A stretch of DNA of 64,000 nt from Roseibacillus persicicus (lineage in GTDB: Bacteria > Verrucomicrobiota > Verrucomicrobiia > Verrucomicrobiales > Akkermansiaceae), in NCBI RefSeq assembly GCF_014651675.1, contig NZ_BMXI01000009.1, forward strand, positions 62,001 to 126,000, given 5' to 3'. Positions 1-64,000 of the stretch are shown here, piece by piece. Both the position numbers and the translations under genes were made by a program. Position 1 is the stretch's first letter, and each line of letters opens with the position of its first letter. The notes under the pieces are model-generated. The model saw only the letters and a list, made by a program, of their open reading frames with translations. It was not told the origin of the DNA and ran no database searches.

Positions 1-316
1 CCAACTCCATCTTGTTGTGCATGGGCACACCAGTCGATGAAACCTCCTCATCGTCTTGCATATAGACGCGGGCCAGTTCATCGGCATTGAGGTCGGCGTC
101 AGTTTTTCCCACAAAGTATTCCGGCGGATGCCCCCAGAGCTCTCCGTATGCCTGGTTGACGAAAAGAAAGCGATGTGACCGATCCTTGATCCAAAAAATC
201 ACGTCTGGCAGGGCTTCGAAGAGTCCCAGCGCGATCTGGCCGGGTCTCATCTCTTTGACGAAATCCGAGAAGACTGACCAGTCCTGGGTTGCTTTCTTTA
301 CGGTGCGGTTATTCAT
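1..316 (-). CDS. PAS-domain regulator, N-terminal part (runs off window)
   Basis: The first 105 codons of a minus-strand gene starting with ATG at 316 are visible; the rest lies beyond the window edge. Residues about 30-95 read as a PAS fold, with segments such as ALPDVIFWIKDRSHRFLFVN and VGKTDADLNADELA. In Verrucomicrobia and Planctomycetes this PAS type often precedes an AraC-type helix-turn-helix, so a transcription regulator is likely, but the DNA-binding part is not visible. It is divergent from xylA, sharing a 191-bp intergenic region, which suggests it controls the pentose genes. A PAS sensor kinase is the main alternative. Confidence 0.75.
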   Translation of the reverse strand, partial: MNNRTVKKATQDWSVFSDFVKEMRPGQIALGLFEALPDVIFWIKDRSHRFLFVNQAYGELWGHPPEYFVGKTDADLNADELARVYMQDDEEVSSTGVPMHNKMEL

Positions 317-339
317 GAGGAAGTGCCTGCCATTGGTAT

Positions 340-352
340 AACTGAGACAGTT
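340..352. promoter_or_regulatory. Small inverted repeat between PAS regulator and xylA
   Basis: A perfect 5-bp inverted repeat, AACTG-AGA-CAGTT, lies 24 bp upstream of the regulator start in the AT-rich divergent region (317-507). It could be an operator half-site pair, but it is short enough to occur by chance. No convincing -35/-10 pair stands out for xylA. Confidence 0.2.
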
Positions 353-507
353 TTGTGTATTAAATCAATTCAAAGCCGACTTCTTTACAGAATGCTCAAT
401 TTTGTTAATTATGAGCCGGAATTTTTCATAGTCAGTAATGTTTTTACCCGCTAGCCTTTCCGCCCGACGGTCCTTTGGCGACCTGACGAGAAACAACAAA
501 TACATTC

Positions 508-1818
508 ATGGCTGAATTCTTTCCCAATGTCCCTAAAATAGTCTACGAAGGTCCCGGTTCCGATAACCCGTTTGCCTTTCGTCATTACAATCCCGATGAA
601 GTTGTGGCGGGCAAGTCGATGCGTGAGCACCTCAAGTTCGCGGCCGCTTACTGGCACGTGATGCGCAATGAGTTGTCCGATCCTTTCGGTGCTGGCACGG
701 CCTTGATGCCTTGGGATGATGGCTCCGATTCGATTGAAAATGCTCTCGCCCGAGTTCCGGTCTTTTTCGAGTTTTTGGACAAGATTGACATCGATCTCTA
801 CTGCTTCCACGACCGCGATATCTCGCCCGAGGGTTCGAGTCTGGCGCAAACGCACGAGTATTTCGGCAAAGTGGTCGACGAGCTTGAAAAGCAGCAGAAG
901 GCGACTGGAAAGTCACTCCTCTGGGGGACTGCCTGCCTCTTTGGACATCCTCGCTACGCGCAGGGCGCTTCCACTTCGCCACAGGCTGATGTCTTTGCCT
1001 ATGGAGCGAGTCAGGTGAAGCACGCGCTGGAGGCTACCCACCGTCTGGGTGGCACCGGATACGTCTTCTGGGGAGGTCGCGAGGGCTATGGCTCTTTGAT
1101 CAATACCGACATGAAGCGGGAGGTGGATCATTTGGCACGCTTCCTCCACATGGCAGTGGATCACGCCAAGAAGATTGGCTTCGAAGGGCAGTTCTTTATC
1201 GAGCCCAAGCCCCGTGAACCGTCTACCCACCAGTATGATTCCGACGCGGCCGCATGTTTGAACTTCCTGCGGGAGTATGATTTGCTCGACCACTTCCAGC
1301 TCAATATCGAGACCAACCACGCGACCCTCGCTGGTCACACCATGGAGCACGAGTTGCAGGTTGCGGCGAATGCGGGAGCGCTGGGCTCCATTGATGCCAA
1401 CCGGGGTGACGAGCTACTGGGCTGGGATACCGACCAGTTCCCGACTGACTACTATCTGGCAACCAAGATTATGGTTGAAGTGCTCAAGATGGGTGGCTTC
1501 ACCAAAGGTGGGTTGAACTTTGACGCCAAGCGTCGCCGCGAGTCCCATGAGCCGGAAGACCTCTTCTACGCGCACATCGGCGGAATGGATGCCTTTGCCC
1601 GCGGGCTGAAGGTGGCGGCCAAGATGGAGGCCGACGGCAAGTTCAACGACTTCATCAAGGCGCGTTATAGCAGTTTTGATAGCGGAGTCGGGGCTGAGAT
1701 CGAGTCAGGAACCGCGACTTTGGATTCCCTCGACGCGTATGCGCAGGGTATCGAGCCTCCCAAGTTGGAGAGCGGCCGTCAGGAGCGTCTCGAGAATCTT
1801 CTCAACGACTACCTCTAG
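508..1818 (+). CDS. xylA: Xylose isomerase
   Basis: Converts D-xylose to D-xylulose in the cytoplasm, the first step of the isomerase pathway. The 436-residue length is that of class II xylose isomerases. Signature segments are HDRDISPEG (catalytic His101, Asp104), [17 protein letters not shown] (Glu232), NIETNH (Glu268, His271), SIDANRGD (Asp296) and WDTDQFP (Asp307, Asp309). These metal ligands fall at the positions usual for class II enzymes, so it should be active. The ATG at 508 gives the normal family N-terminus. xylB follows 238 bp downstream on the same strand. The divergent PAS regulator suggests local control. Confidence 0.97.
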
Positions 1819-1843
1819 AGGGAAACCTCCAGGCAAAAAAAGA

Positions 1844-1896
1844 GGCACGGAGGTCGAGGTGGAAAAACCCATGAAACCACTTTTGACCCCCGTGCC
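1844..1896 (+). other. Long imperfect hairpin between xylA and xylB
   Basis: GGCACGG at 1844-1850 pairs with CCGTGCC at 1890-1896. The stem extends inward by GGTC/GACC and by an inner GTGG/CCAC. No T-run follows the 3' arm, so it is not a textbook terminator. It could stabilise the xylA mRNA end or reduce readthrough into xylB. The rest of 1819-2056 is AT-rich and shows nothing else I can support. Confidence 0.3.
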
Positions 1897-2056
1897 ATTC
1901 AAGCAACACGGCATCGTATCGATAGCATCGCTCGTGCCAATTAAACGCCACAACTCGGTTTATTTTTACTAGAAAATAACAAAACCTCTTAAAAAGTCAG
2001 AAATTAAGGTGATTTAAGGGGGTGGCCCAACTAACTGTAATTGCAAAGTATATAGC

Positions 2057-3619
2057 ATGTCTCTGATTTTAGGTTTGGATTCTTCCACGCAAAGTTTGTC
2101 CGCTTTGATAATTGATCCGGAAAGGGGCCAAATCGTGGCCGAAGAGAGCGTCAATTTCGGAAAAGACCTGCCCCAATTTGGCATGGAGTCCGGTTTTCTC
2201 GCCGGTGGAGTGGAGGGGGAAGTGCATTCCAACCCTCAAATGTGGCTCGATGCTTTGGACTTGGTTTTTCAGCGCCTGAAGGACGCTGGAGCTCCCTTGG
2301 ACCAAATTGAAGCTGTTTCCGGCTCCGGCCAGCAGCATGGGAGTGTCTATTTGAAGGAAGGCTTTGGCCAGGCACTGGCTGAGCTTCGTCCTGATGCCTC
2401 CCTCGCCGACCAGTTGGCATCTATTTTTTCACGGTCCAGCTCTCCAATCTGGATGGATACCTCCACCGGGCAGCAGTGCGCGGAGATTACGCAGGCCGCC
2501 GGCGGGGCGGAGGAGGTCTGCCGCCGAAGCGGATCGATTGCCATCGAGCGGTTCACAGGCCCACAGATTCGCAAATTTTCGCAGATTGAGCCCGCGGCCT
2601 ATGAGGTCACAGGGGTGATTCACTTGGTGAGTTCGTTTCTGGCCAGTGTGTTGGCGGGTAAGTCAGTGGCAATTGACACGGGGGATGGTGCGGGAATGAA
2701 TTTGATGAATCTCGCCACAGCCGATTGGGACGAGGTTCTTTTGGGTGCGACTGCTCCGGACCTGAAGTCCAAGCTGCCACCCGTCGCCCCGGCGTCGTCG
2801 GTCGCGGGGACGATTTCCACCTATTTTTCCGAAAAATTTGGGCTAAACCCGGAATGTCAGGTCGTTCTTTGGTCTGGCGACAATCCTTGCAGCCTGGTTG
2901 GCATGGGAGCGTCCCAGCCCGGGAAAGTTGTGATTAGTCTAGGAACCAGCGATACTCTTTTCGCCGCAATGGCGGAGCCTCTCACCGATCCGCGTGGATA
3001 CGGCCATGTCTTTGGCAATCCGCTGGGGGGAAATATGAGCCTCATTTGTTTCCGGAATGGTTCGCTGGCTCGCGAGGCGGTGAAAGACCGTTTTGAACTC
3101 TCTTGGGCGGACTTCGATGCCGAAGGGCTCGCCCGCACCGAGCCTGGCAACGGGCAGAAGGTGATTCTTCCCTTTGTGGGGGACGAGATCACCCCGCGTG
3201 TCTCATCGCAAGATTTCGTCCCCGTGGGATGGGCTGGCGAGCCGACTCCCGATGAGTGGGTCCGTGGGGTTCTGGAAGGGCAGTTTCTGAATATGAAGCG
3301 TCATTCCGATTGGTTGGGCGTGGAGACCGAGGAGGTGCTCCTGACCGGGGGAGCCTCCGAGAATGATGGGATTGCACAGATTGCAGCCGACGTTTTTGGG
3401 AAAAAGGTGCGCCGATTGTCGGTGGCAGGTTCCGCCGCGCTGGGGGCGGCGATGAGAGCCGCCGTGGCCATGGGGGCTGATATCGATAAGCTCGAAGCCG
3501 CCTTTTCCGCGCCAGCCCTGGGTCGTGACGTCCTTCCACGCTCCGAAAATGCCGAGACCTATCGGGATTTGGAGAAAGTTTTTGCACAAGCTCTTAAGAA
3601 TAGCTTCAACCTCGCGTAG
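2057..3619 (+). CDS. xylB: Xylulokinase (FGGY family)
   Basis: Phosphorylates D-xylulose to xylulose 5-phosphate, which enters the pentose phosphate pathway. The 520 residues carry the two FGGY actin-like domains. The N-terminal ATP-binding start is [23 protein letters not shown] and IWMDTSTG are substrate-site segments, SGDNP includes the probable catalytic Asp275, SLGTSDTLF is the phosphate loop of the C-terminal domain, and [11 protein letters not shown] is near the C-terminus. FGGY kinases can switch substrate, but the adjoining xylA makes xylulose by far the best fit. The start at 2057 gives the canonical N-terminus. Confidence 0.95.
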
Positions 3620-3656
3620 AACTTTTCTAGCATCAGACCGCAACCAACACAAATCA

Positions 3657-4712
3657 ATGCCAAGACCTGTAACTCTATTCACCGGCCAATGGGCCGATCT
3701 TCCTCTCGCTGAACTCCTGCCCAAGGTCCATGATATGGGCTACGATGGAGTCGAGCTGGCCTGCTGGGGCGATCACTTTGAAGTTCAGCGCGCTCTCAAG
3801 GAGGAGGGTTACGTGGAAAGCATCTGGGACCAGCTGGCTGCCAACAACTTGGTCTGCTACTCCATTTCCTCTCACTTGGTGGGACAAGCGGTCTGCGACC
3901 TCATCGACGAGCGCCACAAGGCGATTCTCTCACCGGAAATCTGGGGTGATGGCGATCCCGAAGGAGTGCGCCAGCGTGCCGCTCAGGAAATGATGGACAC
4001 CGCCAAGGCCGCCCGCAAATTCATGGATGCTGGGAAAAGCTACATGGCGGACAAGGCCCGGGGGACGGGGAATGTGGTTGTGAACGGCTTTACGGGCTCG
4101 AGCATCTGGCACGCGCTCTATGCCTTCCCGCCAACTGATCAGGCTTTTCTGGAGAAGGGTTATCAGGATTTCGGCAAGCGGTGGACGCCAATTCTCGACG
4201 TATTCGAGGCGGAAGACGTTTACTTCGCGTTGGAAGTGCACCCCACGGAGATTGCCTTCGACATCGCTTCCGCAGCCCGGGCTCTTTCTTCTTTAAACAA
4301 TCACAAGCGTTTCGGCTTCAATTACGACCCCAGCCACCTTGGCTATCAGGGGGTGGATTACGTGCGCTTCATCCGGGAATTCCCAGACCGAATCTTCCAC
4401 GTTCACATGAAGGACGCGTGGTGGGGACATGGAGACGGAACTGTAGGCGTTTTCGGTGGTCACACGGATTTCACCAATCCCGGGCGTTACTGGGATTTCC
4501 GTAGTGTGGGTCGGGGCGATACTGACTTCGAGGAAATCATCGTCGCGCTCAACGACATCGGCTACTCGGGACCTCTTTCCGTCGAGTGGGAAGATGGCCG
4601 GATGGAACGCTTCCACGGTGCGACCGAGAGTTGCCAATACGTGCGTTCGGTGGATTTCCCCCGCAATGAGGGGGGGATGTTCGACTCTGCTTTCGATAAT
4701 GATAACCAGTAA
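3657..4712 (+). CDS. Sugar phosphate isomerase/epimerase (TIM barrel)
   Basis: A 351-residue protein of the xylose-isomerase-like TIM barrel (AP endonuclease 2 fold). Visible segments are [13 protein letters not shown] near the N-terminus and, late in the chain, [10 protein letters not shown] and [12 protein letters not shown], whose His, Asp and Glu are typical metal ligands. I chose the ATG at 3657 because the open frame upstream overlaps xylB and does not look like protein; the start lies 37 bp after the xylB stop. Its substrate is unknown. With xylAB and two Gfo/Idh/MocA enzymes it probably handles another sugar or a keto-sugar intermediate. Confidence 0.85.
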
Positions 4713-4724
4713 TTGATTAAGATT

Positions 4725-5804
4725 ATGAGTTTGAAAATCGGAGTAATCGGAGCGGGCGGAATGCTGCAGTATCATGGAGCTGGCTTTCTGCAAGCTGGAG
4801 CCGAGGTTGCGGCAGTAGCGGATATGAATTTGGCTGCGGCAGAAGCTGCTGCGGCCCAGTGGGGTGGGGGAAAGGCTTTCGCCTCTGTGGAGGAAATGCT
4901 CGAGAAGGGGGACATCGATGCGGTGAGCGTCATTGTGCCGAACAAATTCCACGCTCCTCTTGCGATTCAATGTCTCGATGCCGGCAAGCACGTGTTTTGT
5001 GAAAAGCCTCCGGCATTGAATGCCAGTGAGGTGGAGCTGATGATCGCGGCTGCCGAGAAGTCGGGCAAGCGCCTGATGTTCAACTTCAACAACCGGGCTC
5101 GTCCCGAGTCCCAGGCGATGATGGGTTACGTGCGGGACGGGAGCGTGGGCACGATCAACTCGGCGCAAGCCCAGTGGGTGCGTCGCACGGGGATTCCCGG
5201 CTTCGGCGGTTGGTTTACGACCAAAGAGCTCTCGGGAGGTGGGCCGGTCATCGATCTGCTGCACATGATTGATTTGGCTCTCTACTTCATGGGCTATCCC
5301 GAGCCTGCCCACATGCTGGCGCAGACTTTTGACGATTTCATCACGAACAAGGATTTCAAGGGTCCGTGGGGAATCCCGGATCGGGCGGATGGCGTCACGG
5401 ATGTGGAGGCTGCAGCTCATGGCTTCGTGACCTTCAAGACCGGTCAGGTGTTGAGCTTGCGGAATTCCTGGGCGGAAATGATCGAGCGCGAAACAGTTTC
5501 GGTCGTCTTCCAGGGCACCAAGGCTGGTGGTAAAGTGGAGCGCCTCTTCAATGTGGATGGATTCGACGAGACTGCGGTCGACACCTGCGAACTCTACGTG
5601 CAGGAGCAAGGCCAGTCAGTGGACCGGACAATCAAGACCCTGCCCTGCGAGGACATGGGGCGTATTGCTTCCGCTGCGAATTTCGTCCAAGCGGTCGAAG
5701 GCACCGCGGAACCTCTGAACTCGCCGCACGAAGCCCTGGTCCTGATGAAAATCATCGATGGCCTTTACCAATCAGCAGAAACAGGAGCGCCTGTTTCTTT
5801 TTAA
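4725..5804 (+). CDS. Gfo/Idh/MocA family oxidoreductase
   Basis: An NAD(P)-dependent sugar oxidoreductase of 359 residues. The N-terminal Rossmann fold begins KIGVIGAGGM, and CEKPPALNASEVE is the conserved EKP motif. A C-terminal alpha/beta domain follows, with GGGPVIDLLHMIDLAL as the typical active-site helix. A TTG lies four codons upstream in frame, but the ATG at 4725 starts right before the Rossmann strand and is preferred. It begins 12 bp after the preceding isomerase, so the genes are probably co-transcribed. The substrate cannot be told from sequence. Confidence 0.88.
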   Translation: MSLKIGVIGAGGMLQYHGAGFLQAGAEVAAVADMNLAAAEAAAAQWGGGKAFASVEEMLEKGDIDAVSVIVPNKFHAPLAIQCLDAGKHVFCEKPPALNASEVELMIAAAEKSGKRLMFNFNNRARPESQAMMGYVRDGSVGTINSAQAQWVRRTGIPGFGGWFTTKELSGGGPVIDLLHMIDLALYFMGYPEPAHMLAQTFDDFITNKDFKGPWGIPDRADGVTDVEAAAHGFVTFKTGQVLSLRNSWAEMIERETVSVVFQGTKAGGKVERLFNVDGFDETAVDTCELYVQEQGQSVDRTIKTLPCEDMGRIASAANFVQAVEGTAEPLNSPHEALVLMKIIDGLYQSAETGAPVSF

Positions 5805-5831
5805 TTTTTTCAGAGAAAGTAGAATAAGAGA

Positions 5832-6992
5832 ATGGCCGTGAAACGGAAATTGAGGATGGGTATGGTTGGCGGAGGTCGCGGGGCCTTCATTGGAGGAGTG
5901 CACCGCATGGCGTCAGCGCTTGATGGGCAAATCGAATTGGTGGCAGGAGCGTTTTCTTCTGATCCTGAGAAAGGTCGCCTGTCTGGCGAGGACTTTTTTC
6001 TCGATCCTGAGCGTGTTTACTCGAGCTATGCCGAGATGGCCGAGAAAGAAGCTGCTCGCGAGGATGGGATCGACTTCGTTTCCATCGTAGTGCGCAACGA
6101 CCTCCACGCCGAAGTCGCCATCGCATTCTTGGAGGCTGGAATCAACGTCATCTGCGAAAAGCCCCTGTCCTATTCTTTGGAAGAAGGAAAGCGCATCGCC
6201 GAGGTGGTGGAAAAGACGGGGAAAGTATTCGCCCTGACCCACAACTATACGGGTTATCCGATGGTGAAAGAGGCCCGGGCTATGGTGCAGGCGGGCAAGT
6301 TGGGGCGCATTCTCAAGATCGTGGCGGAGTATCCCCAGGGTTACGCCATTAGTTCGCTCAAGGAAGCGTCCGAAGATGGATCTATCTCCAATTGGCGGAT
6401 GGACCCTTCGGTGTCGGGAATTTCAAACTGCATCGGTGATATCGGAACTCATGCCGAGAACTTGGCGAAGTATATCACCGGCCTCGAGATCGAGGAACTG
6501 GCAGCGGAGCTCACGGCCTTCATCCCCGGGCAGGAGCTTGATAGCGACGGCAATATGCTGATTCGTTTCAAAGGCGGAGCGAAAGGCATCCTCTTCGCCT
6601 CACAAATCTCAACGGGCGATGAGAATAATCTCAATATCCGGATCTACGGAACCGAGGCTTCCTTGGAGTGGCATCAGGAGCATCCCAACGAACTGACCGT
6701 GAAATATGCTGATGCTCCCCGCGAAATTCACCGTCGCGGAAATTCATATAACGGGGAAGTGTGCGGGCAAAATACTCGTCTGCCATTCGGCCATCCCGAA
6801 GCCTTTATCGAGGCCTTTGCGAACGTTTATCTCAGTGCCGCTGAGGCGATTCGTGACGAAATCGAGGGGAATTACCCGCGCGAATCGGGCTATGACTTCC
6901 CCGGAATTGAGGAAGGCCTCGAAGGAATGGCCTTTATTGAAGCCGCGGTTGCCTCTTCAAAGAACAACGCGGCTTGGACCAAGCTGGGCTAG
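5832..6992 (+). CDS. Gfo/Idh/MocA family oxidoreductase
   Basis: A second, 386-residue member of the family, only distantly similar to its neighbour. It has a Rossmann motif ([12 protein letters not shown]), an EKP motif ([19 protein letters not shown]) and the helix [19 protein letters not shown] corresponding to the GxxxDxGxH active-site segment. The N-terminal insertion around residues 40-60 ([11 protein letters not shown]) is typical of a subgroup acting on sugar derivatives alongside TIM-barrel isomerases. It starts 27 bp after the previous gene and is the last gene of the pentose cluster. Confidence 0.88.
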
Positions 6993-7000
6993 TCCGCGTT

Positions 7001-7312
7001 CTAAAGAAACGAGCAAACGTAGTGGCAGGGCTCGCCGTCAACCGTGATGGTGAAGCCCGAGTTCGCCGGGACTTGAAAGGAAGACCCGGCGGCGACGGCT
7101 ACTGATTCTTCGCTGCCGTCGAGGACGTAGGAGCAACTTCCCTCTACGATTTCCATAATCTCTGCGGCTTCGGTGCCAAAGTGGTATTCCCCGGGCAAGA
7201 TGACGCCGAGCGTCTTTTTTGCGCCTTCGGCGGTTAGAATGGCGTGGGAGATGACTTTGCCGTCGAAGTAGACATTGCCTTTGACCAAGGCGGTAACGTT
7301 GGAGAATTCCAT
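7001..7312 (-). CDS. ppnP: Pyrimidine/purine nucleoside phosphorylase
   Basis: A 103-residue single-domain cupin. The pattern GVILPGEYHFGTEAAEIMEI, then GSSFQVPANSGFTITV and a C-terminal HYVCSFL, matches the PpnP (formerly YaiE/DUF1255) family. That family phosphorolyses diverse nucleosides to the free base and ribose 1-phosphate. Length is as usual for the family. It is convergent with the Gfo/Idh/MocA gene and separated from it by only 8 bp. Confidence 0.9.
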   Translation of the reverse strand: MEFSNVTALVKGNVYFDGKVISHAILTAEGAKKTLGVILPGEYHFGTEAAEIMEIVEGSCSYVLDGSEESVAVAAGSSFQVPANSGFTITVDGEPCHYVCSFL

Positions 7313-7379
7313 GGCGATGATGTGATTTCCCCAAGGTCAATTGACAAGCGAAATGACCGCCATGGTGCCGCGATTCGGA

Positions 7380-8273
7380 CTAAAGCTGCACATTGGGATC
7401 GAAGGTGTTCCCCTGATTGGGATCGCCAGATTTCAAGCCCTTCATGAACCAGCGCAGGCGCTGCTCGGAGGTGCCGTGGGTGAAGGAGTCTGGCCGAACC
7501 CTTCCGTTTGCCTGGCGTTGGAGAGCATCGTCCCCGATAGCTTGGGCCGCCCGCATGGCTTCTTCCACATCGCCTTCCTCGAGAAGGGGGACCCCATCTG
7601 TTGCCATCATCCGCTTGTTGGCATGGTGAGCCCAGACTCCTGCCAGAAAGTCGGCCTGAAGCTCGAGCCGGACCGAGAGATCATTGTATTGGCGCTGGGA
7701 GACTCGGCCGCGCTGGCCGTGGACCTTGTCGGTATACCCAAGCAGCTTTTGCACATGGTGGGCGACTTCATGCGCGATCACGTAGGCGGGAGCAAAGTCG
7801 TAGTCGCGAGTGCGGTCGCGGGCCATTTGCTTCAGTTGGTAGAAGAATTGGGTATCAAGGTAGATCGTCTCTTCCGCGGGCAAGTAGAAAGGGCCAGTTG
7901 CCGCTTGGGCCACTCCGCCTGTTTTCATCCGGGTCTGTCCGGAATAGTTGATCAGCTTCGGGTCCCGGTATTGCAGGCCGTATTTCTGGAAGATTTGGCG
8001 CCACTCGTCTTCGGTCGAGCCGACCACAGCCCTGACGTATTCGGCCATTTCGTCACTTTCCGCCGATGTCGGAGTTCCCTGGGTTTGCTGTGTGGGCGCC
8101 GTTTCCAAACCTCCCTGACTGAGCAGTTCCAGGGGATTGACCTTGAAGAGCAAGGCCAACACGAGAAGTAGAACCAATCCGCATCCACCGCCGGCAGCGG
8201 CGGGACGGCGCGTCACCGCCTGCCCTCTTCGGTCCTCAACATTGTTGCTTCTTCGTAATCTTTCCCAACGCAT
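7380..8273 (-). CDS. Membrane-anchored neutral zinc metallopeptidase (YpfJ/KPN_02809 type)
   Basis: A 297-residue protein with a short basic N-terminus, one transmembrane helix (about residues 32-43, CGLVLLLVLALLF) and an extracytoplasmic catalytic domain. The zinc site is HEVAHH at 168-173, with Glu169 as the catalytic residue. The tail GTSEQRLRWFMKGLKSGD is characteristic of the family. Its physiological substrate is not known. It reads away from the secreted gene cluster at 8593. Confidence 0.88.
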   Translation of the reverse strand: MRWERLRRSNNVEDRRGQAVTRRPAAAGGGCGLVLLLVLALLFKVNPLELLSQGGLETAPTQQTQGTPTSAESDEMAEYVRAVVGSTEDEWRQIFQKYGLQYRDPKLINYSGQTRMKTGGVAQAATGPFYLPAEETIYLDTQFFYQLKQMARDRTRDYDFAPAYVIAHEVAHHVQKLLGYTDKVHGQRGRVSQRQYNDLSVRLELQADFLAGVWAHHANKRMMATDGVPLLEEGDVEEAMRAAQAIGDDALQRQANGRVRPDSFTHGTSEQRLRWFMKGLKSGDPNQGNTFDPNVQL

Positions 8274-8539
8274 GGAGTCATTGTGCCGATTCAGGGTATT
8301 GAGGAAAAGAAATTTGCGAATACACGGGAGATCGTTCCGACTGCGGAGGTTCGGATTTCGAGTGGATTACAATATTCCAGTCCTTGTTTTATAAAAATAA
8401 ATGAGATTTTAGCGGTTTTTGCAAAATATTTTAGTTTTGTTAACTGGTTTTCCTGTGCTGTTAGAGGGTGCGCAACATGCTGTAGGTATTGATTTTGCAG
8501 TATTCTTGATAATTTTCGTTAAAAGTTAGGAAGCTTAAA

Positions 8540-8567
8540 TTGAAATTATTTCCGGAAAATTTATAAA
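8540..8567 (+). promoter_or_regulatory. Probable sigma70-type promoter for the 8593 gene cluster
   Basis: TTGAAA (8540-8545) and TATAAA (8562-8567) are separated by 16 bp and placed about 25 bp before the ATG at 8593. They lie in an AT-rich stretch. The gene-free interval 8274-8592 (319 bp) shows no other element I can support. Confidence 0.45.
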
Positions 8568-8592
8568 AAGAGGCGTCCAGTAACTCTTGATT

Positions 8593-9459
8593 ATGAAAGT
8601 CACCCAATCACTCATATTAGCTTCCCTCGCTCTCGCTGGCGGTGTTTGCGGGGAACAAGTTCCAGTCGTCCCCACCGGTTTTCTCGATGCTTCCGCCTTG
8701 ATGGTCCGAGCCGAAACCAACGTCGATCTCAATTGGAAGGTCAATATTCCGGCAACGAAGGTCGAGGAGTTGATCGAGATTCCCGATGACGAACCGACGA
8801 TCATCGCCAAGGAAGACGTTGCCTTCGAGGTGCGCATGCTTGGAGCGGAATACGCTTGGTCCGGCAACTACGTTCTAGCCTATGGGCAATACACCTATGG
8901 GGACTCGCCTTGGTATACCTTTTTCTGGGGTTATGGTGATGACGCCAATGCGCTAACCAAGAAGACCTGCGATATCCTTCGCAAGGGTGAAGAGCTTCAG
9001 TTCGGCTTCCGCGGCTCCAAGAACGGCTTCCGCAATATGCCTTGGCAGCACCGCAAGTGGCACAACTACCGTTGGACTGGCACTGGTCCGTCTTGGTATC
9101 AAAACGACAACCCGGCAATCATTCTGAAGGACGGGGACAAGTTGCCCAAGCGTGCCACTCCCGACAGTCAGGTGGACATCTCGACCTTTCTCGCCCCGTA
9201 TTTGGACGAGTCCGGTAAGAAAGTCGATATCGGTCCCAAGGATCTCATTATCCTTGCCGAGTTGAATCGTGACTATGGGGACAAGGAGGCCGACTATCAG
9301 GATTTCGTAATTCTCGTGACCTTCACCGAGGCGGAGAACAGCACCTGCACCCGGCGCTGGAATGGACCTCCACCACCGTCTCCTCCTTCCACCCCTTCGA
9401 CTCCCTCGGAGCCTGCGCCCATCCCTCCCAAGCCAACTGTTCCTGGCATCCCAGAGTAA
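8593..9459 (+). CDS. Secreted protein of unknown function with proline-rich C-terminus
   Basis: A 288-residue protein with a signal peptide (MKVTQSLILASLALAGGVCG, cleavage around residue 21). The mature part is rich in aromatic and charged residues, and the last 30 residues are a Pro/Ser/Thr linker. I recognise no catalytic motif. The ATG at 8593 is preferred over a TTG two codons upstream because the signal peptide starts there. It is first of three tandem secreted genes (8593, 9510, 10110) that end at one terminator, so the three probably form one transcript and act together at the cell surface or periplasm. Confidence 0.75.
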   Translation: MKVTQSLILASLALAGGVCGEQVPVVPTGFLDASALMVRAETNVDLNWKVNIPATKVEELIEIPDDEPTIIAKEDVAFEVRMLGAEYAWSGNYVLAYGQYTYGDSPWYTFFWGYGDDANALTKKTCDILRKGEELQFGFRGSKNGFRNMPWQHRKWHNYRWTGTGPSWYQNDNPAIILKDGDKLPKRATPDSQVDISTFLAPYLDESGKKVDIGPKDLIILAELNRDYGDKEADYQDFVILVTFTEAENSTCTRRWNGPPPPSPPSTPSTPSEPAPIPPKPTVPGIPE

Positions 9460-9509
9460 TCAAATTTCAGCAGCCCCCCCAATTTCAATTGCTACCCACT
9501 TCCTTTGCT

Positions 9510-10085
9510 ATGAAGATTTCCGACTATCACTTCCTATCCCTCCTAGTCCCCGTCACCCTCGGTGCGCAAACCGTAGTTCCTGTCGATCCCAACTGCTGTG
9601 GCAACGATCCCGAGGGAACCGTGCTCGAGATTCGTCAATCCGCCACTGCGGAAGCCGTCAATGCTCGGCGGGTCGCGGCGGCAGAGAAGGGATACCAGGC
9701 AGCCAGCGTCGAACAAGCTGATGAGAAGGTCTCTATCCGAAGCGAAAAGAAGAGTTTTCTGGCGGGAAGCGAGTTTCTTGTCGGAGCCCATGGTTTCGCC
9801 ATCGTTCCCAAGGGGAGCACGGTGACTCCCGGCCGCGGGCTGACTGTAGCCAGCGAGGCTCCCACCGGCACCAAGCTGCAATCTTGGATGGAGTTCCAGC
9901 ACAGCAATCCTTCGGTCTTGCGCCTGCTTCCGGTTACCGAAGCAATGTTGGCAGGTGATGAAGAGGCACTGGAGACCCTGGCTGCAAAGGTAAAGGCCCT
10001 GCAAACGGGGGGAATTGCCTACGTGACTAGTTTGAATGGAAACCCTGTTTGTCTGCCTTCCTTTGGCTCTCTGGCTGCCAACTAA
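9510..10085 (+). CDS. Secreted protein of unknown function
   Basis: A 191-residue protein starting at ATG 9510, with an N-terminal hydrophobic stretch (MKISDYHFLSLLVPVTLGAQ) that reads as a signal peptide. A CC pair occurs soon after the cleavage site (DPNCCGNDPEG). A charged Ala/Glu-rich stretch (about 30-75) precedes a small globular part. No enzyme motif is seen. It starts 50 bp after the preceding secreted gene and is 24 bp upstream of the third. Confidence 0.7.
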   Translation: MKISDYHFLSLLVPVTLGAQTVVPVDPNCCGNDPEGTVLEIRQSATAEAVNARRVAAAEKGYQAASVEQADEKVSIRSEKKSFLAGSEFLVGAHGFAIVPKGSTVTPGRGLTVASEAPTGTKLQSWMEFQHSNPSVLRLLPVTEAMLAGDEEALETLAAKVKALQTGGIAYVTSLNGNPVCLPSFGSLAAN

Positions 10086-10109
10086 TCTTAATCCCTCAAT
10101 ACGAAAACG

Positions 10110-11135
10110 ATGCGTTTCCCATTTTTGTTAAAAGGTCTTCTGGCTGGAGCGGTTATCACTACCAGTGCTTCAGCGGACGATGAGTGGACGGTGACCTTGG
10201 TCCAGAAGCACCTTGAGTCCTCCGGAGTTTTTCAAGGCTCCGTCGCCCGCGAAGGGAGTCGAGTGTCCTTCGCCCCCATCCCCGAAGGCGGTTCCGAATT
10301 CAACCTGTGGGCCTACCGGAATGGTCCCTTGGGCTTGGAAGAGCATCTCGTGGATACCGAGACCGTTGGAGCGTATTTGCCGAAAGGAACGCTCTGGATC
10401 ACTACTGCCGATCCTTATGCCGGGGGGATTCCCCGCACCCGTATCGATCAGGGCTTTACCTTGAACTTTGAGATAGAAGGCTTGCGGAAGGGGGGAGATG
10501 CTCCCAAAGCGGCCAAGAAGGTTCTGTTAGACCACAATGTTGCCGCAGCAACCGGAGATCCGAAGACCTCGAATCTCGGTCCGGAGGAAGACTTTGGGCA
10601 AAGCTTTCTGACCCGCAATGGGACCGGCGCGATCAATTTTTCCGCGAGTAATATTCCCGGCACGGACCCCTATAATGATTCAGGAGTCGAGACCTTCCGG
10701 CTCTTTGCTCTTCCCGATGGACAAACTGCCGAGCTGGAGCTCTCCAAAGCTGAAGTGCAAGTTTGGCCAATGAGCAAGGCTACTATCTCCGGGGTGACCA
10801 AGTCATCCTATACCATCGCTCCGGAGGTCACTGTTGATCTCGTCAACCTTTACCCCGAGAGCGAAACTTGGGTTCAGGTCTATCCGGGCCCGGAAAGTGT
10901 TGGCACCAACGGAACGCGTCTGACGGAATCCTTTGCGCTTGTCAGTGATGTGAAGCCTCGCGATAGCGTTCTGCGTTTTACCAAATTGGACTCGGTTCTT
11001 TTGGACTCCGGCGAGTGGACGTTGGAAGTAATTACCCGGACTCCGTTTGGTATCGAGCGCATTGCCCATACCAGTATCAATATCGACCGTGATTTGGCCT
11101 TGCGGGGATCCTTTCAAGCGCTCTCTGATCAATAG
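10110..11135 (+). CDS. Secreted protein of unknown function, probably beta-rich
   Basis: A 341-residue protein with a clear signal peptide (residues 1-22, ending SASA). The remainder has alternating hydrophobic/polar strands with repeated aspartate/glycine turns, suggesting beta-sandwich domains, e.g. TWVQVYPGPESVGTNG and GEWTLEVITRTPFGIERI. From memory it resembles a conserved secreted family in Verrucomicrobia, but I could not verify this. It is last in the three-gene set and is followed at once by an intrinsic terminator. Confidence 0.72.
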   Translation: MRFPFLLKGLLAGAVITTSASADDEWTVTLVQKHLESSGVFQGSVAREGSRVSFAPIPEGGSEFNLWAYRNGPLGLEEHLVDTETVGAYLPKGTLWITTADPYAGGIPRTRIDQGFTLNFEIEGLRKGGDAPKAAKKVLLDHNVAAATGDPKTSNLGPEEDFGQSFLTRNGTGAINFSASNIPGTDPYNDSGVETFRLFALPDGQTAELELSKAEVQVWPMSKATISGVTKSSYTIAPEVTVDLVNLYPESETWVQVYPGPESVGTNGTRLTESFALVSDVKPRDSVLRFTKLDSVLLDSGEWTLEVITRTPFGIERIAHTSINIDRDLALRGSFQALSDQ

Positions 11136-11162
11136 AAAAATTTGTTACTACAACCCCCCCCG

Positions 11163-11199
11163 AAAAGCCGCACCCCTGTGAACGCAAGGTGCGGTTTTT
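11163..11199. terminator. Bidirectional intrinsic terminator
   Basis: CCGCACC (11168-11174) pairs with GGTGCGG (11188-11194), followed by TTTTTC. AAAA precedes the 5' arm, so the hairpin can stop the plus-strand secreted gene cluster and also the convergent addA transcript. Confidence 0.85.
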
Positions 11200-11218
11200 C
11201 TATTTTGAAAAAGAGGTC

Positions 11219-14200
11219 TCAAAGTTCGACCAAGCACGGGACGCGGGTAAAGAGAAGCCGGGTTTTGACCTGGGCTGTCGGTAGGCCGAAGAGGAGTGCA
11301 GCCGCCGCCCGATAGGTATCCATCTGATCGCGATACTTGCTTGCGCGGTCCTGTGCGTCCTGTTCGGTCTCTACTTGGTCGGTTTTGAAATCCAGCACTT
11401 CGGCAGCCACGACTTTACCCGTGGAGTCAGAGTGGAGGGTCACACGGTCGAAGGTGCCCGAGGTCCAGTGGTCGTCCAAGAGCACCTCGAAGTCCTGCTC
11501 CCGCCAGACCTTGGCCGGACTAGAGGGCTGTTTGAGTGCCAATTGACAAGCCGGATCGGAAAGTGTTCCCTCGACCTGTTGCAGGGCTTCCCGCGGGTAG
11601 TCTGTTCCCGCAGGCAGTTCGAAGCCGGGTTGCCACCATTGGATTTGCTTGAAAAGGCTGTGAACAGCTGTTCCGAGCTCGAGGGCCGAGCTCTCTTGAC
11701 GGGAAAAGAGTTGGCGAGCATTGCTCCAGTCCGCCTTGCGAGATGGGGTGCGCCGGGCGGGGCGCGGGCGTGGGGTGGGAGTCGGGCGTTCAGGTTCGAT
11801 TATTGGGATCTCGTCAGGCTCCTCTTTTTTCTGAAGATGCTTCCACCAGTCCTCGCGGGTGTGGGGGCAGCTGCTCTCATAGGCGACATTGAAGCTGACG
11901 TCGCCGAGCGATTTTTTAGGTGCATCCTCTTGTTCCAATGTGTCCTCCAGGAGCTTGATGAAGTTCTTTTTCCGCGACTTGGGACCTTGCACGGGCGCGA
12001 TGAGGTAGTTGGCGTAGCGCGCCCGAGTCAGCGCGACATAGAACTTGCAAAGCTCCTCATAACCGGCTTCGGCTTCCAGTTCAGTGAGATAGTTGCGCAA
12101 GGTTTCGTCGGCTTCGGTAATCGCCTTTCGAGGAGTGTCGAAAACCCATTGGACCGACCGATTGACAGGGGAGCGCTTCACGCCGATCGCGCGCCTGGGA
12201 TTGCTCAATGAGTCTCCCCCCAATTGCGGCAGAATCGCCATGTCGAAGGTCAGGCCCTTGGATTTGTGGATGGTCATGACCTGAACCGCGCTGCTCGAAT
12301 TCGGCTCGCGCAATGTGTAGGACCTTGCGAATTGGAGAAAGCGATCAATGGAAAGTTCTCCCGACTGGTCGAAGAGGCGGGCGGCAAGGGCGAGCTCTTG
12401 CAACCGTTGCTTGGAGAAAGCATCGTCCAAGAGATTCAGTTCCTCGGTCGCTTCGACCCAGTGGCGCAAGGTGCTCTCAAAGCCCTCTCGATGAACCTGG
12501 GTCAGAATCCTTTTAGAGAGACCACCGGTTGATAGCTTCTGAGAAGCCATCACTTTCGCAAGGGGAGAAATCTCGAGATGTCCTTTTGCAAAGTCATCTC
12601 CGGGATGCGCCGCCAATTGGAAGAGGCTAAGGAAAGCCAGGGTCACGGGGTTGTCCATCGCGATGGCAATGTCGCTCTCCGATACGACCGGGATGCGCGA
12701 GGGAGAATGAGCGCGGATGTAATCGACGACTTCTCGACCGGCCTTGTTGTCTTGCACCAGAATCACGCAGGACAGTCCGTTGGCAATGGGCTGGATTTCT
12801 TCCAGAATAGCAAGGGTCAGCTCATAGCAGGCTTCGGTGGGATCGTTTCCTTTTGGTTGGTAAAAAGCGGTGAGGCCGGGCTTTTCCAGATTGGCTTCGG
12901 CAACCTTGTGATGCGCCCAATGCCAGCGGTCCAGCGCAGCTGGTGGTAGTTCGAGATTTGCAAGAGCGGCTTTGTCTCCGAATATGTCGTTGAGTGGTTC
13001 GATGACGTCCAATCCCGAACGAAACGATACACTTAATTCCCGCTTCTTTAGGGACGTGATTTCGTCTCCCTGGTAGCGGGCGTATATATCATCGAAGAGC
13101 CGCGTGTCGCCGCCGCGCCAGCCGTAGATTGCTTGCTTGATGTCGCCCACTTGGAAGAGGGAGCGATCCGCGGACTGATCCTGCATGGCCTCGTCGACCA
13201 GATTTTCGATGACTGACCATTGGAGGTAGGATGTATCCTGAAACTCGTCTAACAACCAGTGATGGAAGGTCGCATCCAAGCGGTAGTCGATACGCAGGCG
13301 GCTATCCTCGTCGGGCTGTTGGGTTAGGATGGGGGCAGGGGAGTCGGGAGAGCCTGCCAGAATCACTTCCAGATCGTGGAAAGTGAGATGGCCGCGCCGC
13401 CTCACCTGCTTGGCGTAAGTTTCCTCAAATTGATGGAGCAGGGCCCAGAGTCCACGGGTCCTGGTCAGGTGATTCTTAAGCTCGTCCCCAACGATGCGAA
13501 TTGTGAGCTCCCGGATGATTTTGCAGGATTTGGCTCCAAGCTTTTGTTTGGAACGATTGACCGCAAACTCGGCTTCGCCAGCATTGATTTCATCCCATGC
13601 TCCGAGAAATTTAGTCAGGAAAAAGTCCACTCGCTTTGGCAGGGAGTTGCCCGGGCTGTGGGAGAGGAGTTGCGTGCGAAATTCCTCCCAGAACATCATT
13701 TGTTTCTCCGTCACCTTTTCCGTCGCGAAGACTTCGAAGAGTTCGGTGAAGTCATCGTCGTGACTTCCGCGAGCACTTAACCAAGCTGTGCCAGTCGGCC
13801 AAATCCGGTCCGGGTTGCCCCAGAGGGCCGGACTTGCGGCCGATAGAAAGATGTCGTGATGCTTGGTGATGAACTGGTCCAACAGATATTGCACCGAGGC
13901 CTCCTCGCGCCCGAAGGTGGCGAGCCGAAAGGCTTCGAGGAAATCGGATTCTTCTCCAGCTTCGCTCGAGAGCTCGAAGACCCGGCGAAAGACCTCGTTG
14001 CGGGCCAGCGAGGCCTGATGTTCATCCAGGATGTCGAAGTCGCCTGAGAGACCGAATTCCGCGGGGAAAGTCCTCACAATGTTGGCGAAAAGAGAATCCA
14101 AGGTTCCGAGGAAAAGTCGCGGCATCCGTTGGATAAAGATGAGGAGCAATTGCCGGTAATGCGCTTTCCTCAACTGACTGAGAACCTCATAGAGGGGGTT

Positions 14201-14449
14201 CTGGATCTCGTCGGGGACGCCGGCTAGTGAGGCGGCAGCCTCTTCGGAGGAAGCTCCTTTGGCGAGCTTCTTGAGGATTTCGTCAAAGAATTCTCCGGCT
14301 GCCTTTCGGGTGAAAGTGACAGCCAAGATTCGTTCCGGTTTGGGCTCGATACCCGCGAGAAGGTCACGCGCCATGATGGCGATGTAGCGATTGGTCAGCT
14401 GCCAGGTCTTACCCGAGCCCGCTGAAGCGAGAATCATTTCATTCTTCAT
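11219..14449 (-). CDS. addA: UvrD/RecB-type helicase-nuclease (AddA-like)
   Basis: A 1076-residue superfamily 1A helicase with a C-terminal nuclease, for processing double-strand DNA ends before recombination. Walker A is ASAGSGKT at residues 8-15, motif Ia VTFTRKAAGE, motif II LLDEFQDTS, motif III QVGDIKQAIYGWRGGD, motif V MTIHKSKGLTFD and motif VI YVALTRARY. Near the C-terminus VLDFKTD is the PD-(D/E)XK nuclease core. The start overlaps the end of the upstream partner gene by 11 bp, so translation is probably coupled. The partner is a nuclease-family protein, which fits AddAB rather than RecBCD. Confidence 0.9.
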   Translation of the reverse strand: MKNEMILASAGSGKTWQLTNRYIAIMARDLLAGIEPKPERILAVTFTRKAAGEFFDEILKKLAKGASSEEAAASLAGVPDEIQNPLYEVLSQLRKAHYRQLLLIFIQRMPRLFLGTLDSLFANIVRTFPAEFGLSGDFDILDEHQASLARNEVFRRVFELSSEAGEESDFLEAFRLATFGREEASVQYLLDQFITKHHDIFLSAASPALWGNPDRIWPTGTAWLSARGSHDDDFTELFEVFATEKVTEKQMMFWEEFRTQLLSHSPGNSLPKRVDFFLTKFLGAWDEINAGEAEFAVNRSKQKLGAKSCKIIRELTIRIVGDELKNHLTRTRGLWALLHQFEETYAKQVRRRGHLTFHDLEVILAGSPDSPAPILTQQPDEDSRLRIDYRLDATFHHWLLDEFQDTSYLQWSVIENLVDEAMQDQSADRSLFQVGDIKQAIYGWRGGDTRLFDDIYARYQGDEITSLKKRELSVSFRSGLDVIEPLNDIFGDKAALANLELPPAALDRWHWAHHKVAEANLEKPGLTAFYQPKGNDPTEACYELTLAILEEIQPIANGLSCVILVQDNKAGREVVDYIRAHSPSRIPVVSESDIAIAMDNPVTLAFLSLFQLAAHPGDDFAKGHLEISPLAKVMASQKLSTGGLSKRILTQVHREGFESTLRHWVEATEELNLLDDAFSKQRLQELALAARLFDQSGELSIDRFLQFARSYTLREPNSSSAVQVMTIHKSKGLTFDMAILPQLGGDSLSNPRRAIGVKRSPVNRSVQWVFDTPRKAITEADETLRNYLTELEAEAGYEELCKFYVALTRARYANYLIAPVQGPKSRKKNFIKLLEDTLEQEDAPKKSLGDVSFNVAYESSCPHTREDWWKHLQKKEEPDEIPIIEPERPTPTPRPRPARRTPSRKADWSNARQLFSRQESSALELGTAVHSLFKQIQWWQPGFELPAGTDYPREALQQVEGTLSDPACQLALKQPSSPAKVWREQDFEVLLDDHWTSGTFDRVTLHSDSTGKVVAAEVLDFKTDQVETEQDAQDRASKYRDQMDTYRAAAALLFGLPTAQVKTRLLFTRVPCLVEL

Positions 14450-17345
14450 CGTTAGCCTCCTTTTTTAGGTTTACTGCATTGATAGCGGATTTGGGGTCGC
14501 CGAAGAGGAGGTCGGCAAAGTCGTCGAACTTTGATTTCTCCGCCGGGGGCCAGAAGACCTCGTTCTGAATATTCTCAATGATTCCCAGAGCACAGTTCCC
14601 AGCTGATTCCAAGAGTTCGGCATCGAGCTCCTCCCACAGATTCAGGTGGACGTCGCCCATCGCGGCCCCCAACTGGACGTAGCCAGCGGTGCGGGGCTGA
14701 TTGGGATAGCGGTCTCGCAATGCGAGGAGATAGAGAGGAATCTGCAGATTGGTCCAGCACTTCTCCTTGCCCTTGTAAGTGGCTTTCATCCAGTCGGGCA
14801 AAGCTGATAGATCCTCATCGCGGCGAGCATTGCGGAGGTGGGCTTCGTCGACTGGAGTGGGCTTCTTCTTTGTCTTGAAGTCGAGAATGCGCAATCCCTC
14901 ATCCGGGTGGGACTCGATGCGGTCGATCTTTCCTTTGATGATCATCCCGCCGATTCGGAAGGGGTCTTCCTTGGGGGCCAGATAGGTTTCGGTTTCCAGA
15001 ATGCTCCAGCCGGCCTGGCGCTGTTGAGCCTCCTGATGCGCCCACCATCCCAGGCGTTGTCGCATGGAGCTGGCTTGAATCAAGAGGGGCGCGGAAAGTC
15101 GGGTGCCGTATTTTTTGGTCAGATGGTCGCTCAACAGGTCTTCGAAGCATTCCGCAATTTCCCTGGCAGACTCAGAATTCGCGGCTCCTCCCTTGGCGAA
15201 CTCTTCCAGCACGTCGTGCATCACGTTCCCGAAGTCCCGCGCGTTGAGTTCCATTCGCTCCAGATCCAAGGCGTTCATCTTGAGTCCATGTTGCAGATAG
15301 AAGCGGAAGGGACAGTTGAGATAGGAGGAAAAAGCCGTTACTGAAATCCGCTGAAATTGCTCCGGATCCGGCGCTGGAGGAGTGAGTTGCCAGCCCATCT
15401 TCCAAGGGAGTGGGTCGGTTGCGGAGATAGAGTCGCGAAAGAGCAGATTGACCCGTTCGTGCAGGACCTCTGGAGGAGTGGCGAGCAGCAGTCGCGACGG
15501 GCGCAAGGGATCGCCCTTGCTATTGGTGCGGCCAAAGATGAGGTCGACCTGACCGTCGTTCTCGCGCGAGGCCAGAAGTGATGCCAGCAAGTAGGCGTCG
15601 CGCGCTTGTCGGGTGGCATTGTGGCGTAGGCCCAGGAGTCGGCGGGCTTGGTCGGGCAGCCAGGGGTGACCCTGAATGGTCTCGGGCACCAGGCCGTCGT
15701 TGCACCCCGTGACGACCAAGTGGGGGGCGTCTTCCCATGCGAGCTCCAGCCATCCGGGGAGTTCAATGGCATCGGCATGGCGTTTGGATGCAAGGACTTG
15801 TTCTTCCAGAATGGTTAGAAAGAGTTGAAAGCGTTCGGTGGGGCCTTGCCCTGCGAAGGACAGCGCCGCAACCTCATCAAGCACACGGTGCAGGAGCTGG
15901 GCCGCTGCGGAGAATTCCTCGTCCTTGGCAAGATTGGTGTGTTGATAGATGTCCTCGAGAACTTGCGGCAAGGCCTTTTCCAGTGGTTCATACTCCAGAT
16001 TGCGGAGAGCTTCTTGTGTCCACTGAAGGGTGCGGGTGAGGGGGCCCTTGTCATCCTTCACATGCTCCAGGATACCCCAGGCCTCGTCCATTGTGCTGCA
16101 GAGGTGGGCCTCGTGGAACTTGTCAAAGGCTTGCAGAATGGCGGTGGGAGGATAGGCAGAGCTGCCATCCGGCACTTGGAAGGAGCCCGCAGCCTCAGCA
16201 ACCCCCGGGATGCGGAGAAGTTCTCGGAGGGTTCCGAGCGAGCGACTGCTGACCAAGTCTCGCAGAGTGCGCAGCAGGTGGCTGAGACCCTGGCGCGACA
16301 TCGCTTCACCCGCGGGGTCGAAGCTCGAGAGGCCCCGAGCGGCGAGACTCTTTTGCAAGGGGGCCACGACTTCGGCGTCGGGCACTCCGACTGCGGCCAC
16401 GAGGTGGGGCTGCTCATACCTAGCCAGTCGTTCGCAGACCTTTTCCGCCTGCTCGGTAGGGTTGGCTCCCTGATGGATGGCGTGGTCGGGGATCTCCTGG
16501 TGGCGATCGTTCCAGATCGCGAGAGGTCTGCCCCACTCATCGAACTGCGGGGCCGATGGCTCCGGGGCATGGACGATCACCTGGACCGGAAGCCGTTCGG
16601 CGATCTTTTCAACGAGAGGAATGAGAGCGGGCGGGGGATCGGGGAGCCCGATTAGGAACAGCTGCGTGCACTCAGGAGGGAGCACGGGGCTTTCCACCGC
16701 CTGTCGTCGTAGCATGGCCCGCGGAAGCCGCCCTTCTTTTTCCAACTGGCGGAAAAAGGCGCGCTCCAACTGCGAGAATTCTTCCCATCTTTCGGGCTCC
16801 AGATCGTGACTGGCGAGAACTTTGGCTGCATAGGAAGTGTTATGTGCTCCTTCACCTAGCAGAGATTGCACTTGCATCAGTTCCCGGGCTGTCCGCAGGC
16901 CCCACGAAAAGTTCTTCTCGACTGGCTCAACGGGAAAAAGATTCCGGACGGTCTCCAGGTCAGTATCCAGCAAGACCTTGATCCAAGCCAAGAGTGATTC
17001 GGCTTTGCTTGCGGTGGCCGGAGGGGGCACGGGCGACTCATCTTGCGGAGAAGCTCCGGAGATGAGGCTGAGCAAATCGTCGGGATTCAGGATGACTGGC
17101 GGGAGCACTCCCGCGTTGCGGGTGGCTGCGAAGAGAGCCAAGCTTTCCCGCAGTCGTCTCGAAGCATTCCGGGTTGGCACCACCACGGCGAGATGGGTCA
17201 GGTCCAGTGGTCCTTCCTGCCAGCCTTGTGCCAGAAACTCCACCGCCAGAGGCAGAAGTGGGCGGTCCCAACCTAGAAAGTGAATCCCCACATCCCGTCT
17301 GGGACTTGCGAAGAGATCGAGCTCGGATTGCTGTTGTGCGGCCAC
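14439..17345 (-). CDS. addB: PD-(D/E)XK nuclease family protein (AddB-like subunit)
   Basis: A 968-residue partner of AddA. The N-terminal part (LAVVVPTRNASRRLRESLAL) resembles the inactivated helicase half of AddB. The C-terminal third is a RecB-type nuclease: YLNCPFRFYLQHGL, FGNVMHDVLEEFAKG, GKIDRIESHPDEG and ILDFKTKKKP. Only one cysteine is evident near the nuclease entry, so I cannot support the 4Fe-4S cluster found in Firmicutes AddB. It sits immediately upstream of addA with an 11-bp overlap. Its promoter should lie in the 17346-17536 region shared with the divergent hydrolase. Confidence 0.82.
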   Translation of the reverse strand: MAAQQQSELDLFASPRRDVGIHFLGWDRPLLPLAVEFLAQGWQEGPLDLTHLAVVVPTRNASRRLRESLALFAATRNAGVLPPVILNPDDLLSLISGASPQDESPVPPPATASKAESLLAWIKVLLDTDLETVRNLFPVEPVEKNFSWGLRTARELMQVQSLLGEGAHNTSYAAKVLASHDLEPERWEEFSQLERAFFRQLEKEGRLPRAMLRRQAVESPVLPPECTQLFLIGLPDPPPALIPLVEKIAERLPVQVIVHAPEPSAPQFDEWGRPLAIWNDRHQEIPDHAIHQGANPTEQAEKVCERLARYEQPHLVAAVGVPDAEVVAPLQKSLAARGLSSFDPAGEAMSRQGLSHLLRTLRDLVSSRSLGTLRELLRIPGVAEAAGSFQVPDGSSAYPPTAILQAFDKFHEAHLCSTMDEAWGILEHVKDDKGPLTRTLQWTQEALRNLEYEPLEKALPQVLEDIYQHTNLAKDEEFSAAAQLLHRVLDEVAALSFAGQGPTERFQLFLTILEEQVLASKRHADAIELPGWLELAWEDAPHLVVTGCNDGLVPETIQGHPWLPDQARRLLGLRHNATRQARDAYLLASLLASRENDGQVDLIFGRTNSKGDPLRPSRLLLATPPEVLHERVNLLFRDSISATDPLPWKMGWQLTPPAPDPEQFQRISVTAFSSYLNCPFRFYLQHGLKMNALDLERMELNARDFGNVMHDVLEEFAKGGAANSESAREIAECFEDLLSDHLTKKYGTRLSAPLLIQASSMRQRLGWWAHQEAQQRQAGWSILETETYLAPKEDPFRIGGMIIKGKIDRIESHPDEGLRILDFKTKKKPTPVDEAHLRNARRDEDLSALPDWMKATYKGKEKCWTNLQIPLYLLALRDRYPNQPRTAGYVQLGAAMGDVHLNLWEELDAELLESAGNCALGIIENIQNEVFWPPAEKSKFDDFADLLFGDPKSAINAVNLKKEANDEE

Positions 17346-17536
17346 ACTTCATTGAAGGGTGAAAGGGCCTGCTCGCAAATAGCGAAATCCCACATGTACT
17401 CATCTTGTCGGTAGAAGTCAGCGCGATGCAAATATCAGTCGAAAGATAGTTGCTGAATCTTGAACGGGAGATTTCATTTTTCTGTCTCTATCCATCATTT
17501 TGTTGTGTTGCTTTCTGGAAGGAGCCACGGTTCACC

Positions 17537-18475
17537 ATGCGCAAATTCTCGACCCTAGCCTGCCTCCTCGGTCTAGCTCTGAACGCCTGGGGCCAAATCG
17601 GAGAGAACCGGGAGTGGACTTCGTCCGACGGTCGAACCATCGAAGCCGAGTTGGTTTCGGTATCCGAGAACAAGGTGGAGGTGCGAAAGGGAGGGAAGCT
17701 GGTCAGCATCACCCTGGACATGCTCTCGCAGGCTGATCGTGATTTCGCGCTCGGTATTTTGACCGAGCAGAAGAAGGCCGCAGAGCGAGCGGATGCCTTG
17801 GAGAACGGAAAGCATGCCGACGCGATGAAGAGCGAGTGGATCCGGTATGATGCCGATGAGGGCGGCCTGATCTATCAGCTTTTTGTGGGAAAGCGGGTAA
17901 AGAAGGATGATAGCATTCCTCTCTTCGTTCACCTTCACGGGGCTGGTGCGCGGGCTGAGGATGTGAAGGTTGGGCACGTGGAGATTGCGGCGAAGACCGT
18001 GGCCTCGGAGGAGTTCTATCGGTCGGGAAAAAATCAGTGCGTGATCTGCGTTCCTCTCTGCCCGCCCGAACCGGAGACTTGGCCCAAGCAGGTCGCCAAG
18101 TTGGAGGCGTTGATCGACAACCTCATCGCCACTTTGCCCGTCGATACCAGCCGGATCTATCTTTCAGGTTACTCCCAGGGAGGACAGGGGATTGGCAAGC
18201 TGCTCCAGAGTCGACCCGACTTTTACGCGGGAGCCATCTTTGCTGACGGGGGGCCGGCCGACAATTGGATCGGAAAGGTCAAGACCCCGATGTGGAGCTA
18301 CTTCTCGCCAGAGAGGGATAGCTCGAAGGCGGAGGCGCAAAAGGAGAAGTTCGCCGCCGATGGCGTGGAGTATCGCTTCGATGTGTTTCCGGATAGTGTG
18401 CACAACAATATCCACTGGAAAATGGCCAAGTCGGAAGAGGTCTTCGAGTGGCTCTTTGAGCAGAAGAAAAGTTGA
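17537..18475 (+). CDS. Secreted SHD1-domain alpha/beta hydrolase (esterase/peptidase-like)
   Basis: A 312-residue protein with a signal peptide (MRKFSTLACLLGLALNAWGQ). Residues about 25-75 form an SHD1 (SLA1 homology) domain: REWTSSDGRTIEAELVSV followed by ADRDFA. Such domains are common in PVC bacteria. The rest is an alpha/beta hydrolase: HLHGAGAR oxyanion strand, nucleophile Ser213 in SGYSQGGQG, and a late histidine in PDSVHNNIHW. It resembles phospholipase/carboxylesterase or prolyl-oligopeptidase-type enzymes. The ATG at 17537, with GGAAGGAG upstream, is preferred to an in-frame ATG at 17450 because the signal peptide begins here. Confidence 0.82.
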   Translation: MRKFSTLACLLGLALNAWGQIGENREWTSSDGRTIEAELVSVSENKVEVRKGGKLVSITLDMLSQADRDFALGILTEQKKAAERADALENGKHADAMKSEWIRYDADEGGLIYQLFVGKRVKKDDSIPLFVHLHGAGARAEDVKVGHVEIAAKTVASEEFYRSGKNQCVICVPLCPPEPETWPKQVAKLEALIDNLIATLPVDTSRIYLSGYSQGGQGIGKLLQSRPDFYAGAIFADGGPADNWIGKVKTPMWSYFSPERDSSKAEAQKEKFAADGVEYRFDVFPDSVHNNIHWKMAKSEEVFEWLFEQKKS

Positions 18476-18479
18476 GCCC

Positions 18480-18878
18480 TTAGTCGTAGTCGACCGAGGA
18501 CTCGTCGAGGTAGGAGCCACGCTTGCGGGGGGCAATGAACCAACCCAGAGCTCCCTGAAGAAATTGCCAGGTACCAAGAACGACTAGACTGCACACCACG
18601 ACGAGAACGGTATTGTTCTGGAAAGAGAGCTGCACCCAGAGGCTGAGGAAGATGCAATAGGCCCCGGCGAGGAGCAGGACGCCAATGAGCAGGTGATTGC
18701 GGCTTTCGGCGCGAATGGTTCGGACGCGTTCTTTGCGAGCGGATTGAAAAATCGCTTCAGCTTCGTCATCGGGAACATTGTTGATGGCGAGTCTCTTGCG
18801 TATTCTCTCTTCCTCTTCGTCCCGAAGCACTTTCTCGAGGATGAGGTCGTAGAGCCGGTGCTCGGTGGGCGAGGGCAT
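18480..18878 (-). CDS. Small membrane protein of unknown function
   Basis: A 132-residue protein. Residues 1-60 are charged and helical (HRLYDLILEKVLRDEEEER), followed by two transmembrane helices (about 63-83 and 89-112) and an acidic C-terminal tail. No known motif. The stop lies 4 bp from the convergent hydrolase stop. Its start is 11 bp downstream of the KH-domain gene, so the two are probably co-transcribed. Confidence 0.65.
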   Translation of the reverse strand: MPSPTEHRLYDLILEKVLRDEEEERIRKRLAINNVPDDEAEAIFQSARKERVRTIRAESRNHLLIGVLLLAGAYCIFLSLWVQLSFQNNTVLVVVCSLVVLGTWQFLQGALGWFIAPRKRGSYLDESSVDYD

Positions 18879-18889
18879 CTTGAAAAGTC

Positions 18890-19198
18890 TTACTCGATCA
18901 TTTCTTTCGCTTCCAGCTCCGCCATCCGCTGTTGTTCTTCTTCAACGGAATGGATGCGAAGGGTGACCTTGATATTGTCGCGGGCAGCCACGCTGTTGAC
19001 GACGTTGCGGATAGCGCTGGCAGTGAAGCCGTTGCGGCCAATCAGTTGGGCGACGTCCTCGTGGGCGAGAATGAGGCGAAAGCTGAGATGCCCTTCTTCG
19101 GGCTGACCGACACGGAGCTGCGCCTGGTCGGGGTGCTCGATGAAGCTGAGTGCGATAAATTGGAGGAAATCGCGGATCTGTGCGGTGGCTTCTTGCAT
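18890..19198 (-). CDS. KH-domain RNA-binding protein (KhpA-like)
   Basis: A 102-residue protein built around one KH domain. The central LILAHEDVAQLIGRNGFTAS contains the GxxG loop as GRNG, followed by helix IRNVVNSVAARDN. Length and the N-terminal half (IRDFLQFIALSFIEHPDQ) match the YlqC/KhpA group of small RNA chaperones. The Glu-rich C-terminus is an extension. In other bacteria KhpA works with KhpB (Jag); that partner is not in this window. Confidence 0.82.
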   Translation of the reverse strand: MQEATAQIRDFLQFIALSFIEHPDQAQLRVGQPEEGHLSFRLILAHEDVAQLIGRNGFTASAIRNVVNSVAARDNIKVTLRIHSVEEEQQRMAELEAKEMIE

Positions 19199-19316
19199 AG
19201 GAGTAACTATGCGGAGAGTGAGGCGACTGTCTAGCGCTTAGTTTGGAGGGTGGGAATTCGAATGGAAGTCGGCTTTCAGGGGAACGAGTGATGCGGGGAT
19301 TGGTTTTTCTTTGGGC

Positions 19317-19348
19317 AAAAAAAGACCGCCCTGTTTCCAGAGCGGTCT
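19317..19348 (-). terminator. Intrinsic terminator downstream of hsp20
   Basis: On the minus strand AGACCGC and GCGGTCT arms (19342-19348 and 19323-19329) surround a 12-nt loop and are followed by a run of seven T (AAAAAAA at 19317-19323 on the plus strand). It lies about 35 bp past the hsp20 stop. Confidence 0.85.
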
Positions 19349-19382
19349 CTCTCACCAATCAATGAACCTTAACCATGAAAAA

Positions 19383-19772
19383 TTAGTTCAGCTCGATGTG
19401 GCGAGCGATCTGGGAGTCGGGGGTGAGCTTGGGAATGGTGACCTGGAGGACGCCGTTCTCGAGCTTCGCTTCCAGCTTTTCGGCATCGGCTTCACGTGGG
19501 AGGCGGACCCGGTATGTGGCTTCGCTGCGGGTAAAGTCACGCTCTTCGCCCTCGGCGAGCTCCGGTTGCTTGGCTTCGATGAGGAGGACGCGCTCTTTGT
19601 CGAGCGAGACCTTCACTTCCTCTTTGGCGAAGCCGGGGAGGTCGAGCTCGCCTCTCCAAGCTTCGTCCTTTTCGACCCAGCGCCAGGGGGTCACTGGACG
19701 GGGTGGGGCGAAGTTGCGGAAGAGTTCGTTGAAGACGACAGATGGTTGAGTTGTGCTGTTTCTAGTAGTCAT
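19383..19772 (-). CDS. Small heat shock protein (Hsp20 family)
   Basis: A 129-residue ATP-independent chaperone. The alpha-crystallin domain spans about residues 35-122: ELDLPGFAKEEVKVSLDKE opens it and AKLENGVLQVTIPKL is the conserved late strand with its A-x-x-x-n-GVL motif. The C-terminal IARHIELN stands where the I-x-I motif usually is but only partly matches it. I chose ATG at 19772 since the open frame further upstream is out of character. The 284-bp region upstream (19773-20056) has no gene; I see no clear heat-shock operator or sigma32 promoter there. Confidence 0.92.
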   Translation of the reverse strand: MTTRNSTTQPSVVFNELFRNFAPPRPVTPWRWVEKDEAWRGELDLPGFAKEEVKVSLDKERVLLIEAKQPELAEGEERDFTRSEATYRVRLPREADAEKLEAKLENGVLQVTIPKLTPDSQIARHIELN

Positions 19773-20056
19773 AATGTTGTTTTCGTTTTTAGACGGAAAG
19801 GAGAATGCACGTGGCGGACCGATTGAGTTTGTTTGGTTGTATGATGATAAAGATGAGTGCTTTATGGGGTTTTCGGTCTTTCGTGGGTGGTTTGGGATTC
19901 GGGACAAAATGACTCGATCCGAGCGAGACTGGGACGATTCGTCGGGGAGCTTTGTCACGCTGCCAGGAGGTGGGAAAGGGCTGGTCTCTCCGGTCCGGTT
20001 TCGCTTTGACTCGGAAGGGGCTCGCACTTTTGCTGAAAGAGATTTAGGTTTTTTCC

Positions 20057-20737
20057 GTGAGAGAGTTGTTGGAATCCGGCGGACCTGTTCTTTGGGTGCA
20101 GCTGGTCTTGGCTTTTTTGGGCCTGGTTTTGATATTGGAGCGCCTGCTGTTTTTTCAGACGGTGAAGTCCAGCGTGCCTGATTTGCTACGTGGATTGCAG
20201 GTGCATATTGCCAAGCAGGCTTTCTCGGAGGCTCTCTATGAAGCGGGTCGCGAGCGGGGACCGGCGGCGCGAGTCGCCCATTCCGTCCTGGTCCGGCATT
20301 CTTTGCCTCGCACGAACTTGTGCGAAGTGGCGGAGGAGTCGGTGAAGATCGAGGTCCCGCGTATCGAACGGAATCTACGCACCTTGTTGGCGGTGGCGAT
20401 GATGGCTCCATTGACTGGGCTCTTGGGAACGGCTTTGGGATTGTTGGATGTCTTCGGCAATGTGGTGGAGGTTGGGTCCACGGTGGCACAGGCGACGCTG
20501 GCCCGGGGCATCTTCGAGAGTTTGGTCACCACTGTGGTGGGGCTTGCGATTGCGACGGCGAGCTATGGATTCTATCTGGTGCTTTTGGGCAAGGCGCGCA
20601 GCCTGTTGGGTGATTTGGAGCGGACCGGAATTGAGATGGTCAACCTCATCATGGACGCTCGCGAGCAGGTGGATGTGGTCTTGATGCGCGAGCAAGTGGC
20701 CGAGTCCGTCAGCCGTCGCGCCAGCAAGCAATCTTAG
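20057..20737 (+). CDS. MotA/TolQ/ExbB-type proton channel protein
   Basis: A 226-residue inner membrane protein with three hydrophobic segments (about 10-30, 110-135 and 155-180). The conserved MAPLTGLLGTALGLLDVFG and the later helix LATASYG-like region are the ExbB/TolQ core. It probably forms a proton-driven channel with the ExbD-like product of the next gene, energising an outer membrane process. The start is GTG at 20057. It heads a tight run of genes on this strand. Confidence 0.82.
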   Translation: MRELLESGGPVLWVQLVLAFLGLVLILERLLFFQTVKSSVPDLLRGLQVHIAKQAFSEALYEAGRERGPAARVAHSVLVRHSLPRTNLCEVAEESVKIEVPRIERNLRTLLAVAMMAPLTGLLGTALGLLDVFGNVVEVGSTVAQATLARGIFESLVTTVVGLAIATASYGFYLVLLGKARSLLGDLERTGIEMVNLIMDAREQVDVVLMREQVAESVSRRASKQS

Positions 20738-20747
20738 TTTCCGCGCA

Positions 20748-21167
20748 GTGAATGTTTCCCTAACGATTGATGAGAACCCCGGGCCGCTGCATGCGCTGGC
20801 GGTCCTGGATATTTTGGTCCTCATTATGTTGTTGGGTTTTGTCTCCGCCACGCTGGTTCATCGGGCGGGGGTGGCAGTGCAACTCCCGCAGAGCCAGACA
20901 CGCTTTCCTGCTGACAACGAGGCGCTGGTGTTGACGGTCAAAGGGGCGTTGGAGCCCGTAGTCTATCTGGGTTCACGCCCGATTGCGGAAGAGGAGCTGA
21001 TTGGCACTTTGCGACGCAAGCGGGACGAGGAAGGGTTGCGGATGGTGCTTCTGAGATCTGATCGACGACTGCCGGCAATGATGCAGCTTCGCTTGAGCGA
21101 AATCATCGTGGCCGAGGGGCTGGATTGTGGATGGCTCGCTGAACCAGGTCCGCCGCGGCCAGAGTAG
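20748..21167 (+). CDS. ExbD/TolR-like biopolymer transport protein
   Basis: A 139-residue protein with one N-terminal transmembrane helix (about 17-38, LAVLDILVLIMLLGFVSATL) preceded by a Asp in the helix, the proton-carrying position of ExbD/TolR. The periplasmic domain has LVLTVKG and a final alpha/beta part. GTG at 20748 is the start; the nearest ATG is out of frame. It follows the ExbB-like gene by 10 bp, consistent with a channel complex. Sequence is divergent, so the assignment leans on context. Confidence 0.7.
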   Translation: MNVSLTIDENPGPLHALAVLDILVLIMLLGFVSATLVHRAGVAVQLPQSQTRFPADNEALVLTVKGALEPVVYLGSRPIAEEELIGTLRRKRDEEGLRMVLLRSDRRLPAMMQLRLSEIIVAEGLDCGWLAEPGPPRPE

Positions 21168-21175
21168 AGGAAGGG

Positions 21176-21952
21176 ATGAACAAGCGCGATCATTCAGAGC
21201 TTTCCCGGCAGCCCAAGGAGCTGACTTTTGCTTGGATTCGGGGTGATGAGTCCTTGGTCCGATTCTGGTGTTCCTTGGTGCTGGCGATGATCATTGTGGT
21301 GGTGGCCTGGTTCTCGTTGCGGGTTGTGGTGCCAGTCTCGGTGGCAGCAGACCGGCCCCGGGTGAAGATGGCGCAGTTGGTGATGCTCGATGAGAACAGT
21401 CATCCTTCTCTCCAGCGACTTTTGGCGAGTCAGAATTTACCCAGTCTGGGGTCCGGGACGCTGCTGGATGAGACCCCGCCGCTGGAGGATGTGCTGGCCC
21501 AGCTGGGCTTGGAAGAACAACGGGACTCGGAAATGAGTCTCTATCCGGCTCCGGAGGTCTCGATGCGATTGAAGTGGCCGAGTGAGAAAGACGTCGAGCT
21601 GGCCCTGCCGCCGCTTCCCGAAATTTCGGTGGACTCTTGGCCAAGGGCTGCGGAGGGCGAGCCCGTTGAGTGGGTCTTGCGGATAGCTGGAAGCGGGCCC
21701 TTGGGGAAATTTGTCACCGGTCATTCCTTTTCATGGAAAGGGCCGGTCCCGCTCGCGAGGAAGTCGACCTGGTTGGTGGCGACTGATGGGGAAGGGAAGT
21801 TGGCGCTCGTCGTTCCAGCAGGGACCGTGGAGAAAAAAGTGGAGCAGCAGGTCCGTGGTCTATGGCAGCGCTTTTTCGAGACAACCCAGGGCGCTCCGGC
21901 ACAGATTGCGGAGCAGCTGGAGCTGACTTTTGTGGAAAAAGGAGAGGAATGA
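21176..21952 (+). CDS. Membrane-anchored periplasmic protein in TonB position
   Basis: A 258-residue protein with a cytoplasmic N-terminus, one transmembrane helix (about residues 30-54) and a large periplasmic part rich in Pro, Glu and Leu. There is no recognisable TonB C-terminal domain. Its topology and its place after ExbB/ExbD-like genes suggest it is the transducing or accessory subunit of that complex. The last codon overlaps the following gene (ATGA), indicating translational coupling. Confidence 0.55.
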   Translation: MNKRDHSELSRQPKELTFAWIRGDESLVRFWCSLVLAMIIVVVAWFSLRVVVPVSVAADRPRVKMAQLVMLDENSHPSLQRLLASQNLPSLGSGTLLDETPPLEDVLAQLGLEEQRDSEMSLYPAPEVSMRLKWPSEKDVELALPPLPEISVDSWPRAAEGEPVEWVLRIAGSGPLGKFVTGHSFSWKGPVPLARKSTWLVATDGEGKLALVVPAGTVEKKVEQQVRGLWQRFFETTQGAPAQIAEQLELTFVEKGEE

Positions 21953-22200
21953 ATCCGATCGAATTAACGCTGCAGGAACTGGTGCAATGGAGTCTGTTGG
22001 GGGCTCTCCTCTGGGGGATGGTGTTGATTTTTTTTCGTGTTTTGGCCCGGAGAAAGACGAAATGTGAGCTTCGTCAGCATCGTCGTCGTTGCGCACAATG
22101 CGGGCTTTTGCAGGAGAGTCAGCCCGGCGAGCCCAAGTATGGGACCTGTGAAATGTGTGGCGGAGTGACCAGCCGAGGGCGCTCGCGCAAACTCGGATGA
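21949..22200 (+). CDS. Small membrane protein with zinc-ribbon tail
   Basis: An 83-residue protein starting at ATG 21949, overlapping the previous stop by 4 bp. One transmembrane helix (about 11-28, LLGALLWGMVLIFFRVLA) is followed by a basic stretch and two CxxC pairs, CAQCG and CEMCGG, spaced about 20 residues apart, which would bind one zinc. The tail is basic and may contact nucleic acid or phospholipid. Function unknown; it is probably part of the ExbB/ExbD-like operon. Confidence 0.65.
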   Translation: MNPIELTLQELVQWSLLGALLWGMVLIFFRVLARRKTKCELRQHRRRCAQCGLLQESQPGEPKYGTCEMCGGVTSRGRSRKLG

Positions 22201-22249
22201 GACTTGCTAAGAGTCATCTCCATCGTAGGCTGGCAGCCTAATTAACGAC

Positions 22250-23497
22250 ATGACCGAGCGACGAGTGGTAATTACCGGGATCGGGGGAGTGACCCCGATG
22301 GGAAATGATTGGGCTTCCAGCTGGGAAGGACTCAAGGCAGGCAAAAGCGGAATTGCACCGATCCAAGGCATGGATGCAACCGATTATGTCTGCAAGATTG
22401 GTGGCGAGGTGCGGGACTACGATCCGCTGCCCTACTTCAACAATCCCAAGGAAGGCCGCCGGGTCGACCGATATGCCGCACTGGCCATGGGCGCGGCCAA
22501 GATGGCCGTTGTGGACTCGGGAGTGGAAGTTGACAAGTTGGACCTCACCCGTGTGGGGGTGATGGTCGGAAGCGGAATCGGTGGTCTCGCCACTTTGGAG
22601 AAAAATCACCAAGCGTGCATGACCAAAGGCCCATCCCGCGTTTCCCCGTTCACGATTCCCATGATGATTTCGAACATCGCGAGTGGTCTCATCTCAATGG
22701 AATACGGGTTCGGGGGACCGAACATGTCCATCGTTACGGCTTGCGCGACTGCCAATAACTCGGTGGGCGAGGCTTGGCGGATGATTAAATTCGGAGATGC
22801 CGATATGTTTGTCGCCGGTGGTTCCGAGGCCAGCTTTACCCCCATGGGATTGGCTGGTTTTGGAAATATGCGGGCCTTGAGCACGCGGAATGACGAGCCT
22901 ACCCGCGCCAGCCGCCCCTTCGATGTGGGTCGTGATGGATTTGTGATGGGTGAGGGAGCGGGGGTAGTGGTTATCGAGGAGCTCGAGCATGCCAAGGCGC
23001 GTGGAGCGACCATCTATGCCGAACTCGCCGGCTATGGCGTCAGTGCTGATGCCTACCACCTCAGTGCACCTTCTCCCGATGGCACGGGCCCAGCCCGGGC
23101 GATGGCGATGGCCTTGAAGCATGCGGGTCTGAACCCCGAGGACATTGCCTATCTCAATGCGCACGGCACCTCGACTCCGCTCGGTGATATCGCGGAGACC
23201 AAGGCCATGAAGATTGCCTTTGGTGACCATGCCAAGAATGGGTTGATGGTGAGCTCGACCAAGTCCATGACCGGTCACCTGTTGGGTGCGGCTGGAGCGG
23301 TTGAACTGGCCGCGTGTGTCATGGCGGTGAAAGAGGGTATCGTGCCTCCGACAATCAATTTGGAAGATCAGGATCCTGAGTGCGACCTCGACTACGTGCC
23401 GAATGAGGCGCGCGAGCTTGAGGTCAATGCGGCAATGAGCAACGGCTTCGGTTTCGGCGGGCACAATGCCACCCTGGTGGTGCGGAAGTTCGTCTAA
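22250..23497 (+). CDS. fabF: 3-oxoacyl-[ACP] synthase II (KAS II)
   Basis: Condenses malonyl-ACP with acyl-ACP in fatty acid elongation. The 415-residue length is normal. The catalytic triad is visible: Cys165 in VTACATANNS, His305 in NAHGTSTPLGD and His343 in MTGHLLGAAGA, with Lys in SSTKSM. The C-terminal SNGFGFGGHNATLV is diagnostic. The stop codon overlaps the start of a thioesterase-like gene (TAATG). FabF is usually next to acpP; no acyl carrier protein gene is seen here, so this may be a secondary copy with a special role. Confidence 0.95.
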   Translation: MTERRVVITGIGGVTPMGNDWASSWEGLKAGKSGIAPIQGMDATDYVCKIGGEVRDYDPLPYFNNPKEGRRVDRYAALAMGAAKMAVVDSGVEVDKLDLTRVGVMVGSGIGGLATLEKNHQACMTKGPSRVSPFTIPMMISNIASGLISMEYGFGGPNMSIVTACATANNSVGEAWRMIKFGDADMFVAGGSEASFTPMGLAGFGNMRALSTRNDEPTRASRPFDVGRDGFVMGEGAGVVVIEELEHAKARGATIYAELAGYGVSADAYHLSAPSPDGTGPARAMAMALKHAGLNPEDIAYLNAHGTSTPLGDIAETKAMKIAFGDHAKNGLMVSSTKSMTGHLLGAAGAVELAACVMAVKEGIVPPTINLEDQDPECDLDYVPNEARELEVNAAMSNGFGFGGHNATLVVRKFV

Positions 23498-23877
23498 TGG
23501 CTTGGAGCTATCGCCGCCAGGTTACCTTCCCCGAGACCGATGCCTCGGGGAGGGTCCATTTCACCTCAGTATTGAAATGGGCGGAGGAGGCCGAGCACCA
23601 ATTTCTGGCCGAAAAGGGAATCGCAGTCCTCACTCCCGAGGGGGGCTGGCCGCGTGTCGGGGTGCAGTGTGATTATCGGCTGCCTTTCGCCTTTGGCGAT
23701 GAATTCGAGGTCGAGCTGGTCCTTGCCCAGATGGGGCGAAAGTCGTTGCGGTGGTCCTTTCGAATTCTTAATGTCAGTAGCGATGTGGCTGCGGAAGGGG
23801 AGATGACTACCGTCTTTGTGGAGCAGGGGGAAGCCACTGAGATTCCCCAAGCTGTTAGAGCCCTCCTTGATGAGTAA
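23497..23877 (+). CDS. Hotdog-fold acyl-CoA thioesterase (4HBT/YbgC-like)
   Basis: A 126-residue single hotdog domain. The N-terminal FPETDASGRVHFTSVLKWAE has the D-x-x-G-x-V/H pattern of 4-hydroxybenzoyl-CoA thioesterase-like enzymes, with Asp in TDASG as the probable catalytic residue. It overlaps the fabF stop by one base, so the two are almost certainly co-translated and act on the same acyl chains. Confidence 0.85.
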   Translation: MAWSYRRQVTFPETDASGRVHFTSVLKWAEEAEHQFLAEKGIAVLTPEGGWPRVGVQCDYRLPFAFGDEFEVELVLAQMGRKSLRWSFRILNVSSDVAAEGEMTTVFVEQGEATEIPQAVRALLDE

Positions 23878-23899
23878 GGGCGCAGGAAGCCACGTGCTC

Positions 23900-24076
23900 C
23901 TACGTGCGCTTTCGCAAGAGGAGGAACCAGAGAAGCCCTGCAAAAAGGATGGCTACCGAAGACTCCGGCACCGCGCTGGCCGAGTGCTCGTGAGTGGTTC
24001 CGATTTCCTCCGAGCTTGCCATGACTTTGCTGCAAAATACAGCAGCGCTCAGAAGGGCGAAAATCGATAATCTCAT
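23900..24076 (-). CDS. 58-residue peptide with PEP-CTERM-type anchor
   Basis: The predicted precursor has an N-terminal signal peptide (MRLSIFALLSAAVFCSKVMA), a mature linker of about 16 residues (SSEEIGTTHEHSASA) and a C-terminal sorting signal: VPESS, a hydrophobic helix (VAILFAGLLWFLLL) and a basic RKRT end. That is the tripartite PEP-CTERM arrangement recognised by exosortase, with VPESS in place of the usual VPEPSS. Almost nothing would remain after processing, which is unusual. ATG 24076 is preferred over an upstream TTG. No exosortase is in the window. Confidence 0.65.
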   Translation of the reverse strand: MRLSIFALLSAAVFCSKVMASSEEIGTTHEHSASAVPESSVAILFAGLLWFLLLRKRT

Positions 24077-24254
24077 GGCTATCAATGTTTAATCACAAAT
24101 TGAGCCAATAAAAAAGAACTACTTTGTTCCTCGGTCCCGGTTATTTGACATGCTTGAAAGTATTCACACAGTGAAAATGCCATTGGTCTAAAGGATATCT
24201 TTCCGGCGAGATTGTGATTGAATTTATTGGAGCTTCAAGAGCTCATTCTTAGCC

Positions 24255-25211
24255 ATGAGCGAAACCCTCAAGTTGGAATTCGAATCTGGAGTTTTCTTGC
24301 ACTCACTCTTGGGTGGGGAAGAAAAGTCCTTGGCCTACCTGCAGGAAAAGCTGTCCCTTGCGAAGGTGGTCACTCGCGATGCCTGGGTCCTGTTGGAAGG
24401 TGAGGCCGAAGCCTTGGAGCTGGCGCGGAAAGTCTTTGAGGATTTGGAAGAAGCCCGTCGTGGGGGAGCGCTCCTGACGGTGCGCGATTTCAAATTGGCG
24501 GTCGATATGGTTGCAAGCGCCTCGGACCAAAGCGTGACCAAGATGGTGGGCATCAAATTGCTGGGAGCCCGGGGAGGAAAGGCCGTGGTGCCGAAGTCGC
24601 CCGGGCAGGCGGAGTACATTTCCGCAATGCAAAGCCACGATGTGACCTTTGGATTGGGGCCTGCGGGCACTGGGAAGACTTACCTCGCGATGGCGATGGC
24701 CTTGTCCATGCTGAAGGCCAAGTTGATCCACCGGGTGGTGTTGACACGTCCGGCGGTGGAGGCGGGCGAGGCCTTGGGCTTTTTACCCGGAGACCTGAAG
24801 GAGAAGGTCGCGCCCTACCTCCGTCCTCTCTATGATGCGATGTACGACATGCTGGGACCGGAAGAGGGGCAGAAGTTGCTGGAGGATGGCACCATAGAAA
24901 TCGCGCCGTTGGCCTACATGCGGGGGCGAACTTTGGGGCGAAGCTTTGTGATTCTGGATGAGGCCCAGAATACCACTCCAGAACAAATGTTCATGTTCCT
25001 GACCCGGCTCGGCGAAGGCTCGCGTTGTGTCGTCACTGGCGATAGCAGTCAGGTCGATCTCAAGGACGGGCAGTTATCTGGTTTGGCAGAGGCTGAACGT
25101 GCTTTGAAAGCGGTTGAGGGTATTGCGCTGGTGACCCTGAGCGGCGAAGACGTAGTCCGTCACGAAGTCGTCGGGCGCATTATCGCTGCCTATGATCGAG
25201 CGCGCGCTTAG
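24255..25211 (+). CDS. phoH: PhoH family ATPase/RNA-associated protein
   Basis: A 318-residue cytoplasmic PhoH-like protein. Residues 1-110 form the KH-like N-terminal region; the ATPase core follows with Walker A GPAGTGKT (135-142) in FGLGPAGTGKTYLAMA. The family strings RVVLTRPAVEAGEALGFLPG and ILDEAQNTTPEQMFMFLTR (Walker B DEAQ) are also present. Proteins of this length often sit before ybeY; that gene is absent here. Upstream 24077-24254 is AT-rich, but I could not fix a promoter. Confidence 0.93.
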   Translation: MSETLKLEFESGVFLHSLLGGEEKSLAYLQEKLSLAKVVTRDAWVLLEGEAEALELARKVFEDLEEARRGGALLTVRDFKLAVDMVASASDQSVTKMVGIKLLGARGGKAVVPKSPGQAEYISAMQSHDVTFGLGPAGTGKTYLAMAMALSMLKAKLIHRVVLTRPAVEAGEALGFLPGDLKEKVAPYLRPLYDAMYDMLGPEEGQKLLEDGTIEIAPLAYMRGRTLGRSFVILDEAQNTTPEQMFMFLTRLGEGSRCVVTGDSSQVDLKDGQLSGLAEAERALKAVEGIALVTLSGEDVVRHEVVGRIIAAYDRARA

Positions 25212-25244
25212 GCGAAATGCAGGCGTGCGTCGTGCGCCCGCAAG

Positions 25245-25952
25245 TTAGTGTTCTCGGCGATTCTGCGAGATATACTCTCCTTTTTTTGCCAACCAGATGG
25301 TGTGAAAGCGGTTTTGCTTTCCCTTCTTGGTGGCGGGAACTTTTTCGCAGGTGACCTCGAAGCCGGCCTTGATGAGTTTCTTCTCAAAAGCCTTGTCGTG
25401 CCTGACTGACCATACCGCCAGCACGCCGCCGCTCTTGAGCGCGCGTTTGGCCAGATGGAGCCCGTCCAGTGAATAGAGTGCCTCGTTGGCTTCGTCCTGA
25501 AAAGCCCAGGGCCCATTGTCCACATCCAGCATGATGGCGGCAAAGGTCTCCTCGTTATCCTTGATGAGATTCTGCACCGGAACCGGTTCAATCAGGATGC
25601 GGTCGTCTTCCCACAGGTTGGGGTGAAGGTCGCGGAGGTGAGTCTGGTTCCACTCGACAATGGCGGGCGTTTGTTCGGCCACCACGAAGCGGGCGCCCTT
25701 CTGGGGAAGAGCTTGGGTTGCAGAGGCCAGGGTGAAGCCAAATCCCAATCCGCCGATCAAAACAGTGGGCTGCCGGGCCGGACGCGAAGGGGCACAGGCC
25801 AGGGTGGCGAGCTCCTCCTCGGAGCCATGGGAGAAAGTCGTCATCAGCTTTTCGCCGCGCGATTGCAGGTGAAAGTGGCCGTCGTGGCTGACGAGGGTCA
25901 GGGGCTCTCCCTCGGGGGAGGTGGTTTCAGCTAGGATGATTTGTGGTTTCAC
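25245..25952 (-). CDS. Spermidine-synthase-like SAM-fold protein
   Basis: A 235-residue protein with a Rossmann-like methyltransferase core. VLIGGLGFGFTLA is the nucleotide-binding glycine loop, RFVVAEQTPAIVEW the acidic strand 2, and IMLDVDNGPWAFQ the position of the catalytic aspartate in spermidine synthases. The N-terminal strand region (TLVSHDGHFHLQSRGEKLM) also fits. It lacks enough of the polyamine-site residues to call a true spermidine synthase. The start is GTG at 25952; convergent with phoH. Confidence 0.75.
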   Translation of the reverse strand: MKPQIILAETTSPEGEPLTLVSHDGHFHLQSRGEKLMTTFSHGSEEELATLACAPSRPARQPTVLIGGLGFGFTLASATQALPQKGARFVVAEQTPAIVEWNQTHLRDLHPNLWEDDRILIEPVPVQNLIKDNEETFAAIMLDVDNGPWAFQDEANEALYSLDGLHLAKRALKSGGVLAVWSVRHDKAFEKKLIKAGFEVTCEKVPATKKGKQNRFHTIWLAKKGEYISQNRREH

Positions 25953-26064
25953 GGTCGGAGGGGCATTCTTTAGGGCTTGGCAGAGGTTTTGGCAAGGTGG
26001 GGAAGGAAAAGGAGGCGATGAACCGTTGAAAGATTGAATTTTTAGCAGGGTGAAGCAGTTAAGT

Positions 26065-26817
26065 ATGGGTGTGAGGAGAGTGTTTTACATTTTGGCTGCC
26101 GTTCTGGGGCTTTGGTCTCTGGTTAGCTGCGGGGTCTCGAGTCCCCAGCCTCTCGGGGCGGGTTCGGGTGACGCCAATGCGGCCTTTGCGGCGCAAAAGG
26201 TGGACGTGGATTTCGTGGCGGCCTGGTCGCGCTATCAGCGGGGTGATCGTACGGGCTCGGGTCGATATCTGGACAAGGCGGCCGCAACCCTCAAGCAACA
26301 GGGAGGAAATACCGGGGCGATCAAGAGTTTAGCCCAAAGAGTGAAATCCGGAGACTCGGTGAGCGAGAAGGATTTCGATGAGACCTTTGCGGGGAGTCAC
26401 CGGGCGATGGCTCAGTATCACCGCGGACAGGCCGATCGTTTGATCGCCGGGCAGCAGGAGCAAGCTGCCGGGGCCTCGATGGAGGCGAGTGCCTATCACT
26501 TCGAGCGTTCGGCCCAATGGTCAGGTCAGCCCCTCAGTCCGCAAGAACAACAGGAAGTATCTAATTTGCGACGGGTCGGTGATGCGCTCCAGACCGGTTC
26601 GGGCTATCTTGTGAAAGGCTCCGGCTATCTTGTGGAAGGGACCGGTTGGGTTCTGGGCAAGGGTTTCAATCTCTTGACCCGGGGAGGAGAGCGCACCCAG
26701 GGGACCGCGGGTAACGTGATGTTCGGAACGGGGCGCGGAGGCGAAACGGGTTCGCGTTGGATCGAGAGTGCCGGAGGTGGGATTCGGCGTTTTGGAGACT
26801 GGATCCTCCGCCGCTAA
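26065..26817 (+). CDS. Probable lipoprotein of unknown function
   Basis: A 250-residue protein. The N-terminal MGVRRVFYILAAVLGLWSLV is followed by a lipobox LVSC, so it is probably lipid-anchored. The middle is helical and Gln/Ala-rich. Residues about 175-200 hold a short glycine-rich repeat (GYLVKGSGYLVEGTGWVLGK) in which GYLV/GWVL recurs about every eight residues and could be amphipathic or membrane-interacting. ATG 26065 was chosen over a GTG 15 bp upstream because it gives a standard signal peptide. No family recognised. Confidence 0.62.
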   Translation: MGVRRVFYILAAVLGLWSLVSCGVSSPQPLGAGSGDANAAFAAQKVDVDFVAAWSRYQRGDRTGSGRYLDKAAATLKQQGGNTGAIKSLAQRVKSGDSVSEKDFDETFAGSHRAMAQYHRGQADRLIAGQQEQAAGASMEASAYHFERSAQWSGQPLSPQEQQEVSNLRRVGDALQTGSGYLVKGSGYLVEGTGWVLGKGFNLLTRGGERTQGTAGNVMFGTGRGGETGSRWIESAGGGIRRFGDWILRR

Positions 26818-26848
26818 CAAAGCGATTCGTTCAATTTCAGAGAGACGG

Positions 26849-27226
26849 CTATTGATCGACTTTCTCGAAGGCTTTCTCAGGATGGTGTAAGAGTCGACCT
26901 CCCAAGATGATGGATGCGATGCCGAAGATGATTGGTCCGCGTCGAAGGCCATCGTCAGCATCGTCTCCGGCAAAGGTCAGGACGATAGCGATCAATCCCC
27001 CTGCGATGGCGAGGACGCCGACAAAGCGGGCCGCTTTCTTTGTTCCGTTTTTAGGTTTGGCGATTTGATAGGCTGTGCGGGCGCGGTAATACTCAAAGGC
27101 GAGGTCGTCTGCGGACAAAGCACCATGTAGACGGCTATGGGCGAATTCCCGCTCGATGGCCTCGAGTTCTTTTCCCTCGAAAACCAATTGGTTCACGCGA
27201 TCAGTCGCTTCTTCCTGACGGGTCAT
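26849..27226 (-). CDS. Small two-helix membrane protein
   Basis: A 125-residue protein from ATG 27226 (MTRQEEATDRV). The same frame can start at GTG 27262, adding 12 histidine-rich residues that look less protein-like. The first 70 residues are a soluble helical part. Two hydrophobic helices (about 73-93 and 101-116) follow, separated by an acidic loop (GDDADDGLRRG). Function not recognised. It is convergent with the lipoprotein gene. Confidence 0.55.
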   Translation of the reverse strand: MTRQEEATDRVNQLVFEGKELEAIEREFAHSRLHGALSADDLAFEYYRARTAYQIAKPKNGTKKAARFVGVLAIAGGLIAIVLTFAGDDADDGLRRGPIIFGIASIILGGRLLHHPEKAFEKVDQ

Positions 27227-27397
27227 TTCACTATCGTGCGAGTAGTGGTGGGTGGGACTCACCTCTCTATTCAGTCAGCAAAACCTGGCTTGCCGATCTG
27301 GCTTTTCCTCTTGGGAGAGAGATTTGGGCTTGTTGTCGATGGGCTCTTGGGAAAAGCTACCTCCATCATGCGCCTGAATCATCATTCCTGATTAGCA

Positions 27398-27553
27398 ACG
27401 GCCCGGAGGATTTCCGGAGCCGTGCCAACCATGATCCAGGCTTCCAAAAGTGAGGAAGCCAACCGGGAGCGAGGTCCGTCACGCAACGGACAGTCGTGCT
27501 CCCTTTCGAACAAGGGCTCACAAGGAGGAGCCCGAAGTCCTCCTTATTTTTTT
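27398..27553 (+). ncRNA. Structured leader RNA, candidate riboswitch/attenuator
   Basis: Successive stem-loops are visible. ACGGC-CCGGA/TCCGG-A-GCCGT spans 27398-27423. A perfect 7-bp GGCTTCC/GGAAGCC lies at 27439-27460. A two-part stem GGGAGC/GCTCCC encloses GTCCGT/ACGGAC at 27465-27503. CCCTT/AAGGG at 27501-27516 overlaps and competes with the previous arm, and a terminator ends the series. GGGCTC (27514-27519) can pair with GAGCCC (27528-27533), which would break the terminator. I compared it from memory with SAM, TPP, FMN, lysine, cobalamin, glycine, c-di-GMP, guanidine and ZTP consensus cores and found no match. The rest of the gene-free interval (27227-27397) shows nothing. Confidence 0.6.
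27522..27553 (+). terminator. Intrinsic terminator 5 nt before a start codon
   Basis: AAGGAGGA (27522-27529) pairs perfectly with TCCTCCTT (27538-27545) around an 8-nt loop, followed by A and seven T (27547-27553). The downstream ATG is at 27559, so only transcripts that escape this terminator can express that gene. Confidence 0.85.
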
Positions 27554-27558
27554 CAGGA

Positions 27559-28488
27559 ATGAAAACCACAGAATTACGCGAGGTGATCGCGTGTTTGCCG
27601 AAGGGGCGCACCCTCTATCGGTATGCGAAAGATGATTATGCCTTCCGGTTGTTAGGTCGTGCGGTGCAGAGCTGTGCCACCTTGGAAGAGTTGCGAGCTT
27701 CGCCTTATGGCAAGCTCTTGGAGAAGCCAGTGGTGAAAGACTGTATGGCACGGGGAAGCTCTGCCCAATGGTTCGGGCCGGGCTTCGGAGCCTATCGCGA
27801 GGGGCAGCAAACTTACCGCTTGTCTCTCGACGAGTGGGGCGGGGATGGTCAGCAGTGGAGCTGGCGACAGACGACCCGCCCTGGCAAGAGCTTGGTGCTG
27901 CAACTCAATCTAACAGGACGACATCATGAGTTGATGGTCGGGATGCTGGGGGACAAGGAATACGATCCTTTTCACTTCAGCTGCCATCCCGCGCGAAAGG
28001 GGCGCAATGCCACTTTGGCGTGGGCGCGTCTCGACTTCGACCTGGAGACACGGGAAGCGCTCATTGAAGAGATTCAGACTGACCGCTTGCGGGACGTCAG
28101 GGCTCTGATGCGTGAGCGCCCCTGCAAAGAGTGCGGGCGAATCCACTGGCACGGATATCGTCTCGATGCCCGCCAGGTGAAGCGCTTTTGGGAAGAAGAA
28201 ATGAAGCACCATGAAGCCATCTGGTCCGAGGCGATCCTAATGGCGTCCCTCGAATTTCTCTTTGGTGAGATTGGGGTTGAGAAGGTCTTCTATCATACCT
28301 TCGAGTTGGGTTGCCGCTTGAAGGGAATTACCGAAACCCGCCCTCCCAAGTCCCTCTACACCTCTTTGCCCAAGAAGTTCTGCTTTCGCGAGACGGGGGA
28401 GATTCCAGCCTTCTTGCGAGGGTCGCGCTTTCGCCGGAGAGAGTTGAAAAAGGTGGCGGAGGATTCCCGGTTCTTCGTGATGGATTAG
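27559..28488 (+). CDS. Conserved-looking protein of unknown function
   Basis: A 309-residue soluble protein that I do not recognise. It has no signal peptide or transmembrane helix. There is one CxxC pair in RPCKECGRIHWHGYRL that could be half of a metal site with nearby histidines, and a basic C-terminal tail (SRFRRRELKKV). An in-frame ATG exists at 27496, but it lies inside the leader hairpins; the ATG at 27559 directly after the terminator is preferred. Expression is probably controlled by the structured leader. lexA follows about 200 bp downstream with its own operator. Confidence 0.7.
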   Translation: MKTTELREVIACLPKGRTLYRYAKDDYAFRLLGRAVQSCATLEELRASPYGKLLEKPVVKDCMARGSSAQWFGPGFGAYREGQQTYRLSLDEWGGDGQQWSWRQTTRPGKSLVLQLNLTGRHHELMVGMLGDKEYDPFHFSCHPARKGRNATLAWARLDFDLETREALIEEIQTDRLRDVRALMRERPCKECGRIHWHGYRLDARQVKRFWEEEMKHHEAIWSEAILMASLEFLFGEIGVEKVFYHTFELGCRLKGITETRPPKSLYTSLPKKFCFRETGEIPAFLRGSRFRRRELKKVAEDSRFFVMD

Positions 28489-28660
28489 CCAAGGTGGCAG
28501 GCTGTCGAAGTCGCGGACTGGGCAGAATGTAAGCAGTGAAGCTTGCAACACGATTGCACAATGCGGTCCCAACCCTCGGCAGCCTGCTTCCGCTTCGCAG
28601 TGGAGAACTGGAAACACTGCAGGCAAAGAAAACACTTGTTCAAAGGGTCAGAAGGGGTAT

Positions 28661-28674
28661 TGTTCCTTCGAACG
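28661..28674 (+). promoter_or_regulatory. LexA box upstream of lexA
   Basis: TGTTCCTTCGAACG, i.e. TGTTC-N4-GAACg, ends 11 bp before the lexA ATG. It matches the TGTTC-N4-GAACA operator known for LexA in Verrucomicrobia with one mismatch at the last position. The site indicates autoregulation of lexA. Confidence 0.75.
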
Positions 28675-28685
28675 TTGTTCAAATT

Positions 28686-29300
28686 ATGGCCCAAGCACTC
28701 ACTGACAAACAACAAGCCGTCCTGGATTTCCTCAAAGCCGAGCATCGCCGTTCCGGTTTGATTCCGTCGACCCGCGAAATCCAAGCCCACTTTGGGTTTG
28801 CCAGTCAAACTGCTGCGATGAGTCATTTACGGGCTTTGGAGAGAAAGGAAGCGGTGGTCCGCCTGCCCGGAAAGGCTCGTGCGGTCATGTTTCCAGATGA
28901 AATGGAACGTGAAGAAATCATCGATATCCCAGTCTACGGTTCCATCGCCGCTGGTATGGCGGAAGATCAGGTTCAAGATCAGGAAAGTTGCCTTTCCATT
29001 GATATTTCCAGTCTCGGACTTCGAGGAAACTCCAAGACTTTTGCCTTGAAGGTGAGAGGCGAGTCCATGATCGACGCCCATATCTGTGATGGCGATACCG
29101 TAGTTCTTGAATTTCGCGAACCCAAGAATGGGGACATCGTGGCGGCCCTGATCGATGGCGAGACGACCTTGAAGCGCTACATTGTGAATCGCGGCAAGCC
29201 TTACCTTCAGGCGGAGAACGAATTGTATCCCGATCTCATACCTGCCCGTGAACTCGTGATTCAAGGCGTGATGGTCGCGTTGCTCCGGAACTCACGCTAG
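28686..29300 (+). CDS. lexA: SOS repressor LexA
   Basis: A 204-residue repressor that self-cleaves when RecA is activated. Residues 1-70 form the winged helix-turn-helix (PSTREIQAHFGFASQTAAMS). The cleavage site is Ala89-Gly90 in SIAAGMAED. The catalytic dyad is Ser127 (VRGESMID) and Lys163 (TTLKRYIV). All elements are intact. ATG 28686 is chosen because it gives the standard N-terminus (MAQALTDKQQAVLDFL) and places the LexA box just upstream; a longer open frame from 28536 would bury that operator in coding sequence. Confidence 0.95.
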   Translation: MAQALTDKQQAVLDFLKAEHRRSGLIPSTREIQAHFGFASQTAAMSHLRALERKEAVVRLPGKARAVMFPDEMEREEIIDIPVYGSIAAGMAEDQVQDQESCLSIDISSLGLRGNSKTFALKVRGESMIDAHICDGDTVVLEFREPKNGDIVAALIDGETTLKRYIVNRGKPYLQAENELYPDLIPARELVIQGVMVALLRNSR

Positions 29301-29594
29301 TAGGGGGCAATAAATAGTCGTGGGAGTTGGGAAGGTTTTCCTGCTTTCGTTTTTTAGCCTGCTTCTCTGGAAGGAGACAGGGAGCAGGGAAGCTGCCCTT
29401 GGAAGTTGAGTCTGTTGGCAAATGAACTAGCGATGCCGTCTGCCAATTTACTCTTTATCTCGGTTTCCGATGAAGTGAGTGAAGGCGAGACTTCAGAGTG
29501 AAGGAATCAGGGAATTGAAAAGCGTTGGAGCAGCCTTTTTGCTCCGTCTGGTCGTTGGATGTCTGGGCTGGGAGGTTCTGCTTTTGGCAAAAGA
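29301..29594. other. Gene-free interval between lexA and panB
   Basis: No credible gene. A short hairpin (GGAGCA/TGCTCC near 29528-29546) could slow transcription arriving from panB on the minus strand, but it lacks an immediate T-run, so I do not call a terminator. Confidence 0.4.
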
Positions 29595-30377
29595 TTATTC
29601 TTCGCCAAAGGGCTTAATAGCCTTTTGGTAGGCGAGTGCGGCTTCGCTGGTGGATTGGCCGTGTGCTGCCCGTGGAGTGGCAAAGGGAGGGACGAACCAA
29701 GGGTAGCTACCAAGCAAGTCGGTAATTACCGCGATTTCTCCGTGGGTATTACCGTTACCACAACCGATGCCGATTGTGGGTACTTCGAGTTGTTCGGACA
29801 GCTTGCGTGCCACTGAGGGAATCACGGACTCCAGGACCAAGGCGTCGATTCCAGCCTCTTGTAATGCGAGTGCCCCTTCCAAGAGCGCGGCAACCTGCTC
29901 TTCCGTTTTCCCCTTTTTCTTGTAGCCGCCCTCCTCTTTGACTCGTTGGGGGAGCATCCCGAGATGCCCAACCACCGGAATGCCATCCTCGGTAATGGCG
30001 CGCACTTTTTCCGCCTGTCGGATTCCGCCCTCCAGCTTCACCGCTTCAGCTCCAGCCTCAACGAGACGCCGGGCGTTCCGGACCGCTTCCTCGGGAGTGG
30101 TGTAAGAGTGAATGGGAAGATCTCCGAGCAGGAGTGCTTTTTTACAACCTCTTGCCGCTGCCGCTACGTGATGCAGCATATGCTCCATGGTCACGTGAGT
30201 GGTATCGGGATAACCCAGAACTACCATTCCCAGAGAGTCGCCCACCAACAAGAGATCGATTCCGGCCTCGTCGAGGAGACGGGCAGTCGGGTAGTCGTAG
30301 GCGGTCAATGCCGAGATGGGATTGCCGGGAGTCTTCACGCGCGCCTTGAGCGCCGCGGCTTTTTCGAGTGCGGTCAC
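29595..30377 (-). CDS. panB: 3-methyl-2-oxobutanoate hydroxymethyltransferase
   Basis: Adds a hydroxymethyl group from methylene-tetrahydrofolate to alpha-ketoisovalerate to form ketopantoate, the first committed step of pantothenate/CoA synthesis. The 260-residue TIM barrel shows SALTAYDYPTARLLDEAGID, LLLVGDSLGMVVLGY with the metal-binding Asp, VTMEHMLHH, VKLEGG, VVGHLGMLPQ and PTIGIGCGN. Glu in LVLESV is the catalytic position. The start appears to be GTG at 30377. No panC is adjacent. Confidence 0.95.
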   Translation of the reverse strand: MTALEKAAALKARVKTPGNPISALTAYDYPTARLLDEAGIDLLLVGDSLGMVVLGYPDTTHVTMEHMLHHVAAAARGCKKALLLGDLPIHSYTTPEEAVRNARRLVEAGAEAVKLEGGIRQAEKVRAITEDGIPVVGHLGMLPQRVKEEGGYKKKGKTEEQVAALLEGALALQEAGIDALVLESVIPSVARKLSEQLEVPTIGIGCGNGNTHGEIAVITDLLGSYPWFVPPFATPRAAHGQSTSEAALAYQKAIKPFGEE

Positions 30378-30477
30378 GGAGGGAACTTCGCTGCCCGATA
30401 GGAAAAGGGCACGAAGATTTTTCAGTTCAGTCAGATTCCTCAGTCCGGGTGAAAGCTGGTCTGCGCAGCTTCTCCTT

Positions 30478-31542
30478 TTAACCCCCGAATTGGTCTTTCA
30501 GCAATCCACGACTTTGGAGGGCAGGGGGGCCATGTTGGAGCCACCGGTAGGCCAAAAGCCATGCGAGCCAAGTGAGAGGGACGGTGAAAAGGAGTCCAAC
30601 ACAAAGTGCGACAGCCCCCGCCACATTGATGAGAAAGAGGAGAACCCCGAGGCCCAGGAGATTCATTTTGTTATTTTGCGTGATACTCGAGCTGTAGCGG
30701 AAGGCCTCGAAGACCCCCATGTTTCGATCAACAATCGCATGCTGGTATTGGCCAAAACGGAGAGCGAGGTAGACGCCCGGAACGATTAATAGAATCGATC
30801 CTGCCGCGACCATCAGCCAGTAAAGGATCGAAGCCCCGAAGGCTCGCAATAGCTTGGAGCCTTCACCAAACATCATCCCAATCTCAGCTGGCTTTCCTGA
30901 GATGAAATTCAGTCCGAACCGAGTGATGCCCAAGGTCAGGAAGATGGACACGACTTGTGAAATCAGATTCGTCACAGCGCTAACTGCTAAAGCCCCGCCG
31001 GTGCTGGGGCCAGTCTGTTGTCCCGGGAATGTCGAGCTGCCCGAGGAGAAATCAGGTTGGTTGACGCCACCACCTGCGAAGGCCTCGATGACGCCAAGAA
31101 CCATGCCCAAGCCAAAGCTGATCGCGAAGTAAATGACCCAAACGGCCACTAGAATTCCAAAGTGTTTTTTCGTGAGGGTGAATGCCCGGTCGATGCACTC
31201 GGTGATGCCCAGGGGAGAGCTGCCGGGTTCGATCTCCGGTAGGTCGTCGCCGGAGTTTTCGGGGGTGGGGTAGGAGCTGGCGACGGGTGCTTGATAGGGA
31301 TCATGACTACTGGTTGGACGGGCGGCCGGCTGGTTCGCCGCTTCATTTGGGGGCGTCGGATTGTTGCTTCGAGTGAGATTGAGCTCAGGGACTTCTGCTA
31401 CCTTTTTCCAATCGGCCATCCCTTCGCTCCACACGAGATCTTTGGTGGGATTGAAGTCACCGCTTGCGGCCAACCGAGCTAATTCTTCTTCGCTGACCGG
31501 ACCTTTTTGTTCGCCACTGTGGGCATAAAACCAACTGTTCAT
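30478..31542 (-). CDS. GYF-domain membrane protein
   Basis: A 354-residue protein. Residues 1-50 are a GYF_2 domain (WFYAHSGEQKGPVSEEELAR then LVWSEGMADWKKV), common at the N-terminus of bacterial membrane proteins. A Pro/Ser/Asn-rich linker follows to about 105, then roughly six transmembrane helices resembling the glycerophosphodiesterase-membrane/DUF975 type. ATG 31542 gives the domain at the very N-terminus. The same frame stays open far upstream, antisense to ppdK, but that part is an artefact. Function unknown. Confidence 0.8.
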   Translation of the reverse strand: MNSWFYAHSGEQKGPVSEEELARLAASGDFNPTKDLVWSEGMADWKKVAEVPELNLTRSNNPTPPNEAANQPAARPTSSHDPYQAPVASSYPTPENSGDDLPEIEPGSSPLGITECIDRAFTLTKKHFGILVAVWVIYFAISFGLGMVLGVIEAFAGGGVNQPDFSSGSSTFPGQQTGPSTGGALAVSAVTNLISQVVSIFLTLGITRFGLNFISGKPAEIGMMFGEGSKLLRAFGASILYWLMVAAGSILLIVPGVYLALRFGQYQHAIVDRNMGVFEAFRYSSSITQNNKMNLLGLGVLLFLINVAGAVALCVGLLFTVPLTWLAWLLAYRWLQHGPPALQSRGLLKDQFGG

Positions 31543-31761
31543 CTCGCGCAAAGCAGTATCAGGAAAATGAGGTCGGTGGCAAGAGAGCTTGAGGTAATGC
31601 TGAATTGAAGAGTTCGCCATTTTGCGAACCCCGCGAAATCCCCGTAGCATGAGGGATTGCCGCATTGACACTTGCAAGTTCGTTGGTAAAGTCCGCGCCC
31701 TTGCGGCGAGGCGAAATCCGTTCACCCCGCCCAACCTCTGAAAAACCACTCGCGCAATACG

Positions 31762-34599
31762 ATGGCAACCGTAAAAAAGAAAGCTGCTAAAAAGGCAGTG
31801 AAAAAGTCGGCAAAGAAGGCAACTAAGAAAACTGCAGCGAAGAAGTCCGCTGCAGCAAAAGCCAAACCTGGAAAGTATGTTTACGTTTGGGGTGACGGCA
31901 AAGCCGACGGCGACGGCTCCATGAAAGCTCTCCTCGGTGGTAAAGGTGCGAACCTTGCTGAGATGAGCAACATTGGTGTTCCTGTTCCAGCTGGTTTCAC
32001 CATCACGACCGAGGTCTGCACTTACTACTATGACAATGGTAAGAAGTACCCCAAGACTCTCGACGCGCAGATCGAAGAGAACATTGCCAAGGTTGAAAAA
32101 GTCATGGGCAAAAAGTTCGGTGACCTCGAGAACCCTCTTCTCCTTTCCGTCCGTTCCGGTGCTCGCGAGTCGATGCCCGGCATGATGGACACCATCCTCA
32201 ACCTCGGCATCAACGACGAAGTTGTGGAAGCTCTCGCGACCAAAACTGGCAACGCCAAGTTCGCTTGGGACTCCTACCGTCGCTTCCTCCAGATGTATGG
32301 TAGCGTGGTGATGGAAGTGGAAGCCGAAGCCGGCGAGCACCATGACCCCTACGAAGTCATCCTCGACGAAGCGAAGGAAAAGGCTGGCGTGAAAGATGAC
32401 TCCGGTCTCTCCGCTGACGACCTCCGCGAGGTGGTTGAAAAGTTCAAAGCTCTCATTAAAGATCGCTCTGGTAAGAATTTCCCTGAAGACCCCCGCGCCC
32501 AGCTCAAGGGTGCCGTGAACGCGGTCTTCAACTCTTGGAACAATGACCGTGCGATCGTTTACCGTCAGAAGTATGGTATCCCAGCCGCATGGGGAACTGC
32601 CGTGAACGTGCAGGCCATGGTTTTCGGAAACACCGGAAAAACTTCCGGAACCGGTGTGGCATTCACTCGCGACCCCGCTACTGGCGAAAACGTTTTCTAC
32701 GGTGAGTATCTCATCGACGCACAGGGTGAGGACGTTGTTGCAGGTGTCCGTACTCCCAAGCCTATCGCCAAGATGGCCAAGGACCTTCCCAAGTCTTACA
32801 AAGAGCTTCAGGTGATTCGCAAGAAGCTCGAGAAGCACTTCCGCGATGTGCAGGACGTTGAGTTCACCATCGAAGAAGGCAAGCTCTGGATGCTTCAGAC
32901 CCGTAACGGCAAGCGCACCGGTTTCGCCGCTGTGAACATCGCCCTCGACATGGTCAAGGAGCGTCTCATCAAGAAGGAAGAAGCCATTCTCCGCATCCCC
33001 GCGGATGACTTGAGCCACCTCCTTGCTCCTATCTTCGACTCCAAGGCTGAGAAGGCTGCCACCAAGGTGGGCTCCGGTCTTCCTGCTGGTCCTGGTGCTG
33101 CATCCGGTAAAATCTACTTCTCTGCTGAGGAGTCTGTTGCCGCTGCTGCCAAAGGTGAGTCTGTAATCCTTGTTCGCCAGGCGACCTCTCCCGAGGACCT
33201 TCGCGGCATGATTGCGGCGGAAGGAATTCTCACTACCGAAGGTGGTGCTTCTTCCCACGCGGCATTGGTTGCTCGTCAGATGGGTAAAGTCTGCGTTTGC
33301 GGTGCTCACAACATGAGCATCGACTACGACAAGAAGACTTTGACCGGTAACGGCGTGACTTTGAACGAAGGCGACGAGCTTTCTCTCAACGGTTTCGTGG
33401 GTAGCGTTTACGCGGGTGAGATTCAGTCCTCTCCTTCCCAGGTCATCCAGGGTCTCCTCGAGAACAAGGCTGCGGCCAAGCGCTCCGACACTTACAAGAA
33501 GTTCATGGAGCTCATGTCCTGGACCGACAAGCTTCGTAAGCTGGGCATCCGCACCAACTCCGATACTCCCGAGCAGGTGGAGCAGGCCATCAAGTTCGGT
33601 GCCGAAGGCATCGGCCTGACCCGTGCCGAGCACATGTTCTTCGAAGGCAACCGCATCGACTCCGTCCGTGAGATGATTCTCGCTGACGACGACGAAGGCC
33701 GCGCGAAAGCTCTCAAGAAGATCAAGGTCTTCATGAAGAAGGACTTCAAAGGCATCTTCAAAGCACTCGACGGTCGCCCCGCGACCATCCGTCTGCTGGA
33801 CCCACCACTTCACGAGTTCATCGGCACCATGACCGACGAGCAGAAGCAGGATCTTTCCGAGAAAATCGGCATGAGCGCTTCCGACATCACCAAGCGGATT
33901 CACTCTCTTCACGAAGAGAACCCGATGCTTGGTCACCGTGGTTGCCGTCTCGGAATCAGCTACCCAGCGATCACCGCGACTCAAGTGGAAGCCATCCTCG
34001 AAGCCGCTGCTGAAGTTCAGGCCAAGGGCACCAAGGTTCTCCCCGAGATCATGGTTCCTCTCGTCTCCTATGCTCGTGAGCTGGAAATCCAGAAGCAAGT
34101 CATCGACGAGACTGCGGACGAAGTGCGCAAGAAGTTGGGTCTGAAGAAGAGCCAGTTGAAGTACACCGTGGGAACCATGATTGAGATTCCTCGCGCTGCC
34201 ATCACCGCTGATGAAGTGGCTGAGCACGCTGAGTTCTTCTCCTTCGGAACCAACGACCTCACGCAGACTGGCCTCGGTCTTTCCCGTGATGACTCCTCCA
34301 GCTTCCTTCCTGCTTACCAGGATGCCGAAGTCCTCAGCAACAACCCCTTCGCCAGCCTGGACCAAGGCGGTGTTGGCAAGTTGGTCGAGATGGGTGTCAA
34401 AGGCGGACGTTCCGTGAAGCCCAAGCTTAAGCTTGGTATCTGCGGTGAGCACGGTGGTGACCCTGACTCCGTCAAGTTCTTCCACCGCGCTGGACTCAAC
34501 TACGTGTCCTGTTCTCCGTTCCGTATCCCCGTTGCCCGCCTCGCTGCTGCGCAGGCTGCCCTCGAGGAAAAAGGATTGGCTCGCGGTGAGGTGAGCTAA
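31762..34599 (+). CDS. ppdK: Pyruvate phosphate dikinase with Lys/Ala-rich N-terminal tail
   Basis: Interconverts pyruvate, ATP and phosphate with PEP, AMP and pyrophosphate. The 945 residues hold the nucleotide-binding domain ([26 protein letters not shown]), the phosphohistidine domain with His499 in [16 protein letters not shown], and the PEP/pyruvate TIM barrel with [10 protein letters not shown] and Cys917 in [12 protein letters not shown]. Residues 1-37 are an extra tail of Lys, Ala, Ser and Thr ([18 protein letters not shown]) like histone H1 tails; normal PPDK starts at about residue 38 (KYVYVWGDG). Strong use of C-ending codons suggests high expression. A good terminator follows. Confidence 0.96.
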
Positions 34600-34624
34600 T
34601 CGCTGCACCCAAAAATTCTTTCAA

Positions 34625-34657
34625 AGCCCCGTCGGAGAAATCCGCCGGGGCTTTTTT
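34625..34657 (+). terminator. Intrinsic terminator after ppdK
   Basis: AGCCCCGTCGGA and TCCGCCGGGGCT pair with a single mismatch around a GAAA tetraloop, followed by TTTTTT. It begins 25 bp past the ppdK stop. Confidence 0.92.
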
Positions 34658-34659
34658 GT

Positions 34660-34734
34660 GGAGCATGGAGATTCCCGTCCATTAGCAGAGCCCTGGTTTG
34701 TCAGAGCTCAAGTCAAAAATAGTCGCGCCGCTCC
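34660..34734. repeat. Degenerate copy of the palindromic dispersed repeat
   Basis: The first 47 bases align closely, base for base, with the left end of the element at 36418. Shared blocks include AGCAGAGCCC and TGTCAGAG, and the end arm starts GGAGCATGGAGATTCC. It then diverges, ending in GCCGCTCC. It sits directly after the ppdK terminator and in 34600-34838, which has no gene. Confidence 0.6.
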
Positions 34735-34838
34735 AAGTGCACGTGGGGGTCGCGCTGTTCGTCAATTTCCCCAGAGCTTACGTTTGGGGTGGCTTTCGGG
34801 GTCTTTTTGGCTGCGCGCTCCGGCGGCAACTCTGGCTA

Positions 34839-36374
34839 TCAGTTGATTCGATTCTTTATGAGGCCCGCTCGCCAAGCTGATTTTGTGAGTCCGTGAATCG
34901 GGGTGAGCATCCAGACGATGTCTCCCTCAACGTCTGAATTCCCAGGAAGCCCTTCTTCATCAATTTGGTTTCTTCCGACTGACCAGAGGTGTGGTGTTCC
35001 GTCGTTCTTCAGGCGGTATTGCAGGATTCCATCCGAAAAAGGATCATTCAAATCTTCGCCCAAGAGTTCGGTTAGGGCTTTGGGGTAGTTACCATGGTCA
35101 ATTCGATGGCGTTCAAGTTTGAGTCCGATTCTAGCAACTTTGATTTTGGCGGCCAAAGACTTCTGTTTTAAAAAGAAGGTTGCCGCAAAATTGATGGGTT
35201 GTTGAGCTGGTTCGAAAAAGAGTCGCTCTAGGCATTCGGGCTCAGATAGGTGCATGCGAGGGTCGTATTCTGAATTCTTCCACGCTGAATCTGCATTCAG
35301 CTGAAACTGTATCAAACGAGCTTTATCGAGGTCGAACCAACCGCTCGGGAAGGCGCGGTGTCTCAGCTTTTCACATTCTTCACTGATCGCGTCGAATGCG
35401 GGAACCCCAGTATAGCTGTGCAAGCTCATGCCATCAAAACCTCTGCTGGAATAGATTTCATTGATTCGGTTACGGTGAATTTTGAATGTTTCGAGATTAT
35501 GGATGGTTGCCACGGCTTCTCCCCAGAGGGCTCTTTTGAACTGCTCCTGTGTCGGAGGGTTCTCTAAGACCTTTAAGAGGGTTCCGACTTGTTCGCTGGT
35601 CAGGAGCTGGCTTTGAACGAGCTCCCAAATTGAGCCTTCCAACAGCAACCATATTGTCCGGGAGGTTGAAAGGCTCGAGTAGCAGGGAAAGCACTCTCGA
35701 TTGGCCAACTTGAGTAAAAAGAGAATGTTCTCAATGGCTCGATTTGGATCCTCTTGGGCAATCGCGAGTGCAATATCGTCATTGGTCAATTCGGCCGCCT
35801 GTGTGACATTGGCCCATAAGGAATTGTGATGATAGAGGGCTCCACTTGGAGGAGGGAGGACTAGAGGCACTCCTTCCAACTGGTGCTTGAGTTCATTCAG
35901 CAACTTAAGTTCCGCACCCAAAATAATCTCCAGCTCTCTTGCTGCTTCAATTTCAGTTTTGGGAGGAAGGGCCAGCAAAGAACGGAAATCACGTCGCTGT
36001 CCTTGCCAGCGTTGATAGAAACGAGTTTCTCTGGAGTCTTTAGAAAGCTTAATCTTCAAAGGTCCATGTCCTGAACGAGAGTTAGAAATCAGATTTCTAA
36101 CAGAGTGAATTCGGCGAGAGTCGAATCCGGCTAGGGAATGGAGAGGAATGGTTTCAGCCGTGATTTCTGGCAAGTAGTCTCTTTGGTTTAAGCTGATGCC
36201 AGAGTCCTTCGCGTCCTTTTGTGCTTTCTCCCAGGCTCTGGCACCTCGCCAGTTTTCGATTCCATAGAAGGTCAGAGTAAGTAGAGCGAGCACCCACGGC
36301 CCCCAAATCAGAATTGGCTTCCAAGGGATCTTGTGAGCAACGAGCCAAAGAGCTTTGTTGATGAAGCGGCGCAT
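34839..36374 (-). CDS. Large single-pass membrane protein of unknown function
   Basis: A 511-residue protein from ATG 36374 (MRRFINKALWLV), with one transmembrane helix at about 20-38 (ILIWGPWVLALLTLTFYG) and a large extracytoplasmic part. The C-terminal 110 residues (RIGLKLERHRIDHGNYPKAL, then DPFSDGILQYRLKNDG) resemble the pseudopilin-like tail seen in many verrucomicrobial proteins. The frame opens further upstream to ATG 36440, but those first residues (MDRNVPAPM) are encoded by a dispersed repeat arm, so the downstream start is preferred. Function not recognised. Confidence 0.65.
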   Translation of the reverse strand: MRRFINKALWLVAHKIPWKPILIWGPWVLALLTLTFYGIENWRGARAWEKAQKDAKDSGISLNQRDYLPEITAETIPLHSLAGFDSRRIHSVRNLISNSRSGHGPLKIKLSKDSRETRFYQRWQGQRRDFRSLLALPPKTEIEAARELEIILGAELKLLNELKHQLEGVPLVLPPPSGALYHHNSLWANVTQAAELTNDDIALAIAQEDPNRAIENILFLLKLANRECFPCYSSLSTSRTIWLLLEGSIWELVQSQLLTSEQVGTLLKVLENPPTQEQFKRALWGEAVATIHNLETFKIHRNRINEIYSSRGFDGMSLHSYTGVPAFDAISEECEKLRHRAFPSGWFDLDKARLIQFQLNADSAWKNSEYDPRMHLSEPECLERLFFEPAQQPINFAATFFLKQKSLAAKIKVARIGLKLERHRIDHGNYPKALTELLGEDLNDPFSDGILQYRLKNDGTPHLWSVGRNQIDEEGLPGNSDVEGDIVWMLTPIHGLTKSAWRAGLIKNRIN

Positions 36375-36417
36375 GGATGCGACCACGATATCCAAGTTCC
36401 AATCATTGGCGAGCATC

Positions 36418-36564
36418 GGAGCAGGGACATTTCTGTCCATGAGCAGAGCCCCGGAGTGTCAGAGTCTCCCTCAATGCTTTGTGGCGTGCATTGTGACTCT
36501 GTGCGCCGCCAGTAAGAATTTGTGCGGACGATTCGGTGCTCAGGGACAGGAATGTCCCCGCTCC
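36418..36564. repeat. 147-bp MITE-like palindromic repeat
   Basis: The end arms (36418-36444 and 36538-36564) are 27-bp inverted repeats with 24 identities. Each arm is itself a small palindrome around GGGACATTCCTGTCCC. The interior contains another inverted pair (CAGAGTC...GACTCTG with CAATGC/GCATTG inside). No transposase is encoded. The left arm overlaps the longest possible start of the upstream minus-strand gene and the right arm encodes the last residues and stop of the NRDE protein. A degenerate copy is at 34660-34734. Confidence 0.75.
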
Positions 36565-37244
36565 AAGCGGAGGCTTGTTTGATGAAGGGTCGGCTCTTGG
36601 GCGAGGTCGGGGAATTCCTCCCAGTAGTCCCAGAAGATTTCGGCCGCAGTGATAGTGAGGTGAGAGCGGGACCAAGTTTGGGCGTCGGGTCGATTCATGC
36701 GCACGGTGTAGGCGCTGGAGGAGCCGTGTTTGCTGCTTTGAAAATCTTCAAGTCGCTTGGCATGGGCAAAAGCTTGCTCTCGGGCGGTCTTCACCTCTTC
36801 GAACTGATAGGAGGAGCTGGTCAGGGGCATGCGAGGCTCGAACGCGGTGAGCTCTTTTCCTTTCCAAGAGAAGCCACGGACTTGGCCGCTGGCGAAGGCG
36901 ATGAGGTCAAAGGGTTTTGCTCCTTGCGAGTTGTCTGGAAGAATTTGGGCGAGATCGACGAGAGTCGGACAGTCGGCCAACTCGGTCACGACGCTGCCCC
37001 GGCTTTTTTGATAATGGAGAGTTGATTCCTCATGCCAACGATTGAGAAGGCAGATCACGATCCCATGCCCGTTGGCCAGCATCCAAGTGCCGCCCGCATC
37101 AGGGTCGATGGGGGAGAGGTAGCGGGTGCCTTTTTCACTCAAATGGGAGCGAGGAGGCTCAGCCCGGCTGCGTGTCTTGAGCTCGTCTCGATTGAAAAAG
37201 ACCTCCAAGGCGTTTCGTTCGCCCCGCCACGTCAGGGTGCACAT
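36540..37244 (-). CDS. NRDE/TANGO2 family protein
   Basis: A 234-residue protein beginning MCTLTWRG and then FFNRDE, the start and NRDE motif that define the TANGO2/NRDE family. This is an Ntn-hydrolase-like fold with Cys2 as potential nucleophile; eukaryotic members are linked to heme and lipid handling. GGTWMLANGHGIVICLLN is the second conserved block. The last six residues (RGHSCP) and the stop codon come from the right arm of the dispersed repeat, so the original C-terminus was probably replaced. Confidence 0.85.
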   Translation of the reverse strand: MCTLTWRGERNALEVFFNRDELKTRSRAEPPRSHLSEKGTRYLSPIDPDAGGTWMLANGHGIVICLLNRWHEESTLHYQKSRGSVVTELADCPTLVDLAQILPDNSQGAKPFDLIAFASGQVRGFSWKGKELTAFEPRMPLTSSSYQFEEVKTAREQAFAHAKRLEDFQSSKHGSSSAYTVRMNRPDAQTWSRSHLTITAAEIFWDYWEEFPDLAQEPTLHQTSLRLERGHSCP

Positions 37245-37257
37245 CTTGGGAAAACGT

Positions 37258-37371
37258 TCATTGCCCGAAAGGGTCCTCCACCTCGATGGTGGGGATCTCT
37301 TCGGGGGACTCTTTTTCGTCCACGGGACAAGATTCGTCTGGGCTGCCGACCGGCAGCGCCTTTCCTGTCAC
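37258..37371 (-). CDS. Possible 37-residue acidic peptide
   Basis: From GTG 37371 the frame encodes an acidic peptide with protein-like composition (DEKESPEEIPTIEVEDPFGQ at the end). It directly follows the small membrane protein gene on the same strand and ends just before the NRDE gene. An in-frame TGA lies two codons upstream of the GTG, and the ribosome binding site is poor, so it could also be the remnant of a longer gene. Confidence 0.3.
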   Translation of the reverse strand: MTGKALPVGSPDESCPVDEKESPEEIPTIEVEDPFGQ

Positions 37372-37410
37372 TCCTCATGTGCTCCCGCCCGGGGAGTTGC
37401 CTGAGGACAT

Positions 37411-37530
37411 TCATGTTTCCACTCCCATCGAAGGGAGGATCCAAAGTTGGGCCGCAAAGTAGAGCCCGACAAACGCAATGACTCCCATCACGCTGGTGAG
37501 GGTGCTGCCCTTTTTATTTGTTCGATTCAT
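37411..37530 (-). CDS. 39-residue membrane protein
   Basis: Read directly from the sequence: ATG 37530 to TGA at 37411-37413. A basic start (MNRTNKKGST) is followed by one transmembrane helix (VMGVIAFVGLYFAAQLW) and a short tail ILPSMGVET. The composition is typical of a genuine small single-pass protein with positive-inside orientation. It lies in the otherwise gene-free interval 37245-37599. The function is unknown. Confidence 0.55.
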   Translation of the reverse strand: MNRTNKKGSTLTSVMGVIAFVGLYFAAQLWILPSMGVET

Positions 37531-37599
37531 CAAGGGTAAGATAGCTGGCTTTGGAAAAAATTCCGGTAAAATTTCACCGACAATCTGAGCAGGAGGCTG

Positions 37600-38010
37600 T
37601 TAGGCAGCGGTTTTCTTGCTATAGCGCAGGTCCAGACTCCAAGCTCCCGCGCCTTTCCAGATGACATAAAGCGAACCTAAAATCAGTGTGATGGGAAGAA
37701 TGACCGGTGGCTCGTCGGCCCAGTCATAGACCGCATGTGCGTAGAGGGCCATGGCCATGGTTGGAATGGTGAGAGCGGCTCCGGCCCGGGCAAAAAAGCC
37801 AGTGATGAGGAGGGCGCCCGCGAGAATTTCGGCCCCTGTGCCTATCACGTTGTTGAGCTCGGGAAAAGGGATCCCCGCTCCGCGCAGGATAGGTTCCAAG
37901 GGGGCGGTTCCGATGAGGTGTTGAATCCCGATGCCGAGCAGGGGGAGGGACACCAGAATACGGACGATAGCGGAGGATTTCTGGTTTGTGGTTCGGGTAA
38001 TCTGTCTCAT
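37600..38010 (-). CDS. DoxX family membrane protein
   Basis: A 136-residue protein with four transmembrane helices. LPLLGIGIQHLIG is the first helix with its conserved region, GTGAEILAGALLITGFFARAG the typical second block, and ALTIPTMAMALY the third. DoxX-like proteins are linked to quinone or thiosulfate redox chemistry in some species, but most are uncharacterised. ATG 38010 is preferred to a TTG four codons upstream. Confidence 0.82.
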   Translation of the reverse strand: MRQITRTTNQKSSAIVRILVSLPLLGIGIQHLIGTAPLEPILRGAGIPFPELNNVIGTGAEILAGALLITGFFARAGAALTIPTMAMALYAHAVYDWADEPPVILPITLILGSLYVIWKGAGAWSLDLRYSKKTAA

Positions 38011-38110
38011 GTTACTAAGCAAGACAGTTCAACAGCGGCGTTTATTCCCTCGGAGACTCCAGCCTTGCGAAAAGTTGGTGTTTCGGGCACAGTCGTTTTA
38101 TTAAGCAGTT

Positions 38111-39577
38111 ATGGAAATTTTAGTAAACCTAATCGCCATTGTGGTGGTCGTCCTTTTGTTCAATTTCATGATTTTCATCCATGAATTGGGGCACTTCCTG
38201 GCAGCCAAATGGCGGGGGCTGGCGGTTGACAAATTTTACATTTGGTTTGGCAAGCCGATATGGAAAAAGACTATCGGTGGGGTTGAGTATGGAATAGGTA
38301 GTATCCCTGCGGGAGGTTACGTGGCCCTTCCCCAGATGGCGCCGATGGAGTCTATCGAGGGTGGAGACAGCACGCGGCGCAAGGAGTTGCCACCCATCAC
38401 GCCGCTGGACAAAATCATTGTTGCCTTCGCGGGACCTCTTTTCAGCTTTGGATTGGCATTTGCGGCTGCCTGCTTGGTTTGGGTTGTCGGTAAGCCCCGG
38501 GGAACGGTCGATACAACGGTAGTCGGCTATGTGCAGGCTGGAAGCCCTGCGGACCAAGCGGGTATTCAAGTCGGGGATGAGATCGTGAGCGTCGACGGCA
38601 AGGAAGTAGATAAGTTCTTCGGCGGTCTGTCTGGTTTCTCCGAACGGGTGATGTTGAGCGAGAACAAGACCGTTCGGGTGGGCGTCAAAAGAGGCGAACA
38701 AGAGCTGACGCTGACGTCCGGGTTTTTGTCAAAAGAGAACTCCTGGTGGCAGCGCAAGGCGATGAGGGAAATCGGGGTGAGCTATGCCTCCGATATGGAT
38801 GTGATTTTTGTCCAAGAGGAGAGCCCTGCCGATCGGGCTGGTCTGAAGGTGGGAGACCGGGTGCTTTCGATTTCCGGAATTGCAGTGAAAAGCCATCTGC
38901 ACTTGGGGGATATCCTCAAGGAGAATTTGGGGAAGACTCTTCCGATGACCATCAAACGCGGAGAGGAAGAACTCGTCCTGCAGGTGGACTCGGTGATCCC
39001 CATCGACAAGGTGACCAAGGAGCCACAACCTGATGGCCAGCCGAAGATTGGGGCCGGCTTTTCCTCTCCGGTGGATCAGTCTCTGGTGAAACCCAATCCA
39101 TTCGTGCAGGTGAAGGAAAGTGTGGAGCTGATGGTGAGCACTATCCAGGCAATCGTCGCCAAGGATTCCAATGTGGGGATTCAGCATTTGAGTGGTCCGA
39201 TTGGAATCGGGGGCGCGATGTTCGACTTCATTCGGAGTGACTATGCCATCCAGCTGATCCTTTGGTTCATGGTGGTTCTCAATATCAACCTCGCGATCAT
39301 GAACCTTTTGCCGTTTCCCGTTCTGGACGGAGGGCACATCGTCTTTGCGATTGGGGAGTGGATCCGTGGACGTCCTGTGAAGCTCCGTATCCTGGAAGTG
39401 GTGCAAACGGGCTTTGTAGTCGTTTTGCTATCTCTTTTCGTCTACATCACGACCAAAGATATCGGAGACCGGTTCTTTGGAGGAGGGGATCAGTGGGGTG
39501 CTGGCGGATGGGCATGGCCCGAGCTGGCCTCGACTTCCGAACCCGCCACTCCCTTGGAGCCAGCTCCTGTCCCGTAA
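38111..39577 (+). CDS. rseP: RseP-type site-2 intramembrane zinc protease
   Basis: A 488-residue inner-membrane protease that cleaves anti-sigma factors and leftover signal peptides. The zinc motif HELGH is at residues 24-28 in the first helix. Two PDZ domains follow (QAGSPADQAGIQVGDEI and EESPADRAGLKVGDRV). The third metal ligand is in NLLPFPVLDGGHI. A Pro-rich C-terminal tail is extra. Length is normal for the family. The next gene begins 9 bp later, suggesting an operon. Confidence 0.93.
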   Translation: MEILVNLIAIVVVVLLFNFMIFIHELGHFLAAKWRGLAVDKFYIWFGKPIWKKTIGGVEYGIGSIPAGGYVALPQMAPMESIEGGDSTRRKELPPITPLDKIIVAFAGPLFSFGLAFAAACLVWVVGKPRGTVDTTVVGYVQAGSPADQAGIQVGDEIVSVDGKEVDKFFGGLSGFSERVMLSENKTVRVGVKRGEQELTLTSGFLSKENSWWQRKAMREIGVSYASDMDVIFVQEESPADRAGLKVGDRVLSISGIAVKSHLHLGDILKENLGKTLPMTIKRGEEELVLQVDSVIPIDKVTKEPQPDGQPKIGAGFSSPVDQSLVKPNPFVQVKESVELMVSTIQAIVAKDSNVGIQHLSGPIGIGGAMFDFIRSDYAIQLILWFMVVLNINLAIMNLLPFPVLDGGHIVFAIGEWIRGRPVKLRILEVVQTGFVVVLLSLFVYITTKDIGDRFFGGGDQWGAGGWAWPELASTSEPATPLEPAPVP

Positions 39578-39586
39578 CCTTCCCCC

Positions 39587-40684
39587 GTGAAACCAATTAA
39601 AATTCTCCGATCCCCTTCGTCGGTCAATGTCGCCCGCTTGGGCTTTTTGCTCCTTTGTCTGTTGACGGGAGTCGCACTTCACTACGGCTTTGGGGCTGAT
39701 AGCGACGCACGCGACCTGTTGCCCATTTCCTCCGCCATTGGAGGGGCGCTAGTCATTGCCTTTCTCCTGATCTGGGTGGAAACTCTGATTCGCGATGTTT
39801 CTTTGCGGGAGTTTTCCACCGGAACCTTCGGTCTTGCGGTGGGCGTCTTTTGCGGCTGGCTCTTGACCCAGCTCAAGGTCGAGGAGGTATTGTTCAAGTT
39901 GATCGAGGTCAATGCCGGGGCCGATTCGCCCTATATGGATTCGAGCGTGCTCGACTTGATTACGCTGGCCTTTCGCGTGGTCTTTATCGGTGGCATGGGG
40001 TTCATTGCTTCCACGCTGGCTCTTCGGAGTGGCAAAGAGGATTTCGCTTTCGTGGTGCCCTATGTGCGCTTCCGACAGGATGGAACTTCAGGAGCTCCCA
40101 TCGTGGTTGACCGCGAGGCGGTACTGGATGGGCGCATCGAATCGGTGATGAATTCAGGCTTTCTGGCGGGGAGAGTGGTCGTGCCACGTATGGTGCTTGA
40201 TGACTTGCAGAATATGGTCGACTCGCCCGAGGCCCACGACAAGCAGCGTGCCCAGCGGGCCTTGGATGCGCTGGCGCGGATGAAGTCGGATGGCAAATAT
40301 CGCCTGACGGTCCATGAGCATCCCGCCAACACTTCCACGGATGACCCGATGAGCCAGTTGGTCCGGATAGCCCAGATGCTGGCTGGCCGGGTCCTCACGG
40401 TGAGCGATGAGATCGCCCGAATCGCGGAGGTTCAAGGCGTGGATGTCCTGAACCTGCACGAATTGGTGGAAGCCTTGAAGCCGCGCGTGGTTGTGGGTCA
40501 ACAGGTTCGCCTGGCCTTGGTCCGTAGTGGTCGGGACGAGCATCAGGCGGTGGGCTATCTCGCAGATGGGACGATGATCGTAGTCAATAATGCCGCGTCC
40601 CGCTTGGGGTCGACCCAGGATGTGGTGGTGATTTCCAAGTTGGAGACGACCAGCGGCGAGATGGTCTTTGCGGAGCTTGCCTAA
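39587..40684 (+). CDS. Membrane protein with PIN and TRAM domains (YacL-like)
   Basis: A 365-residue protein with four N-terminal transmembrane helices (residues about 15-150), a PIN nuclease-like domain (about 165-300) and a C-terminal TRAM RNA-binding domain (PRVVVGQQVRLALVRSG to the end). The PIN entry DREAVLDGRIESV corresponds to the usual D-T-S-V-I-I-D-G-R. VSDEIARIAEVQGVDVLNL is the late acidic block. YacL proteins are thought to act in RNA metabolism. The start is GTG 39587. Confidence 0.88.
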   Translation: MKPIKILRSPSSVNVARLGFLLLCLLTGVALHYGFGADSDARDLLPISSAIGGALVIAFLLIWVETLIRDVSLREFSTGTFGLAVGVFCGWLLTQLKVEEVLFKLIEVNAGADSPYMDSSVLDLITLAFRVVFIGGMGFIASTLALRSGKEDFAFVVPYVRFRQDGTSGAPIVVDREAVLDGRIESVMNSGFLAGRVVVPRMVLDDLQNMVDSPEAHDKQRAQRALDALARMKSDGKYRLTVHEHPANTSTDDPMSQLVRIAQMLAGRVLTVSDEIARIAEVQGVDVLNLHELVEALKPRVVVGQQVRLALVRSGRDEHQAVGYLADGTMIVVNNAASRLGSTQDVVVISKLETTSGEMVFAELA

Positions 40685-40717
40685 GGCAAAAGTTTGGCGA
40701 GACGCTATTTGATGGGG

Positions 40718-41158
40718 TCAGGGTCTAACCTGCACCATCTTTCTGATACCACGCAGGGTGAGACCGATTCCGGGTATCTCGGCGTAGACACCTTCGGCAG
40801 CATCCCAGTAGTCTCTCTGGCTGGTGACTTTGCCTTCTTTGTTAAAAGTGAAGTAGCTGACTCCCGGCAATTCCCGCGCCTTTCCGCGAAAGCGGTAGCG
40901 CATCACCCACTTGAGAAAGGCGGCTTGTTCGTCGCCCCGGGAGTCGGTGATATCGAGGGAGATATTCTTGAGCTGTTTGAATAGGTCCTCGAAGATGACG
41001 CGAAGGTCATCCAGGCCGTGACCCTCGTTGATGGGGTCATCGAACTGAACGCGTTCGCTATAGTGTTCGCCGAGCTGTTCCAAGGACTCGGGTTGGAGAT
41101 TTGCCAGAAAGTAGGTGATTCGGGCAACCGGGTGAAGGGTTTGCGCGTTGCGGTGCAT
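40718..41158 (-). CDS. NTF2-like (SnoaL-type) protein
   Basis: A 146-residue cone-shaped NTF2 fold. The N-terminal helices lead to SERVQFDDPINEGHGLDDLR, and the late strands FRGKARELPGVSYFTFNKEGKV and QRDYWDAAEGVYAEIP are typical of the SnoaL-like group that may bind or isomerise small hydrophobic molecules. ATG 41158 (MHRNAQTLHPV) is preferred to an upstream TTG. Single gene, convergent with the PIN/TRAM gene. Confidence 0.78.
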   Translation of the reverse strand: MHRNAQTLHPVARITYFLANLQPESLEQLGEHYSERVQFDDPINEGHGLDDLRVIFEDLFKQLKNISLDITDSRGDEQAAFLKWVMRYRFRGKARELPGVSYFTFNKEGKVTSQRDYWDAAEGVYAEIPGIGLTLRGIRKMVQVRP

Positions 41159-41257
41159 TGTTGTTATGAAAGCTCGTACGCTATTTACTTGGCGCAAGTC
41201 AGATTCTTGCGTTTTCGTATGATCTTCCGTGGAACCTTTTCGCTGAAGAGGGAAACA

Positions 41258-43495
41258 CTAGAAGGTGCCGTTCAGCTTGCGACCGGTCCAGAAGAGACCG
41301 AGGAGGCTGATGAGCACGATAGCCACTGCCGGATGGGCCCAGAGCCGGAGAGGGATGACCTGTGGGCGAGGGGTCGGCAAGAGCTGCAATTCCTTAAGTA
41401 AACCTGGCAAGTCGGCCGCTTCGGCAACTTGCCCGCGGGAGATGGAGGCCAGCTCTTCGAGAACGTCAAGCTTGGCTGGTTGTCCGACTTTTTCGAGCTG
41501 TTCGTCTTGAGCCAGAATGACTGTGCTCAATTGCGGGGCGTCGCTACTTTCACCGGGAAGATAGGCATCCACTTTCCATTCTCCCGCTTGATTGACCGCG
41601 AACTGTGCGTTGAACGTTCCCCAAGTGTTTTCGGCTTCGGTGGACTTCAGTTCGATTCGGGTGGTTTTGCCCGAGGGTTGGGTCAGGTCGAGAGGAATGG
41701 GTCCCTCTTTCAATGGCGCACCGTTGGCATCGAAGACGTTGGCTGTGAGGGTGACGCGGTCGCCGGGTTTGGGGCGCTCGGGGGAGAAGTAGAGGCGGAT
41801 CCGTTGGTCGGTGGCGATGTTCCGTTGGTATGACATCCAGCGGGCAACCTGACCCCAGAAGCGATAGTGATAGAGATCTTCCACCCCGCGGCGCCAGCGC
41901 CAAGCCGAGTCGTGCCCGAGGAAAAGAACTTTGCCGCTACCCACCCGATTGGTGACTAGCAGGGGGATGCGTCCGTAATCATTGCGACGGTTCGAGTGGA
42001 CGGCAAGGACCTCGGTGCCAGACTTGGCTCGCAGCACGGGGGCGTGCCAGAAAAAGCCGGGGAGGGAGGACCAGACCGCGGGATTCTGGTCTTCGCTATC
42101 AGCCAGCATCGTGAGAAGGGAGGAGCGCCCCTCGGTCGTGAGCTCGAGGGGAGACGCGGTTGCTTCGGCAAAACCGGAAGGTTGAGTCTTGTCCAACAGG
42201 ACCGGCATGAGGTCGCCGAGGGGAGAGTCCAAGAGGCTCAACCAGTTGCCCTGACTACCGGGAATGAAGACGAGTCCGGAAGCTTGGTTTTCGACCAGGC
42301 CTTTGAGTAATTCGGCTTGTTCGACAGTGAGCTGGTTCTCCGCGATACCGATGTCGCCTAGGAAAACGACATCATACTTTTGCAGGTCTTCAGTTTTTTC
42401 CGGGAACTCCTGGATATAGTCCGGTCCGTTGCCAGCTCCCAGTTTCGGGTGGAGGAGCAGACAATCCACCTGCACCCCGGGGTCGCGTGAGAGGGCGTTG
42501 CGAATAAAGCGGTATTCCCAACGGGGCAGGGTGTCGATGACGAGGACCCGAATGTCCTCGGGCTTGCCAGAGAGGGTAAACTGGCGGCTGTTGTTGTCGG
42601 GAAGAAGCTCTCCGTTGGCGGGCGGAATGGTCAGGGTCAGCGTGTTGGAGCCTTCCTTTTGCAAGCGATAGAGGATGGACTCGTAGACGGTGCTGCGGGC
42701 TGGGATGGAGAGGTCTTTGGAGATCTCATTTCCACTGGAATCCCGCAGACGAACGATGGTCCGAAGGTCGCGGTCGAGTGAGGAGCGGATGGTAAAGGGG
42801 ATTTGCACATTCTCTCCCACAATCCCGTAGGTCGGGGCCGAAACCGCGACGAGGTCGAGGTCGGGGAGGCGAACTTCAGACCCCATGGGCACGCTGAAGA
42901 TGGGGATATCGCGCAGACGGAATTTTTGGGCCGCAGTCACGGGGGGCTTGCCTTGGTTCCATTCGCCATCGCTCAGGAGAACAACCGATCGCAAGTTGGG
43001 TCGGTTCTCAAGCAGGCTGGATAGGGCGCCTTCCAGATTTGTGCCAGGCTGCATCCCGGGTTCGGGATTTTCGGGAGGAATGCCGAAGGTCTCGATGTTG
43101 ACCGTGGTCTTGCCGTCTTCGAGAAGAGGGAGGTAGAATTCGGACTCGAGTACTTTCTGAGTAAGTTCTGCCCGGGAGATGATCTTTGGTCGGGCTCCAT
43201 CGGGATTTTCCGGCGCATCTACGGTCGTCATCGAACCCGATGCGTCGGCGAGAATCACGATTTCCGGTTCATCGGTGGGGTTGATGACCCGATGCCATTC
43301 CGGTTGCAGCAGAAGAAGGACGACTAGGGACGCGATGAGAAAGCGCAGCAGTTCCAGAGAGCCGGTCCTCACTGGACGGGTGGCTCTGCGGAAAGCGGTC
43401 CAGCAATAGAAGCCAATCGCTACAAGAAAAAGCAGACCCAGCCAGACGAAAACGCTGGGAGCGGCAAAATGAAGTTGGTTGATTTGAAATTGCAC
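41258..43495 (-). CDS. VWA-type membrane protein (BatA-like, large)
   Basis: A 745-residue protein with two N-terminal transmembrane helices (about 15-33 and 50-65), a von Willebrand A domain with the metal motif DASGS at 84-88, beta-sandwich segments, a glutamine-amidotransferase-like Rossmann domain (about 330-560, e.g. VLVIDTLPRWEYRFIRNA) and a C-terminal transmembrane helix. This order is known in verrucomicrobial and planctomycete proteins usually near MoxR ATPases, but no MoxR or DUF58 gene is next to it here. It probably acts in periplasmic assembly or quality control. Confidence 0.8.
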   Translation of the reverse strand: MQFQINQLHFAAPSVFVWLGLLFLVAIGFYCWTAFRRATRPVRTGSLELLRFLIASLVVLLLLQPEWHRVINPTDEPEIVILADASGSMTTVDAPENPDGARPKIISRAELTQKVLESEFYLPLLEDGKTTVNIETFGIPPENPEPGMQPGTNLEGALSSLLENRPNLRSVVLLSDGEWNQGKPPVTAAQKFRLRDIPIFSVPMGSEVRLPDLDLVAVSAPTYGIVGENVQIPFTIRSSLDRDLRTIVRLRDSSGNEISKDLSIPARSTVYESILYRLQKEGSNTLTLTIPPANGELLPDNNSRQFTLSGKPEDIRVLVIDTLPRWEYRFIRNALSRDPGVQVDCLLLHPKLGAGNGPDYIQEFPEKTEDLQKYDVVFLGDIGIAENQLTVEQAELLKGLVENQASGLVFIPGSQGNWLSLLDSPLGDLMPVLLDKTQPSGFAEATASPLELTTEGRSSLLTMLADSEDQNPAVWSSLPGFFWHAPVLRAKSGTEVLAVHSNRRNDYGRIPLLVTNRVGSGKVLFLGHDSAWRWRRGVEDLYHYRFWGQVARWMSYQRNIATDQRIRLYFSPERPKPGDRVTLTANVFDANGAPLKEGPIPLDLTQPSGKTTRIELKSTEAENTWGTFNAQFAVNQAGEWKVDAYLPGESSDAPQLSTVILAQDEQLEKVGQPAKLDVLEELASISRGQVAEAADLPGLLKELQLLPTPRPQVIPLRLWAHPAVAIVLISLLGLFWTGRKLNGTF

Positions 43496-43534
43496 CCGTT
43501 CGGAGGGAAGAGCTTCTCCGCGATTCCCATTTAG

Positions 43535-44473
43535 TCAACGCTTCGTCGTCGGGAGTTTGTTCAGCAACTCGGACTTATTCGCTGCCGGCGGAGTCATTTT
43601 TTGCGCAGCGAGAAGGGAGGCGATTACGAGAGCTCCGCCAAACAGGAGGCCCCAAGTGGCTTTTTCTCCAGGGATTAGGAGCAAGGATTCCGCCACTCCG
43701 CAGATCGGAATGATGAAGCGATAGCTCGCAAGCAGATTGACCGGGTGCAAAGTCGATAGATGATTCCAAAGGGTGAAAGCCGAGGCTGAAACGAAGGCCA
43801 GCCAAGCCGTGAGGGCCAAAATCTTGGGGCTGAGCAGCTCTGCGGCATGCCCGAAGGCGGGTGCTCCGACCGTGAGGAGAATCAGGCCGCCGGCGAAAAG
43901 CGAGCTGCCGGTGGCGGCCCGGGGACCAATGGTGGGGCGAAGTTTTGAAAAAATGATCACTCCCAAAGCGCCCATCAGCGTGGAGGCCAACAAGCAGAAC
44001 AAGCCCAAGGCCGAAAAGTCTCTTCCGTCGGTTGGAGCACTGGTGGCGAGGCTGACGCCAACTGCGCCGACGAGCAGGGCCAGCCATTGTCCCCGCGAAG
44101 GCCAAGGAGTGCGCAAGATGATGGGGGCCAGTAGCATCCACCAGAAGGAGCCCGTTGCGACCATCAGGCTGCCCAGGCTGCCGCTGGCCAAGGAAAGTCC
44201 CAGATAGAAGAAGAGGTATTGCCCGGTGGTCTGAGTCAGGGCGAACAAGGCCACCAGATGGAGAGGGCTCGCGCGCAGGTCCTTGATGGGTTGTTTGGAG
44301 ATGAGCAGTAGTGCGGCACCGGCCAGAGTGAAGCGCACCCCGGCAAACCACCAGAGGTCGGTGAGTCCCGCTTTCACTCCCATTTTCTCCCACTCCAGAT
44401 ACACCAGCTTGATACAAGGGAACGCACTCCCCCAGAGCAGGGCGCAGATGAGGATTGGAGGAAGAATCCGCAT
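43535..44473 (-). CDS. EamA family (DMT) transporter
   Basis: A 312-residue inner-membrane protein with ten hydrophobic helices in two EamA repeats. The first repeat begins ILICALLWGSAFPCIKLVY; the end of the first has GSLMVATGSFWWMLLAP and a helix LLVGAVGVSLATS. It probably exports a metabolite or amino acid; the substrate is unknown. ATG 44473 has GAGGAG 11 nt upstream and starts right at helix 1; longer starts to 44584 add non-membrane residues. Confidence 0.85.
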   Translation of the reverse strand: MRILPPILICALLWGSAFPCIKLVYLEWEKMGVKAGLTDLWWFAGVRFTLAGAALLLISKQPIKDLRASPLHLVALFALTQTTGQYLFFYLGLSLASGSLGSLMVATGSFWWMLLAPIILRTPWPSRGQWLALLVGAVGVSLATSAPTDGRDFSALGLFCLLASTLMGALGVIIFSKLRPTIGPRAATGSSLFAGGLILLTVGAPAFGHAAELLSPKILALTAWLAFVSASAFTLWNHLSTLHPVNLLASYRFIIPICGVAESLLLIPGEKATWGLLFGGALVIASLLAAQKMTPPAANKSELLNKLPTTKR

Positions 44474-44641
44474 CCAATGATTTTCTCCTCGTTCGGGCAT
44501 GTCCTTGCCTATGGGGCCGAAAGTCGCCTTTGGCAAGATTGGCCTCGGCTTGGCCTCCCCGATTGGGGGGGGAACAGTTCGCAAGTTTCCGGGTGGTGGA
44601 TTCGTTCTTTATTAGAATCACTTCCTGATTATTTTCTTCTC

Positions 44642-47600
44642 GTGAACATAAAATTGCATAGCAGATTGGGCTTCGTTGGTCTTTTGGTTTCACCTTTTCT
44701 GTCGGCAGCCGAGGGCTTTGAAGCTGCGATCGAGGACGCGACCATTCAGGTGCCTACGGGTCTGACTCTCAAGAGGTTCGCCAATGAGGAGCAGGTGCTC
44801 AATCCCACCGCGCTATGCATCGATGACCAGGGCCGAGTTTACGTGGCGGAGACTCACCGGTGGCGGGTGCAGGTACAGGATATTCGCGGAGGAGGAGAGT
44901 TTCTCAAGGAGCGGATTGAGGATGATATCACCTGTTGGACCACCGATGATCGCATCGCTTTTCATAAAAAATGGTCGGGAGAGAAATTTTTAGAATGGGA
45001 ATACTTCACCCGCGAGGCGGAAAAAATCCGACTGCTGGAGGATCGTGATGGTGATGGTCGCGCGGACCGGGCAGGCTACTTTCGAGATGACTTCAATGAC
45101 CCGCTTTCCGGGACTTCCGGAGGAATTATGGAGCGCGACGGCACGGTCTACTTTGCCAACATTCCGGGTATTTACTCACTGCGTGATTTGGATGGGGATG
45201 GAAAGGCAGAAGAGGTCAAGACTCTCGTCGATGGCTTCGGGGTGCGGGTCAGTTTCTCGGGCCATGATCTCAATGGGTTCGCCTTTGGACCGGATGGAAA
45301 GATATATTGGTCAGTCGGCGACCGGGGATATCACGTTGAACAGGATGGCAAGGTCTTCGCTTCGGCTGATACCGGTGGGGTTTTCCGCAGCAATCCCGAT
45401 GGTTCCCAGTTCGAGGTGGTTTACGATCGGCTGCGCAATCCCAAGGAGATCGTCTTTGATGAGTTTGGAAACCTCTTCACTGTCGACAATGATTATGACC
45501 AGGGGGACAGCGAGCGCATCGTCTACCTCGTTGAGCACGGCGACGCAGCTTGGCAGATGGGACATCAGACCCAGACTTCCTTCGGCAATACTGTCTACAA
45601 ACATCGCAAGCCGAACTCCAGGGAGCTGCACGAGCGTGAGGATCCTTGGATGGCCGAGGGAATGTGGAAGACCCGCCACGAGGACCAGCCAGCCTATTTG
45701 CTGCCGCCGGTTGCCTTGACGGTGAATGGTCCCGGGGGATTGGCCTATCATCCGGGAGTCACCTCCTTGCCCGCCCGATATGAGCGCACTTTTTTCCTCG
45801 CGAGTTATGTGGGAGCTCCCGCGACTTGCAAGATTGAAGCCTTTCGGTTGAAGCCTGAGGGCGGGGGATTTGCAGTGGAATCCAGCGAGCCATTCCTCAA
45901 GAGCATGGCTGTCACCGACCTTGATTGGGGCCCCGAGGGCAAGCTCTACATCAGCGACTTCATCGGTGGCTGGGTGAAAGCGGAGGCGGGCAATGTGTGG
46001 ACCATTGCCGATGAGAGTGGACTGCGAAAGCCCGAGGTGCTGGAGGTGAAGGAATTGCTGGCGACCGGGATCACCGGGCGTAGTCCCGAGGAGTTGAGCG
46101 AACTGCTGGCTCACGCCGATGTCAGGGTGCGGCAACGGGCGCAGTTTGCCATCGCGAAGCTTCCGGAGGCTCGCGCAATATTCGAAGCCGCTACTTCCAG
46201 CGAGGCGCCTTTACTCAAGCGCTTGCATGGCATCTGGGGTCTGGGTCAGTTGGCTTTTGCCGATTCGGAAAATCTCCACATCTTTGAGGAACTGTTAGAG
46301 GACCCTGAGATGGAAGTTCGGGCCAATGCTGCTCGCACCTTAGGTTGGCATCCCGAGGCGGTAGCGAACTATCACGATGCTTTGGTCAAACTCTTGCAGG
46401 ATTCTTCGCCCCGCGTGGTTTCCCTCGCAGCGCTCGCGCTGGCCAACGAAGGCTCGTCTTCCTCGGTGGAGGCGGCGCTGGCAATGTTGATCGCCAATGA
46501 GGATCGCGACCTCTATGTCCGCCATGGCGGAATCATGATTCTGACCAAGGGTGCCAGCGCCACAGAGTTGGGGGTCCTTGCCAGCCATCCTTCCAAGTCG
46601 GTTCGAATCGCGGCTGTGGTGGCCCTGCGCCGGCAGGGCGCGGCAGAGATTGAGCGCTTCTTTGATGATGCGGATCTCTTTGTTAGAAAGGAAGCTGTTC
46701 GCGGAGCCTATGATGAGAATATTGTAGAGGCTTTGCCCGCACTTGCCGGTCGGGCTCAGATGATTTCGGCTTCAATCAGCGAGCAAGACAAGTTCTATCC
46801 CCTCACTGCCAAGCGGGCGATTTATGCGGCATGGCGCCTTGGCCGCCCGGAGGATGTTGCGAGAATTTTGTCCATCGCGAGTGACACTAATGTCGATTCC
46901 AGGGTTCGCCGTGATGCCTTGGTGGCGCTGTTGGATTGGAACGAACCTCCAGTGGCGGATCCGGTGGTTGGAACCGCGGTGCCTCTTCCCGAGGGGCGGA
47001 GCGAGATTGCCGCGCGGGAGTTGGATGCGCTCAAGGACTTGATTGCTTCACTGGCTAGCGCATCCGGGGAAGGAGACTTGTTGGAGTTGGGGCTCAAGTT
47101 GGCTCGTCAGTCCAAGGTGGTTGTTCCCAACGGAACTTTGTTCGAGATTTTGTCCTCAACTCAACTCGCGAAACCGGCTCGGCGCTTGGCGGCGGAACTC
47201 TTTGGCCAGCAGGAAACGGATTCAGTTGCTCTGAAGGATGCAATGGCTGTTCTCCTGAGGGACGAGAGTGCTGATCTGCGAAGCTATGGCCGCGAGTTTT
47301 TAATGAAAACAGACCGACCTGCCGCGTTGTTGCTGCTGGGTGAGGCTTTGGTGAGTCCCAAGAGCACGGTCGCGGAGAAGCAGCAGACTCTCGAGATTCT
47401 TGGAAAAGAGCGTGGCCCGTCTGCCGAGAAGGCACTGGTGGAAACCTTGAAGAGGCTTCAGGAGGGGAAGTTGGCCAAGGCGATCGTGCTGGACGCCATC
47501 CTCGCGGCGGAGAGTTCTCCCTCCCCCGAGGTCGCGCGGGCATTGGCTTCTTATCGCGAGGAATTATCGCAGAAAGATCCTCTCGCGGAGTGGTTCGCTG

Positions 47601-48055
47601 CCTGCGAGGAGGGAGGCGACCCGAAGAGAGGGGAAGAGGTCTATTTGAACCATGGCTCAGCCCAGTGCGCGCGCTGCCACGTGATCGATGGCGTGGGGGG
47701 GAAGGTCGGTCCCGATCTTTCCGCGATTGGAAAGGATCACTCTCGTTCCTACCTGCTCCGTGCACTGATCACTCCGGGTAGTGAAGTTGCGGTCGGCTAC
47801 GGTATAGGGACCGTCGTTCTGAAGGATGGCTCTACCATCAGTGGTTTGATCATGGCGGACGATGAGGAGGGCAATGCGGTGGTCAGGGTTGGGGAGGACG
47901 AACGGGTCATTCCCAAGGAAAGTATTGCCACTCCCGCCGCACCGGTATCCGCCATGCCGCCAATGTCTGGTCTCCTTAGCAAAAAAGAGGCCCGCGATTT
48001 GGTCGCTTATCTTGCTGGTCGAAAGAAAGACGACTCAGCTGAGAAGCACAAATAG
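44642..48055 (+). CDS. Secreted PVC-type propeller/HEAT/cytochrome c protein
   Basis: An 1137-residue protein beginning at GTG 44642 with a signal peptide (LHSRLGFVGLLVSPFLSAAEG). The first 420 residues are a beta-propeller of the PVC putative membrane-bound dehydrogenase type (DQGRVYVAETHRWRVQ, LLEDRDGDGRADRAGYF). Then HEAT repeats (ADVRVRQRAQFAIAKL, MEVRANAARTLGWHP) run to about 980. The C-terminal heme domain carries CARCH at 1009-1013 and a later PMSG methionine segment. Such proteins are typical of Verrucomicrobia and Planctomycetes and are thought to oxidise sugars or sugar derivatives in the periplasm. Confidence 0.9.
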   Translation: MNIKLHSRLGFVGLLVSPFLSAAEGFEAAIEDATIQVPTGLTLKRFANEEQVLNPTALCIDDQGRVYVAETHRWRVQVQDIRGGGEFLKERIEDDITCWTTDDRIAFHKKWSGEKFLEWEYFTREAEKIRLLEDRDGDGRADRAGYFRDDFNDPLSGTSGGIMERDGTVYFANIPGIYSLRDLDGDGKAEEVKTLVDGFGVRVSFSGHDLNGFAFGPDGKIYWSVGDRGYHVEQDGKVFASADTGGVFRSNPDGSQFEVVYDRLRNPKEIVFDEFGNLFTVDNDYDQGDSERIVYLVEHGDAAWQMGHQTQTSFGNTVYKHRKPNSRELHEREDPWMAEGMWKTRHEDQPAYLLPPVALTVNGPGGLAYHPGVTSLPARYERTFFLASYVGAPATCKIEAFRLKPEGGGFAVESSEPFLKSMAVTDLDWGPEGKLYISDFIGGWVKAEAGNVWTIADESGLRKPEVLEVKELLATGITGRSPEELSELLAHADVRVRQRAQFAIAKLPEARAIFEAATSSEAPLLKRLHGIWGLGQLAFADSENLHIFEELLEDPEMEVRANAARTLGWHPEAVANYHDALVKLLQDSSPRVVSLAALALANEGSSSSVEAALAMLIANEDRDLYVRHGGIMILTKGASATELGVLASHPSKSVRIAAVVALRRQGAAEIERFFDDADLFVRKEAVRGAYDENIVEALPALAGRAQMISASISEQDKFYPLTAKRAIYAAWRLGRPEDVARILSIASDTNVDSRVRRDALVALLDWNEPPVADPVVGTAVPLPEGRSEIAARELDALKDLIASLASASGEGDLLELGLKLARQSKVVVPNGTLFEILSSTQLAKPARRLAAELFGQQETDSVALKDAMAVLLRDESADLRSYGREFLMKTDRPAALLLLGEALVSPKSTVAEKQQTLEILGKERGPSAEKALVETLKRLQEGKLAKAIVLDAILAAESSPSPEVARALASYREELSQKDPLAEWFAACEEGGDPKRGEEVYLNHGSAQCARCHVIDGVGGKVGPDLSAIGKDHSRSYLLRALITPGSEVAVGYGIGTVVLKDGSTISGLIMADDEEGNAVVRVGEDERVIPKESIATPAAPVSAMPPMSGLLSKKEARDLVAYLAGRKKDDSAEKHK

Positions 48056-48118
48056 GTCTCTAGTCGAGTTTGAGCATAGCCTTCTGCGGGGAGAGGAGGC
48101 TTCCGAACCTTAAATATC

Positions 48119-48283
48119 TTAGGCGTGGAAGGCACGAGGAGAGTCAGGCGACTCCTTTTCGAAGTCAATCTGTTCGACTTCAGGAGTTTGGAGCGGTGCG
48201 GTCTCCTTTTCTTCGTTCAATGTTGAGGCAACAGTGAGCGAACAAAAGAAGCCAGCGACAGCGAGCAAGACGATGGGCTTCAT
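48119..48283 (-). CDS. 54-residue secreted peptide
   Basis: Read directly: ATG 48283 to TAA at 48119-48121. Residues 1-19 form a clean signal peptide (MKPIVLLAVAGFFCSLTVAS). The mature part is short, acidic and Pro/Glu-rich (LQTPEVEQIDFEKESPDSPR). It lies between the convergent heme protein and the large LamG protein. No family known to me. Confidence 0.5.
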   Translation of the reverse strand: MKPIVLLAVAGFFCSLTVASTLNEEKETAPLQTPEVEQIDFEKESPDSPRAFHA

Positions 48284-48380
48284 ACGATGTGGGATGCGTT
48301 GTTAAGGCGAGTCGGAATTAGCAGTTGTTAGGCCAAGTGAAAGAAAATTAGAAGGTGAATCAAGTCACCTCGAAGGGACG

Positions 48381-48416
48381 AAAAAACCCGTGCCCTCGCA
48401 GAGGAGAGCACGGGTT
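48381..48416 (-). terminator. Intrinsic terminator after the LamG/Big2 gene
   Basis: On the minus strand AACCCGTGC (48408-48416) and GCACGGGTT (48385-48393) form a perfect 9-bp stem, followed by six T in a row. It lies about 25 bp past the stop at 48441. The interval 48284-48440 holds nothing else. Confidence 0.9.
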
Positions 48417-48440
48417 GTTGGTGGGAATCGGCGAGAAACC

Positions 48441-51400
48441 TTATGGCGCGGGCGTGGCCTCGGTCAAACGAACCAAGGCGGTGGTGCCAAGCGGTGCGGT
48501 GGGAATCGAACGGGCTTCCACTGCTCCGGCTGCGGTGAAGGTCGAGCCAGCAACAGTCTCCCAAGACGAAGTCGTGGTATTGTAGCTCTCGAACTGATAG
48601 TCCGCTCCTCCCGTCAGGCCCTCCGCGCTGACGTTCAGGTTTCCACCGGAGTAGTCAACGACGCTGAGGTTGAGCTCGGCTGGAGCTTCCAGAACAGTTG
48701 TTATATCAGGGCCTGCAGCGTAGGCGGCACTCGCGTCCGCATCCGAGAAGATACCGCAGTAGACGTTGAACTCGTTGATTGAGAGGGTCGGGAGCGGGTC
48801 GTTCCACTGAGCCCGGCCCAGCCAATTGTTAAAGTCGTCCAAGGTGCTGAGAGCTTCTGTTGGGAAGTCAAAGTCGACCAGGAATCCGTCGACGTAGAGC
48901 TTACCAATTCCGTTGTCCGTATCATAGGTCACCACGAAGTGGGTCTCTGTGGTTGGCATGGGCAGGGTGTCTTCCAGCTTCATGGTCTCTCCGCCTGAAC
49001 TATTGGTGGTGAAGGACGAGCCGGGGGCTCCCGTTCCCCCTTTCTGTGCAGTGAGGTAGAGGTAGGTCAGTCCCGTGCCGGAGAAGCCTTCCCCGCCTGA
49101 ACTGCTGCCGAATGAGAAGAGTCGCTCCCAATTGGATGTGCTCGTTCTGGTGACCCACATCTCGAAGGAGTGAGCGTTTCCATAGGTTGTCGTATCGAGT
49201 CCCGAAATCATGCCATTCGGAAGGTCGACGAAGGGAGCGGTGGTATCACCTGCAGCGACCGCTCCACCCGGTAGGTTCAGCGCTCCGCCAGAATAGGAGA
49301 AGCCCGAGTTGACCACGACGCCATCCATACCACCAACACTGTCGGGGACTGTGGTGGGAGTCGAACCATCAGGATAGTTGAAGGTGTAGTGATGCTTCTG
49401 GATAGGCGGCTTGGCTGCGAACTCAGCAACCGTGATTTCCACCCCATCACTCATCCCGCAATATTCTGCAGAAATCGTCGCGGTTCCCGCGGCAACAGGG
49501 GTGACCAAACCAGTGGCGAAGTCCACCGTGGCAACGGTCTCATCTGACGAAGTCCAATCGATATCTAAGGCGTTGGTCACATCCAATCCGGTGAGAGAGC
49601 CGAAGTCGGCGCTGGCCGTGAATTGGACGTTGGGCTTCGCCTCGCCATCAAATCCGATCGTGGTCGTCGGGGCGGCCACGGTAACGGCGGTGATGTCCTC
49701 GATGGTGACTGGGACGACCACCGACTGGGTTCCAGAGGAGTGGGCATAAGTCACCGTGATGTTCGCGGTGCCGGGAGCGGTATAAACAATCTGACCATCT
49801 TCATCGAACTCGATGACATCGATGTCGTCAGAGGAGTAGGTCACCGCGCTGAAGTTGGTGACCTCGAAGGTGCTGCCGCCGTCGAAGGTCGCGTCAATCT
49901 TGAGCTGGTAATCCTCGTCAGGAGAAGCCTTGGACAAGACCAGTGGATTGGGAGTGGATGCGAGGCTGACCAGATTTCCCGGATCGACCAACAGGTCTTC
50001 GTTGGGCGCGTCGGGACCTGCCGCGTAGCTCTGTGCGATATCGAGCTCGTCCATCACCCCGGTAAAGAAGCGAACTTCATCGAAAGAACCCCCAAAGAGA
50101 GCGTTCCCTGACCAGGAGGGGCGGCCGATGTAATTATTGACGTCGCTGATCGTGGCGAGGTTTTCACCGCTGATTCCGCCCGTCGTTTGCCAAATCTTTC
50201 CGTCTTGATAGAGAGAAATGACGTTGCAGTCCAAGTCGTAGGTCATGACCCAGTGGATCATCTCGTTACTTGGGAAAGCGATTTGGTCGAAGAAGACGGT
50301 TGAACCACCAGTGGTATCATTGACTTCGATCCGTGTTTGACCCGCATTGCTGCGCTTGGCTACGATATCGAAGAAGTCGGCTCCGTTTCCTGTATCCGTA
50401 TTGCAGTTCACATCGCTTTCACCCACTTCCAATCCTGGAGTGGTTCCGGTCGCGGTCGAGCGTCCAAAGGCGAAGAAGCGCTGCCAGGATCCGCCAGTGC
50501 GGCTGGCGCTGGCCCACCACTCGATACTGAATGATTGGCCCTCGGTGCCTGCTGCGTTTTTGGCAAAGCCGCTAAAGATTCCGTTGGGCAAGTCCACATG
50601 GGGACAAAGCAGTTCGGCGGGGTCGGTGCCAGGGACGGTGGCTGTATTGTTGAAGATGAGTTGGCCGTTCCCATCGTAGGTGGCGTCGTAGACAATCCCA
50701 TCAGCGGAACCGACGAGGTCGGGCTCGATTGCCCCGCCATTGGCGAGAGAGGTGTCGGTGGAAGCGTCCGCATTATTGAAGGAATAACGGTGCACGACCA
50801 CTGGCGCGGGAGGGAAGGCCTGCGTGACGGTTACCGGAATGCTCGCAGTCAGACCCTGGTAGTTGGCCGTGATTGTGGTCGTCCCAAGTCCGGTAGGAGT
50901 TACAAATCCGTCAAAGTCAACGGTGGCTACCGACTCGTCTCCGCTGGAATAGGTGATGTCGAAGTCATTTGCCGCTACTGGAATGGAGCAGGGCAATCCC
51001 GCGAATGTCGCTTCGAAGGATGGAATCTGAGTTCCCAGCGCGGGGAACTCACAAGCAGCGGAATTCACCTCGAAACCGTTGACGGTGAAGTCTGTGAGGG
51101 CTCCGGGAGAAAAGGTTGTTTCCACCGTGGGGCCGGTGATGGCGAGGGCGGGCATCCCTGCATAGCCCGCGGTGCTGGCCGGGCCCTCAACCGCCCGATA
51201 CCAGTCGAACTTCAGAGAATCAGGGAGCGTTGCCGGAGTGGTGAAGGTGTAGGAAACGACAGGAGGGTCGGTGAGGTCGGGGTCATCCGCGGTTTTAAGC
51301 TCCACGCCCGCGGTGGGGTCGGAGATGTTCGTGACGTCAAAGACAAAAGCCGATCCTTGGTTGGGCTGATCTCCCTGACCCCACAGATAGATGGTGTATT

Positions 51401-51791
51401 CAGTGCTGGGAGAGAGGATCGCCGCGAGATTGCAAATCTCTACCGTAATGGCGGGATCTCCTCCATTCGGGAGGAAGATGTAATCGTTCTCCAAGTTGTT
51501 GATTGTCAGCGCGGAGTTGAAAGAGTTGACCCCGTTCAAGTTCGTCGTCCCCCGGTCATAAAAATTCAGAATCGAGTAACTCGCTCCGATCCGGGCGCTG
51601 GGGGCAGGTCCACTCACCTCGTAGATGGTGCCACTTGCGGTGCCAGTGGGGATTGAGCCCACCGCGCTTTCAAACTCAGATTCGACTGCCAGAATCTGGT
51701 TGGCTTGTCCGAAGTCGATCAGGACGTCGGCATGGGATGTGCTACCTGCTGCTAGGCCGAGCAGAATAGCGGTTATATATTTAGGTTTCAT
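48441..51791 (-). CDS. Large secreted LamG/Big2 repeat protein
   Basis: An 1116-residue protein with a signal peptide (MKPKYITAILLGLAAGSTSHA). After an N-terminal beta domain come bacterial Ig-like Big_2 repeats (e.g. ESVATVDFDGFVTPTGLGTT near 290 and ETVATVDFATGLVTPVAAGT near 770) and two LamG/concanavalin-type domains (HRYSFNNADASTDTS near 335; HHYTFNYPDGSTPTT near 815). Each LamG ends in a DEVRFFTGVMDELDIAQSYA-like segment. Likely surface or extracellular adhesion/carbohydrate binding. No PEP-CTERM anchor or autotransporter end is visible. Confidence 0.85.
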   Translation of the reverse strand: MKPKYITAILLGLAAGSTSHADVLIDFGQANQILAVESEFESAVGSIPTGTASGTIYEVSGPAPSARIGASYSILNFYDRGTTNLNGVNSFNSALTINNLENDYIFLPNGGDPAITVEICNLAAILSPSTEYTIYLWGQGDQPNQGSAFVFDVTNISDPTAGVELKTADDPDLTDPPVVSYTFTTPATLPDSLKFDWYRAVEGPASTAGYAGMPALAITGPTVETTFSPGALTDFTVNGFEVNSAACEFPALGTQIPSFEATFAGLPCSIPVAANDFDITYSSGDESVATVDFDGFVTPTGLGTTTITANYQGLTASIPVTVTQAFPPAPVVVHRYSFNNADASTDTSLANGGAIEPDLVGSADGIVYDATYDGNGQLIFNNTATVPGTDPAELLCPHVDLPNGIFSGFAKNAAGTEGQSFSIEWWASASRTGGSWQRFFAFGRSTATGTTPGLEVGESDVNCNTDTGNGADFFDIVAKRSNAGQTRIEVNDTTGGSTVFFDQIAFPSNEMIHWVMTYDLDCNVISLYQDGKIWQTTGGISGENLATISDVNNYIGRPSWSGNALFGGSFDEVRFFTGVMDELDIAQSYAAGPDAPNEDLLVDPGNLVSLASTPNPLVLSKASPDEDYQLKIDATFDGGSTFEVTNFSAVTYSSDDIDVIEFDEDGQIVYTAPGTANITVTYAHSSGTQSVVVPVTIEDITAVTVAAPTTTIGFDGEAKPNVQFTASADFGSLTGLDVTNALDIDWTSSDETVATVDFATGLVTPVAAGTATISAEYCGMSDGVEITVAEFAAKPPIQKHHYTFNYPDGSTPTTVPDSVGGMDGVVVNSGFSYSGGALNLPGGAVAAGDTTAPFVDLPNGMISGLDTTTYGNAHSFEMWVTRTSTSNWERLFSFGSSSGGEGFSGTGLTYLYLTAQKGGTGAPGSSFTTNSSGGETMKLEDTLPMPTTETHFVVTYDTDNGIGKLYVDGFLVDFDFPTEALSTLDDFNNWLGRAQWNDPLPTLSINEFNVYCGIFSDADASAAYAAGPDITTVLEAPAELNLSVVDYSGGNLNVSAEGLTGGADYQFESYNTTTSSWETVAGSTFTAAGAVEARSIPTAPLGTTALVRLTEATPAP

Positions 51792-51964
51792 GGTTTTTAT
51801 TCTGATAGAACACTATCAGACTGAACGTCCCCTTCCCTGAATCAAGACCTAAGCTGCTTCCTGCAGAGTTCGGGTTCTCCTTTGACTAATTTTGCCAAGT
51901 CTCCAGTCGTTTGTGGGAGTTGTTAGCGATTTTTTCTATATCGCTAAAATGGAGGGAAAGAGGG

Positions 51965-52294
51965 CTAATTTTCCTCCTTGAGCAGAGCTTCAATCGCTTC
52001 TTGTTGCCGGAGCTGGTGGATCTTTTTTAGCCCAAATATCAGGATTGGCGGGCAAATCAGCCATGCGGCCAGGCGGTAGGGATCTCCTTGAGAGTGGTCG
52101 CCCACGGCTTGGTCGACTGGTTTGAGATCTGCAAAACTACCGACGATTCGAAGGTTGATGGCAGCAAGGGTGCTGCCGAAAAAGGTGAAAAAGGCGAGGG
52201 GCCAGAAGCGGTGGGAACGCGCGATTCCGATGATGAATCCGACCGGTGGACCGAGAAGGAAAAGGGCTTGGGGAATGACCGCAAAAAGTTCCAC
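51965..52294 (-). CDS. Small membrane protein of unknown function
   Basis: A 109-residue protein with three hydrophobic helices (about 5-25, 30-47 and 75-92) and a charged helical C-terminus (KKIHQLRQQEAIEALLKEEN). It begins 6 bp after the upstream gene's stop, so it is probably co-transcribed with it. Not recognised. The 173-bp stretch between it and the LamG gene holds nothing I can support. Confidence 0.6.
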   Translation of the reverse strand: MELFAVIPQALFLLGPPVGFIIGIARSHRFWPLAFFTFFGSTLAAINLRIVGSFADLKPVDQAVGDHSQGDPYRLAAWLICPPILIFGLKKIHQLRQQEAIEALLKEEN

Positions 52295-52300
52295 GAGATA

Positions 52301-52696
52301 TTACAAGCGGATGAGATCCAAAGTCTTGGGAATGCCGCCTTTTTCAATCTCTACCTTGACGGCATATCTTTGCTCACGCTCGATATTGACCGTATTCAGG
52401 GAGTTCGGAACGACTACGAAAATGTGCTGATCGGGGCCGGATCCTTCGACTCGCAGATGCACGAATTTGGCTTCGTCACGCGGCCGAATCGAGTTCACCC
52501 GTCCTTCCACCGAGTAGACATTACCACGCAGTGAATTGGCATTGTTCAGAAAGGCTTCCACCGGTAGAGGAGGAGAGGAGAAGCCAGCCGGCTTGCGATT
52601 GAGCAGAAAGTAACCCCCTCCCAGAAGTAGCAGAACGGCTACGACGATGCCAATGGTGGCAGTGGGGCTGGATTTGGAAGAAGCGCGACGGGCCAT
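52301..52696 (-). CDS. Membrane-anchored OB-like protein
   Basis: A 131-residue protein. A basic start, one transmembrane helix (about 15-32, IGIVVAVLLLLGGGYFLL) and an extracytoplasmic domain of roughly 85 residues with strands NVYSVEGRVNSIR and FVHLRVEGSG. The pattern suggests a small OB-fold similar to those in nucleotide- or metal-handling accessory proteins. Function unknown. Confidence 0.6.
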   Translation of the reverse strand: MARRASSKSSPTATIGIVVAVLLLLGGGYFLLNRKPAGFSSPPLPVEAFLNNANSLRGNVYSVEGRVNSIRPRDEAKFVHLRVEGSGPDQHIFVVVPNSLNTVNIEREQRYAVKVEIEKGGIPKTLDLIRL

Positions 52697-52746
52697 GGAA
52701 TTGACTATGGGTGATTGGGTGGGTGGTATGAATCTAAATCTGTCTC

Positions 52747-54468
52747 TTAATCCCAGCGGGGCTTTTGCATCCCAATCAGAGCGGCTGCCAGGCCGATGAC
52801 GAGATGAACCAGGAGCATGAAGATACAGGTGTCGCTCTGGGAAAGACTTGTCTCGGTGACCGCCTTGATGGCATTGAATTTTTCCTCATCAAGAGAATCC
52901 ACCGCACCCGACCAGGCCCAATAGGCCGCGATGAATGGGCGGGTGAGGGGCTCGAAGGCCTCGGGTAGTGCCAGGACCGCGCCAGAGAGGGGCAGCTGGA
53001 AGCCCACCAGATAGATGGACAGCAGGGAGGCTTGCTCAGCATTTTTCGCCAGCGACGAGATGCCCAGGCAAACCGCAGTCATCGCCGCATTCACCATCAC
53101 GAGAAAGGCCAGGTGGCTCGCAAAGTTTCCAGTGAACTTCCAGAAGATCTCTACAAAAAAGCCCATCCAGAGGGACTGCACGAGCACGAGGACGCTGAGA
53201 AAGAGGAGTTTGGAAGTGAGATAGGACAGAGATGAGAGGCCTCCGAATTTTTCCTTTTCAAAGATATTCCGTTCCGAGGCCACCTCCCTCGCGGCGTTGT
53301 TGGAGCCCATCAGACAAAGGAGAACGACTTGGAACATGATGATTCCAGAATTTGCCGAGCCGACCTTCAAGCGCGATTCGCGCACCTCGGTCCGGTTGAT
53401 CAATTCCACGATCTTGTTGTCAGCCATGGAGTCCGAGAGCTTTTGCGACTGCTCATTCGCCTTGGGGGAGAAGAGCGAGACGAGCAGAGGAAATCCAATG
53501 ATGAGGGCGAGCTGAAGGATGATTTGACCCTTGTCCCGGAAAAAAATTCGCGCCCGACGGGAGAGCAGGGTCGCGGTTTGTGCGAAAAAGCCGGGAGCTC
53601 GCACTTGGGGTTCCGTGGACTCATCTTCCCCGGCCTCTTCGGCTTGAGGCGTGGGGTTGTTGGCGGAGTTGGCGATGAGCTTGTCCTCGTAGTGCTTGCG
53701 ATGCTTGTTCCAAGAGGACTGCCATTTGGCAGAGGGTTGTTGGGACAATGCCGGATAGATTTCTTCAGTGTCTTTCACCGAGAAGTAGTGCGTCACTCCC
53801 GAGGGGGGGCCATGATAAGCAACTCTTCCCTCATGCAAGACCAGAAGGGAGTCGTAGAGTTCGAGATGGGCCAGGGAGTGAGTAACGGAAATGATGATGC
53901 GGTCTTCCTTGCGTGAAAGGTCGTGCAGGAGATGGACAATCTCGCGCTCCGAGCGAGGATCGAGACCCGAGGTGACCTCGTCACAGAGCAGAAGCTTGGG
54001 AGAGGAGACGAGTTCCATAGCGAGACCGAGCCGGCGCTTTTGACCTCCTGAAAGGACCTTGACCGGGCGGTCGGCGATCTCGGTCATTCCCGTTTCGGCA
54101 AGAATTCGGTCCAGCCGCTCATCCAATTCCGTAGTGGTCCGGGACTTGATCCGCAGCCTGGCAGCAGCTTCCACTGACTCGTCCACAGTGAGCTCGTCGT
54201 AGGCGACCGAGAATTGCGGAACGTAACCGATCTCGTGTGGTTCGAAGTCCGCTTCTTCCGCCAGATCCCTTCCCTGATACCGAAGAGAGCCCGAGGTCTC
54301 GGGGTTGATTCCCGCAATGGTCTTCAGCAAGGTGGTCTTTCCGCAGCCTGATGGACCCACGATTGCCATGAAATGGCCGGTTGGGATATCGAGCGAAACT
54401 TCATCGAGAAGCGGAAAGTCTTCGCCATCTTTGGCGATATGGAAGCTAAGGTTGTCGAGCTGAAGCAT
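52747..54468 (-). CDS. ABC transporter, fused ATPase and ABC2 permease (ABCG-like)
   Basis: A 573-residue half-transporter. The ATPase occupies residues 1-240: Walker A GPSGCGKT (38-45), signature LSGGQKRRLGLAME, Walker B LLLCDEVTSGLDP and switch His in SVTHSLAHLELYD. After a charged linker (about 250-310) come six transmembrane helices of ABC2 type. The order ATPase-then-membrane is that of eukaryotic ABCG half transporters and their bacterial relatives. Probably exports a lipid-like or hydrophobic substrate as a homodimer. Confidence 0.88.
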   Translation of the reverse strand: MLQLDNLSFHIAKDGEDFPLLDEVSLDIPTGHFMAIVGPSGCGKTTLLKTIAGINPETSGSLRYQGRDLAEEADFEPHEIGYVPQFSVAYDELTVDESVEAAARLRIKSRTTTELDERLDRILAETGMTEIADRPVKVLSGGQKRRLGLAMELVSSPKLLLCDEVTSGLDPRSEREIVHLLHDLSRKEDRIIISVTHSLAHLELYDSLLVLHEGRVAYHGPPSGVTHYFSVKDTEEIYPALSQQPSAKWQSSWNKHRKHYEDKLIANSANNPTPQAEEAGEDESTEPQVRAPGFFAQTATLLSRRARIFFRDKGQIILQLALIIGFPLLVSLFSPKANEQSQKLSDSMADNKIVELINRTEVRESRLKVGSANSGIIMFQVVLLCLMGSNNAAREVASERNIFEKEKFGGLSSLSYLTSKLLFLSVLVLVQSLWMGFFVEIFWKFTGNFASHLAFLVMVNAAMTAVCLGISSLAKNAEQASLLSIYLVGFQLPLSGAVLALPEAFEPLTRPFIAAYWAWSGAVDSLDEEKFNAIKAVTETSLSQSDTCIFMLLVHLVIGLAAALIGMQKPRWD

Positions 54469-54556
54469 AAGAGAACGTCTCGTGCAAACGAAGGGGAAGG
54501 AAGGCTTCTTTGAGAAAACTTGTCTTTCGCCGATTGATTGGAAGTTCAGGCTAACA

Positions 54557-55120
54557 TCAGAGCCGGAGGGTGCCGAGGGGGTGCTCTGCTAGATCGAGTT
54601 CTTCCACAATGTGGAAGAGGAGAATGAGAGAAGCCGCAGCATCGAAGAGCGCGTCGTGCCAGTCGCGTCCGGGGACCAGTTCGCGCAATCGGGGGGTCAG
54701 GCCAAGAGCGTCACAGAGGCCCCCGAGGCGGTGGGACTCGGCCTGGGGATAGACCTTGCGCGCGAGCTTGAGGGTATCGAGCCAAGGACCAAAGGGATGG
54801 CCGGGCAGGGAGGCGAGAAAGCGTTTTTCGGTCCCGTGGGCATGCGCCACGAGGGGGCAATTGCCGAGGTGTTGCTTTAAGGTGGGATAAAGTTGCAGCA
54901 AGGTCGGTGCTCCTGCCAACTGAGCATCAGTGATGCCGTGAACGCGTTGAGCTCCGCGCGTGACAGGGCGGTCGATGGCGAGAAAGCTGTCGTAGAGAAC
55001 CGGTTGCTCGCCCAGACGCCCTGTAGCAATTCCGATTTGAATGGGTACGTCAGGCTTGTCGGGCACGGCTCCGGCAGCCTCGAAGTCCAAGGCTGCGAAG
55101 GTGGTCTCGGCAATCGTCAT
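54557..55120 (-). CDS. 3'-5' exonuclease (DnaQ-like)
   Basis: A 187-residue exonuclease of the DEDDh family. Exo I is ALDFEAAG with Asp12 and Glu14, VHGITDAQLAGAP is the conserved stretch before Exo II, LVAHAHGTEKRFL the Exo II region, and HDALFDA the Exo III His/Asp. ATG 55120 is chosen, since it brings the DxE motif to the usual distance from the N-terminus. It may be a proofreading or repair exonuclease. Confidence 0.83.
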   Translation of the reverse strand: MTIAETTFAALDFEAAGAVPDKPDVPIQIGIATGRLGEQPVLYDSFLAIDRPVTRGAQRVHGITDAQLAGAPTLLQLYPTLKQHLGNCPLVAHAHGTEKRFLASLPGHPFGPWLDTLKLARKVYPQAESHRLGGLCDALGLTPRLRELVPGRDWHDALFDAAASLILLFHIVEELDLAEHPLGTLRL

Positions 55121-55231
55121 GAGAGGTGATCTTCTGTCATGAGCCCGCTGTTTGACCAAGGTTTTCCCCGCCATCAGAACGCGAATCCTATTTTTTTGAG
55201 TAATCGGGGGATCTGTCTCGTAGTTCTGTCC

Positions 55232-57073
55232 ATGACTATCCGCAAAACCGTCCTTACTGCTCTTGTTTTAGGTTCTTCCTTGGGATTTGCTGAGCAAGTC
55301 TTGGTGGAAGCCGAATCTTTGAGCGAGCGTGGGAACTGGAAGTTAGATACGCAGTTCATTGAGTTAATGGGGTCGCCTTATTTGTTGGCCCACGGATTGG
55401 GGGAGCCGGTTGGCGAGGCGACGGGTAAGTTCTCGCTCGGAGATGGGGGAGAGTATCAGGTGTGGGTGCGGACCGTGGACTGGTCCGAGCAATCAGGTCG
55501 GGCCGGAGGAGCGGGTCAGTTCGAGCTGCTGATTGACGGGAAGAAGGTTGGCGAAAATCTGGGTGCCGGGGAGCCGACCTGGAATTGGGAGTCGGTGGGG
55601 AAAGTGAATTTAGAGGAGGGGGAGCGCACGATTGCGGTGAACGATTTGACGGGATTCGATGGCCGCATTGACGCCATTTATCTCACCAACGAGAAGGATT
55701 CGGAGCCGACCAACGATTCTGCTATTTTGCCCGAGTGGCGTCGTGAACTGTTAGGCTTGGACGAAGAGCCGACTGAGGCCGGGAAGTTTGACCTGGTTGT
55801 TGTGGGGGGCGGCTATGGAGGCTTGGGTACGGCGATTTCTGCTGCTCGTAATGGATGCCAAGTGGCTCTCATCGAAAGCCGGGAAATGTTGGGAGGGAAT
55901 GGCTCCTCGGAGATTCGAGTTTGGGCGAAGGGGGACTTTCCGCCGTCCGACTACCCGTTGGCCGATATTGTCAAAGAGTTCATGGATGAAGCCAAGGCTT
56001 CGCCCGCACCGGCGGAAGAGTTTGGTGATGCGAAGAAGGCTGCGGTGGTGAAGGCCGAGGGCAACATCACACTCTTTCTCAATCAACATGCCTTCGCGGT
56101 TGAGATGGAGGGCGAGGAGATCGCGGCGGTTCATGGGCTGGATACTCAGACCAGCGAGGTTCGACGTTTTAGCGCTCCGCTCTTTGCCGACTGCACGGGA
56201 CATGGCTGGATTGCCGACAAGGCCGGAGCGGATACTCAAATGGAAGAGAAAGGCCGCATGGGAATGAGTAACATGTGGATGTGGGGCAACGGGAAGGAAC
56301 CGGTTGCTTTCCCTCAGAAGGACTGGATGCTCGAGCTAACTGAGAAAGACTTTCCGTTCCCAGTTCGCTTTCATGGCCAGTGGTTCTGGGAAGGGGGCTT
56401 CGACCAGCACCCGATTCAGGACTTGGAGAAGATTCGCGACTGGAACTTGATTGCGGTTTATAGCGCCTGGAATGCGATGAAAAATGGTGGTGCCTATGCC
56501 AAGAGAGATCCCAAGAAGAAAGAATTTGCGAATGCAGAGTTGAGCTGGCTGGCCCACATCGGTGGCACTCGCGAGACCCAACAGGTGCTGGGGGACGTCA
56601 TTCTAACAGAGGAAGATATTGTGAGCGGGAAGGAGTTTCCTGACGCCTGCGTGCTGACCACTTGGTCCATTGACTTGCACTATCCGAACCAGACTTACGC
56701 GAAAGGCGCACCCGAGAATCCCTATATCTCCAGAGCGGTTCACAATCGGGCGGTGGATCGTAAGATCGGTTACGCCATCCCTTATCGCTGTTTCTATTCT
56801 CGCAACGTGCCCAACCTGTTCACTGCTGGTCGCAATATTAGTGTGACCCACGAAGCTCTTGGGACGACTCGGGTGATGAATACCATCGGCATGATGGGAG
56901 TGGTGGTTGGAAAGGCGGCTGCGATTTGCACCGTGAAGGATTCAACGCCTCGCGAAGTCTACGAAGATTATTTGCCCGAGCTGAAGTTCCTCATGCTTCA
57001 GCCCGGGGAGAACCGTTACGCGACCATCGAGGAACTTGAGAAGGCCCTCGAAGCTGCCGACAAAGCCAGCTGA
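55232..57073 (+). CDS. Secreted FAD-dependent oxidoreductase
   Basis: A 613-residue protein with a signal peptide (MTIRKTVLTALVLGSSLGFA). Residues about 22-150 form a carbohydrate-binding-like beta sandwich (GGEYQVWVRTVDWSEQSGRA). The FAD domain (PF12831 type) starts at 185 with VVVGGGYGGLGTAISAARNG, the GGGYGG loop at 192-197, followed by EMLGGNGSSEIRVW and a C-terminal RNISVTHEALGTTRVMNT. The family often acts on carbohydrates in PVC bacteria. The ATG 55232 is preferred to 55139, which overlaps the divergent gene's upstream region. Confidence 0.82.
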   Translation: MTIRKTVLTALVLGSSLGFAEQVLVEAESLSERGNWKLDTQFIELMGSPYLLAHGLGEPVGEATGKFSLGDGGEYQVWVRTVDWSEQSGRAGGAGQFELLIDGKKVGENLGAGEPTWNWESVGKVNLEEGERTIAVNDLTGFDGRIDAIYLTNEKDSEPTNDSAILPEWRRELLGLDEEPTEAGKFDLVVVGGGYGGLGTAISAARNGCQVALIESREMLGGNGSSEIRVWAKGDFPPSDYPLADIVKEFMDEAKASPAPAEEFGDAKKAAVVKAEGNITLFLNQHAFAVEMEGEEIAAVHGLDTQTSEVRRFSAPLFADCTGHGWIADKAGADTQMEEKGRMGMSNMWMWGNGKEPVAFPQKDWMLELTEKDFPFPVRFHGQWFWEGGFDQHPIQDLEKIRDWNLIAVYSAWNAMKNGGAYAKRDPKKKEFANAELSWLAHIGGTRETQQVLGDVILTEEDIVSGKEFPDACVLTTWSIDLHYPNQTYAKGAPENPYISRAVHNRAVDRKIGYAIPYRCFYSRNVPNLFTAGRNISVTHEALGTTRVMNTIGMMGVVVGKAAAICTVKDSTPREVYEDYLPELKFLMLQPGENRYATIEELEKALEAADKAS

Positions 57074-57212
57074 GTCAAAACGACTTCCGGAAAAGTGATT
57101 GATCGAAAACGGCAGCTCTTTGTCAAAATGGAGCACGACCTAGTGAAGTTTCGTCGATGCGGGAAATTGAATTGTCGGATCTCAGTCGAGAAGGAACACT
57201 GGCACGCTCGCA

Positions 57213-58808
57213 ATGAAACGTAACCAACTCTTCATCTGGGCTCTGACTTCCGCGTTGGCGGGTTTTCTCTTCGGTTTTGATACCGTCGTTATTTCAGGGG
57301 CGGAGAAAACGATTCAGGATCTGTGGGACCTGAGCGGCTCCCAGCATGGTCTCGCTCTTTCGGCCGCCCTATGGGGGACGGTCCTGGGATCGATGTTCGG
57401 GGGGTGGCCCGCCAATCGATTCGGGCGAAAGGGGACGCTTCTTTGGATCGGAATCCTTTACTTTGTCTCCGCAATTTGGTCGGCGCTTTCCAATGACCTC
57501 ATCCCCTTCGCCATCGCTCGTTTCATTGGTGGGGTCGGGGTCGGGATCTCCACGGTGGTGGGCCCGATGTATATCTCGGAAATCGCTCCGGCGGAAAAGC
57601 GGGGACGCCTGACCGGGATGTTCCAGTTCAACATCGTGTTCGGGATTCTAGTGGCCTTTTTCTCCAATTGGTTGATTGGGAAGGCTCTGGATGAAACCGC
57701 CTGGCGCTGGATGCTGGGGGTGGAGGCGATTCCGGCCGTGATCTATGCCGTGATGTGTCTCCGCATTCCGGAAAGTCCCCGCTGGCTCATCACTCAAAAG
57801 GGCGACCGGGCAGAGGGCAAGCGCGTGCTGGGGCTCTCGCGACCTGAGGCCACGGAGGAAGAGCTGGAGGCGCTGGTCCACGAGATCGAATCCCATAGTG
57901 GAGCAGAAGCCAAGACCGGCAAGATTCCCTTCAAACGCCTGCGCATTCCTCTCATTCTCGCGTTCCTGATCGCGTTTTTCAATCAGCTCTCGGGCATCAA
58001 CGTGATTCTCTATTTTGCTCCCCGCTTGCTGGGGTTGGCTGGAATCGAGGATCCGCTGGCTGCTTCGATTTGGCTGGGGATCGTGAACCTGATTTTTACT
58101 TTCGTGGGGCTTTATCTGATCGACCGCCTGGGACGCAAGAGTCTGCTCTTTATTGGTTCTATTGGTTACATCGTCTCGTTAGGCGTTTGCGCCTGGGCCT
58201 TTCTGAGCTTCCCGGGGTTCAAGGTCGTATCGACCGCTATCGACTATCAGGGGGCGGCCGAAAAGGTGGAGAAACTGGCGGTCGCCGAGCGCACGGTGAC
58301 GCAGGAAGAGAAAGAGTCTGCTGCAGAGGCCCTGAAAAGCACGGGAGAAGCGCTGGTGGCGGCAACCAACTTGCCCAACTATGAGGGAGAGAAGCTGGAG
58401 GCGTTGAAAAGCCCGGGCACTGTGGAAGCGATCCAAATTGCGGACAACGCGAAGAAGGATGCGTCGAAGGTTCTGGGTGGGTTGAGTCTACTGGTTCTCG
58501 TTTGCCTACTGGGTTTCATCGCGTCGCATGCCATGGGGCAGGGGGCGGTGATTTGGGTCTTCATTGCCGAGATTTTTCCAAATGCGTTTCGCGCCGCCGG
58601 TCAATCCTTTGGGTGTGCCACTCACTGGGTTTTTGCAGCGCTGTTGTCCCAGCTCTTTCCCATTGCGATTGGGAAATTTGACGCCGGATTCATCTTCGGA
58701 TTCTTCGCCTTTATGATGGTCCTGCAGTTGCTGTGGGTGTTGGTGATGGTTCCCGAGACCAAGGGAGTCCCGCTGGAAGAGATGGAGAAAAAGCTCGGCA
58801 TTTCCTAG
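57213..58808 (+). CDS. Sugar porter (MFS) with a long periplasmic insertion
   Basis: A 531-residue proton-coupled sugar transporter. Signatures are FGFDTVVISGAEKTI, NRFGRKGTLLW (motif A), RFIGGVGVGIS, PESPRWLI and FNQLSGINVILYFAP, which carries the substrate-binding Gln/Asn set of XylE/GLUT proteins. PETKG is at the end. About 88 residues (333-420; Glu/Ala/Lys-rich) are inserted between the ninth and tenth helices, beyond the usual 460-480 length. A xylose role is possible given xylAB elsewhere in the window, but glucose or another sugar is equally compatible. Its stop overlaps the next gene's start. Confidence 0.88.
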   Translation: MKRNQLFIWALTSALAGFLFGFDTVVISGAEKTIQDLWDLSGSQHGLALSAALWGTVLGSMFGGWPANRFGRKGTLLWIGILYFVSAIWSALSNDLIPFAIARFIGGVGVGISTVVGPMYISEIAPAEKRGRLTGMFQFNIVFGILVAFFSNWLIGKALDETAWRWMLGVEAIPAVIYAVMCLRIPESPRWLITQKGDRAEGKRVLGLSRPEATEEELEALVHEIESHSGAEAKTGKIPFKRLRIPLILAFLIAFFNQLSGINVILYFAPRLLGLAGIEDPLAASIWLGIVNLIFTFVGLYLIDRLGRKSLLFIGSIGYIVSLGVCAWAFLSFPGFKVVSTAIDYQGAAEKVEKLAVAERTVTQEEKESAAEALKSTGEALVAATNLPNYEGEKLEALKSPGTVEAIQIADNAKKDASKVLGGLSLLVLVCLLGFIASHAMGQGAVIWVFIAEIFPNAFRAAGQSFGCATHWVFAALLSQLFPIAIGKFDAGFIFGFFAFMMVLQLLWVLVMVPETKGVPLEEMEKKLGIS

Positions 58809-60478
58809 TGGAGAGAGCAACCGCAAGAACAAGAAAGGGATGGGTCGGGACTTACCGGCTCGCCGTTCTTGCCGCGATTTGCGGAGCTCTATTCTACGCG
58901 ATCCAAGGGAAGGAGTCCGCGCCTTGGGAGCCTTCGCGTGTGCTTTTGGAGGCCCAAGTGGTCGTTCCCGAGGCCACTGCACTAGGCGAAGCAAAGGAAG
59001 GCCTCGTCGAGATCTTGGGCGAGGGCGAGGCGGTGTTGGGATGGGTGACGATGACCAGTCCGGCTTCCGATGGGGTTGTGGGTTATTCTGGTGCGACCAA
59101 TCTACTGGTGGTCTTCGATACCGCAGGGGCCATTCAGGGGATGCGCGTTCTGGACTCAGCCGACACCGAAAGCCATCTCATTCGCATTGAGCGGGAAGCT
59201 GATTTCTGGAAGCAATGGAGGGGGCGCAGGGCCAGTGAGAGTCCAAGCGAACCGGTGGTGGTGAGTGGCGCGACCCTGACTAGCGAGGCCATTGCCAAAG
59301 CGATGCGAGCCCGCTTCTTGGGGGAGTCGGATGCGGGGTTCTACGATCAAGAGCCAAGTCTTTCCCTCATTCAGGAAAGCAATGATGAGGTGGAGCGACT
59401 ACGATTTGTTCCAGAGCGGCGGGGAAGCTACGAGTTGTTAGATGGGGCTGGTCAGCGAGTGGGCTACCTGCTGCGAAGCGGCAATCGCGCGGGACAAGCC
59501 CGGGGCTTCAATGCCACGCAGGACGTCTGGGTCCTGCTGGATGCGCGGGGAGAAACGGTGGAGGATGTCCGCCTGCAGGGAACACGTGACAACGAGCCTT
59601 ACATCCTGGATGTCCAAGAGGAGCTCAAGTGGACGGAGGCCTATCGGGGAAAGGTAGTTTCGGAGTTGGCCTCGGACCCAAGGGGTGGTGACCTGATTTT
59701 TCCGGTTAGTGGAGCGACGGTGACGGCGGGTTCCATCGCCGAGACGGTGAGGGGCCTACTACGCGAATGGCAGCGCGAGCCGACAAAGACATCATGGTGG
59801 CAGGGGCGTGATTGGTCGGTGGTCGCTTGGATGGCTCTTGCGCTGGGCTTGGGATGGAGCCGATGGAAGGGACGCAAGTGGGTGCGCTGGGTGACGGAGG
59901 CTACCGCCATCGCAGTCGGAGGTTTGTGGCTGGGGGTGATGATTGGCATGGGCTCGCTGGTGGGATGGAGTCGGGGTGGGCTCCCTTGGGAAAGTTTTCC
60001 GGGCTTGGTGTTGGTGGCAGCGGTGGCGGTCTTGGTGCCCGTAACCACGGGGAAAAATGCCTACTGCGCCCGGTTGTGCGCCCACGGAGCGGCGCAGGGC
60101 ATTCTCTTTCGATTGACCAAGTGGCGCTGGGTGCCGGGAGCGCGCACCCATCGGGGCTTGAAGAGTCTGCGGTGGTTGCTTCTAACGGCAGTGGTGTTAT
60201 TGGCCGCGATGGGACTGCGACGAGACTTTTCGGCGGTGGAACCCTTTGATGTCTGGAGTGTCGGTTTTTATGCCCTTATCCCCAGTGTGATTTGGGTTCT
60301 TGGACTTGTTCTGTCTCTCTTTGTTCCGAAAGCCTACTGTAAATACGGATGCCCGACAGGCTACCTGTTAGAGCATCTCACGGCCAGTCGGGGGCGATTT
60401 CAGCCAAGGGATGGTTGGGCCGGATTGCTGGCTCTGATCGCATGGCTGGGAGTATGGGTAGCAGGGAGGATGGCTTGA
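58808..60478 (+). CDS. NosR/RnfG-like flavinylated membrane protein with 4Fe-4S motifs
   Basis: A 556-residue protein beginning at GTG 58808, which overlaps the MFS stop by one base. After one helix, two periplasmic FMN-binding domains each end in the flavin-attachment motif SGAT (Thr156 in VVSGATLTSEA, Thr304 in PVSGATVTAGS). Five or six transmembrane helices follow, then two cysteine motifs (YCARLCAHG and YCKYGCPTG) of the NapH/NosR type for iron-sulfur centres. It should move electrons across the membrane. The next gene encodes the flavin transferase that modifies SGAT threonines. Confidence 0.85.
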   Translation: MERATARTRKGWVGTYRLAVLAAICGALFYAIQGKESAPWEPSRVLLEAQVVVPEATALGEAKEGLVEILGEGEAVLGWVTMTSPASDGVVGYSGATNLLVVFDTAGAIQGMRVLDSADTESHLIRIEREADFWKQWRGRRASESPSEPVVVSGATLTSEAIAKAMRARFLGESDAGFYDQEPSLSLIQESNDEVERLRFVPERRGSYELLDGAGQRVGYLLRSGNRAGQARGFNATQDVWVLLDARGETVEDVRLQGTRDNEPYILDVQEELKWTEAYRGKVVSELASDPRGGDLIFPVSGATVTAGSIAETVRGLLREWQREPTKTSWWQGRDWSVVAWMALALGLGWSRWKGRKWVRWVTEATAIAVGGLWLGVMIGMGSLVGWSRGGLPWESFPGLVLVAAVAVLVPVTTGKNAYCARLCAHGAAQGILFRLTKWRWVPGARTHRGLKSLRWLLLTAVVLLAAMGLRRDFSAVEPFDVWSVGFYALIPSVIWVLGLVLSLFVPKAYCKYGCPTGYLLEHLTASRGRFQPRDGWAGLLALIAWLGVWVAGRMA

Positions 60479-61218
60479 AGTTCCTTTTATTGGCTGTCTT
60501 CGCAGCGCTACTTCTCTCTTGCCGACCGTCGCAGAGTGAAGCGGAACTCTCGGTGGCCCAAGGCTCTGCGATGGGGACAAGCTGGCGGTTGGTCGTTCGG
60601 GGAGGGGATGCGCCTGAGTGGCAGAGCGAAATTGAGAGTCTGTTGCTCACGCAGGAAAAGCGTTTCTCCAACTGGTCGGAGGTGAGCGAAGTCTCCCGAA
60701 TCGAGCGCGGAGAAAGCGAGATGTCATCCGAGATGCGAGATCTACTGACCCTGAGCGAACAAATCCGCGAGGCAAGCGACGGGGCCTTTGATATTGCTTG
60801 GGATGGCGGGCTGGACTTGGGCGGCGTGGCCAAAGGTTGGGCGGTCGATCGAGTGGGAGAATTGCTGGGTGAGGTTGGTCTGAGCGACTTTGTCTTCGAG
60901 CTCGGAGGGGAGATTATCGCGCGGGGAGACGGGCCTGACGGAGAGGGGTGGCAGGTGGGAGTGGAGAGTCCTGACCCGACCAGCGCAGACCTCGCCCGCA
61001 CCCTAACCCTCCACAATGAATGTCTCGCAACGAGCGGAAATTATCACCAGCCAGGCCACCTGAAAGATGGGAGAACCGGACAGCAGGTCGGTGGCGAGTT
61101 CCGCTCAGTAACGGTGGTGATGCCTACGTGTGCGGAAGCTGATGCGTGGGCGACGGCTTTGTTTGTATTGGGCGATGAGCCGTCGGGATTCGCCGGTCGG
61201 GCCTATCGGAACCGCTGA
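60475..61218 (+). CDS. apbE: FAD:protein FMN transferase (ApbE), lipoprotein
   Basis: A 247-residue enzyme that covalently attaches FMN from FAD to threonines of proteins such as the preceding NosR-like one. The start is TTG 60475 with AGGGAGG at the right spacing, overlapping the previous stop by 4 bp. The signal peptide ends in a lipobox LLSC (residue 17). Conserved blocks are QGSAMGTSWRL, LDLGGVAKGWAVDR, FELGGEI and CAEADAWATALFVLG. It is shorter than typical ApbE (about 330 residues), mainly from a compact C-terminus, but the core motifs are intact. Confidence 0.88.
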   Translation: MKFLLLAVFAALLLSCRPSQSEAELSVAQGSAMGTSWRLVVRGGDAPEWQSEIESLLLTQEKRFSNWSEVSEVSRIERGESEMSSEMRDLLTLSEQIREASDGAFDIAWDGGLDLGGVAKGWAVDRVGELLGEVGLSDFVFELGGEIIARGDGPDGEGWQVGVESPDPTSADLARTLTLHNECLATSGNYHQPGHLKDGRTGQQVGGEFRSVTVVMPTCAEADAWATALFVLGDEPSGFAGRAYRNR

Positions 61219-61228
61219 AAAAGGAGCC

Positions 61229-62554
61229 TTAGGGATGGCTCTTTTCCGTGAGGGAAATCTCTTTCTTAAGGAAGCGACAGACTCCTTGCTCGTCTTCACA
61301 CAGGGAAAAAAAGAGGACCAAGCGACTGTCTTCGTCAGGCTTACGCGAGAGGTCGGCCTCCAAAGTGCGGGCTTCGCTGGAGGTGTCTTTGCCGTTGGTG
61401 AGGGGGCTGGGTTGATCAGTCAAAAGGATCGGTTCTCCCTCTTGGGGAACCAACCAGAGGCTGGCCTCCTGCGCGTCACTCGACCAATGATTGCTGCCAG
61501 TTGGCTGCAGTCGGAGGTGCAACCTGCGCTCCTCTTTCTGATCGGTGTGCGGGATGAGGGTGACGGACACTTGCAGGGCTGTTCCTGAATCCGGTAGGCG
61601 CTGCCCTGGGTCAGGAAATGTTTTGGGTGAATCCGCTTGTTCGTTTTTTCTGCGGGGCGAAGAGACTTCGGAACCAGACGGCTCGACGAGCAATGGAAAG
61701 GGGGCTTCGTCCCGAGCTGAGATTTCCCCACGGGCCTCCTCGATCCAATTGTAGAAGGGGTAGGGCTTATCGAGGCGGGGACCGAATTGCTGGATTCGTC
61801 GTCGCCAGATGTATTGGCCGGGAACCTCTTGCAAAGCGGCCTGCCAGTGGTCGACCGCGTCTTGAAATTGGGCGCTGTCACTGGGATCGTGATCGTAGCA
61901 CCAGCGGTGCAGAACCCCGAGGTGAAAGAGGTCTGCGGGGCTCGCCTTGTTGGCCTCAACGACCTTCCGATAGGAGGCCATCGCTTCTTTGACCTCGGCA
62001 ATTTTTCCGCTTTGCAGGGCTTTCAGCGCCTGTTCGATGTGAGGCGCTCGTGCGGGTGGCTGACTGCTTCGTTTGGTCTCGGGATAATCGGTTTCGAGGA
62101 AGGTTGCGAGGTCTTGGGGCTTGGGTCGGAGGTAGCGAATGACGCCACTTTCATCGACCAGGAGAGTGATGGGTACTGCGGTTACTCCCAAGACGTTCAA
62201 GGGATCCATCAGCACGGGAAAGTCCATTTTCTTCCACTGCAGGAAGAGCGCCATGCGGTCGCCATATTGCTCTGGCGCAATGCCAAAGACTTGCAACTTT
62301 CCGTCCGCGACGAGGTTCTTCGTTCTGTCGTGCCACCCGGGCACGTGCTTGCGACAACCTGCTCACCAGGAGGCAAAGAAGTGGACGAGCGATTTTTTGC
62401 CGAGAAAGGAGTCGGTGCTCAGGGCGCTGTGGTCCGTTGCGGTTGGCAGGGTGAGGGAGGGAAACGGTTGGCCCGGGGAGAGGTTAGCTTCTTGCGCGTT
62501 GAGACTCAGGAGGCTGAGCAGAAGAAGCCCGATCGTGGTCAGTTTCGTTCGCAT
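61229..62554 (-). CDS. Secreted thioredoxin-like protein with in-frame TGA (candidate selenocysteine)
   Basis: From ATG 62554 the frame encodes a signal peptide (MRTKLTTIGLLLLSLLSLNA) and a redoxin domain. At residue 64 (62363-62365) a TGA interrupts the active site, giving FFASW-(TGA)-AGCRKHVPGW where family members have W-C-x-x-C. The frame then continues without a break for 377 codons. The rest of the thioredoxin fold is intact (FPVLMDPLNVLGVTAVPITL with the cis-proline), followed by a TPR-like helical region and a beta-rich C-terminus. Reading TGA as selenocysteine gives 441 residues. It overlaps the upstream ATPase gene by 71 bp. A one-base change from TGC/TGT is the alternative. Confidence 0.75.
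62326..62356 (-). promoter_or_regulatory. Candidate bacterial SECIS hairpin
   Basis: Immediately after the in-frame TGA (minus strand), TGTCG (nt 7-11) can pair with CGACA (nt 33-37) and TGCC with GGCA around the loop CGGGT (nt 24-28). The apical loop starts 24 nt past the TGA, inside the 16-37 nt window of bacterial SECIS elements, with G as its second base as expected. An 8-nt bulge on the 5' side makes the fold less than ideal. Confidence 0.45.
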
Positions 62555-63122
62555 AGTTGTCGTAGAGACTAAGCCAGAGTTCCCGCAAGTTCCCATTCTT
62601 TTTCCGGAAAATGGCGGGAAGACTCTCGTGCAGTTCGCGGGAAGCTGCGGGTTCGATTTTTTCTAACAGGGTCTGGGCCAGCAGGGGATCGCTTTTGAGA
62701 TGGAGAAGGGTGGGAAGACGGGAAAGGTGATGACGGGCCGCGAGGTAGCCACCCAGGGTGAGGCTCAATTTGCGCAAAGCCTTCCGCTCGGAACCAGCAA
62801 GGTGCCCCTCGCCATCGACAAAGAGAATGACATCCTGTTGACCGCGAATGGACTCTAACAGTTGTCGCTGTTCCTGATCGAGTTGTCGTGAATCCCGGTG
62901 GAGGAAAAGGCGTTCCACTCGGAAGCGGGGTTGCAGGCGCTGGGCAAAGGCATCGAGAAAAGTGGTTTTTCCGCTGCCGTGATGTCCTCGCACTGCCGCC
63001 CTGCGGGAAAGCTTTTCCCAACGACTCTCGATGGCCTCCCACGTGGTGCCCGAGAGAGTGGGATCGAAGGGGAGCCGTCGTTGAATTCGGTCGGGAGCGA
63101 AAGGATTGAGGTGGGCCTTCAT
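62484..63122 (-). CDS. P-loop ATPase of unknown role
   Basis: A 212-residue protein with Walker A GHHGSGKT at 46-53 and Walker B VILFVDGEG at about 98-106. It then has a helical part (GSERKALRKLSLTLGGYLAARHHLSR). The arrangement suggests an AAA/STAND-type or Adenylate-kinase-like NTPase; I cannot place it in a family. Its start overlaps the upstream arrestin-like gene by 4 bp, and its end overlaps the thioredoxin-like gene by 71 bp, so the genes form an operon. Confidence 0.65.
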   Translation of the reverse strand: MKAHLNPFAPDRIQRRLPFDPTLSGTTWEAIESRWEKLSRRAAVRGHHGSGKTTFLDAFAQRLQPRFRVERLFLHRDSRQLDQEQRQLLESIRGQQDVILFVDGEGHLAGSERKALRKLSLTLGGYLAARHHLSRLPTLLHLKSDPLLAQTLLEKIEPAASRELHESLPAIFRKKNGNLRELWLSLYDNYANETDHDRASSAQPPESQRARS

Positions 63123-63541
63123 GAATTCCTCTCGACCGAGAAAATGGCGACCTTTCCCTTGGGAGTGGAGTCCTTGAGAGCCTCGAGTTGCATCTCTTCC
63201 CCGCTGGGAGAAAGGAGAAAGGGCACGAGGTCGAGGGATTGCTCTTTCTCATCCACCACCTCCACGGCCCACGCCAGCGTAATCAGCTTACCCGCGAAGC
63301 TGTAGGGCGCGGGCGGGAGTTTCCATGCGAAGGGAACGAGCGAGTCGTGGGGGCTGATTTCCTGCCGGTGAAGAACCTTGGCCTCCTCGTCGCCACGTCC
63401 TCGGGTGAACCAAAAGACGCGCAATTCCATCTTCTTGGCCGGGAGAGATCCGGTGATGCGCACCCGGCCGGTGAGTTCTTGAAACGGTTGGTGGTGAAAG
63501 TGATCGAGCTCGATCTCGACGCCTGGGGATGGTGTGCTCAT
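63119..63541 (-). CDS. Arrestin-like beta-sandwich protein
   Basis: A 140-residue protein with a strand pattern like a single arrestin/Spo0M lobe: EIELDHFHHQPFQELTGRVR, then KKMELRVFWFTRGRGDEE and FAGKLITLAWAVEVV. It lacks a signal peptide. It overlaps both its neighbours by 4 bp (ATGA). With an upstream membrane protein and a downstream ATPase it probably forms one complex. Function unknown. Confidence 0.6.
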   Translation of the reverse strand: MSTPSPGVEIELDHFHHQPFQELTGRVRITGSLPAKKMELRVFWFTRGRGDEEAKVLHRQEISPHDSLVPFAWKLPPAPYSFAGKLITLAWAVEVVDEKEQSLDLVPFLLSPSGEEMQLEALKDSTPKGKVAIFSVERNS

Positions 63542-64000
63542 CGGAAGTCGGATTCGGTGAGAGGGTTCAGGATCAGGTCAATCCGTTCGCGGACATCAGG
63601 TCGTGATTTGACCGCAGCGTGCATGCGGATATACCAACGGATTCTGTTGTGTTCGCCTTTGAGAGTGGGCAGGGCATCGTGGGGGAAAATGAGGTCGCAC
63701 TCGCTCTGCAGCATGGAGGGCAGGCTGGTGGTGGTGAAGAGGTCCTTCTGATAGAAGATGGAGGTTGCGGTGCTGCGGTCGGTGCCCCGTTGGTAGGTGG
63801 CCTCTTCTTGACCGACGAGGGTGATGGTCATCTCGGTGAGCTGGCCGCTGCCGCCGGTCTGCTTCCACCGGAACTTGGTCGCGATGCCCGGGCGCAAATC
63901 CTCATCTTTGACCGAGAGGTCGAAGCGGGGAGAGAAGATGGCGAGGAAGGAGTAGGGGAGGCTGAGCAGGGCGATGAGGCCGACCAGAATAAAGGGAATG
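63538..64000 (-). CDS. Membrane protein, C-terminal part (runs off window)
   Basis: The visible 153 codons begin beyond the window edge. They include a transmembrane helix (ILVGLIALLSLPYSFLAIFS, near 63925-63995) followed by a beta-rich extracytoplasmic or cytoplasmic domain ending NRIRWYIRMHAAV, RERIDLIL. The pattern recalls DUF3592-type proteins that occur beside arrestin-like proteins in PVC bacteria. It overlaps the next gene by 4 bp. The N-terminus is not visible. Confidence 0.6.
   Translation of the reverse strand, partial: IPFILVGLIALLSLPYSFLAIFSPRFDLSVKDEDLRPGIATKFRWKQTGGSGQLTEMTITLVGQEEATYQRGTDRSTATSIFYQKDLFTTTSLPSMLQSECDLIFPHDALPTLKGEHNRIRWYIRMHAAVKSRPDVRERIDLILNPLTESDFR

Follow-up and report, generated by a model that had tools for sequence, protein, structure and literature searches.

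How can a gene be expressed if an intrinsic terminator ends immediately upstream of its start codon? The question is raised by the window, as we call the whole 64,000-nucleotide stretch of the Roseibacillus persicicus contig NZ_BMXI01000009.1 analysed here, in which the T-rich tail ATTTTTTT of a terminator ends at position 27553 and is separated by five bases from the main ATG (27559-27561) of a gene encoding a 309-amino-acid protein. The sequence-only reading of this DNA had described the region 27398-27558 as a riboswitch-like leader that fits no classic aptamer, controls an unfamiliar gene and contains a terminator which must be prevented for that gene to be expressed.

The stems and their positions given in that reading proved to be correct, as did the terminator with its U-tract close to the start codon. 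Furthermore, two of the stems are indeed mutually exclusive (GCTCCC at 27498-27503 pairs with the arm 27465-27471, and CCCTT at 27501-27505/AAGGG at 27512-27516 overlaps with it), and the alternative GGGCTC/GAGCCC pair overlapping the terminator was confirmed at 27514-27519/27528-27533. The leader folds with a stability z of about -5.5 in comparison with shuffled sequences (none of 200 shuffles was as good; z is -4.2 when folding begins at the leader ORF), and the sequence-only reading was right in seeing here a cis-regulatory leader with mutually exclusive stems and a terminator that has to be prevented for expression. What had been missed is the beginning of the element: its 5' end lies about 30 nucleotides before 27398 and includes a short leader ORF of seven codons and a stop (ATG, CGC, CTG, AAT, CAT, CAT, TCC and TGA). 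The end of this ORF is complementary to the region of the main start codon (P1; P = 0.0015 against shuffles). A second complementarity, of 10 bp (P = 0.0035 against shuffles), connects the antiterminator strand GGAGGATTTC with its partner GAAGTCCTCC (27534-27543) in the 3' arm of the terminator. The coordinates of all features are collected in Table 1. No consensus sigma-70 promoter was recognised in the window and no Shine-Dalgarno sequence before its leader ORF; TTGACA-type promoters are located ~24-27 nucleotides upstream of the leader ORF in four homologous loci (L006, L017, L046, L088). A 43-codon ORF on the plus strand (27431-27562) crosses the terminator region and overlaps the main start as ATGA; conservation of this ORF was not seen, and it could be a second upstream ORF or a product of chance.

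Table 1. Features of the leader element and the gene downstream (positions in the window; P, pairing probability in the predicted fold)
Feature	Position	Strand	Remarks
Leader ORF ATGCGCCTGAATCATCATTCCTGA (MRLNHHS*), predicted sensor	27368-27391	+	Position and Met-Arg start kept in homologues
P1, 5' arm (last leader codons and stop)	27382-27391	+	Pairs with 27553-27562, P 0.98
Stem H1, sequesters the antiterminator segment in the off state	27395-27425	+	P 0.77-0.90
Antiterminator, 5' strand GGAGGATTTC, inside H1	27405-27414	+	With a ribosome at the leader end pairs with 27534-27543; P 1.0 with ribosome at stop
Hairpin H2 (27439-27445:27454-27460)	27439-27460	+	P 1.00; stable in both states
Hairpin H3 (27465-27471:27497-27503; inner 27474-27479:27486-27491)	27465-27503	+	P 0.95-0.98; stable in both states
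Alternative hairpin GGGCTC (27514-27519)/GAGCCC (27528-27533)	27514-27533	+	Forms together with the antiterminator; P 0.22 free, 1.00 with ribosome at stop
Intrinsic terminator, stem 27522-27529:27538-27545 and T-rich tail ATTTTTTT	27522-27553	+	P 0.76 free, 0.00 with ribosome at stop
P1, 3' arm, over the main start codon	27553-27562	+	Predicted fold
Regulated gene, 309 amino acids, undescribed RtcB-associated family, GNAT-like predicted fold	27559-28488	+

A ribosome footprint was stepped along the leader ORF, and the RNA was refolded at each position (equilibrium folding). H1 and the terminator form in RNA free of ribosomes and when any of codons 1-5 occupies the A site (terminator probability 0.76-0.89). 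When codon 7 (TCC) occupies it, the terminator drops to 0.12 and the antiterminator reaches 0.88, and with the stop codon in the A site the antiterminator is complete (1.00, compared with 0.01 in free RNA) and the terminator disappears. In both positions, the GGGCTC/GAGCCC pair joins the antiterminator. A full flip of this kind occurred in just two of 400 leaders with a shuffled middle. With the ribosome at the stop codon, the short H1 hairpin still folds first and needs to be displaced, which makes the predicted switching kinetically uncertain. The alternative of antiterminator and terminator in the window gives the element the layout of a leader-peptide attenuator.

The leader ORF is not peculiar to this locus. 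A short ATG-initiated ORF of 6-15 codons, located at -145 to -225 from the main start, is present in 19 of 21 verrucomicrobial leaders, compared with 6.1 expected from shuffles (maximum of 12 in 300 shuffle sets), and in 11 of the 21 it begins with ATGCGY (Met-Arg), compared with 0.28 expected. The Met-Arg peptides include MRLNHHS (the window), MRLHPFP, MRLHRNPT, MRVPHSKP, MRVPYSKP, MRVLSSKP, MRVLIQNQNP and MRFLKNTTLPS, the last two belonging to distant members of the phylum (L115 and L114, respectively, both counted among the 21). One group of leaders, designated here group B, encodes MFVFINK, MFVLIDK, MFVNIDK, MLVFIIK and MSVFINK, and two Alphaproteobacteria possess an ORF at the corresponding place as well (MRVPLA* and MRACVG*). 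In group B, the codon changes in the frame of the ORF comprise 30 synonymous and 45 non-synonymous ones, compared with 2/66 and 10/63 in the other frames (column-shuffle P = 0.0015 for the excess of synonymous changes). Owing to the common descent of the leaders, the counts of leader ORFs are not independent observations; stronger evidence comes from the codon test and from the occurrence of the ORF in distant families. Two gammaproteobacterial loci (L041, L047) carry upstream ORFs that are preceded by a Shine-Dalgarno sequence, share the pattern MF..N..VTLLGLA and lie ~130-250 nucleotides before the gene; they are perhaps another type of leader peptide.

These data bear on the trivial explanation that the stems arose by chance, that the terminator is an ordinary one serving something upstream and that the leader ORF is coincidental. 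Short ORFs are common by chance, and a longer plus-strand frame (27137-27391) ends at the very same stop codon; however, the leader ORF is found three times as often as expected, the fold of the window leader is far outside the range of its shuffles (the mean z over 21 leaders, 19 verrucomicrobial and two alphaproteobacterial, is -3.3), and the likely upstream gene (26849-27262, minus strand) points away from the element. We regard a chance origin as extremely improbable.

Are the stems conserved as well, as the sequence-only reading had required? Within groups they are, with covariation: two-sided compensated changes occur in 13 of 40 consensus pairs in five group B leaders and in 3 of 30 pairs in four leaders from another group. 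Between groups the sequences diverge so much (mean identity 43%) that one alignment of all leaders fails, yielding neither a single structure nor a long common core, and a covariance model of group B matched none of the other groups except for a marginal match to L035. All groups share an arrangement in which the leader ORF is followed by the stems and these by the main ATG. Besides this order, a GTGCC motif recurs 21-137 nucleotides before the gene in 15 of 21 homologous leaders (3.7 expected), often within a GGGC-loop-GTGCCC hairpin. A further conserved feature might be an H-type pseudoknot, formed by GGGC and the terminator loop or, in group B, by CTGC/GCAG; it is a tentative candidate, its pairing being lost in L036. 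In the window, the bases of the pseudoknot candidate also serve the antiterminator. The window's genome has its relatives among the Akkermansiaceae/Verrucomicrobiales; a DNA search with the window leader in 38 related genomes found no close relative, the window alone being matched, and the covariation described here is that of homologous leaders.

The same comparison speaks to the proposal of a small-molecule riboswitch, in which the stems at 27395-27503 would form an aptamer and the ligand would choose between the terminator and the GGGCTC/GAGCCC antiterminator. The strong, compact structure and the presence of a terminator with an alternative pairing are what such a riboswitch would need, and the recurrent GTGCC could belong to its binding site. 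Nevertheless, no Rfam family matched at the gathering or at a relaxed threshold (the scan gave no more than two models of eukaryotic RNAs, both on the minus strand and with scores far under the threshold), as anticipated in the remark that no classic aptamer fits; no long core is conserved between groups; the conserved part is an ORF with a coding signature; and, in the predicted folding, masking the end of this ORF frees the antiterminator without any ligand. A riboswitch is thus unlikely, and the designation "riboswitch-like" is not supported: the homologous leaders keep a short 5' ORF rather than a common aptamer. For the same reason, a translating ribosome is the most likely sensor.

A stable structure with a terminator could also be an independent small RNA ending at that terminator, the downstream gene having its own promoter or not being served at all. 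We consider this very unlikely, as the gap between terminator and start codon is so short, the leader ORF is conserved, and the structured leaders that were read stand directly before homologues of the gene. A search of 254 genomes of the family with a covariance model built on one leader group detected no solo copies.

Control at the level of translation deserves more attention. Here, the progress of a ribosome on the leader ORF would open P1, which holds the main AUG, and the terminator would play a subordinate part in the window and be missing from most relatives. Indeed, P1 joins the region of the leader stop codon to the main start codon with high probability and a complementarity beyond that of shuffles, and, as judged by reading, the other verrucomicrobial leaders have no obvious U-tract terminator, the one in the window leader being the only one recognised. 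On the other hand, the terminator of the window is well formed and flips completely in the folding, and the opening of the main start region by a parked ribosome, taken across all leaders, was matched in 4 of 20 shuffled control sets and so does not go beyond chance. Translational control as the principal mechanism is therefore possible, though we do not favour it for the window; full switching is predicted for the window alone, and other leaders may act on translation or in a different way, given that they show no evident terminator and, taken together, no significant opening of the start region.

In the reading that we prefer and consider probable, the element is a leader-peptide-controlled transcription attenuator. 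Transcription would begin before the leader ORF. When ribosomes complete the leader and dissociate from it, or never load, H1 and the terminator would form and transcription would stop just before the gene; in RNA that is read through nevertheless, P1 would mask the main start codon. A ribosome that lingers when codon 7 or the stop codon has entered the A site would mask the base of H1, and the freed segment 27405-27414 would pair with 27534-27543 and GGGCTC with GAGCCC, so that the terminator is prevented, P1 is blocked and the gene product is made. The leader ORF with its conservation, the two predicted folds and the RtcB/PrfH surroundings of the homologues come from sequence and computation; we infer that the leader ORF is translated and that stalling on it is the signal. 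The signal would then be disturbed translation, i.e., slow elongation or release at the end of the leader, with drugs or damage to tRNA or rRNA as the presumed causes.

Which function would be induced in this way? The regulated gene is as unfamiliar as had been stated: its product belongs to no Pfam, NCBIfam or PADLOC family and has no relative in the PDB. It is sparsely distributed, occurring in 24 of 260 genomes searched in the family and in 8 of 388 throughout the phylum. Searches of plasmid, phage and viral-contig collections gave no match for the protein and thus no support for its carriage on mobile elements. Two related genomes (L029, L030) carry disrupted or incomplete copies of the gene that contain in-frame stops. 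The AlphaFold2 model of the protein is of high confidence (pLDDT 90.9); the structures that match it best are almost exclusively those of GNAT enzymes, with Z scores of 7-8.3 (middling by the tool's own scale), and Foldseek returned no match at E≤0.001. The CoA-binding [QR]xxGx[GA] loop after β4 is absent from that region in 76 of 78 members; its place is taken by E170, E171, Q173 and D175, which together with H143, R157, D159, K255 and Y267 are the invariant residues. We would call the protein GNAT-like in fold but not an acetyltransferase.

Of 200 loci of the gene confirmed in the genome collection, the best 80, mostly from Proteobacteria and Desulfobacterota, were kept, and 38 of these best 80 possess a homologue of the RNA ligase RtcB (of various subfamilies) within ~3 kb, mostly before the gene. 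In the verrucomicrobial locus L035 (leader ORF MLVFIIK), rtcB is located 14 bases downstream of the gene, and in two Desulfobulbaceae loci (L039 and L069, the latter from Desulfogranum japonicum) the order is RtcB, a PrfH-type release factor and the gene. Genes for RtcR, RlaP, RF-1/PrfH and Band_7 proteins are also found among the neighbours; RtcR and Band_7 proteins are linked to RtcB. In the window, no rtcB stands beside the gene; the genome carries RtcB genes elsewhere, one of them with a Band_7 gene (at ~96.8-99.2 kb of contig C3 of this genome, G000, corresponding to 1830-4236 of L121 on the minus strand, a Band_7-like gene is followed by a divergent RtcB gene). In several Alphaproteobacteria (L037, L042, L045, L061 and relatives), the gene is located near rsmB (16S rRNA methyltransferase) and guaA (GMP synthase), without rtcB. 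RlaP has been named in connection with RNA-repair systems, and RtcB-PrfH operons have been read as units of RNA-damage repair and ribosome rescue (PMC6514570, PMC9223846). Furthermore, Rtc expression in E. coli protects against ribosome-targeting drugs (PMC12606134). The RtcB-PrfH-gene operons may represent a three-gene repair and rescue unit, and the 309-amino-acid protein is likely an accessory protein of RtcB-type RNA repair. If so, the switch would sense disturbed translation and induce an RNA-repair function.

A more specific version of the attenuator model would be that the leader peptide reports slow termination, i.e., a ribosome waiting at the stop codon, and controls a new family working with RtcB and PrfH in the repair of ribosomes or tRNA, conserved across Verrucomicrobiota and possibly in Alphaproteobacteria. 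This idea is suggested by the predicted stall position in the window (codon 7 or stop) and the partnership with PrfH in two distant loci; slow release as the signal is speculation, and we put the whole proposal forward as a rather doubtful one.

The closest known system is the PA5471.1-armZ(-prfH) attenuator of Pseudomonas aeruginosa. Its leader peptide, PA5471.1, governs armZ, which is RtcB-like and located beside prfH, by transcription attenuation upon ribosome stalling; stalling also follows the loss of the tRNA-repairing enzyme Cca (PMC12057347, PMC13041342). In both cases, a short leader peptide precedes a gene of RtcB-PrfH-type repair, and full translation permits the terminator, whereas stalling prevents it (as predicted here). 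The likeness seen is one of mechanism and gene context, and the evidence is experimental there and computed here. In P. aeruginosa the first gene is the RtcB-like armZ itself; in the window, which comes from a different phylum, this place is held by the gene of a GNAT-like protein associated with RtcB. For PA5471.1, codons 3-4 have been implicated in stalling, whereas codon 7 or the stop codon is predicted here. The attenuators of trp, his and ilv operons likewise use a leader ORF on which the position of the ribosome selects antiterminator or terminator; the window leader, however, has no run of codons for one amino acid, and the gene is not biosynthetic. With the drug-inducible erm, cat, mef and msr leaders, the element shares a very short ORF whose 3' end lies within an inhibitory stem and, as predicted, induction by stalling, but the gene downstream is no known resistance gene here. 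The Met-Arg-Leu/Val starts of the leader peptides recall the MRLR arrest motif of ErmDL, which may serve as a lead only. Riboswitches with an intrinsic terminator have in common with the element the choice between terminator and antiterminator directly before the start codon; they differ from it in that here a conserved leader ORF is found in place of an Rfam aptamer or a long conserved aptamer core.

Since the window element differs from that of PA5471.1 in phylum and in first gene, it would be a further leader-peptide attenuator, attached to a new gene family. If this is true, the control of RtcB-type RNA repair by leader peptides is not confined to the single Pseudomonas locus known for it but extends to another phylum and another gene, and an uncharacterised, widely scattered family gains a likely pathway (RNA repair or ribosome rescue) together with a predicted inducing condition. 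Should the slow-termination reading hold, the leader would represent a sensor of RNA damage made of a ribosome and seven codons.
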